From assembly GCA_023667185.1 (NCBI GenBank), contig JAMPAP010000011.1, positions 1 through 33,922 of the forward strand: 33,922 bases of DNA. The letters run 5' to 3'. Source of the DNA: Lachnoclostridium sp. Lineage in GTDB: Bacteria; Bacteroidota; Bacteroidia; Bacteroidales; Muribaculaceae. A program made the position numbers and the translations under genes. Below the pieces are notes generated by a model, which was given only the letters and a program-made list of their open reading frames with translations, ran no database searches and was not told the origin of the DNA. Shown here one piece after another: positions 1 through 33,922 of the stretch (positions are counted from its first letter, which is position 1; every line of letters starts with the position of its first letter).

Positions 1-40
1 ATCGTTATTTTTCTTAAAAAAATTCACAAATCAAATTAGT

Positions 41-874
41 TTAGACAACTTCAATTATAAAATCTTGATATAAATCGTCAAAAAAGGTATCAGCTTCATT
101 TTTTCCCCTGCCATCAGAATTACTAAGTAATTCATGACAACCTATGGCAGAAAGTTCAGCAAAATAATCATGCAAGCGTCGTTGTTCGTTATCGTCAAAT
201 GCTTCTTTTACATAGGAATTAAAACTGGATGTTGCATCTAATGGACGATATGGAGGGTCAAAATAAAAGAAAGTATATCCAGCGATATAGTCACGTGTAT
301 GGCTAAAATCGCCATTAAGAATCTCTACACGCTTAAGTATTTCACTATCAGCCATAATCAGCGAATCATCACATATTGTCGGATTAGGATATTTCCCGAA
401 AGGAACATTAAATCCGCCCTTTGAATTTTCTCTATACAAGCCATTGAAGCACGTCCTATTCATGAAAATCATATATGCTGCTTCTTCAATAGCCGTCAAA
501 TTATCGTTGTTGAATCTATTGCGAATATTGAGATATAGGTCTTTTTGTGCATCATAATCAGCCAACTCCTTGTATTTAAATTGCAATTCTGTCAGGTATT
601 CAATCAATGGGATTGGCTGTTCTCGTATTACTCTATATGTATTTACAAGGTGTGGATTAATATCATTGATTATAGCTCTCTTTATATTTGGGTATTTTTG
701 TAGCATAAAGAAAAGCATAGCTCCACCTCCCACAAATGGTTCGATGTAGGTAATCTCTTTCTCCCGGCTGAAGGACTCGGGTAGGAACGAGTCAATAGTC
801 GGTAGCAATTGTGTCTTGCCACCAGCCCATTTGAGGAAGGGTTTTGCCTTAACTTTAGTCATAGTTTGTATCAT
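41..874 (-). CDS. DNA adenine methyltransferase, DpnIIA/Dam type, C-terminus apparently missing
   Basis: This protein would transfer a methyl group from S-adenosylmethionine to the N6 of adenine; the family (MTase D12, alpha class) usually targets GATC. The 277 residues show KWAGGK at 15-20, the SAM-binding PFVGGGAM at 46-53, the family segment NRTCFNGLYREN at 139-150, and catalytic DPPY at 206-209. The ORF stops right after LYQDFIIEVV. Dam and DpnM relatives, as I recall them, continue there for about 25 residues carrying a conserved NSN...RG stretch, so the tail looks lost. Only 40 bases remain before the window edge and I could not read the missing tail in any frame there. The gene is AT-rich compared with the housekeeping genes, which suggests transfer. 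No restriction endonuclease is visible, but a partner could lie just outside. Family call is sure; activity and exact specificity are not. Confidence 0.88.
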   Translation of the reverse strand: MIQTMTKVKAKPFLKWAGGKTQLLPTIDSFLPESFSREKEITYIEPFVGGGAMLFFMLQKYPNIKRAIINDINPHLVNTYRVIREQPIPLIEYLTELQFKYKELADYDAQKDLYLNIRNRFNNDNLTAIEEAAYMIFMNRTCFNGLYRENSKGGFNVPFGKYPNPTICDDSLIMADSEILKRVEILNGDFSHTRDYIAGYTFFYFDPPYRPLDATSSFNSYVKEAFDDNEQRRLHDYFAELSAIGCHELLSNSDGRGKNEADTFFDDLYQDFIIEVV

Positions 875-940
875 TATAGAAATCTAAAGCTGTATGTCTT
901 TTTATTTCATGGTGATATATCAGCGAAAATTGCCGTTAGG

Positions 941-994
941 TGACGATTAAAAAATAACATAGAAAAGTTTACCATGTTATTTTTTTAATCGTCA
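941..994. repeat. Long near-perfect inverted repeat in the methyltransferase leader
   Basis: Arms at 941-960 and 974-994 are reverse complements except for one extra base in the A/T run, with a 13-base loop between. The flanks (about 922-940 and 1009-1024) are also loosely complementary, so the structure may be longer. It lies just downstream of the predicted methyltransferase promoter, so the transcript would begin almost directly with this hairpin. It could be an attenuator, an RNA-stability element, a protein-binding site or a remnant of a small mobile element; the sequence does not decide. Confidence 0.75.
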
Positions 995-1002
995 CTAGAG
1001 TG

Positions 1003-1032
1003 CAAAGATAACGAAATTTTCCGCCAGTGCAA
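1003..1032 (-). promoter_or_regulatory. Bacteroidota-type promoter for the methyltransferase
   Basis: On the minus strand TTG (1030-1032) is followed after 19 bases by TATCTTTG (1003-1010), matching the Bacteroidota -33 TTG / -7 TAnnTTTG consensus. The start point would be near 997, immediately before the inverted repeat and about 120 bases before the start codon. Confidence 0.6.
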
Positions 1033-1075
1033 TACTTTTATGACATTAGAAAATGTAATGAAAGGGGGGATGTAT

Positions 1076-1107
1076 AAAAAGCCGGGCGAGGGATCGTCCG
1101 GCTTTTT
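1076..1107 (-). terminator. Rho-independent terminator after the TPR gene
   Basis: A stem begins AAAAAGCCGG at 1076 and closes with CCGGCTTTTT at 1107, with further inner pairing (GCGA with TCGT, including one G-U pair). A/T runs on both sides allow it to work in either direction. It follows the stop of the TPR gene at 1129. Confidence 0.8.
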
Positions 1108-1128
1108 GGGGAGTATGGTGTGGAGGGA

Positions 1129-1803
1129 TTATTCGGCTTTTTCAGCGCGCTTAAGGTATTTGTCGATGTCGATACCGTTTTCACGACCGAAGTTAGGATA
1201 TTTGGTCATGATTTCCTTGTAAGCGGCGGCTTCAGCTTTGTAATCTTTGAGCTCGCGATACACGGTGGCTTCCTTGATGAGGAAGGCGGGAGTGTAATGA
1301 GGATTGTTGTCAGAGAGTTTTACGGCCTCTTTGAAGCAGCTGATGGCTTTGTCGTACTGCTTGAGGTTGACGTAGCAGTCACCCATGAGAGAGCGTGACG
1401 AAGCACCTATGATGCTCTCGGTGGGGTCATAGTCATCGAGATATTTGATAGCCTCTTCATATTTGCCGTCCTTATAGAGGAGGATAGCGGCATTGAGGTT
1501 AGCGAGGTTACCTGCAGCGAAGGAGTGGTTAGCAGCTACTTCCTGATATTTGGCAAGAGCGATAGAGTCATTGCCGAGAGCGAGCTCGATGTCAGCTTGA
1601 CCGAGAGCCTTGGAAGCAGCGGCCTTGGAGGGCTGATGGAAAGCATAGAAGTAGATAAGCACGACGCAAACCACAGCAGCTACAGCCACGCAGGTCCATA
1701 CGATAACTTTAGGATTGTTCTGCACTTTTTCGCCGATGCCGGTGAGGGTGTCGTTGACCTCGTCGATTGATGTGCGGGTTTCTTCGGGTTGGTGTTTTGC
1801 CAT
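1129..1803 (-). CDS. Membrane-anchored tetratricopeptide repeat protein
   Basis: 224 residues. A polar N-terminus of about 32 residues precedes one hydrophobic segment (about 33-54), then helical TPR-like repeats fill the rest, for example LGDxxxALAKYQEVA, LMGDCYVNLKQYDKAISCFKEAVKL and YRELKDYKAEAAAYKEIMTKYP-type units. This layout (single anchor plus periplasmic TPRs) recalls YfgM-type proteins, which assist envelope protein folding, but that link is only by architecture. It has its own promoter-like box and its own terminator, so it is probably transcribed alone rather than with dsbD upstream. The role is a protein-protein scaffold; the partner is unknown. Confidence 0.85.
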   Translation of the reverse strand: MAKHQPEETRTSIDEVNDTLTGIGEKVQNNPKVIVWTCVAVAAVVCVVLIYFYAFHQPSKAAASKALGQADIELALGNDSIALAKYQEVAANHSFAAGNLANLNAAILLYKDGKYEEAIKYLDDYDPTESIIGASSRSLMGDCYVNLKQYDKAISCFKEAVKLSDNNPHYTPAFLIKEATVYRELKDYKAEAAAYKEIMTKYPNFGRENGIDIDKYLKRAEKAE

Positions 1804-1844
1804 TGTTATGTTATATTTTATGTTTCAGAGTTTTTTACAGTTTG

Positions 1845-1852
1845 CAAAATTA
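1845..1852 (-). promoter_or_regulatory. -7 box for the TPR gene
   Basis: TAATTTTG on the minus strand fits TAnnTTTG and lies about 40 bases before the start codon. I see no clear -33 TTG at the right distance. Confidence 0.4.
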
Positions 1853-1891
1853 ATTGTTTCTTCTCAAAAATGAAAATTTTCCGCTAAATAA

Positions 1892-3850
1892 TTAGTGATT
1901 GGCATAGTTATGGATGCCTGTTTCGAGCCATTCTACAAATTTTGCTACGTTTTCGTCATAGGAATAGGCATGATTCAGGGGCTGACCCTGGTTGTCGAGA
2001 ATCACATAGTAAGGCTGTGTATTGGCGCCAAACTTGCTGCGCTGGAGGTAGCTCCACTTGTCGCCTACGGTGGTGATTTTCACTTTGCGGGAGTTTTCAG
2101 TGACGGTGTAGGGGTGCTCGAGATCAGCTTTTTCGTCGACCATCAGCTTGATGAGCACAAAGTTTTCCTTTATCAGTGAAGCCACTTCCTGGGTGTCAAA
2201 CACTGCACCCTCCATCTTGCGGCAGTTTACGCAGCCATGGCCTGAGAAGTCGATCAATACGGGGCGGTTAGCTTCGGCGGCGTATGCCATGCCTTCGTCA
2301 TAATCATGGAATTCGCGGAACTGCCCGCCGGCATAGAGGTTGAAGTCCTGGGTGTAGAGTGGCGGTACAAACGCGCTTACGCCCTTGAGGGGTGCGCCCC
2401 ACAAGCCCGGCACGAGATATACGGCAAGGCTTAGCGATGCCAATGCAAGGAAGAATCGTGGTATCGACACATGATCGAGATCGCTGTCATGGCTGAATTT
2501 TATCTTGCCAAGAAGGTACATCCCGAGCAAGATGAAGATTACCACCCAGAGAGCTATGAAAATCTCGCGGTCGAGTATACGCCATCCGTAAGCAAGGTCG
2601 GCCACGGAGAGGAATTTCAGCGAGAGCGCGAGCTCCAGGAAGCCAAGCACCACCTTGACAGAGTTGAGCCAGCTGCCCGAGCGGGGCATCTCCTTAAGCC
2701 ATGAGGGGAACACTGCAAAGAGCGTGAACGGTATAGCTAACGCGAGGGCAAAAGCACCCATACCTATTGCCGGGCCTACGATTTCACCTTCAGAGGCCGC
2801 CTGCACAAGGAGTGTACCGATGATGGGGCCGGTGCATGAGAATGATACCAGAGCAAGGGTGAAGGCCATAAAGAAGATGCTGAGCATTCCGCTTGTACGC
2901 TCCACCTTGCCATCCATGGCATTACTCCAGCTCGAAGGGAGGGTGATGTCAAATGCTCCGAAGAACGATATGGCAAACACTACGAGCAGGGCGAAAAATA
3001 TGAGGTTGAAAACGGCGTTGGTCGAGAGCTCATTGAGTTTTCCCGAGCCGAAGAAGAATGTGATAATAAGGCCGAGAGCGAGGTATATTACCACGATTGA
3101 GAGCCCATAGATCACGGCATCGCGAATGGAGCGCGAGCGTGAGCCGCTTTTCTTGAGGAAGAAGCTGACTGTCAGCGGTATCATAGGCCATACGCAAGGG
3201 GTCATCAAAGCGAGCAGTCCACCCATGAAACCCCATATGAATATGTACCACGCTGATGAGTCAGAGGATGTATCGCCTTCACCTGCAGGCATTTCCACCG
3301 GAGCCCATAGGTCAACGGAGGTTCCGGCTGTGGAATGAGCTGATGCGGTGGTGGCGGCTATTGTATCAGCCGAAGCTGTATCCTCAGAAGCGGTAGCCGT
3401 GGAGCCGTATTCAAATTCCACTTTCGACGGTGCCATGCAGGCGCTGTCGTTGCATCCCTGAAACGATATTGTACCGGCCAGAGCAAACGATTTGGGGTCA
3501 GTTATCTCAAAGCGCTGTGTAAGCGTAACGTCGTCTTCCCACCACGACAAGCGCAGATGAAACACCATATCCACTTTCTCCTCAGGAGTCGTCGAGAAAG
3601 TAAGGGTGCCCACGGGGCGGCATCCCTTCATCTCGGTATAATCAATTGAGGTAGGACGCGGGCCGCCGTCGGGCAGCTCTGTTCCGTAGAGATGCCATCC
3701 TTTGTCTACTTCTGCTTTCATGATAAGTTCACCCTCGGTGGATGAAATATGCTTGAAGTCAGTGGTCCAGCGAATAGGGTTGGCCATCTGAGCCGAGGCA
3801 AAGATAGCCGAGGCGAAGATAGCGACGAGCAGTAACAGTTTGCGTGTCAT
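1892..3850 (-). CDS. dsbD: Thiol:disulfide interchange protein DsbD (cytochrome c biogenesis-type reductase)
   Basis: DsbD carries electrons from cytoplasmic thioredoxin across the inner membrane to periplasmic disulfide isomerases and cytochrome c maturation proteins. All three modules are present in 652 residues: signal peptide (1-20); N-terminal immunoglobulin-like domain with the pair C133/C138 (GCNDSAC); a multi-span membrane domain (about 200-480) with C219 in TPCVWPMIP and C339 in SCTGPIIG; and a C-terminal thioredoxin-like domain with C540-VN-C543. So all six working cysteines are there. A low-complexity Thr/Ser/Ala linker (about 150-180) joins the first two. Its start overlaps the stop of the upstream sensor-domain gene by one base (TAATG), which implies translational coupling. 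It is the last gene of the aroA-led operon. Confidence 0.96.
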   Translation of the reverse strand: MTRKLLLLVAIFASAIFASAQMANPIRWTTDFKHISSTEGELIMKAEVDKGWHLYGTELPDGGPRPTSIDYTEMKGCRPVGTLTFSTTPEEKVDMVFHLRLSWWEDDVTLTQRFEITDPKSFALAGTISFQGCNDSACMAPSKVEFEYGSTATASEDTASADTIAATTASAHSTAGTSVDLWAPVEMPAGEGDTSSDSSAWYIFIWGFMGGLLALMTPCVWPMIPLTVSFFLKKSGSRSRSIRDAVIYGLSIVVIYLALGLIITFFFGSGKLNELSTNAVFNLIFFALLVVFAISFFGAFDITLPSSWSNAMDGKVERTSGMLSIFFMAFTLALVSFSCTGPIIGTLLVQAASEGEIVGPAIGMGAFALALAIPFTLFAVFPSWLKEMPRSGSWLNSVKVVLGFLELALSLKFLSVADLAYGWRILDREIFIALWVVIFILLGMYLLGKIKFSHDSDLDHVSIPRFFLALASLSLAVYLVPGLWGAPLKGVSAFVPPLYTQDFNLYAGGQFREFHDYDEGMAYAAEANRPVLIDFSGHGCVNCRKMEGAVFDTQEVASLIKENFVLIKLMVDEKADLEHPYTVTENSRKVKITTVGDKWSYLQRSKFGANTQPYYVILDNQGQPLNHAYSYDENVAKFVEWLETGIHNYANH

Positions 3851-4320
3851 TATTTTTTAGGTTTTATTACACGGGAGAGATTTACGGTTGATGGGGGAAG
3901 GCAGGTCTGGTCGTTGCATCCCATAAAGGTCACTTTCACCTCAATTTTGCCGGGAGCTTCAGGCGATGAAGTGGTGAACGTGCGGGTAAATGTTACGGTG
4001 GTATCCCACCATGAGAGGGTCACTCCGAAGAGCGGATCCTCTTTCTCCACCACCGTAGCTGACGGGCGAAGGCCTGAAGTCCATGTAAGTGACTTGGGAT
4101 GAGATATTTCGATGGATGTAGCTTTGGAACCGGCATTTTCAGGAAGGTTAGTGGAATAGAGATGCCATCCGTCGGCCACCTCGGCTGTAATGGTCATCAC
4201 ACCCTCAGTCTCTGATGTCATCCGGGCGGTCATATACCATTCAATAGGCTTCGGAGCCTGCGCTAAAGCCACAGCCGTCATCACGGCTGCCATTGCAAAG
4301 AAAAGTATGATTCGTTTCAT
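3850..4320 (-). CDS. Stand-alone DsbD N-terminal (alpha) domain protein
   Basis: 156 residues with a signal peptide (about 1-20) and one domain that parallels the N-terminal domain of the adjacent DsbD: GWHLYSTNLP against GWHLYGTELP, LSWWDTTVT against LSWWEDDVT, and GCNDQTC (C135/C140) against GCNDSAC. There is no membrane domain or thioredoxin domain. By family knowledge such a domain would accept electrons from DsbD in the periplasm and pass them to client proteins. It likely arose by tandem duplication of the neighbour's 5' end. Its start shares four bases (ATGA) with the stop of the permease upstream, and its stop overlaps dsbD by one base. Confidence 0.88.
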   Translation of the reverse strand: MKRIILFFAMAAVMTAVALAQAPKPIEWYMTARMTSETEGVMTITAEVADGWHLYSTNLPENAGSKATSIEISHPKSLTWTSGLRPSATVVEKEDPLFGVTLSWWDTTVTFTRTFTTSSPEAPGKIEVKVTFMGCNDQTCLPPSTVNLSRVIKPKK

Positions 4321-5132
4321 AAAGATTTTTTATTTTGCAAAGATACGAAAATTTTACAGACAATATAAGCCATAATCATGACTATAACTATCAGGGCTGA
4401 ACAGGGGACGTCAATTACGGTTGCGAGCATCAATCCTGACATACTGCATACTACTGATATGATTATCGAAAGGAGCATTATCGAGCGGTAACGTGTGCTG
4501 AACAACTCGGCAGTCATCGTAGGGAGCGAAAGCATCGACATCAGCAGCATTATTCCCACCATCCTGATGGTCAACACGATACAGATTGCCGTCATGAGCG
4601 TCATAAACATCGATATCACCCCTGCTTGCAGACCTCGTACGCGGGCAAAGTCAGCGTCAAACGACACAAGGATTATCTTGTTGATACCCACGGCCATAAC
4701 ACCTATCAATATTATCGTATAGAGGGCAAAGGAAATAATATCGGCCGTAGTCACCGTCAGGATATTACCGAAAAGAAATGAATTGAGCTCAGGCACATAA
4801 CCCGGCGTTAGAAATACAAACAGCACACCGAGCGCCATACCTAATGCCCACACAACGGCTATAGCGGAGTCCTCACGGATACGGCGGTCATGCGCCATCC
4901 ACTCTACACCGATAGCCGAGGCGGCTGCAAACAGTATAGCGGTCACCACCGGATTTATCCCCATGAAATAACCTAAACCGAGGCCGCCAAACGAAGCGTG
5001 GGTAATACCTCCGGATATGGCCACCATGCGGCGCGTCACCACGTAGGTACCGATGATGGCCGAGCTGATGGCGATCAGTATCAATCCTATCAGCGCGTTG
5101 CGGAAGAAGTCGTATTCAAGCAGATGTAGCAT
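4317..5132 (-). CDS. Metal ABC transporter permease, ABC-3 family (ZnuB/MntB-like)
   Basis: Integral membrane subunit of a zinc/manganese-type uptake transporter. 271 residues, almost wholly hydrophobic, with about eight or nine membrane spans and the family segment with GGITHASFGGLGLGYFMG near residues 36-53. The reading frame stays open upstream to 5177, but the methionine at 5132 begins MLHLLEYDFFRNALIG, typical of the family, and it sits 8 bases after the upstream stop, so I use that start. Neither the ATPase nor the substrate-binding protein that such a permease needs is nearby, so partners must be elsewhere. The metal cannot be told from the sequence. Confidence 0.9.
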   Translation of the reverse strand: MLHLLEYDFFRNALIGLILIAISSAIIGTYVVTRRMVAISGGITHASFGGLGLGYFMGINPVVTAILFAAASAIGVEWMAHDRRIREDSAIAVVWALGMALGVLFVFLTPGYVPELNSFLFGNILTVTTADIISFALYTIILIGVMAVGINKIILVSFDADFARVRGLQAGVISMFMTLMTAICIVLTIRMVGIMLLMSMLSLPTMTAELFSTRYRSIMLLSIIISVVCSMSGLMLATVIDVPCSALIVIVMIMAYIVCKIFVSLQNKKSL

Positions 5133-5140
5133 AATATCAC

Positions 5141-5536
5141 TTACAGTTCTTTGCTCTCCGAGGCGAGCATGAGCCACTCATCGCGTATCGGATCAGGCAT
5201 CTTGATGCCGCGGGCCTCGAGACTGTAGCCCCATGACTCCACATCCGAAGGGAGAAGCGTGAAAAGCACTTCGCGGAATTCCTCAATCTCGTCAGAGGTA
5301 TAGTCACCGGATTCGCGTCCACGAAACCGGTCGAGCTCCTCGTCGTCAAAATAGAGCGGTTCTTCGTTGACGCGGGCTATTTTCTCGCACACCTCGTGCA
5401 GCCCGCAGCATCCCTCAGGCCGCTGTTCCTCTGCCTGCCTGGCAGCAGCTTCTTCGGGGGTGTCGGGCTTGTGGGTGAGATAGAGTATCAGTCCGGCAAG
5501 AAGTGTTATGGCAAGTATAATCAGAGCACCTGTCAT
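5141..5536 (-). CDS. Small single-span membrane protein, conserved hypothetical
   Basis: 131 residues: a hydrophobic N-terminal segment (about 3-22), then a charged soluble part with CCGLHEVC (about 43-50) and an acidic, helix-rich C-terminal half. The clustered cysteines could bind a metal or a cofactor, but this is only suggested by spacing. I do not recognise a named family with certainty. It overlaps aroA by four bases (ATGA) and is followed after 8 bases by the permease, so it is co-transcribed with both. Confidence 0.75.
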   Translation of the reverse strand: MTGALIILAITLLAGLILYLTHKPDTPEEAAARQAEEQRPEGCCGLHEVCEKIARVNEEPLYFDDEELDRFRGRESGDYTSDEIEEFREVLFTLLPSDVESWGYSLEARGIKMPDPIRDEWLMLASESKEL

Positions 5537-6816
5537 GATTCGGCATCCTCGTCCTCCTGTACGGGCAGAGGAGCATCACCATCGAGAAGGGTGAAGCCGG
5601 CGTTCTGAAGTTCGTCCCAGAATGCAGGGTATGACTTCGTTACAGTCTCTACATCCTCCACTACGATGCCGGGCATCAAGATTGATACGGGCGCAAGAGC
5701 CATGGCCATGCGATGGTCACCGTATGTGGCAAATCGCGGCAGCTCGGTAATGGGGCGACGGCGGCCATCCCATAGCAGCTCGCCTGCAGCGGGCCGCTCA
5801 AGCATAGCGCCTACCTTTGCCATCTCCTTAACGAGAGCCTCCACGCGGTCACACTCCTTTATCGACAATGTGGACAATCCCGTGAAATGAAACGGCATAC
5901 CTAGCATACAGCATGTCACCGCAGCAGCCTGCACAAGGTCAGGATTAGGCGAAAAGTCATGGTCAAGGCGGGCATCGGCATCAGGGTGTGCCATCAGTAG
6001 GGGAGAGTCGCCCTCCTCAGGGTGGAAGTCAGTAGCCACGCCGAGGCGGTCGAATATCGCAGCTGCTTCGCGGTCAGGCTGGTGGCTGTCCTCAGGCAGA
6101 TTCTCCACCGCTATTTCGCCGCCAGAGAGGGCTGCCACCTCATACCATGGAGAGGCAGCGCTCCAGTCAGGCTGGATATCAAATTGTGTAGGCTCGTATG
6201 CGGCAGGGCGTATCTCCACAGTGTCGCCGCCATAGAAGTCAGCATCCGCTCCGGCCTGCTCCATCATTTTCATGGTCAGCTTGATATAAGGGAGGGATAC
6301 TATCTCGCCGCGGAGAGTAATCTTCAGTCCCTCAGTCATCAGCGGAGCCACCATCATAATTGCCGAAACAAACTGGGAGCTTACCGAGGCATCCATCGTC
6401 ACATCACCTCCTTCGAGCTTGCGGCCGCGTATCTTCAGCGGTGCATATCCTTCGCTTCCAATATAGTCTATATCAGCGCCGGTAGCCCGCAGCGCTTCCA
6501 CCAGCGGGCCGATGGGACGCTGGCGCATACGCTCGTCGCCATCGATTTTCACTTCCCGCCCGGGCATAGCAGCATAGTAGGCGGTCAGAAAGCGCATGGC
6601 TGTCCCGGCCTGACCTACGTTGACGGTTTCTCCGTCACGAGCTTGAAGCCCCTGAAAAATGGCACGGGTGTCATCGCAGCCGGCCATACCATCCATAGAT
6701 AGCGGCATCCCTGCCAAAGCGTTTATGACAAGCGCACGTGCGCTCATGCTTTTTGACAGCGGCAGCCTGACCGTGGCCTCGATCCATCCGTCAGGCGGAA
6801 ATATTCGGTAGTTCAT
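5533..6816 (-). CDS. aroA: 3-phosphoshikimate 1-carboxyvinyltransferase (EPSP synthase)
   Basis: Joins shikimate 3-phosphate and phosphoenolpyruvate in the sixth step of chorismate synthesis, in the cytoplasm. Over 427 residues the motifs appear in order: LSKSMSAR (20-27, substrate-binding Lys and Arg), GQAGTAMRF (67-75; most enzymes have GNAGT), RQRPIGPL (97-104), SSQ (145-147), KECDR (320-324) and GDHRMAMA (366-373). The C-terminal tail is acidic (EDEDAES). It is the first gene of an overlapping run with a small membrane protein, a metal permease and two DsbD-type genes. There is no metabolic link between these that I can see. Confidence 0.96.
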   Translation of the reverse strand: MNYRIFPPDGWIEATVRLPLSKSMSARALVINALAGMPLSMDGMAGCDDTRAIFQGLQARDGETVNVGQAGTAMRFLTAYYAAMPGREVKIDGDERMRQRPIGPLVEALRATGADIDYIGSEGYAPLKIRGRKLEGGDVTMDASVSSQFVSAIMMVAPLMTEGLKITLRGEIVSLPYIKLTMKMMEQAGADADFYGGDTVEIRPAAYEPTQFDIQPDWSAASPWYEVAALSGGEIAVENLPEDSHQPDREAAAIFDRLGVATDFHPEEGDSPLLMAHPDADARLDHDFSPNPDLVQAAAVTCCMLGMPFHFTGLSTLSIKECDRVEALVKEMAKVGAMLERPAAGELLWDGRRRPITELPRFATYGDHRMAMALAPVSILMPGIVVEDVETVTKSYPAFWDELQNAGFTLLDGDAPLPVQEDEDAES

Positions 6817-6838
6817 ATAAAATTTCTGTTTTGATTGG

Positions 6839-6846
6839 CAAAATTA
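6839..6846 (-). promoter_or_regulatory. -7 box for the aroA operon
   Basis: TAATTTTG on the minus strand, about 23 bases before the aroA start, fits TAnnTTTG. The -33 element is unclear. It shares the 6817-7061 intergenic region with the divergent OmpA promoter. Confidence 0.4.
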
Positions 6847-6982
6847 TCAAATTTTTCCCGTTGGCGAAAACCTTTCAACTGAAATGAATGTTAATAAGAC
6901 AACCGACGCAAATCAGCACCGGCAAACTATTTATTAAAATTATTAAAAATTTACATTTATTTTAACTATTAGAAAAATTTCT

Positions 6983-6990
6983 TACTTTTG
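6983..6990 (+). promoter_or_regulatory. -7 box for the OmpA-family gene
   Basis: TACTTTTG fits TAnnTTTG and lies in a very AT-rich stretch, which suits a strong outer-membrane-protein promoter. It would give a leader of about 65 bases. No clean -33 TTG is visible. Confidence 0.5.
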
Positions 6991-7061
6991 CATAATCTTT
7001 CGCCCGACCGAAAGAAAAAGACTCAACAAACAATATCAACGTTAATAAATTCACTGGAACA

Positions 7062-8201
7062 ATGAAAAAGTATTTACTACTTACAGCAGCCGTGTCACTA
7101 ATGACCGCCGCTAACGCTCAGACAGCTGTCGAGCACACCAATTTTGGTTCTAACTGGTCAATAGGAGTAGATGGTGGTGTTACAACCCCGCTGACAGGTC
7201 ATGCCTTCTTCGGCAGCATGCGCGGCGCAGTCGGCCTGCACGTTGAGAAGCAGATTTCTCCGGTATTCGGCCTCGGTGTTGAAGGTGTTTTCGGTGTAAA
7301 CACATCTTCGTGGGACAACTACCCCCGCAGCGCTACTGCTTTTGACAACTCTTACGTAGGTCTCTATGGTAAGGCTAATCTTACTGCCCTCTTCTGCGGA
7401 TTCAGCTGCGAGCCTCGTTTCTTCACCCTTGACGCTGTAGCCGGCGCCGGCTGGGGTCACGACTATTGGGCTTCAAGCCAGGATCGTTTCGATTACAACT
7501 ATTTCGCTACAAAAGTTGGTCTTAACTTCAACTTCAACGTATCTCAGAAGGTGACGCTCTCTCTCAAGCCTTCAATCGCATGGCGCATGACCGGCAACGA
7601 TATCGCCCAGACTTCTGCCGGATATGATGTCAAGTCAGCTACATTCAACTGCCTCGTAGGAGTTACCTACAACTTCGGCAAAGGTTTCCCCTGCGTGACC
7701 ATTGTTGACAACTCAGCCGAACTTGCTGCCCTCAACGCCCGCGTCAACGAAATGCGTGCCGCTCTCGACGACACCGCAGCCGCCCTTGCCGCTTCTCAGG
7801 CTAACGCTGCCGAACTCGCCGGTGCTCTCGCTGCTTGCGAGGCTAAGCCCGCTACCGTAGTGAAAGAGACCAGCACTGACCTCAAATCAGTTCGCTACGT
7901 ATTCTTCCGTCTCGGTTCAAGTGTTATCACCGCTGACCAGATGCCTAACGTAGAGATGATCGCCGCTTACATGAAGAATCACCCCAAATCTAAAGTTGTC
8001 ATCAAGGGTTATGCTTCACCTGACGGCTCTATCGAAGTCAACGAACGCCTTGCCAAAGCTCGTGCCGAGAGCGTGAAGAATTCTCTCGTAAAGAAATACA
8101 AAGTGGCTGCTGACCGCATCACCGCTGAAGGTGAAGGCATCGGTACTATGTTTGCCGAAGAGTCATGGAACCGCGTTGCTATCTGTACTATCGACGACTG
8201 A
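7062..8201 (+). CDS. OmpA-family outer-membrane protein
   Basis: 379 residues. A signal peptide (1-19, cut after ANA) is followed by a beta-barrel-like region (about 20-215, alternating aromatic and polar residues), an Ala-rich helical linker (about 220-260) and a C-terminal OmpA-like peptidoglycan-binding domain (about 270-379) with IKGYASPDG, NxxLAKARAESVKN and a terminal WNRVAI stretch. It would anchor the outer membrane to the cell wall. Codon use is strongly C-ending, as in tkt, which is typical of highly expressed genes. It stands alone, with its own promoter and a strong terminator. Confidence 0.93.
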   Translation: MKKYLLLTAAVSLMTAANAQTAVEHTNFGSNWSIGVDGGVTTPLTGHAFFGSMRGAVGLHVEKQISPVFGLGVEGVFGVNTSSWDNYPRSATAFDNSYVGLYGKANLTALFCGFSCEPRFFTLDAVAGAGWGHDYWASSQDRFDYNYFATKVGLNFNFNVSQKVTLSLKPSIAWRMTGNDIAQTSAGYDVKSATFNCLVGVTYNFGKGFPCVTIVDNSAELAALNARVNEMRAALDDTAAALAASQANAAELAGALAACEAKPATVVKETSTDLKSVRYVFFRLGSSVITADQMPNVEMIAAYMKNHPKSKVVIKGYASPDGSIEVNERLAKARAESVKNSLVKKYKVAADRITAEGEGIGTMFAEESWNRVAICTIDD

Positions 8202-8229
8202 TAAATTCTTTGAAAGGTTCTCCAATATG

Positions 8230-8260
8230 GTCCTGTCCCCCCGGGGGCAGGACTTTTTTA
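8230..8260 (+). terminator. Rho-independent terminator after the OmpA gene
   Basis: GTCCTGTCCCC pairs with GGGGGCAGGAC around a short loop, followed at once by a T run (8254-8259). It lies 29 bases after the stop codon. Confidence 0.9.
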
Positions 8261-8274
8261 ATAATTCAAGTTTC

Positions 8275-9396
8275 TCACTTGACAAATGTCCAGAAGTTTG
8301 AGGGTGTGATTATTTCAAAAGTGGAGCCGGAATAGGCCTCCATGAAGTCAACAGGCACTTTGGCTTTTGACTTTTCATTCCATTTGAACTCAAATGCTGA
8401 TAGTTTTCCATCACAATCCTCTATATAATCTATCTCCTTTTGTGAGTGAGTCCTCCAGAAATACGGCTGGGCGTAAGATTGGGTATATGCATTCCTTTTA
8501 ACCCTTTCTGATATCATAAGATTCTCCCATAGCGCGCCGACATCATTTCTCAGTTCAAGCGGTGCAAAATTTGATATTATAGCATTTCTGATTCCATTGT
8601 CGTAGAAATAAATCTTTTTCCCTTTCTGTATCTCATTGCGCATGTTTCTGCTGAAAGAATCCAATTTAAAGACTACAAAACATTTTTCGAGCAACCCGAT
8701 ATAAGTTTCTACTGTATTTTTATCAATACCCACTATATTAGACAATTCATTATATGACACCTCGCTTCCTATCTGCAAAGCCAATGCCCGGACCAATTTT
8801 TGCAGGATTTCCGGTTTTCTAACCCCTCCGTATGAAAGAAGATCCTTATAAAGATAATTGTTGGCCAAACTCATAATGGTTCTTCTTGCGTGGGCTGGGT
8901 CAGTCACCACTTCAGGATAACTACCATATATCATTCTACTTTCCAAAGTCTTTGTCACCTCAAGTTCGGAAGAGTGTGACGCTAATTCTGATAATGAAAA
9001 AGGAAAGAGATTGTATTCTATTAACCTTCCCGTAGCTGGTTCATTGATTTCATCCCGGATACTGAGCGACGAAGACCCGGTCACTATGATATTTGTTCTT
9101 AATTTCAAATCCGCGACTTTTTTGAGAATAAGACCAATGTTTTTAACACGCTGCACTTCATCTATAAACACTATGTCATAGCCTTCAAGCAAATTTCTCA
9201 ATTCAGAGCTTGATTTTCCAGCTATGGCGAGTGCGTCTATTTCATCATCACAGTTGAGGGAAAGCACCTTTTTGCCTTTTGTGTCTATTTGACTCAACAA
9301 AGTAGTTTTTCCCACCTGACGAGGACCTATTATGGTGATAACCTTTCCTCTATGAAAATCATCCAAAATTTGAGGTTCTATTTCTCTATCAATCAT
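8275..9396 (-). CDS. AAA-type ATPase with DUF4143 / nuclease-like C-terminus
   Basis: 373 residues from the ATG at 9396. A longer frame reaches 9423, but its TTG start falls inside the predicted -7 box. Walker A is GPRQVGKTT (24-32) and Walker B IVFIDE (75-80); the middle has a winged-helix-like stretch (about SEVSYNELSNIVGIDKNTVE) and the C-terminus has EIDY (321-324) and EFK (336-338), spaced like a PD-(D/E)xK nuclease core. Such proteins are common, mobile and multi-copy in Bacteroidota; their cell role is poorly known, although some act near defence or toxin-antitoxin loci. It is AT-rich compared with the flanking OmpA and tkt genes, which suggests insertion. Tandem palindromes over its promoter imply specific control. 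Confidence 0.9.
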   Translation of the reverse strand: MIDREIEPQILDDFHRGKVITIIGPRQVGKTTLLSQIDTKGKKVLSLNCDDEIDALAIAGKSSSELRNLLEGYDIVFIDEVQRVKNIGLILKKVADLKLRTNIIVTGSSSLSIRDEINEPATGRLIEYNLFPFSLSELASHSSELEVTKTLESRMIYGSYPEVVTDPAHARRTIMSLANNYLYKDLLSYGGVRKPEILQKLVRALALQIGSEVSYNELSNIVGIDKNTVETYIGLLEKCFVVFKLDSFSRNMRNEIQKGKKIYFYDNGIRNAIISNFAPLELRNDVGALWENLMISERVKRNAYTQSYAQPYFWRTHSQKEIDYIEDCDGKLSAFEFKWNEKSKAKVPVDFMEAYSGSTFEIITPSNFWTFVK

Positions 9397-9420
9397 TACA
9401 GATACTTTTTGATTATATTG

Positions 9421-9452
9421 CAAAAGTACGAAAAGTTATTGAATTCACCAAA
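9421..9452 (-). promoter_or_regulatory. Promoter of the AAA ATPase gene
   Basis: TTTG (9449-9452) and TACTTTTG (9421-9428) on the minus strand are separated by exactly 20 bases, a full match to the Bacteroidota consensus. The start would be near 9415, giving a leader of about 20 bases before the ATG at 9396. The -33 box lies inside the first palindrome. Confidence 0.75.
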
Positions 9453-9504
9453 TTTAGTCAAATTTGGTGAATATATTCACTGAATTTAGCCAAATTTGGT
9501 GAAT
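9443..9504. repeat. Two tandem palindromes, candidate operator
   Basis: The first palindrome (9443-9472) has perfect 13-base arms, ATTCACCAAATTT and its complement, around AGTC. The second (9475-9504) repeats it 32 bases further with AGCC at the centre and two mismatches in the left arm (ACTGA in place of ACCAA). The first covers the -33 box of the ATPase promoter, the usual place for a repressor site. Confidence 0.8.
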
Positions 9505-9513
9505 TATCCCAAA

Positions 9514-9611
9514 CCTAACAACTAAAACCTAACAACTAAAAACTAACAACTAAAAACTAACAACTAACAACTAACAACTAAAATCTAAAATCTAACAACT
9601 AAAAACCAACA
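9514..9611. repeat. Heptanucleotide repeat tract upstream of tkt
   Basis: Fourteen consecutive 7-base units of the form ACTAACA or ACTAAAA (a few begin with C or T, one is ACCAACA). The plus strand has no G throughout the tract. It fills the spacer between the ATPase promoter and the tkt promoter. Confidence 0.9.
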
Positions 9612-9630
9612 AACGACTAAAAACTCGAAA

Positions 9631-9662
9631 TTTGGTATTATTATAAATAATTCATACCTTTG
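9631..9662 (+). promoter_or_regulatory. Promoter of tkt
   Basis: TTTG (9631-9634), 20 bases, then TACCTTTG (9655-9662): a full match to the Bacteroidota promoter consensus. It gives a leader of about 40 bases. Confidence 0.8.
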
Positions 9663-9708
9663 TAATCTAATACCAACGTGACAAATAATCATTAACGACT
9701 GTTATATA

Positions 9709-11739
9709 ATGGATATTAAGACAATCAACCACGCAGCGGACAATATCCGCGTGCTTGCAGCCTCTATGGTGGAAAAAGCCAAATCAGGTCATCCCGGCGG
9801 TGCCATGGGTGGCGCTGACTTCGTTAACGTTCTATACTCTCAGTTTCTTATCACTGACCCCGATGATCCTTGCTGGATGGGTCGTGACAGATTTTTCCTC
9901 GATCCCGGCCACATGTCGCCGATGCTCTACAGCGTCCTGGCCCTCTTCGGATACTACACCACTGATGAGCTCGCACAATTCCGCCAGTGGGGCTCGCCCA
10001 CTCCCGGTCACCCCGAACTTCACCCCGAGCGCGGCGTTGAAAACACCTCCGGCCCGTTAGGTCAAGGTCACACCATGGCCGTAGGTTGCGCCATTGCCGA
10101 GCGCTTCCTTGCCGCACGTTTCGGCAACTGGATGAGCCACAAGACTTACGCTTTCATATCTGATGGCGGCGTGCAGGAGGAGATCTCTCAGGGCGCAGGC
10201 CGTATAGCAGGCTATCTCGGGCTGAGCAACCTTATCATGTTCTACGACAGCAACAAAGTGCAGCTCTCCACTTACGTCAACGCCGTTGACGAAGAGGACG
10301 TTGCCGCAAAATACCGCGCCTGGAACTGGAACGTACTTGAAATCGACGGCACTGACCCCGTAGCTATCGCAGGCGCTATCGCTGAAGCTCAGAAGGAGAC
10401 CAAGCGTCCTACCATCATTATCGGCCATACCGTAATGGGACGTGGCGTAGTGAAGGCTGACGGCTCCAACTTCGAAGGCCAGTGCTCTACCCACGGCCAG
10501 CCCCTTAGCGCTGCCGGTGCTGACTACGCTGCCACTATGCGTAACCTCGGTGCCGACCCCGAAAATCCTTTCGTGATCTTCGACGATGTGAAGGCTCTCT
10601 ACGAAGCCCGCAAGGCTGAGCTCCGCACCATCGTAGCTGCCCGCCGTGCCGAGCAGGCCGCATGGGAAAAGGCCAACCCCGAGCTCGCCAAAGAGCTGAA
10701 AGACTTCATCGACAAGAAGCTCCCGGCTATCGACTATGCCGCAATCCCCCACAAGCCCAATATCGCAAGCCGCCAGGCGTCAGCCGACGTCCTCGCAGTG
10801 CTCGCCGAGAAGGTCAACAATATGATAGTATCGTCAGCTGACCTTGCCAACTCTGACAAGACTGACGCCTTCCTCAAGAAAACCCATCCGTTCACTAACG
10901 GCGACTTCTCGGGCGCATTCCTCCACGCCGGCGTATCAGAGCTTACCATGGCCGCGATCATGAACGGTATCGTGCTCCACGGCGGTGTGATTGCAGCCTG
11001 CGGTACATTCTTCGTATTCTCTGACTATATGAAGCCCGCCGTGCGCATGGCTGCCCTGATGGAGCTCCCCGTCAAGTATATCTGGACTCACGACGCATTC
11101 CGCGTAGGTGAAGATGGCCCCACTCACGAGCCCGTAGAGCAGGAAGCACAGCTCCGACTGATGGAAGAGCTCAAGAACTTCTCCGGCCGTCCCTCGCTAC
11201 TCGTACTCCGTCCCGGCGACGCTGTAGAGACAAGCGTAGCCTGGAAAATGGCTATGGAAAACTTCGACACCCCTACAGCCCTCGTGCTCTCACGCCAGAA
11301 CCTCCCCGACCTCCCCGCAGTCAAAGGCGACCGTTACGAAGAGGCTCTCAACGGCATGCGCCACGGCGCCTACGTAGTAGTTGAAGCCCAGAACCCTGAC
11401 GTAGTCCTCGTAGCCAATGGATCCGAAGTTTCACTGCTCGTTGACGTAGCCAAGCGCCTTGAAGCCGAAGGAAAGAAAGCCCGCGTGGTCTCAGTGCCCT
11501 CAATCGGTCTCTACGAAATGCAGGATGCCGCTTACCGCAACTCCGTAATCCCTGCCGGTGTAAAAGTATTCGGTCTTACCGCCGGCCTCCCCTCCACGCT
11601 CCGTGGTGTAGTAGGAGCTTGCGGAGAAGTCTACGGCCTCGACCACTTCGGCGCTTCAGCACCCTACAAAGTTCTCGACGAGAAATTCGGCTTCACCACT
11701 GACGCCGTCCTCGCCCGCGTCAACGCCTTCCTTGCCTGA
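9709..11739 (+). CDS. tkt: Transketolase
   Basis: Thiamine-diphosphate enzyme that moves two-carbon ketol units between sugar phosphates in the non-oxidative pentose phosphate pathway; cytoplasmic. 676 residues, the normal full length. Visible motifs: SGHPGGAMG (26-34), GPLGQGHTMAVG (115-126), the thiamine-diphosphate motif opening at SDGGVQEE (151-158; many enzymes read GDGCLMEG) and ending near FYDSN (178-182), and GEDGPTHEP (467-475) with the catalytic Glu468. Heavy use of C-ending codons suggests high expression. It is a single-gene unit with its own promoter and terminator and lies between heptanucleotide repeat tracts. Confidence 0.97.
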   Translation: MDIKTINHAADNIRVLAASMVEKAKSGHPGGAMGGADFVNVLYSQFLITDPDDPCWMGRDRFFLDPGHMSPMLYSVLALFGYYTTDELAQFRQWGSPTPGHPELHPERGVENTSGPLGQGHTMAVGCAIAERFLAARFGNWMSHKTYAFISDGGVQEEISQGAGRIAGYLGLSNLIMFYDSNKVQLSTYVNAVDEEDVAAKYRAWNWNVLEIDGTDPVAIAGAIAEAQKETKRPTIIIGHTVMGRGVVKADGSNFEGQCSTHGQPLSAAGADYAATMRNLGADPENPFVIFDDVKALYEARKAELRTIVAARRAEQAAWEKANPELAKELKDFIDKKLPAIDYAAIPHKPNIASRQASADVLAVLAEKVNNMIVSSADLANSDKTDAFLKKTHPFTNGDFSGAFLHAGVSELTMAAIMNGIVLHGGVIAACGTFFVFSDYMKPAVRMAALMELPVKYIWTHDAFRVGEDGPTHEPVEQEAQLRLMEELKNFSGRPSLLVLRPGDAVETSVAWKMAMENFDTPTALVLSRQNLPDLPAVKGDRYEEALNGMRHGAYVVVEAQNPDVVLVANGSEVSLLVDVAKRLEAEGKKARVVSVPSIGLYEMQDAAYRNSVIPAGVKVFGLTAGLPSTLRGVVGACGEVYGLDHFGASAPYKVLDEKFGFTTDAVLARVNAFLA

Positions 11740-11761
11740 TAACCCCTCATCAATAACCCAA

Positions 11762-11800
11762 AGCGGGGAGACTCCTACCGAGCCTCCCCGCTAATATTTT
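11762..11800 (+). terminator. Rho-independent terminator after tkt
   Basis: AGCGGGGAG (11762-11770) pairs with CTCCCCGCT (11784-11792), followed by AATATTTT. It lies 22 bases after the stop codon. Confidence 0.85.
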
Positions 11801-11841
11801 CACTCGCACCACCTCCCCAACGCAATGCTGTAAAAAGAGCA

Positions 11842-11883
11842 ACTAAAAACCAACAACCAACAACTAACAACCAACAACTAAAA
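11842..11883. repeat. Heptanucleotide repeat tract downstream of tkt
   Basis: Six 7-base units (ACTAAAA, ACCAACA, ACCAACA, ACTAACA, ACCAACA, ACTAAAA), the same unit and strand as at 9514-9611 on the other side of tkt. Nothing coding is visible between 11740 and 12171. Confidence 0.85.
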
Positions 11884-11927
11884 ATGAGTAACCCGAACTT
11901 TACCCTTCAATATAAAAACTAATCTCA

Positions 11928-12017
11928 GGCGCGGAGCGCCGTCGTTGTCTTTAACCCCACGTTTACGTGGGGTGAGTTGATAATCAGATGATTGAGCCTC
12001 GGAGAGGCGATGTTGTG
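11928..12017 (+). repeat. REP-like hairpins with a GGA loop
   Basis: Two related units. The first is GGCGC-GGA-GCGCC (11928-11940) followed by GTCGTTGTC. The second is GCCTC-GGA-GAGGC (11996-12008) followed by GATGTTGTG. Between them is another stem, ACCCCACGT-TT-ACGTGGGGT (11954-11973). The stem bases differ while pairing, loop and 3' flank are kept. A third copy lies at 33426-33447. This resembles bacterial REP elements mobilised by IS200-like (RAYT) transposases; no such gene is in the window. Confidence 0.6.
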
Positions 12018-12072
12018 GTAATGACCTTTATCACTTATTTTCACAAAGGGTAAAGATGAGGATATTCATAAA

Positions 12073-12100
12073 ACTAAAAACTAAAAACTAAAAACTAACA
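12073..12100. repeat. Third heptanucleotide repeat tract
   Basis: Four units (ACTAAAA three times, then ACTAACA), in the same unit and strand as the tracts at 9514 and 11842. Confidence 0.75.
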
Positions 12101-12144
12101 ACTCCCACCTGCCATTATGGTCATTTTTGCGTGATACTGCCGCG

Positions 12145-12152
12145 TATTTTTG
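12145..12152 (+). promoter_or_regulatory. -7 box before the 148-residue gene
   Basis: TATTTTTG fits TAnnTTTG and lies about 20 bases before the start codon. The only upstream TTTG (12126-12129) is 15 bases away, shorter than usual. Confidence 0.35.
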
Positions 12153-12171
12153 CTGAAAAAAATAAACGAAT

Positions 12172-12618
12172 ATGAAACAGTTAGCAGTATCGCGGAAGTT
12201 CCGCAAAAGTATTATCGAGAAAATATCTTCATCGTTTCAGGCCGAGATGGCAGAGCGCCTTATCGCATTGGCCGACGAGCTTATGTCCGATGGCGTAGCC
12301 CCTGATCTCTCAAAGGAGGATCAGATGATCAAGTCAATATTCTGCTACATATCATCGGATATCATGACAGCCATTGAGCGCTCACGCAAGGCGCGCCGAC
12401 GTGCAGCCGAGCGTAAGCAGAATGCAGAAAACAGTACACCCGTATATCGCCCGAGAAAAGTATTTGTGGCAAACCTCGGACTTACACTTGTCGAGGGCAA
12501 AGACTTCGTGAAACACGGTTGCAAATTCACCATAAATCCTAACGTAGGGCTGTCGCGGCAGCAACGACGCCAAGCCGAGCGTGACCTCGAACATATCGAG
12601 CGCTCCCGCACCAAGTAA
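12172..12618 (+). CDS. Hypothetical protein, basic, 148 residues
   Basis: I do not recognise this family. The protein is soluble and helical: a basic start (MKQLAVSRKFRKS), an amphipathic region to about residue 70, a strongly basic stretch (about 66-80, SRKARRRAAERKQ), then a short region with YRPRKVFVANLGLTLVEG and a C-terminal SRQQRRQAERDLEHIERS helix. No signal peptide, membrane span or catalytic motif is seen. Two Arg-rich helices would suit nucleic-acid or ribosome binding, but this is a guess from charge. It follows a -7-like box and precedes a separately promoted secreted protein, so it is probably its own transcript. Codon use looks normal for the window, which supports a real gene. 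Confidence 0.7.
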   Translation: MKQLAVSRKFRKSIIEKISSSFQAEMAERLIALADELMSDGVAPDLSKEDQMIKSIFCYISSDIMTAIERSRKARRRAAERKQNAENSTPVYRPRKVFVANLGLTLVEGKDFVKHGCKFTINPNVGLSRQQRRQAERDLEHIERSRTK

Positions 12619-12686
12619 CGATAAAAAATATCCTGGTCCGGCTTCCTAATTTTATATTTTTTAACTTTTTTTATCAGTGTTATAAT

Positions 12687-12694
12687 TATTTTTG
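12687..12694 (+). promoter_or_regulatory. -7 box before the 791-residue secreted protein gene
   Basis: TATTTTTG fits TAnnTTTG, about 30 bases before the start codon, in AT-rich DNA. No clear -33 TTG. Confidence 0.4.
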
Positions 12695-12722
12695 CAAGTT
12701 ATTACACTAATAATTATAAGAT

Positions 12723-15098
12723 ATGAAAAATCACATGCTTATTTCGGTATTTGCCGTTGCATTACTGTCAGCATCTGCAGATGCCCAGTTGCTTAAACCT
12801 GAATCACTTATTCCTGTACCTAAAAATCAACTGATTTCTACCTTTTCTTCCCCTGAAATAAAGCAAACACCTCAAAAAATTAAAGCCGGTGCACCTGATA
12901 CATCAGACTGGAAAGTAGCCGAAGGTGACTGGCAGTATAAATCAGGCTATACAGGAAAAACATATCCTACTGAAGTAAGATATAAATACAATATCAGCAG
13001 TGAGGGAGATGAAACAAATGCTGTGGAAATAGAGCTCAAAAATGCACTTTTCGGAACGGCTTATATATCTCAAAACGAAGCCGGAGATTTCAATTCGTTA
13101 TTCACTTATGATGAAGATAATTTTATAACTAATGTTGATGTACTTGATGAAACCGGCAATCCAAGTGGCTTAACGTTAGCAAGCTCTGTGGTAAACGTAA
13201 AAGATATACCAGGAGTGTATCGCAACTGGTCACAATATCCTCTTTCCGGTAAGGCTCACTTTTCATCATTTTACATGGCTAAATCTGATGTTTTTATCTC
13301 ACCTAAAGCATACTATGATGACTGGCTGTATAATACCAAAGCTAAAGATTGCAAAATCACCACAGAGTATGCCCGCGGATATTATCATGGTGAAACATCA
13401 GTCAAGGTTAAACTCACTCGTGGCGAAGGTGTTACTGACGTATATTACATAATCTGCCTCAAAGAACGTGATGAACAGCGTGCTGCCAAATTGGAGGAAC
13501 AAGGTGTCGATGTAAGCTATAGTTACGTTGGTGTTCGCAGAGAGTATGTCTCAGAATATATTAGTGAATTTAAGGCTGGAAAAACAAATGAAGCCTATCG
13601 CGTAGGGCATATTGACGACAATGCATCGGAATTTGACATTCCGCTTGATGGAATCAATGGTGTAAGGGAATTGTTTATTGTAGCATTAAATGGAGAAAAA
13701 ATAACAGATATGGAGTCTGACGTTATAGAAGTACGCGATCTTTCAGGATGGTCACATTATGCTACCGTTACATTTGACTCATATATCTATTTTAATGGGA
13801 ATAATACCGGGGATAATTTGCTTAAAAGCGGTATTATGAACATCGAAAAAAATGCTGATGGCACTGTCCTTAGAATAGTCAATCCATACAAATCCGGTGA
13901 TAATCCTGAACGAAACTACATTTATCTTAATACAAGTTTCGGACTTGACAAATGCTATTTTGAAACATCATTGACTCCAATTGAATACGAATACCATTAT
14001 AAGGATATTAATGACAAGGATATCACAATAAAAAGAAATTTGGTATATCAAGATTTCGTATCCTTAAATCTTAGTTTAGGTTTTTCACCAGAAGGTTTGA
14101 TAAGTACCTATAAAGAACTATTTACCGATATTTCTCACGGATATACATATATCTCTATTATGGCATTAAATTATAACAATTGGTTGGATTTTAAAATTTA
14201 CGGTGAAACAATTGTAGGTGAATCATATTTCGGCGGTCTTTCCATGACTTTTGATAATTTTGTCAAGTATTCGATAGATTATAATAGAGTCAGCTTTGAA
14301 GTTGATCCGAAAATAGAATATTTGGATTGTACGTTTGACTCTGACGGAAAAATTTACCGGGTTTCAACTTCCGACGACTCAGGTTATATTAATATATACC
14401 AGTTGTTAAGAGATGGTCAGTTGAAAGAAAATCCAAAAGTATTGCACTACACCGCATATTCTGCCAATAATGAAGTGCTCCGAACAGCCTCATTGGATTT
14501 AAATGATATAGATTTTACTGATGAAATGGCTGATATAACCTTCAGCAATTATTATCCGGATGATGTTAAAAATTACTTCATTGATTCTGCACTTCATATC
14601 CATCGCGAATATGATGTCGATACTCAAGTATATACCTATCTCGTCAATGATTTAGGTAAAGCATTTACTTTATATATGGGTGATTCATCTTTAAAATTAG
14701 AAGTAAAGAATAATTTATTGAATAGTGAACCAAATCGTGTATATTGCGGAATGTATGATTTTGGAAATGCTGGAAATCTTGACGTTTTTCTTGTTTTTTA
14801 TAATGTATCCTACGAAATGAATTCTGATGGTACGGCTACATTCAGTGGTTTGGCTCAATATGAAGCTTATGATTATAATGAGAATTTTATTGGTTATGTA
14901 GATAGGTGCTATTTTGAGTTGATTATTCCTGAAAAATTGACACGAGATCCGGCCGGAATCGACGAGATAATCTCTGATGAAATTGACGATAAGGCTATTT
15001 ATTATAACATTCAGGGACAGCGTGTGGAGTATCCGTCGAAGGGATCTGTCGTAATCGAAGTAAAAGGTGGCAAGGCTCGTAAGATTGCCGTCAGATAA
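12723..15098 (+). CDS. Large secreted protein of unknown function
   Basis: 791 residues. A signal peptide (1-21, cut after ADA) is followed by a long beta-rich region of alternating Tyr/Asp/Asn-rich strands with no motif I can name. The last 49 residues (from about 743) have an acidic linker (IDEIISDEIDD) then YYNIQGQRV...SKGSVVIEVKGGKARKIAV. That tail pattern closes many extracellular proteins of gut Bacteroidales; in related bacteria such tails serve as sorting or surface-attachment signals. So it is likely exported to the surface or outside. It is clearly AT-rich compared with tkt before and patB after, suggesting relaxed or foreign origin. A terminator follows 21 bases after the stop. The function cannot be told from the sequence. 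Confidence 0.85.
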   Translation: MKNHMLISVFAVALLSASADAQLLKPESLIPVPKNQLISTFSSPEIKQTPQKIKAGAPDTSDWKVAEGDWQYKSGYTGKTYPTEVRYKYNISSEGDETNAVEIELKNALFGTAYISQNEAGDFNSLFTYDEDNFITNVDVLDETGNPSGLTLASSVVNVKDIPGVYRNWSQYPLSGKAHFSSFYMAKSDVFISPKAYYDDWLYNTKAKDCKITTEYARGYYHGETSVKVKLTRGEGVTDVYYIICLKERDEQRAAKLEEQGVDVSYSYVGVRREYVSEYISEFKAGKTNEAYRVGHIDDNASEFDIPLDGINGVRELFIVALNGEKITDMESDVIEVRDLSGWSHYATVTFDSYIYFNGNNTGDNLLKSGIMNIEKNADGTVLRIVNPYKSGDNPERNYIYLNTSFGLDKCYFETSLTPIEYEYHYKDINDKDITIKRNLVYQDFVSLNLSLGFSPEGLISTYKELFTDISHGYTYISIMALNYNNWLDFKIYGETIVGESYFGGLSMTFDNFVKYSIDYNRVSFEVDPKIEYLDCTFDSDGKIYRVSTSDDSGYINIYQLLRDGQLKENPKVLHYTAYSANNEVLRTASLDLNDIDFTDEMADITFSNYYPDDVKNYFIDSALHIHREYDVDTQVYTYLVNDLGKAFTLYMGDSSLKLEVKNNLLNSEPNRVYCGMYDFGNAGNLDVFLVFYNVSYEMNSDGTATFSGLAQYEAYDYNENFIGYVDRCYFELIIPEKLTRDPAGIDEIISDEIDDKAIYYNIQGQRVEYPSKGSVVIEVKGGKARKIAVR

Positions 15099-15119
15099 CC
15101 TGTTTTTGCACAAAATTTT

Positions 15120-15150
15120 AACCCCGGGAAGTTGATTTCCCGGGGTTTTA
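15120..15150. terminator. Shared terminator between convergent genes
   Basis: AACCCCGGGAA (15120-15130) pairs with TTCCCGGGGTT (15137-15147) around a 6-base loop, with T-rich sequence on the plus-strand 3' side and A/T-rich sequence on the other. It separates the secreted-protein gene (plus) from the end of the nadA-to-malY run (minus). Confidence 0.85.
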
Positions 15151-15170
15151 TTATGAAGGAGCAAATGAGA

Positions 15171-16349
15171 TCAGAGGTGGAGGGCGGTGCGGAGGGAGTC
15201 AAGGGCGGAGAGGATGCAGGAGCGGGGGGAGGCGACGTTGAAGCGCATGAAGCCGTCACCTTCGTGGCCAAACATTGCTCCGTCGTTGAGGGCAAGGCGT
15301 GCTTTGTTGACGAAGAAGTCTACCAGCCCGTCGTGGTCAAGGCCAAGGTCGCGGCAGTCGAGCCATACGAGGAAGGATGCCTGAGGCTTCACGGCCTTTA
15401 TTCCGGGCAAATACTTGCGGCAATAATCGTCAACAAGGTCAATATTGGCCTCAATGTAAGGGATTACGGCATCGAGCCAGTCTTCGGCTTTGTCGTAGGC
15501 TGCTATGGTGGCTGTAATGGCCATCATGGTGGGTTCGCCAAACTCGTTTATCTCCATCCACTTGTAAAAGCCTTCACGCAGCTGAGGGTTCTTTATAGCT
15601 ATCCATGAGCTTACCAGACCGGGGATATTGAATGTCTTTGAGGGAGCTCCGAGGGCTATTCCCACCTCGGCAGCATCGTCACACGAGGCTATGAACGGGA
15701 AGTGAGGCTTACCGTCGAGCATCAGGTCGCCATGTATCTCATCAGACACTACTATCACATTATTGCGGCGTGCAAGCTCTGCCACCCGTGAGAGCACTTC
15801 ACGCGGCCATTGTAAACCTATGGGGTTGTGAGGGTTGCAGAGTATCATCATCGCCGGATGCTCGTTCTCAAATATGCGGGCAAGGCCGTCGAGATCCATT
15901 TCGTAAAAGCCGTCAGAAGTCTGACGAAGAGGATTTTCCACGAGCTGGCGTCCGTTACCTTCAATCAGGCGGCGGAAGGGATGATATACAGGGGGTTGGA
16001 TCACGATCTTGTCGCCATGTCGGGTAAAGAAATTGATTATATAACCTATACCTCTTACCACACCGGGTGTAAACGTCAACTCCGGGCGGCTTACTTTCCA
16101 GCCATGACGGCGGTCAAGCCAGCGGATAATGGAATTCCAGTAAGCCTCAGGTACAGCGGCGTAGCCGTAAACGGGGTGCTTCACACGCTGCTGCAGAGCC
16201 TCGCAGATAGCAGGATGAACGGGGAAATCCATATCGGCAATCCACATGGGGCGGATATCGTCGCGACCGAACATTTCACACAGTGCATCGGTCTTCATGG
16301 CTCCGGTGTGACATCGGTCAATTATGCCGTCAAAATCGTAACGTTTCAT
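15171..16349 (-). CDS. MalY/PatB-type PLP-dependent C-S lyase or aminotransferase
   Basis: Fold-type I pyridoxal-phosphate enzyme of 392 residues. Family marks: MWIADMDFPV (35-44), YGYAAVP (61-67), CNPHNPIG (171-178), SDEIHGDL (202-209) and the PLP lysine K238 in SKTFN. MalY/PatB members cleave cystathionine or cysteine conjugates to a thiol, pyruvate and ammonia; some act as aminotransferases, so the exact substrate is open. It is the last gene of the nine-gene minus-strand run, 17 bases after wbqC, and ends at a strong terminator. A second enzyme of the same family is at 30682-31842. Confidence 0.9.
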   Translation of the reverse strand: MKRYDFDGIIDRCHTGAMKTDALCEMFGRDDIRPMWIADMDFPVHPAICEALQQRVKHPVYGYAAVPEAYWNSIIRWLDRRHGWKVSRPELTFTPGVVRGIGYIINFFTRHGDKIVIQPPVYHPFRRLIEGNGRQLVENPLRQTSDGFYEMDLDGLARIFENEHPAMMILCNPHNPIGLQWPREVLSRVAELARRNNVIVVSDEIHGDLMLDGKPHFPFIASCDDAAEVGIALGAPSKTFNIPGLVSSWIAIKNPQLREGFYKWMEINEFGEPTMMAITATIAAYDKAEDWLDAVIPYIEANIDLVDDYCRKYLPGIKAVKPQASFLVWLDCRDLGLDHDGLVDFFVNKARLALNDGAMFGHEGDGFMRFNVASPRSCILSALDSLRTALHL

Positions 16350-16366
16350 TTCCGGTAATAGATAGG

Positions 16367-16996
16367 TTAGGTTAGAGAGGCAAAGTTAATCATTTTTTTT
16401 AATATCAAAGGGGATTCAGGCCCCATATTGAAGATGAGGTCCAATACTGAGAGATGGGGGATGAAGCCGAGGTTGCCTGAACGTACCTGGTAATATTCCA
16501 CCACGGGGAGTGTCTCCTCTTGATATTTCACTATATTACTTGATTCATCATGCTCCACAGGCTCAGGGAGACCGAGGATATCCCTTATTACCTTGTCAAG
16601 AGCAGAATTAAGCTCTATAATCTTCTGATTATCAAACTGTATCAGCGGCAGAATACGGTCAGCATAAAATTCAAAAAAGGGTGTGCGACCGTAAGCACTT
16701 TCAAGTGCTACACGATGCACGTCGCTCCACGAGCCGTGAGACGACACGTAAATATCGGTCCATTTGGCGTCAGAAATATGCTCAGGCTTCGCTATAGGCA
16801 CTGTCAGGAGGAGCGGGCCATTGACGTCAGCTATCGTGGTGCGGTGCGCCGCCTTGTCGCGCTTGTTAAACCGCGACTCAGTATCAATACAGCTTGAGCC
16901 GTATGCCGCTACAGCAGCATAGTAGTCGATACTGCCGCAGTAACGTGAGGGCACGAGCAAGGTCTTGGCAGGAAACCTTACAAGAGGTGAATGCAT
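16367..16996 (-). CDS. WbqC-family protein
   Basis: 209 residues from the ATG at 16996; a GTG one codon earlier is possible. The N-terminal pattern (LLVPSRYCGSIDYYAAVAAYGSSCIDTESRF) and the later blocks RTTIADVNGPLLLTVPI, WxxxHRxALESAYGRTPFFEFYxDRILPLI and the C-terminal FNMGPESPLILK are those of the WbqC family. Members lie in lipopolysaccharide O-antigen clusters or, as here, beside the signal peptidase gene in Bacteroidota; their reaction is not established. It begins 10 bases after lepB and is followed after 17 bases by patB, so it belongs to the same transcript. Confidence 0.85.
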   Translation of the reverse strand: MHSPLVRFPAKTLLVPSRYCGSIDYYAAVAAYGSSCIDTESRFNKRDKAAHRTTIADVNGPLLLTVPIAKPEHISDAKWTDIYVSSHGSWSDVHRVALESAYGRTPFFEFYADRILPLIQFDNQKIIELNSALDKVIRDILGLPEPVEHDESSNIVKYQEETLPVVEYYQVRSGNLGFIPHLSVLDLIFNMGPESPLILKKMINFASLT

Positions 16997-17006
16997 CACT
17001 TAAGAA

Positions 17007-18470
17007 TTATTTATCAGGGTTAGCTGAGCGGAAAACTCTGTTCCAGCGTATACCGCCGTCGAGCAGTCCTTTATCCTTATCAAAAGATATCAGCACCACT
17101 TCCGGACGACCTACGATATGATCCTCAGGCACGAAACCCCAGTAACGCGAATCGAGCGAGTTATCGCGGTTGTCGCCCATCATGAAATAGTAGTCCATCT
17201 TGAAGGTATAGGTATCCTGAGGTTTGCCACCGATGTAGACCTTGCCATCTTCACCGAGATAAGCATCATGATTACCCTCGTAGTTGCGGATTATACGGTT
17301 GTAGGCAAGCCAGTTGGTAGGGGTCAGACGAATTGTAGCGCCCTTTTCGGGAATATATATCTCGCCATAATCTGAGCGGGTCCATCGCTCGGCAATACCC
17401 TCGGGGAAGAGTAGATCGCCTTCAGGAGCCGGCATCTGCATTATGGTGCCTATAGCGGGATCCTGCTCCATCTTCTCAAGCATGGCAGCAGTCAGTGGCG
17501 AAACATAGATAGGGGGTACGCTGCCGTCAGGATTCACCTTGAAGCCGAGCGAGAGTATTCCGGGCACATCCGCAGGGGTGACGGTGACCTGGTGACGGTC
17601 GTCGATGCTTATGCCGAGCTGTTCAAACTGCTCGGGGCTCAGGGGATAGGATGATGCCTGATAATAGTAGTTAAACTGCACATTCTCAGGCTGCTCTATA
17701 GCTTCTCCATTTATATAAACTATTCCGTCAGTGATGCGGATACGTTCGCCCGGAAGACCCACAGCGCGCTTTACATAATTCTCCCTTCGGTCAACGGGGC
17801 GATAGATGATCTCACCGAACTGCTGAGGATTGTTTACCACAGCGTCGCGGCCAAACATTCTTACAAGAGTGTAGTAATCAGGATTCTGCATCTTTACGGC
17901 TACAGTATCTCCGGCCGGGACGTTAAACACCACAATGTCACCGCGCTCTATCTTCTTAAGCCCGGGCAGACGATGGTACTCCCATTGAGGATTATCAAGA
18001 TAACTCTTGGTGTTGATGATAGGGAACGTATTCTGCACGAGAGGAAAATGAACCGGCGTGGTAGGGACACGAGGGCCGTAGACCATCTTATTTACCCACA
18101 GGTAGTCACCTACGAGAAGTGATTTTTCGAGCGAGGATGAGGGTATCTGGTAATTTTGGCCTACGAAAGTAAACACGAAATATACGAGTATCAGCGCATA
18201 AACGATAGCATCCACCCACCCCATCACGCCGCGCACCAAGGCGCTTTTGGAGTCCTTCCACCATGTGAAAGGTATATACCCGGTGATATAGATATCAAAG
18301 AGCAGAAACCACCATAAAGCCACCCACCAGTTACCGAGCCAGGCTACCCAGAGGAAGAAAATCAGCGACACTATCCCGAAGCGTATCCAGCGAGTAGGCT
18401 TATTGTCCTTCACACGGCGGATGAAACCATCCTTGAAACTCTCCTTTGAATTAGAGCTTTCCTTTTCCAT
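17007..18470 (-). CDS. lepB: Signal peptidase I
   Basis: Inner-membrane serine protease that cuts signal peptides from exported proteins. I take the start at 18470 (MEKESSNSK), 4 bases after the dapB stop; the frame reaches 18536 but would overlap dapB. That gives 487 residues, long for the family but normal for Bacteroidota, which carry a large insertion between the catalytic residues and the last conserved box. Hydrophobic segments lie near 30-60 and 85-105, followed by the catalytic Ser113 in IPSSSLEKSLL, Lys234 in NYVKRAVGLPGERI, and near the C-terminus GDNRDNSLDSRYWGFVPEDHIVGRP (box E). The Ser box has Leu where most enzymes have Met. Confidence 0.94.
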   Translation of the reverse strand: MEKESSNSKESFKDGFIRRVKDNKPTRWIRFGIVSLIFFLWVAWLGNWWVALWWFLLFDIYITGYIPFTWWKDSKSALVRGVMGWVDAIVYALILVYFVFTFVGQNYQIPSSSLEKSLLVGDYLWVNKMVYGPRVPTTPVHFPLVQNTFPIINTKSYLDNPQWEYHRLPGLKKIERGDIVVFNVPAGDTVAVKMQNPDYYTLVRMFGRDAVVNNPQQFGEIIYRPVDRRENYVKRAVGLPGERIRITDGIVYINGEAIEQPENVQFNYYYQASSYPLSPEQFEQLGISIDDRHQVTVTPADVPGILSLGFKVNPDGSVPPIYVSPLTAAMLEKMEQDPAIGTIMQMPAPEGDLLFPEGIAERWTRSDYGEIYIPEKGATIRLTPTNWLAYNRIIRNYEGNHDAYLGEDGKVYIGGKPQDTYTFKMDYYFMMGDNRDNSLDSRYWGFVPEDHIVGRPEVVLISFDKDKGLLDGGIRWNRVFRSANPDK

Positions 18471-18474
18471 AAAA

Positions 18475-19203
18475 TCATAAAATGTTAAGGTCAGTAAGCA
18501 TCTGACGCATCGTGAAAATACCCTTCTTACCTGCAATCCACTCGGCAGCCATCACTGCTCCGAGAGCAAATCCGTCGCGCGAATGGGCGTCATGGGTTAT
18601 AGTAATGGTATCTACTGCTGAATCCCAGCTTACGGAGTGAATACCGGGTACCTCATCACGGCGGATACAGGTCACCGGAATCATGCCGGTCTCAGCCTTG
18701 TCAGTCTCCTCCCAGCCATGGTAGCGGTCACATTCGGTGGTAATTTCGTTAAGAAGAGTAATAGCCGTGCCTGAGGGGTGATCGAGTTTATGTATATGAT
18801 GAGTCTCACTTAAGGATGCCGAATACTGCGGCAGAGAGTTCATCATGCGGGCAAGGCGGGAATTGATTTCAAACATTACATTGACGCCTATAGAGAAATT
18901 ACTCGTGGCTAAAAGCGCCGAATCATGCGCCGTGACGTAGCTGTCAACCTCTGATTTGGCATCATACCATCCGGTAGAGCCACACACCACAGGGACACCT
19001 TTATCCACACTACGCTTGATATTATCCACTGCTGTGGAGGGAGTGGTAAACTCTATAGCGGCATCAGCCCGGCAGAACGCCTCCGAGTCAAAGTCAGAGA
19101 GATTATCCTTGTCAATGACTGACACAATCTCGTGACCGCGTTCGCGGGCTATACGTTCCACGGCATGTCCCATCTTGCCGTAGCCTATAAGTGCTAATTT
19201 CAT
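18475..19203 (-). CDS. dapB: 4-hydroxy-tetrahydrodipicolinate reductase
   Basis: Reduces the dihydrodipicolinate precursor with NAD(P)H in the diaminopimelate/lysine pathway, feeding cell-wall and lysine synthesis; cytoplasmic. 242 residues: dinucleotide-binding GYGKMG (7-12), GSTGW (75-79), SNFSIGVN (101-108) and the catalytic/substrate loop HHIHKLDHPSGTA (135-147). It is slightly shorter than the E. coli enzyme, as usual in Bacteroidota. It sits 10 bases after the upstream unknown gene and 4 bases before lepB. Confidence 0.95.
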   Translation of the reverse strand: MKLALIGYGKMGHAVERIARERGHEIVSVIDKDNLSDFDSEAFCRADAAIEFTTPSTAVDNIKRSVDKGVPVVCGSTGWYDAKSEVDSYVTAHDSALLATSNFSIGVNVMFEINSRLARMMNSLPQYSASLSETHHIHKLDHPSGTAITLLNEITTECDRYHGWEETDKAETGMIPVTCIRRDEVPGIHSVSWDSAVDTITITHDAHSRDGFALGAVMAAEWIAGKKGIFTMRQMLTDLNIL

Positions 19204-19213
19204 TTGCTTGGAA

Positions 19214-19738
19214 TTATAACATATTCAGTGATTGCAACCTGTCAAGTATTTCCATTCTTGACATCGAGCGACGTGACGATAATACTGACACAAAATCATC
19301 GGCCACAGACCTTACACCATAGTGGGTAAACAAGCGGTTCAGATAACTGAAATCCTTGTCAAACAGCCGCTCGGTCTCATCAGCATCGAGGCCACACACG
19401 CTGTTGCCTTCCTCTTTGGCAAGGTCGAGAATTTCGTCATGCAGCTTGCGGTCCACCACTAATTTCCCATGTATGATATTACGACATAACACATTGGATA
19501 TCAGCATTACGATCGACAGATTGAAATTGTTGACGATACGATTCCATGCGCTTTTAGCCGATATTTCAGGGTTGCCCGAGAAATAGAAGTCAGATGACAT
19601 CTCCATCATGTCGCCCGGATCACGGTCAATCGAAAGCGACACCATAAAATCTTCACCATCAAATGCCACGAGGCCAATAGCCATTCCGGCAGCCCCGTAA
19701 CATCTGTCAGTTTCATCTATGTATTTTAAAGATTTCAT
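19214..19738 (-). CDS. Conserved hypothetical protein, 174 residues
   Basis: I do not recognise the family. The protein is soluble and has no signal peptide. The first half holds beta-like stretches (AIGLVAFDGEDFMVSLSID, DPGDMMEMSSDFYFSGNPEISAKSAW), the second half is helical and acidic and ends SMSRMEILDRLQSLNML. It lies between a porZ-like gene (9 bases) and dapB (10 bases), which argues that it is real and co-transcribed. No catalytic motif can be pointed out. Confidence 0.75.
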   Translation of the reverse strand: MKSLKYIDETDRCYGAAGMAIGLVAFDGEDFMVSLSIDRDPGDMMEMSSDFYFSGNPEISAKSAWNRIVNNFNLSIVMLISNVLCRNIIHGKLVVDRKLHDEILDLAKEEGNSVCGLDADETERLFDKDFSYLNRLFTHYGVRSVADDFVSVLSSRRSMSRMEILDRLQSLNML

Positions 19739-19747
19739 ATCTTTTTA

Positions 19748-22198
19748 TCAATTCACAATCAATATCTTGGCCACTACATCTCCGGCAGCTGTTTGATTTT
19801 CACCGCCGGTAGAAGCCAGCACATAGTAGACGCCGCTCTTGACACGTGCACCGGAGAAGTTGCAAGCATCCCATGTGGCCATACCGCCTTCCGAACGCGT
19901 CTCGTAAATTACCTGCATTGCTGAGTCACATATCTTGATGCGCGAATCGCTCATCAATCCGGTAATAGTGATCCATCCGGTATAGTCAGGGGTGACGGGG
20001 TTAGGATAAGCGTATACTTCAGAGTAATCCTCGCGGGCAGGTGATGAATCAGAACTGTATTCATTTATGCCGTAGGGGGTACCCATAAACACAGAGTTGC
20101 TCGTAGGATCAGCATATATGCAATATACGCTATTTGAAGCGAGAAACGAATTTTCAGCAGTAAAGTGGTTAAGAATCTCATCACCGCTCGGGCTCACGAG
20201 ATATACACCTGAAGCCTGCGTTGCTATCCACTTGCGGTTAGAATTATCCACCGTTATGTCATTGATTTTTTCTGACGACAACAGATAATCAGCAAGGTTA
20301 GTACCATCGTTACGCGGCACCTTTATATGATTGATACGGAAGTCAGCATTCATCATCTGAGCCGGGCGCGTGATTTCATATACACCTTCGCGTGTACCTA
20401 CCCACACCTTGCCATCCTTATCCTCAGTCATGGCATAGATATGCGATATCTTTATTTCCTTACCATCCTGGTCAATATAGCTTTCGTAGAACTTGAATAA
20501 ATCATCGTTGAAGTTATCGTAAGTGCCACGGGTATCGATGGCTACAAGGTAATGTTCACCTAAATTTACAAGCACTATATTGCTCATCTCGCAAGGAAGG
20601 ATAGACAATTCCTTATAGGAGTTCATCTGAAACTTGGTCATATTTATCCAGTCGCTTTCCACTATTTGCGACGGATTTTTACGACGTTTCGCAGCCGGAA
20701 GTACAAACACATAATTGTCAAAGTCTTCTAATCCGGCCCAAAGATTTCCTGCTTTGTCGATTCTTACATCCACACATCTCCATCCGCTACCTACCAAATT
20801 GGGTAAAGGAGAATTATCGCTGTCAAATTTTCCTATTTCTTCTCCATCCTTTATCACATATATACCTTCTGAACCTGATCCCATATATATAATAGAGGGG
20901 TCATCCGGATCCTGGACCACGCGGGTGGGATTGATAAGATACTTTCCTTTCAAAGCATTCTGAGCATTAATTACATGCTGCATCTTGGCCGATACCTCTT
21001 GTGGAGCCATTGACTCAAAGTTGCCGTTAGAGTATAAGTCAAGTTGCTGACGAAGACTTGTACCTTCACCATTACCGCTCGGACGACTATTAGAACGGCC
21101 GAGATTAGTCACGAAGTATTCTCCGGGCACTACGCCGGGTATCATGTAGGCCGGCTTGCTAACTGTGGTAGCATCGCTGATGACAATCTTATCGTTGAGC
21201 ACGGTGATATTTCCACCATCGGCCAGCTTGGAAAAATCATATTGGGCAAGCCCGGTCTCGCCTGCAGCCCATACGTTTTTCAGATCCTTATATAGTGAAA
21301 TAATGTCTGATCCAAGCAATTCAGCAGGCGCAGTGCCATGAAGTTTCCATTTACCCTCTGCCTTGTCAATAGAGTAAATTTTTCCATCTTTGAGGATGAA
21401 GAAGATGGCATCATCCGTAGGGATAAGATTAGAATTTGTGATATTGCTGCCGAAACCCGCATAATTTGAGGCCTCGATAAGACCTGTCGAGGGATTGACA
21501 GCAAATTTTCTTACTGTAGAATAGCGGTTACCTGCATATATGCCGGCTTCAGAGTTCATTACCACATAAGTATTACAGTCAGAGTACTCAAGGTTATTAC
21601 GCTTGAAATTTTCAAACTTGTTAATTTTCTCATCCTTGGGGATAATATAATGGACATTGTCAATCACTATGACTATATAGTCACGCATAGGTATCACATG
21701 AGATACATTCTTGTTATAGATACCTGACTGGCGCACTTCATGACGGCTTCCATCATAAATGACAAGACCGAAGTTAGTGGCAACGTAAATATTGCCCCCT
21801 TCAAATGCTATATTATTAATCGAAGGTGTGGTCAGCAGCGAAGCATCCTTTACCTCGGGGAGGTTAAGGATATTACCATCATCGTAGATAAGGTCAATAT
21901 TGCCGTTTTCGAAAGCCACGGCGAGATATTTGCCATCGCGGTTATAGTAGACATTCTTCACAGCTACATCTGACAGAATATTGCTTCGATCATAGGTTAT
22001 GGTCTCATCATTATTCTTATCGTAACCATATAGAAAATTACTATTGACATAGTAAACCTTTTCAGGCGTATCCACAATTCTTGTCACGGCACTGCCATAG
22101 ACAGGGTAATGCCGCCATGTACCGGTGGCAAGCTGCCCATACATGGCCGATATAGTTATCGTAGCTACTACTAAGGTCAGGAGGAGTCTTTTAATCAT
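19748..22198 (-). CDS. PorZ-like two-propeller secreted protein
   Basis: 816 residues: a signal peptide (about 1-21, before QLATG), an opening GTWRHYPVYG, then many repeated beta-propeller blades (such as YVATNFGLVIYDG, IYMGSGSEGIYVIKDGEE, KVWVGTREGVYEITRP, NSVFMGTPYGINEYSSD) and a C-terminal Ig-like domain starting VYAYPNPVTPDYTGWITITGL and ending AKILIVN. This is the PorZ plan. PorZ in Porphyromonas gingivalis belongs to the type IX secretion attachment complex at the surface and binds A-type LPS. Homologues also occur in gut Bacteroidales without an obvious type IX system, so the role here is uncertain. The start overlaps the end of rdgB by four bases. Confidence 0.85.
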   Translation of the reverse strand: MIKRLLLTLVVATITISAMYGQLATGTWRHYPVYGSAVTRIVDTPEKVYYVNSNFLYGYDKNNDETITYDRSNILSDVAVKNVYYNRDGKYLAVAFENGNIDLIYDDGNILNLPEVKDASLLTTPSINNIAFEGGNIYVATNFGLVIYDGSRHEVRQSGIYNKNVSHVIPMRDYIVIVIDNVHYIIPKDEKINKFENFKRNNLEYSDCNTYVVMNSEAGIYAGNRYSTVRKFAVNPSTGLIEASNYAGFGSNITNSNLIPTDDAIFFILKDGKIYSIDKAEGKWKLHGTAPAELLGSDIISLYKDLKNVWAAGETGLAQYDFSKLADGGNITVLNDKIVISDATTVSKPAYMIPGVVPGEYFVTNLGRSNSRPSGNGEGTSLRQQLDLYSNGNFESMAPQEVSAKMQHVINAQNALKGKYLINPTRVVQDPDDPSIIYMGSGSEGIYVIKDGEEIGKFDSDNSPLPNLVGSGWRCVDVRIDKAGNLWAGLEDFDNYVFVLPAAKRRKNPSQIVESDWINMTKFQMNSYKELSILPCEMSNIVLVNLGEHYLVAIDTRGTYDNFNDDLFKFYESYIDQDGKEIKISHIYAMTEDKDGKVWVGTREGVYEITRPAQMMNADFRINHIKVPRNDGTNLADYLLSSEKINDITVDNSNRKWIATQASGVYLVSPSGDEILNHFTAENSFLASNSVYCIYADPTSNSVFMGTPYGINEYSSDSSPAREDYSEVYAYPNPVTPDYTGWITITGLMSDSRIKICDSAMQVIYETRSEGGMATWDACNFSGARVKSGVYYVLASTGGENQTAAGDVVAKILIVN

Positions 22199-22779
22199 AT
22201 ATTTTTATTGAATAGGTACTTTATTAATTTCTCGGTAGCGCGCCCGCGGTGAGAGATGGAGTTTTTCTCTTCATTACTCATGCAGGCAAAAGTGACATCG
22301 AAACCGTCAGGGCGAAACACCGGATCGTATCCGAAACCTCCGCTACCTTCACAGCTGCGGGTAATAGTTCCTTCCACCACACCTTCGAAGAAATGAGTAT
22401 CCTCACCCTCCACAAGGGCGATGACGGTCATAAACCGCGCGCTACGGTCGTCGACATCTTTTAGATTATCCAACAGCAATGCCACATTATCAGCAGCAAT
22501 ACACTCCGGGCCGGCATAACGGGCTGAATATACTCCGGGCGCACCATCAAGTGCATCCACCATCAGGCCGGTATCGTCAGCAAAACAATCGTAACCATAA
22601 TGCTCCTTTACCCATCGGGCCTTGATGAGAGCATTCTCGCGGAGAGTGTTGCCGGTCTCAGGAATGTCGTCATGGCAGCATATATCGTCAAGGCTCATAA
22701 TCTCCATCCTGTCGCCCACTATGGCACGAAGTTCTGAAAGTTTATGCTTGTTGTTAGTGGCAAATACTATTGAACTCAT
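22195..22779 (-). CDS. rdgB: Non-canonical purine NTP pyrophosphatase (RdgB/HAM1)
   Basis: Hydrolyses dITP, ITP and XTP to monophosphates, keeping deaminated purines out of nucleic acids. 194 residues, full length. Motifs: ATNNKHKL (7-14), DDTGL (68-72), GVYSARYAG (82-90), GFGYDPVF (148-155) and SHRGRA (176-181). It begins 39 bases after leuS and shares four bases with the porZ-like gene. Confidence 0.95.
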   Translation of the reverse strand: MSSIVFATNNKHKLSELRAIVGDRMEIMSLDDICCHDDIPETGNTLRENALIKARWVKEHYGYDCFADDTGLMVDALDGAPGVYSARYAGPECIAADNVALLLDNLKDVDDRSARFMTVIALVEGEDTHFFEGVVEGTITRSCEGSGGFGYDPVFRPDGFDVTFACMSNEEKNSISHRGRATEKLIKYLFNKNI

Positions 22780-22818
22780 TGTAATATAACGAAATCTTAT
22801 ACCTTTTTATTATGCAGT

Positions 22819-25593
22819 CTAAGCCACTACTATATTGACAATTTTGCCGGGGACAACTATAATCTTACGCACAGTCTTACCATCCATCCATTTGGCAGCC
22901 TGCTCATGGGTGGTAGCTAATTTTTCTACCTCCTCGCGTGGCATATCGGCCGGTACCTGAATATTAAATCTTACCTTGCCGTTAAACTGCACGGCATAGT
23001 TGACAGTATCCTCTTTAAGATACTTTTCATCATATTCGGGCCAAGTGGCATCCACTATAGAGGTATCGTTGCCGAGGGCTGAATGCCACAGCTCCTCAGC
23101 CACATGAGGTGCAAACGGAGCAAGAAGTATCAATAGCCGGCTGAGCACCTGACGGTTGTGACACTTGGCTGCCGAGAGGGTGTTGACGCATATCATGAAT
23201 GCCGCAACGGAGGTATTGTAAGAGAAGTTTTCAATATCCTCTGACACCTTCTTTATAAGCTTGTTGATAGCTTTCAGCGCCTCATCTGAGGGTTTCTCAT
23301 CATTTACCAGGCAGGTATCACCCTTATAGAAGAGAGCCCACAGTTTCTTGATGAAACGGTTCACGCCGTCAATGCCATTGGTATCCCAGGGCTTGCTCTG
23401 CTCAAGCGGGCCGAGGAACATTTCGTACAGACGGAGTGTGTCAGCGCCGTAACGCTCTACGATGTCGTCAGGGTTCACCACATTAAACATTGACTTCGAC
23501 ATCTTCTCTACAGCGTATCCACACACGTACTTACCATCTTCGAGTATAAACTCGGCATCCTTATAGTCAGGGCGCCATGCGCGGAATGCCTCGGTGTCAA
23601 GTATATCATTTGACACTATATTTACATCCACATGAATGGGCGTGACATCATAATCCTTCTTCAGTCCGGCACTTACGAAGGTGTTTGTATCCTTGATACG
23701 GTATACGAAGTTACTGCGTCCCTGAATCATACCCTGATTAATGAGCTTCTTGAAGGGCTCGGGCTCGCACACCACGCCAAGGTCATAAAGAAACTTATTC
23801 CAGAAGCGGGAATAGATAAGGTGACCTGTGGCATGCTCCGTACCACCTATATATAAGTCAACATTGCGCCAGTATTCATCAGCCTCCTTGGATACGAGTG
23901 CATCATTGTTGCGGGGATCCATATAGCGGAGATAGTAAGCTGACGATCCTGCAAAGCCGGGCATTGTGCACAGCTCCATGGGATAACCTTCAACTGATAC
24001 CCAGTTTTTAGCACGTCCCAGTGGCGGCTCACCGGTAGATGTGGGCAGATAGGAGTCAATTTCCGGAAGCATCACGGGGAGCTCTTTTTCGTCCACAAGA
24101 TGAGGTATACCATCTTTATAATATACGGGGAAAGGCTCGCCCCAGTAACGCTGACGGCTGAATATAGCATCGCGCAGGCGATAGTTGACCTTAACCTTGC
24201 CTATACCTTTTTCTGCAATAAACTTCTTGGTGGCCGCGATGGCATCCTTCACTTCAAGGCCGTTGAGGTCAAGCAGCTCGCTGCAGCTGTTGATCATCTT
24301 GCCTGACTTAGCATCGAAGCTCTGCTCCGTCACGTCAGCACCCTCGATAAGGGGGATGATCGGGAGGTCAAAGTGGCGGGCGAAAGCATAGTCACGGCTG
24401 TCGTGAGCCGGCACTGCCATGATGGCCCCCGTGCCATATCCTGCCAGCACATAGTCACTTATCCATACGGGAATCTCTTTGCCGGTAAGCGGATTGATGG
24501 CGTAGGCACCTGAGAATACGCCGGTCACCTTCTTGTCGATCATACGCTCGCGCTCAGTCTTGTGGCTTATTGACTCGATGTAAGCCTTCACCTCATCGCG
24601 ATGGTCAGGTGTAGTGATCATGTCCACATATTCGCTCTCAGGCGCAAGCACCATGAAAGTCACACCGAAGATCGTATCGGCGCGCGTGGTGAAGATCTCC
24701 AGCTCCACATCACTATCTTTTACTTTGAAGCGCATCTCGGCACCCTCGCTGCGGCCTATCCAGTTGCGCTGAGTCTCCTTAAGCGAATCGCTCCAGTCAA
24801 TATTCTCCAGGCCACGAAGCAGACGCTCGGCGTAAGCTGACACGCGCAGACACCACTGATACATCAGCTTCTGCACCACGGGATAGCCACCACGGATAGA
24901 TACACCCTCACTCACCTCATCGTTAGCAAGCACGGTGCCGAGTTGCGGGCACCAGTTTACCATCGTATTTCCGAGGTAAGCTATACGGTAGTTCATCAAA
25001 GTGTCGCTTTTCTGCTTCTCATCCATAGCCCTCCACTGATCGGCCGTGAAAGAGAGCTCCTCAGTGCATGCGGCATTTACACCTTCCGAACCATGTTTTT
25101 CAAAGTAAGCCACGAGGTCAGCTATAGGCATAGCCTTGTCAAGGGAGGTATCGTAATAGCTTTCAAACATCTTCATGAAAGCCCACTGTGTCCACTTGTA
25201 AAACTCAGGGTCACATGTGCGTATCTCACGGTTCCAGTCGTAGCAGAAACCTATCTTGTCGAGCTGGCTGCGATAGCGGGCTATATTCACAGAGGTAGTC
25301 TTCTCGGGGTGTTGACCGGTCTGGATAGCATATTGCTCGGCAGGCAGGCCGTAAGCATCATATCCCATAGGATGAAGCACATTGAAGCCCTTCAGGCGCT
25401 TGTAACGCGAATAAATATCCGAAGCTATATATCCGAGCGGATGGCCCACATGCAGTCCTGCTCCCGAGGGATAAGGAAACATGTCAAGCACATAATATTT
25501 GGGACGGCTATTGTCAATTTCGGCACGATATACATTATTGTCGCGCCAATACTGCTGCCATTTTGACTCTATATTTCGATGATTATATTCCAT
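22819..25593 (-). CDS. leuS: Leucyl-tRNA synthetase
   Basis: Charges tRNA-Leu; class I synthetase of the Rossmann type. 924 residues, full length. HIGH-type motif HVGH (48-51) in [21 protein letters not shown] at 697-701, a large editing (CP1) domain between about 220 and 420 with the TxxT-like [12 protein letters not shown] near 305, and the C-terminal anticodon-binding helices ending [10 protein letters not shown]. It starts 23 bases after nadA and leads into rdgB. Confidence 0.98.
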
Positions 25594-25616
25594 TTCTTAT
25601 AATATTTCATTAGTTA

Positions 25617-26555
25617 TCAACTTAATTCAAGCATACGGGTAATAGGACGCCGCGCACGGTCAATGATAGCGGCGTCAACATGAATCTCTGGCTGCTCATC
25701 GCGCAAGCAGTCGCGCAGCTTCTCCATGGTGTTGAGCTTCATGTAAGAGCACTCGTTGCAAGCACAAGTACTATCGTCGGCCGGAGCCGCTATAAAAGTC
25801 TTCTGAGGGCACTTCTTGCGCATCTCGTGAAGAATACCGCTCTCGGTAGCCACAATAAACTCCTGAGCATCGTCCTCACAGGCATACTTGAGAAGCACTG
25901 CCGTAGATCCAACCTTGTCAGCCAGCATACGCAGCTGCGGGCGACACTCGGGATGCACCAGCAGCCGTGCGCCGGGATGCACCTTCTTAAGCTCAAGAAT
26001 ACGCTCAAGTGAAAACTTCTCATGAACGTGGCATGCACCATTCCACAACACCATCTGCCTTCCCGTCTCGCTATTGATATAATTGCCAAGGTTACGGTCA
26101 GGCCCGAAGATTATCTTTTCATCCTCAGGGAGCGATTTTACAATCTTCATGGCATTGCCTGAAGTGACCACAATATCGGTCAGAGCCTTCACCCGCGCTG
26201 AGGTATTGACGTAAGAAATCACCGTATGCCCGGGATGGCCGGCAATGAAAGCTGCAAATTCATCGGCATCACAGCTATCAGCCAGCGAGCATCCGGCCTC
26301 CATGTCAGGCACCAGCACCTTCTTGTCAGGGCAGAGGATCTTCACAGTCTCGCCCATGAAGTGCACTCCGCACATCACAATGATTTTATTTGGGAGCGTC
26401 GCTGCGATCTGCGCCAGCGCCAGCGAATCGCCTATGAAATCAGCGATGTCCTGAATGTCGCCCGTCTGGTAATAATGAGCCAGGATCACGGCATCCTTCT
26501 CTCGTTTCAGTCTCAGAATCTCATCCCGGAGTTCAGGGGAGTTTTCAACTTTCAT
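25617..26555 (-). CDS. nadA: Quinolinate synthase
   Basis: Iron-sulfur enzyme that condenses iminoaspartate with dihydroxyacetone phosphate to quinolinate in de novo NAD synthesis. 312 residues. AHYYQ (26-30) and GDSLALAQIA (42-51) mark the N-terminal domain; the likely [4Fe-4S] ligands are C62 (MCGVHFMGET), C175 (WNGACHVHE) and C269 (CACNECSYMKLNT). No nadB or nadC is adjacent. It is the first gene of the nine-gene minus-strand run and borders the candidate replication origin. Confidence 0.96.
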   Translation of the reverse strand: MKVENSPELRDEILRLKREKDAVILAHYYQTGDIQDIADFIGDSLALAQIAATLPNKIIVMCGVHFMGETVKILCPDKKVLVPDMEAGCSLADSCDADEFAAFIAGHPGHTVISYVNTSARVKALTDIVVTSGNAMKIVKSLPEDEKIIFGPDRNLGNYINSETGRQMVLWNGACHVHEKFSLERILELKKVHPGARLLVHPECRPQLRMLADKVGSTAVLLKYACEDDAQEFIVATESGILHEMRKKCPQKTFIAAPADDSTCACNECSYMKLNTMEKLRDCLRDEQPEIHVDAAIIDRARRPITRMLELS

Positions 26556-26743
26556 TTTTATGAATTAAAAAATAATTTTAAAAAAAAATATAATTTAATC
26601 AGGAGCAATAATGGATGTCAATTACACCAATAACTTTATGCTGATTTTCTTGCATAAATGGGTTATTGAAGTAAGGTTAACAATAGTCAAAATGTTATCT
26701 ACATAGGTGCTCACTGATTATCAGGTGTTTGAATGGTTTATTT

Positions 26744-27247
26744 ACATTGTGTTTATAATCTGCAAAGTTAATAATTTTCATTGTAAAATTACTGATGAAA
26801 ATGTCAAAAAGCTATAATATATGTGTATTAATAACTCTATGACAACTAATTTGGATAATCTCTCCTGATGAGGTATATGATAAAAGGGATGGAAAAAGCA
26901 AGAAAAAGTTGTTGAATGTTATCTACAGTTATTGACATGGTTTTATACATCGTTGTTAACACAGGTATTTCAGCTTTATTTTCAAGCCATTGACACTGAA
27001 ATGAATGACAATATAATATCAACAATGAAATATACACTTTATCAACATACTAAAACATTATATATCAATGATATAAATGGTTTATTAACATAGTGTTTAA
27101 AATTAATGTAAACACAATGTAGAATAAATGATAGTAATAAGTGAATTAACATATAATTCTACAAATTATAAACATCATAATAAGTTGATATATAATAGAT
27201 AAACATAGTTATAAACACCATGTCAATAACCTCTGTAAACACCATGT
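26744..27247. repeat. Five copies of the 12-mer TAAACACnATGT
   Basis: Minus-strand copies lie at 26744-26755 and 27088-27099; plus-strand copies at 27109-27120, 27212-27223 and 27236-27247. The eighth base varies (A, T, A, C, C). Two of the copies directly overlap weak DnaA-like boxes (26750-26758, 27209-27217). Confidence 0.8.
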
Positions 27248-27315
27248 AAAGAAAGAGGAATGTATCTTTTCTATGGAAATGAGTATCCACAGTATATGTG
27301 CAAAAATCAAATTAG

Positions 27316-27330
27316 AGCCTCGACGAGGCT
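27316..27330. repeat. Small perfect palindrome AGCCTCG-A-CGAGGCT
   Basis: Seven-base arms around a single A, between the oriC-like region and the FKBP terminator. It recalls the stem of the REP-like hairpins at 11996 but lacks their GGA loop and GTTGT flank, so I do not count it as a copy. Confidence 0.5.
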
Positions 27331-27360
27331 ATATAGTCAGTGATAGTTTTGCCGGATGCA

Positions 27361-27401
27361 CAATAAAAAAAGCCGACCCGGGGCGCGGGCTCCGGGTCGG
27401 C
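27361..27401 (-). terminator. Rho-independent terminator after the FKBP lipoprotein gene
   Basis: GCCGACCCGG (27372-27381) pairs perfectly with CCGGGTCGGC (27392-27401). On the minus strand the hairpin is followed by a T run (complement of 27365-27371). It lies 22 bases beyond the FKBP stop codon. Confidence 0.92.
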
Positions 27402-27423
27402 ATATTTTATAGGGGGGAAGTTA

Positions 27424-28335
27424 TTATTCTTCGGGGGTAACATCGAGTACTTCTACATCAAATACGAGGGTCGCCATAGGGGGAATGCCTGCGGCAGGAA
27501 CGCCTTCAACTCCGTAAGCGAGGTTGCCGGGGATGATGAGGGTGTACTGTCCGCCTTTCTGCATCATCTCAAGACCTTCGCCGAAACCGGGAACTACACT
27601 GCCGGGAGTGAATGTAGCGTTGTCGCTGCTGTCAAATTCAGTACCGTCAACGAGTTTGCCGGTGTATTTAACAGTGGCATGACCTCTACGACCTACCTTT
27701 GCGCCGTTACCTTCTTTCACTACTTTGTAGCTAAGGCCGGAGGGGGTGGTTACGATAGAAGGATCGTCAGCCTTGGCGGCAGTAACATATTTCTCACCAG
27801 CGGCTACATTTTCTTTGGCCTCGGGAGATTCTTCTTTAGCTTTGCGGGCTTCTTCAGCTTTCTTAGCTGCGTCGGCTTCAGCTATCTGGCGGGCGCGCTG
27901 GTTGAGTTCTTCAAATTTAGCCTGGAGGAGCATGAAGGCCTGCTGGTCGATAGTGTCGGCTTTGAAAGCTTTAGCAAATTCCTTCATGAATGCCTTGCGG
28001 TCAACGGGGATACCGGCTTTTTCATACTGGTAAAGGCCGCCGGCGATCTGCATACCGATGTTAAGACCTGAGATATAGCCCTGGTTGGCTGTATCGGCCA
28101 TAACTACTTGTTCGATACCGCGGATGATTTCATCTTTTCTGAAGTGGTCACGCTCAGCTTCGGGCAGTGAGAGATAGTTTTGAGCCCACTGAGCACCCTG
28201 AAGTTCGCCGATAGCGGTGGATAGGGTATCAGCAAAACCTTTGTTGGGGTTAGCTTCAGAGCTTGATGAATTGTTGCATGCTACAAATCCGAGCGACATT
28301 GCGAGCGCTCCGCAAGCAATAAGAATTTTTTTCAT
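27424..28335 (-). CDS. FKBP-type peptidyl-prolyl isomerase, lipoprotein
   Basis: 303 residues. A lipoprotein signal ends in GFVAC (Cys20), so the protein is anchored to a membrane facing the periplasm or surface. Residues about 30-170 form the helical FKBP N-terminal domain, rich in Ala/Lys/Glu toward the end; residues about 195-303 are the catalytic FKBP domain with VKYTGKLVDGTEFDSS, VVPGFGEGLEMMQKGGQYTLIIPGNLAYG and TLVFDVEVLDV. It would catalyse prolyl cis-trans isomerisation and help fold envelope proteins. It lies 22 bases after a cytoplasmic paralogue and ends at a strong terminator. Confidence 0.94.
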   Translation of the reverse strand: MKKILIACGALAMSLGFVACNNSSSSEANPNKGFADTLSTAIGELQGAQWAQNYLSLPEAERDHFRKDEIIRGIEQVVMADTANQGYISGLNIGMQIAGGLYQYEKAGIPVDRKAFMKEFAKAFKADTIDQQAFMLLQAKFEELNQRARQIAEADAAKKAEEARKAKEESPEAKENVAAGEKYVTAAKADDPSIVTTPSGLSYKVVKEGNGAKVGRRGHATVKYTGKLVDGTEFDSSDNATFTPGSVVPGFGEGLEMMQKGGQYTLIIPGNLAYGVEGVPAAGIPPMATLVFDVEVLDVTPEE

Positions 28336-28357
28336 AATAATCTATGTAAGTAAATGT

Positions 28358-28978
28358 TTATTTGATTACCTTGAGAAGTTCTACATCAAAGATAAGAGTA
28401 GCGTTAGGGCCAATCACGCCGCCGGCACCCTGGGGGCCGTAAGCGAGATTAGAGGGGATGAAAAGGCGCCATTTTGAGCCCTCGTTCATGAGCTGGAGAG
28501 CTTCAACCCATCCGGGGATAACCTGAGTAACGCCGAATGTGGCGGGGACGCCGCGGTCAACTGACGAGTCAAATACGGTGCCGTCGATAAGCTTGCCGGT
28601 GTAGTGTACTTCTACACGGTCAGAAGCTGCGGGCTTGGGGCCTTCGCCTTGGGTCAGCACTTCATATTGCAGACCGGAGGGGGTAGTAAACACCTCGGTG
28701 CGCTGGCCATTGTTTTCGAGGAACTCCTTGCCTGACTTTTCGTTGATGGCAGCCATTTCGGCAGCGGCAGCTTCCTGCTTCTTCTGCATTTCAGTAAAGT
28801 AAGCTTGTATTTCAGCTTTAGCCTCGTCGTAAGTCATTTTGGGCTGTGAGCCGTAGAATACTGCAGCTACGCCGTCGGCAAAATCCTGAACATTAAGTTC
28901 GTTAATACCTGAGGCTTTGAAATTGTTGCCCATGCTCATACCGAGAGCATAGCTGATGCGATCAAATTTTTCTTCCAT
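28358..28978 (-). CDS. FKBP-type peptidyl-prolyl isomerase, FklB-like
   Basis: 206 residues without signal peptide, so probably cytoplasmic. An N-terminal helical dimerisation domain (1-85, beginning FDRISYALGMSMGNNFKASG) precedes the FKBP domain (about 100-206) with VHYTGKLIDGTVFDSS, VIPGWVEALQLMNEGSKWRLFIPSNLAYG and TLIFDVELLKV. It is a paralogue of the following lipoprotein, with which it forms a two-gene operon. Confidence 0.94.
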   Translation of the reverse strand: MEEKFDRISYALGMSMGNNFKASGINELNVQDFADGVAAVFYGSQPKMTYDEAKAEIQAYFTEMQKKQEAAAAEMAAINEKSGKEFLENNGQRTEVFTTPSGLQYEVLTQGEGPKPAASDRVEVHYTGKLIDGTVFDSSVDRGVPATFGVTQVIPGWVEALQLMNEGSKWRLFIPSNLAYGPQGAGGVIGPNATLIFDVELLKVIK

Positions 28979-29004
28979 TTTAAAATAGTATTTATAGCGG
29001 TGTG

Positions 29005-29012
29005 CAAAGTTA
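29005..29012 (-). promoter_or_regulatory. -7 box for the FKBP pair
   Basis: TAACTTTG on the minus strand fits TAnnTTTG, about 27 bases before the start codon, in an AT-rich spacer. No TTG is seen at the -33 distance. Confidence 0.45.
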
Positions 29013-29103
29013 TAGTAAAAAATGTGGCTTTTATTAAGTTTTTTAATAAAAATTATTAAATGTCCTATTATCCTATAACTTATATAACACCGGCGGGAGG
29101 CAA

Positions 29104-29715
29104 TTAGTTCTGCGCAAATTGCGAAAGTCGAGCCAGATATTTGCCAATGATGTCAAATTCGATGTTTACGCGGTCGCCCGGGCGGATGGCATGGAAGTTG
29201 GTATGCTCCATAGTGTAAGGTATGATGGCTACCGAGAAAGCGTCGCGCTCTGAATCGCAAACGGTGAGGCTTACGCCGTTGACCGTCACAGAGCCCTTCT
29301 CTACGGTGACGTAACCCTTGGCAGCGAGGGCGGGATCCACATCATAGCGGAAGCGGAAATAGCTGCTGCCTTCCACCTCAGTGACGCTTTCGCATACGGC
29401 AGTGGTGTCGACGTGACCCTGCACGATATGTCCGTCGAGCCGGCCGTCAATGCGCATCGAGCGCTCGAGATTCACTTCCGAGCCTTCGCGGAGCTGGCCG
29501 AGATTGCTGCGGTCAAGAGTCTCGCGTATAGCTGTCACGGTGTAAGTGTCATCCTCGTTGAGCGACACCACGGTAAGACACACTCCATTGTGAGCAACGC
29601 TCTGATCGATAGATAATTCGTTGACAAACGAGCACTTCACGTCAATATCTATATTGCCGCCTGATTCTCTTACAGCCATTACCTTGGCTGCTTCTTCTAC
29701 TATTCCTGAAAACAT
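29104..29715 (-). CDS. ribE: Riboflavin synthase
   Basis: Converts two 6,7-dimethyl-8-ribityllumazine molecules to riboflavin. The start at 29715 (MFSGIVEEAAK) is the family's canonical beginning; the upstream in-frame codons to 29739 run into the promoter. 203 residues form two tandem lumazine-binding domains: the first with MFSGIVEE, VAHNGVCLTVV and DGHIVQGHVDTTA, the second with GSVTVNGVSLTVC and PYTMEHTNF. No other rib gene is nearby and no FMN riboswitch is visible upstream. It is a single-gene unit divergent from DUF3737. Confidence 0.95.
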   Translation of the reverse strand: MFSGIVEEAAKVMAVRESGGNIDIDVKCSFVNELSIDQSVAHNGVCLTVVSLNEDDTYTVTAIRETLDRSNLGQLREGSEVNLERSMRIDGRLDGHIVQGHVDTTAVCESVTEVEGSSYFRFRYDVDPALAAKGYVTVEKGSVTVNGVSLTVCDSERDAFSVAIIPYTMEHTNFHAIRPGDRVNIEFDIIGKYLARLSQFAQN

Positions 29716-29736
29716 ATTAGTAAGTGATTTTTGATG

Positions 29737-29767
29737 CAAAATTACAATTCCGGGATTGTTTTCGCAA
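29737..29767 (-). promoter_or_regulatory. Promoter of ribE
   Basis: TTG (29765-29767), 20 bases, then TAATTTTG (29737-29744) on the minus strand: a good match to the Bacteroidota consensus. The leader is about 15-20 bases, too short for a riboswitch. Confidence 0.65.
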
Positions 29768-29784
29768 CATATTCAGATAATTTG

Positions 29785-29792
29785 TAACTTTG
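29785..29792 (+). promoter_or_regulatory. -7 box for the DUF3737-patB-MATE operon
   Basis: TAACTTTG fits TAnnTTTG, about 50 bases before the DUF3737 start. Back to back with the ribE promoter. No -33 TTG at the ideal distance. Confidence 0.45.
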
Positions 29793-29843
29793 CGCAGAAT
29801 TTAGTGTTATAAGAAATATAACACTTATAAGATTCAAAATATC

Positions 29844-30698
29844 ATGAAAGTAATCAAAGACAAGGAATATGAAGGAGAGCGTCCGCTCTTTGGTGAGCAT
29901 GATCTCCGGCTTGAAAATGTAATAATCCACACGGGCGAATCGGCGCTGAAGCGATGCCGCAACATCGAGGCTGTCGACTGCCGGTTTGAAGGGAAATATC
30001 CTTTCTGGCATGTAGATGGCTTCAGGATAGAAAAATGCCTGTTCACCCCCGGGGCACGTGCCGCACTGTGGTACTCTCGTGGACTGTATATGATGGATAC
30101 ACTTGTGGAGGCTCCCAAGATGTTTCGCGATATGGATGATATCACGCTTGAAAATGTGGTGATGAAGGATGCGCAAGAGACTATGTGGCACTGCAGCAAT
30201 ATCCACATGAATCATGTGGAGATGCATAATGCTGACTATCTTTTCATGCACTGCGAGAATATCCGTATCAGCAATTATCTCCAGCATGGCAACTACTCAT
30301 TCCAGTATACTAAGAATGTGGAGATAGCTGATGCTGAGATTCACTCCAAGGATGCTTTCTGGAACACGGAAAATGTCACCGTGCGCGATTCGTCGCTGTC
30401 AGGCGAATATCTCGGCTGGCATTCTCACGGATTGCATCTGATCAATTGCCATATCTCCGGCACTCAGCCGCTCTGCTACTGCCATGACCTGGTGATGGAA
30501 AATTGCACCTTTGATCCTGATTGTGACCTTGCGTTTGAGGACTCGACACTCCGGGCCACGCTGACTTCGCCCGTGACGAGTATCAAGAATCCCCGCTCGG
30601 GCGTGATACGCGTTCCATCAGTGGGTGAAGTGATCATTGACGATAATATTCTCGCTCCGGCTGATTGTAAAATCATTACTGATGAAGGCGCTCTTTGA
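29844..30698 (+). CDS. DUF3737 family protein, parallel beta-helix-like
   Basis: 284 residues made of short repeated turns such as FRIEKCLF, ITLENVVMKDA, IHMNHVEMHNA, ENIRISNYLQ and VEIADAEIHS, the regular pattern of a right-handed parallel beta-helix. No signal peptide is seen, so it is probably cytoplasmic. The DUF3737 family has no assigned reaction. It overlaps the start of the C-S lyase gene by 17 bases, so the two are translationally linked. Such proteins are found with PLP lyase and MATE genes in some gut bacteria, by my recollection only. Confidence 0.85.
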   Translation: MKVIKDKEYEGERPLFGEHDLRLENVIIHTGESALKRCRNIEAVDCRFEGKYPFWHVDGFRIEKCLFTPGARAALWYSRGLYMMDTLVEAPKMFRDMDDITLENVVMKDAQETMWHCSNIHMNHVEMHNADYLFMHCENIRISNYLQHGNYSFQYTKNVEIADAEIHSKDAFWNTENVTVRDSSLSGEYLGWHSHGLHLINCHISGTQPLCYCHDLVMENCTFDPDCDLAFEDSTLRATLTSPVTSIKNPRSGVIRVPSVGEVIIDDNILAPADCKIITDEGAL

Positions 30699-31842
30699 CA
30701 CTCCGGTCAGTCGTCGCGGCACCGGCTCAATGAAGTGGGACGAATACGGCGACGCTGATAATGTGATAGAAATGTGGGTGGCCGACATGGACTTGCGGTC
30801 GCCTGACTGTATAGTCGATGCCCTCCTCCGCCGTGTTGAGCATGGCATTTTCGGATATACGGCTGTCGACGGCAGCTTCTATGATGCATTGTGCGGATGG
30901 TTCAGCCGCCGTCATCACTGGGATATTGATCGCCGAAAGGTGATTTACACCTCGGGGGTGGTTCCGGCTATTTCAGCAATCATTAAGGCTATCACCCGCC
31001 CGGGCGATGCTGTGGCGGTGATGACTCCGGCTTACAACTGCTTTTTCTCCTCGATACGCAATAATGGCTGCCGCCTCAGCGATGTGCCTATGCTGATGAC
31101 TGATGATGGTTACCGTATCGACTTTGAAGCACTTGACGCGGCGCTTTCGGATGATCGCACCCCGCTGCTCATACTCTGCAATCCTCATAACCCCGGAGGC
31201 CGAGTATGGAGCCGGGATGAGTTGCAGCGCGTAGCCGAGATCGCGGCCTCTCACTCTACATTTGTCATTTCTGACGAGATACACTGCGAGCTCACTTTCC
31301 CCGGCGTGGACTATACACCCTTTGCGCCGGTAGCCGATGGATATGCGTTGAAATATGCCACCTGTGTATCGCCGAGCAAAGCTTTCAATACGGCAGGACT
31401 GCAGATAGCATGCATTGTAACATCTGATGCCGACACGCGCCGCCGCGTTGACCGTGCCATCAACGATAATGAGGTGTGTGACGTCAATCCCTTCGGAGTT
31501 ATTGGTCTCAAGGCCGCCTACAATGAGGGCGGGGAGTGGCTCGATGCGCTGCGGGTATATCTGCATGACAATTACCTCCGTCTGGCCCGATTTATAGATG
31601 AAAACAGCCAGCTTGGTTGGAAACTCACCCCTATGGAGGGCACTTACCTCGCATGGGTCAACACCACCCTGTCAGAGAAAGATGGCGACACTACGGCGCG
31701 GCTGCTTCTCGACCGGGCCGGAATCAGAGTCAGCTCGGGCACGAGCTATGGCCCCGGTGGTGAAGACTTCATCCGAATAAACCTCGCCTGCCCGCGCGTC
31801 ACCCTCAAGACTGCCCTTGAACGCATAACAGATATGAAATGA
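30682..31842 (+). CDS. MalY/PatB-type PLP-dependent C-S lyase or aminotransferase (second copy)
   Basis: 386 residues from the ATG at 30682; the frame is open from 30637 but MKALFDTPVSRRGTGSMKW is the family's typical opening. Marks: MWVADMDL, GYTAVDG, CNPHNPGG, SDEIHCEL and K233 in PSKAFN, the PLP lysine. It probably cleaves C-S bonds of cystathionine, cysteine or cysteine conjugates, with substrate unknown. It diverges clearly from the copy at 15171 (for instance CNPHNPGG against CNPHNPIG). The gene lies inside an overlapping operon, 17 bases into DUF3737 and four bases (ATGA) into the MATE gene, which hints that the lyase's substrate or product is handled by the exporter. Confidence 0.9.
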   Translation: MKALFDTPVSRRGTGSMKWDEYGDADNVIEMWVADMDLRSPDCIVDALLRRVEHGIFGYTAVDGSFYDALCGWFSRRHHWDIDRRKVIYTSGVVPAISAIIKAITRPGDAVAVMTPAYNCFFSSIRNNGCRLSDVPMLMTDDGYRIDFEALDAALSDDRTPLLILCNPHNPGGRVWSRDELQRVAEIAASHSTFVISDEIHCELTFPGVDYTPFAPVADGYALKYATCVSPSKAFNTAGLQIACIVTSDADTRRRVDRAINDNEVCDVNPFGVIGLKAAYNEGGEWLDALRVYLHDNYLRLARFIDENSQLGWKLTPMEGTYLAWVNTTLSEKDGDTTARLLLDRAGIRVSSGTSYGPGGEDFIRINLACPRVTLKTALERITDMK

Positions 31843-33251
31843 CGGGCGCTGAGCAACTTCTACTTGATAAGATACGTGACGGTAAGTCGATGAAGCTCGG
31901 CGAGCGGTTGCGCCTTATCGTCATGCTCAGTATTCCGGCCATCCTGGCACAGGTGTCGCTGACGGCTATGTTTTATATCGATGCCTCGATGGTGGGCTCG
32001 CTCGGAGCTGAGGCATCGGCATCGGTGGGACTCGTCACAACCACTACATGGCTGTTCGGCGGACTCTGTTCGGCGGGAGCCACAGCATTTTCCGTGCAGG
32101 TAGCCCACCGGCTCGGGGCGTCAGATCTTGACGGCGCACGCTCGGTGGTGCGGCAGGGCACACTCGCCATCTTCATTTATGGCATGATGCTGATGGCTAC
32201 AGGCGTAGGTATCAGTCCGTTTCTGCCGGGATGGCTCGGCGGAAATGATGATATTGTGGGCGATGCATCGAGTTACTTCCTTATCTATTCGTCATTTCTA
32301 CCCATATATATCCTGAGCTATCTGGCCGGAGGAGTGCTGAGATGCTCAGGCGATATGCGTACACCCAGCGGGCTGAGCATCCTGATGTGTGTGCTCGATG
32401 TGGTGTTTAACTTCTTCCTGATTTTCCCCACGCGGGAGGTGTCACTGCTTGGAGCGTCATTCAATGTCCCGGGTGCGGATATGGGTGTGCAGGGAGCAGC
32501 CCTCGGCACGGGACTTGCCGAGACTGTTACCGCTATCTTGATGACGTGGGTACTGTGGCGACGCTCGCCGCAGATAGATATGCGTGTCCCGGGATCGTTT
32601 GCTATCCGCCGCCCGGTGGTCAGCAAGGCATTTCGTATAGGCGCACCCATGGCTTTGCAGTCGTGTATAATGTGTGGCGCGCAGATTATGTCGACAGTGA
32701 TTGTCGCCCCATTGGGGACAATAGCAATTGCTGCCAACTCATTTGCCATAACGGCCGAGAGCCTCTGCTATATGCCCGGATTCGGCGTGAGTGAAGCCGC
32801 AACGACGATTATCGGCCAATGCGTAGGAGCACGCCGCCGCCGGCTGACTCGCGAACTGGCTTACCTCTGTGTAGGGCTTGGTATGGCCGTGATGGCCGTG
32901 ATGGGCGTGGTGATGTACGGTGCAGCTGACCTCATGATAGGATTTATGACCCCGATTGACGAGATACGCACTCTCGGAGCTTCAATACTCCGCATCGAAG
33001 CCTGGGCCGAGCCGATGTTTGCTGCTGCCATAGTATCGTATGGAGTGTTTGTAGGAGCCGGTGATACACTTATCCCCTCGTGCATGAACTTCGGCAGTAT
33101 ATGGCTCGTCAGGCTCTCGCTTGCCGCGCTGCTTGCACCCACGATGGGTCTCACCGGCGTATGGATCGCCATGGCAGTGGAGCTTACCTTCCGCGGCCTG
33201 ATATTCCTGCTGCGCCTCCGCTCGAGCCGCTGGCTACATAATATAACTTAG
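31839..33251 (+). CDS. MATE-family efflux transporter
   Basis: Cation-coupled exporter of drugs or metabolites. 470 residues with about twelve hydrophobic spans in two similar halves; typical stretches are SIPAILAQVSLTAMFYIDASMVGSLG near the start, a conserved GGVLRCSGDMRTP at the end of the first half, and FRIGAPMALQS and GVSEAATTIIGQCVGA in the second. Its start overlaps the lyase stop by four bases. The substrate cannot be read from the sequence; the neighbour suggests a sulfur-containing compound or a conjugate. No clear terminator was found downstream. Confidence 0.93.
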   Translation: MTGAEQLLLDKIRDGKSMKLGERLRLIVMLSIPAILAQVSLTAMFYIDASMVGSLGAEASASVGLVTTTTWLFGGLCSAGATAFSVQVAHRLGASDLDGARSVVRQGTLAIFIYGMMLMATGVGISPFLPGWLGGNDDIVGDASSYFLIYSSFLPIYILSYLAGGVLRCSGDMRTPSGLSILMCVLDVVFNFFLIFPTREVSLLGASFNVPGADMGVQGAALGTGLAETVTAILMTWVLWRRSPQIDMRVPGSFAIRRPVVSKAFRIGAPMALQSCIMCGAQIMSTVIVAPLGTIAIAANSFAITAESLCYMPGFGVSEAATTIIGQCVGARRRRLTRELAYLCVGLGMAVMAVMGVVMYGAADLMIGFMTPIDEIRTLGASILRIEAWAEPMFAAAIVSYGVFVGAGDTLIPSCMNFGSIWLVRLSLAALLAPTMGLTGVWIAMAVELTFRGLIFLLRLRSSRWLHNIT

Positions 33252-33425
33252 TATGGTGCTACAATAACCGCTAATAAAATCTAACTGCTTAACTGCTGAT
33301 TTATAGAGTATTATCGGATAAAATTAGCATTATAAGTGTCAAAGAATGCTTATCGCCGACACGAAATAATACCTATTATTTGGCAGAACCATCATTCTCA
33401 GGCAAGGATATCTATCTGATACTTA

Positions 33426-33447
33426 GACTCGGAGAGCCGATGTTGTG
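33426..33447 (+). repeat. Third REP-like GGA-loop hairpin
   Basis: GACTC-GGA-GAGCC (33426-33438; one mismatched pair) followed by GATGTTGTG, almost identical in loop and flank to the unit at 11996-12017. Apart from this the stretch 33252-33512 shows no coding sequence. Confidence 0.55.
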
Positions 33448-33512
33448 ATAAAGGCAAAGATTTTCGCATCTCGTTTTTTTCATCACCCGCTTAATAGGCT
33501 GTTAAAATGTTG

Positions 33513-33791
33513 TTATAAATCTTCACCATGAGGCCGATTTAGTTCGTTATCATAGTGCATTGTTACGATATATTTTCCTGCTACTTGTTCTGTAATAGTG
33601 AACCAAACTGGCTTATGTTTGATGGCATTATATAACCCCAAAGTCATATTTGTGAATATTTCTACCTTTTGATCAGTTGTTAAATTCGCCAATTCCTCTT
33701 GATTGTAATTTGATGTTGCATTTTTTAATATTGATGTTTTAAGATTATCTAATTCTTCACCTTCTGGTAATTGGTAAGATGTAAAAGATTG
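33513..33791 (-). pseudogene. 5'-truncated gene remnant, 92 codons
   Basis: The minus strand is open for 92 codons, ending in a TAA at 33513-33515, and encodes a protein-like sequence (…LPEGEELDNLK…, …QKVEIFTNMTLGLYNAI…, …GKYIVTMHYDNELNRPHG…). There is no start codon at its 5' end: an in-frame TGA at 33792-33794 precedes it, and the only internal ATG is near codon 49. Upstream sequence no longer looks coding. The break coincides with the start of a different block at about 33790, so I read it as a gene cut by an insertion. The end loosely recalls YezG/DUF600-type immunity proteins, a weak resemblance. AT-rich. Confidence 0.6.
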
Positions 33792-33850
33792 TCAACTTTG
33801 AGTCGAGAAAAATTTTTAGGATAAGAGAAAGAGAAAAATGAAGTGAAAGA

Positions 33851-33883
33851 TTTGGATTGTGGTGCATAAATTTTGTATATTTG
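33851..33883 (+). promoter_or_regulatory. Promoter near the possible mobile-element end
   Basis: TTTG (33851-33854), 21 bases, then TATATTTG (33876-33883), a good consensus match. It points at the ATG at 33912. Confidence 0.6.
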
Positions 33884-33911
33884 CAGAAGAACCGATAAAA
33901 CGATTTGAACC

Positions 33912-33922
33912 ATGGACGAAGC
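33912..33922 (+). CDS. Start of an ORF cut by the window edge
   Basis: ATG GAC GAA GC: only three codons and part of a fourth are visible. It sits about 28 bases after a good promoter and about 120 bases after the boundary that breaks the remnant at 33513-33791. A transposase gene would fit this position, but nothing in the few codons identifies it. Confidence 0.3.

Follow-up and report, generated by a model that had tools for sequence, protein, structure and literature searches.

The gap separating nadA from an FKBP gene (positions 26556 to 27423, 868 bp) very probably holds oriC, the chromosomal origin of replication, judging from its sequence and from those of its relatives. DnaA-type boxes are clustered in the gap, the GC skew of the contig turns beside it, the half next to nadA is conserved among relatives, and dnaA lies on another contig (C11). 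The window, that is, the whole stretch of DNA analyzed, is the entire contig C2 (33,922 bases) of a 2.29-Mb draft assembly of 43 contigs (G000). The gap has a GC content of 28.5%, against a window mean of 47.4%. Its lack of genes over some 860 bases, reported in the preliminary description, was confirmed. Profile matches identified the flanking proteins as quinolinate synthase, NadA (25617 to 26555, minus strand; PF02445, E = 1.4e-122), with 81% identity to Duncaniella sp., the closest named relative among the matches listed, and an FKBP-type peptidyl-prolyl isomerase (27424 to 28335, minus strand), one of two FKBP genes beside the gap. Given that nadA match, the host is probably a member of the Muribaculaceae. 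No tRNA was found in the window with ARAGORN. A hairpin followed by a T-run at 27363 to 27410 (minus strand), recognized as inverted repeat I3 and by direct reading, is probably the FKBP terminator, and the origin candidate was therefore taken to end at about 27362, giving a proposed oriC of 26556 to 27362. At 27300 to 27352 is an approximately 53-bp hairpin-containing sequence (GCCTCG..CGAGGC). The genome holds a single further copy, at C11:853492-853543 and with 89% identity, and a similar motif was seen upstream of nadA in one further locus (L004).

The gap contains a cluster of DnaA boxes beyond chance in noncoding DNA. Five 9-mers one mismatch from TTATCCACA (at 26695, 26850 on the minus strand, 26919, 27039, and 27283) compare with 0.52 expected, and 15 within two mismatches compare with 5.2 expected; neither count was reached by any of 300 dinucleotide shuffles. 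The earlier counts of five such 9-mers and several more at two mismatches were thus borne out, as were the two copies of AATGTTATCTACA (26691 to 26703 and 26915 to 26927) and the presence of A/T-only runs, the longest being 37 bp (26563 to 26599). The mismatch scan gave, on the plus strand, TTATCTACA at 26695 to 26703 and again at 26919 to 26927, TTATCAACA at 27039 to 27047, TTATTAACA at 27082 to 27090, TTATAAACA at 27166 to 27174, and the box-like GTATCCACA at 27283 to 27291, together with the box-like TTATCCAAA on the minus strand (26850 to 26858). The second TTATCTACA box was also found in a direct-pair search, its partner being TTATTGACA at 26929 to 26937 (plus strand). The sole exact plus-strand copy of TTATCCACA in the window lies within a coding region at 19001, with a one-mismatch copy 21 bases on (18990 to 19035).

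In addition to single boxes, the gap carries two inverted pairs of DnaA-type boxes, dyad 1 at 26738 to 26758 and dyad 2 at 27209 to 27229. When the dyad pattern with a spacer of 2 to 5 nt was searched across the 2.29-Mb assembly, these were the two places found. Convergent box pairs with a spacer of 0 to 30 nt occurred at three places in the assembly, two of them in the gap, and direct pairs at five places, one of them in the gap; the other direct pairs were located between dnaA and a parA-like gene (C11:709595-709623), at C6:31129 (a tandem pair in DNA of 49% GC), and at two more places on C11. Box density was then scanned with the pattern TTAT[ACT][AGT]ACA in 2,870 windows of 500 bp, covering 13 stretches of C11 and contig C2. 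The six densest were all in the gap, with five to seven boxes each, compared to a mean of 0.51 over 91 low-GC windows, the six densest included. On C11 (708501 to 712500), direct reading showed dnaA followed by the parA-like gene with two DnaA-type boxes between them, which possibly serve the regulation of dnaA or parA.

The cumulative GC skew of contig C2, a 34-kb part of a 43-contig draft, was lowest at 26527. Since the host genome is a draft, chromosomal skew was sampled in 20-kb stretches in four single-contig Bacteroidales, G092 of the same family (40 stretches) and G247, G262, and G406 (20 each), with extra stretches placed near nadA in all four. The interpolated minimum fell 5.3 kb (G092), 3.5 kb (G247), and 0.7 kb (G262) from nadA, at a resolution of one 20-kb stretch. 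For G406, the interpolated minimum was near 360 kb (step fit, 170 to 460 kb), approximately 2.1 Mb from nadA along the shorter arc of the chromosome, and the extra stretches at nadA therefore did not force the result. Over contiguous sequence of G406 from 170 to 450 kb, the local skew was lowest at 222430. A dyad at 222582, one of four in that genome, lies 0.15 kb away within a gap of 855 bp, which also holds the box peak of G406 and is flanked on direct reading by a response-regulator-like gene and rpiB. The skew comparison proposed in the preliminary description, computed for the contig and for these relatives, thus placed the contig minimum beside the gap and the sampled minimum of the relatives at nadA in three of four cases and in a box-rich gap elsewhere in the fourth. 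G247 and G262 are numbered from dnaA, and their sampled minima lie approximately 1.1 and 1.2 Mb away from it by the shorter way.

The densest sampled box windows of G092, G247, and G406 were at their skew minima. With TTAT[ACT][AGT]ACA, the peak of G262 tied with a site at 916 kb, and with TTAT[CT][ACT]ACA it stood alone at 1838 kb, while the latter pattern gave a tie in G247 with a site at 2215 kb. In the three genomes with the minimum near nadA, the box cluster lies outside the nadA gap, 1.6 to 3.5 kb off: after pgi in G092 (1376648 to 1377570; gene name by direct reading) and, in G247 and G262, between DUF4294-like and radical SAM genes at approximately 1.6 kb from nadA (direct reading). 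Thus, in three of the four single-contig relatives, the skew minimum has a box cluster no more than about 3.5 kb from nadA, and in the window, the nadA gap and the box cluster are one and the same gap.

The region upstream of nadA was next aligned, anchored on nadA, with nine relatives (six of the same genus, two Duncaniella, and one of another genus of the family). Approximately 430 bases with their boxes, 26556 to 26990 in the window, were conserved, and the elements followed one another in the order, towards nadA, of a TGTNNATAA ladder, TTATTAACTTTGCA or a near match, the inverted box pair (10/10 sequences), and single boxes; a TTATNNACA box was present near the position of the 26695 box in 9 of 10. 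The right half of the gap showed no conservation in this alignment. Boxes therefore persist upstream of nadA in all nine relatives, as expected of an origin, but the nadA-FKBP gene order, also proposed for comparison, was seen in none of the relatives' loci compared, one of which (L022) has a thioredoxin-like reading frame in place of FKBP. The FKBP neighbor was for this reason dropped as a part of the system.

The conserved part includes a probable nadA promoter. The Bacteroidetes -7 consensus is TAnnTTTG, and the candidate -7 element TAACTTTG (26763 to 26770, minus strand) contains TTAACTTTGCA, which is kept in 10/10 aligned sequences and is followed directly by dyad 1. Many nadA loci of Bacteroidales, though not all, share this inverted box pair just downstream of the probable promoter. 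A 42-base core was matched with 12 or fewer mismatches in 61 of 135 nadA-upstream sequences, always on the nadA strand and at -178 to -271, and none of 60 shuffles came closer than 14 mismatches; three of the 135 are the window's own, G092 is represented twice, and loci with fewer than 200 upstream bases were dropped. Of 133 loci, counting window copies and some species more than once, 76 had the dyad with a fixed 3-nt spacer and at most two mismatches no farther than 350 bases from nadA; shuffles typically reached five mismatches. The 3-nt spacer was set by the test, and all four lengths occur when 2 to 5 nt are allowed.

An RNA reading of the nadA leader was set aside, as Rfam gave no match at the gathering threshold anywhere in the window. 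RNAalifold, run on 23 of the 26 leaders from the family, found no structure; the shuffles also gave none, so the test is insensitive. Dyad positions 5 and 17 were complementary in 24% of 62 distinct sequences, compared to 29% expected for independent positions, which speaks against a hairpin.

The strict dyad (spacer, 2 to 5 nt) was present in 10 of 17 genomes searched and absent from 7. It was at the origin candidate in G000 (both of two places), near it in G092 (one of two), at the skew minimum in G406 (one of four), upstream of nadA in G322 (one of two), and away from the skew minimum in G247 (both of two), G262 (its single place), and some other genomes, G406 being among the latter for its remaining dyads. 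The exact dyad was therefore rejected as a stand-alone mark of the origin, being found in 10 of 17 genomes and often away from the minimum. The local skew step at nadA loci was likewise rejected as a marker of the dyad, with values of 0.092 in the presence (n = 29) and 0.105 in the absence (n = 24) of the dyad (P = 0.85).

These observations bear on a different interpretation of the gap, that it is mainly a regulatory region of nadA in which an NAD-responsive repressor has the dyad as its operator and the remaining boxes arose by chance in A/T-rich DNA. The frequent placement of the 3-nt-spacer dyad just after the conserved TTAACTTTGCA fits this interpretation, as do the decayed dyads still found upstream of nadA in G247 and G262, with the box cluster 1.6 kb off, and the failure of the local skew step to track the dyad. 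It leaves unexplained, however, the excess of boxes over shuffles, dyad 2 (27209), the skew minimum, and the box-rich gap of G406, where a dyad coincides with the skew minimum at a distance from nadA; moreover, the half-site TTATNAACA is the same as the boxes standing singly nearby. A gap devoted mainly to nadA control is accordingly considered very unlikely. The identity of the dyad itself is a narrower matter, and two readings remain: it may comprise DnaA sites, perhaps also controlling nadA, or it may be an NAD-repressor operator inside the origin. DnaA as the binder is favored by the G406 dyad, which sits at a skew minimum lacking nadA, and the decayed dyads at nadA in G247 and G262, together with dyads at neither place, make the operator possible.

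Equally improbable, in our estimate, is a true origin at dnaA on C11, with the gap acting as a site of DnaA titration or a decoy. Box clusters can titrate DnaA, a box pair separates dnaA from the parA-like gene, and sampled skew in G000 passed from -0.041 (660 to 680 kb) to +0.072 (690 to 710 kb), near dnaA at 710 kb. A lesser turn was also present near the dnaA of G092 (-0.118 at 710 kb, +0.024 at 782 kb, and negative again by 1030 kb). Such turns slightly weaken the case for oriC in the gap and slightly strengthen that for dnaA. Against this, skew switches sign several times over the 13 C11 stretches sampled, including once between 680 and 690 kb, 20 to 30 kb from dnaA, so that the turn near dnaA is not special. 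In G092, dnaA (782 kb) is approximately 600 kb from the main skew minimum, and in G247 and G262, the DnaA C-terminal domain is encoded at approximately 1.3 and 1.5 kb, with the sampled skew lowest near 2.30 and 1.84 Mb. The surroundings of dnaA are also much poorer in boxes than the gap.

The gap as oriC, first put forward in the preliminary description as probable and as lying away from dnaA, was hence supported on both counts, by the box excess, the contig minimum at 26527, the box density, and the relatives, and by the location of dnaA on C11. At such an origin, DnaA supplied from its distant locus would bind the array of TTATNAACA-type boxes, including the two inverted pairs, and would open a nearby A/T-rich stretch, from which replication forks would be loaded at the gap. 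The candidate unwinding elements are the 37-bp A/T-only run (26563 to 26599) and, alternatively, 27116 to 27210, which a nearest-neighbor profile places with the least stable 60-bp stretches in the window; stretches as unstable also occur at 6926 and 29031. The probable promoter and the leader of nadA overlap the half of the gap next to the gene, so that transcription of nadA would start inside the origin and run outward with the leftward fork.

Origins of the E. coli and B. subtilis type combine 9-bp DnaA boxes with A/T-rich DNA at the GC-skew minimum. The gap resembles them in its box cluster beside A/T-rich DNA at the skew minimum of its contig and differs in not being beside dnaA, a location that is common and not obligatory. 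That distance was to be expected, since Bacteroidetes origins are stated to be commonly far from dnaA in a passage of PMC4755523 whose authors cite DoriC. The oriC of chromosome I of Prevotella intermedia OMA14, as described there, similarly has a skew turn, multiple DnaA boxes, and no dnaA nearby; the available text of that account gives no box consensus, promoter overlap, or neighboring genes. The less ordinary feature here is an origin overlapping the nadA promoter and a recurring dyad. No paper linking nadA or quinolinate synthase to the replication origin in Bacteroidetes was found in the open-access collection searched, as judged chiefly by title. A true origin is needed for estimates of replication rate from metagenomes and for genome-numbering conventions.

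The sequence data further indicate that the box of this lineage is TTATNAACA-like. TTATCCACA proved a poorer yardstick, TTATNAACA being commoner upstream of nadA in Bacteroidales, and the most enriched 9-mer in dyad-bearing nadA loci was TTATCAACA (71 observed, 1.0 expected). Among TTATNNACA sites upstream of nadA, position 6 was A in 81/126 (26 loci of the family) and 50/58 (28 loci of other families) and C in 3/126 and 5/58, respectively. The helix-5 motif of E. coli DnaA is RDHTTV (E. coli numbering is used below). The host protein (C11:709638-711026; 462 amino acids from its ATG; TIGR00362, E = 8.5e-135) instead has RTHATV, G092 has RSHATV, and G247, G262, G406, and G322, all of other families, have DHATV. 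By comparison, the E. coli-type box is TTATNCACA in the available text of PMC5043019 and PMC11511705, and the former, in the same portion, counts residues 432 to 435 among those making base-specific contacts and describes position 5 of the box as variable and the remaining positions as important. T435A, a change seen in 6/6 DnaA proteins, may accompany the shift of position 6 to A, but this number of proteins is too small for a claim. Residue 433 is T or S in the two family members (G000 and G092) and D in the four others; loss of Asp433 as the sole cause of a relaxed box was unsupported, as A was favored at position 6 in both groups of nadA loci.

Tentatively, and with more doubt than confidence, the Bacteroidales origin and the nadA promoter could be envisaged as one unit, now or ancestrally, in which DnaA on the dyad switches or senses nadA and so ties NAD supply to initiation, the box having shifted to TTATNAACA with the changes in the recognition helix (from DHTTV to DHATV in the four proteins of other families and to T/S-HATV in the two of the host family). 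Binding of DnaA to the nadA dyad, if it occurs, would provide a testable link from NAD synthesis to replication. Separately, 25 near-identically scoring reading frames of 262 amino acids in G092 (in L135 and other places) matched the DnaA AAA+ model weakly (E of ∼6e-6); they probably encode IS21-type helper ATPases belonging to an insertion sequence that has been strongly amplified.
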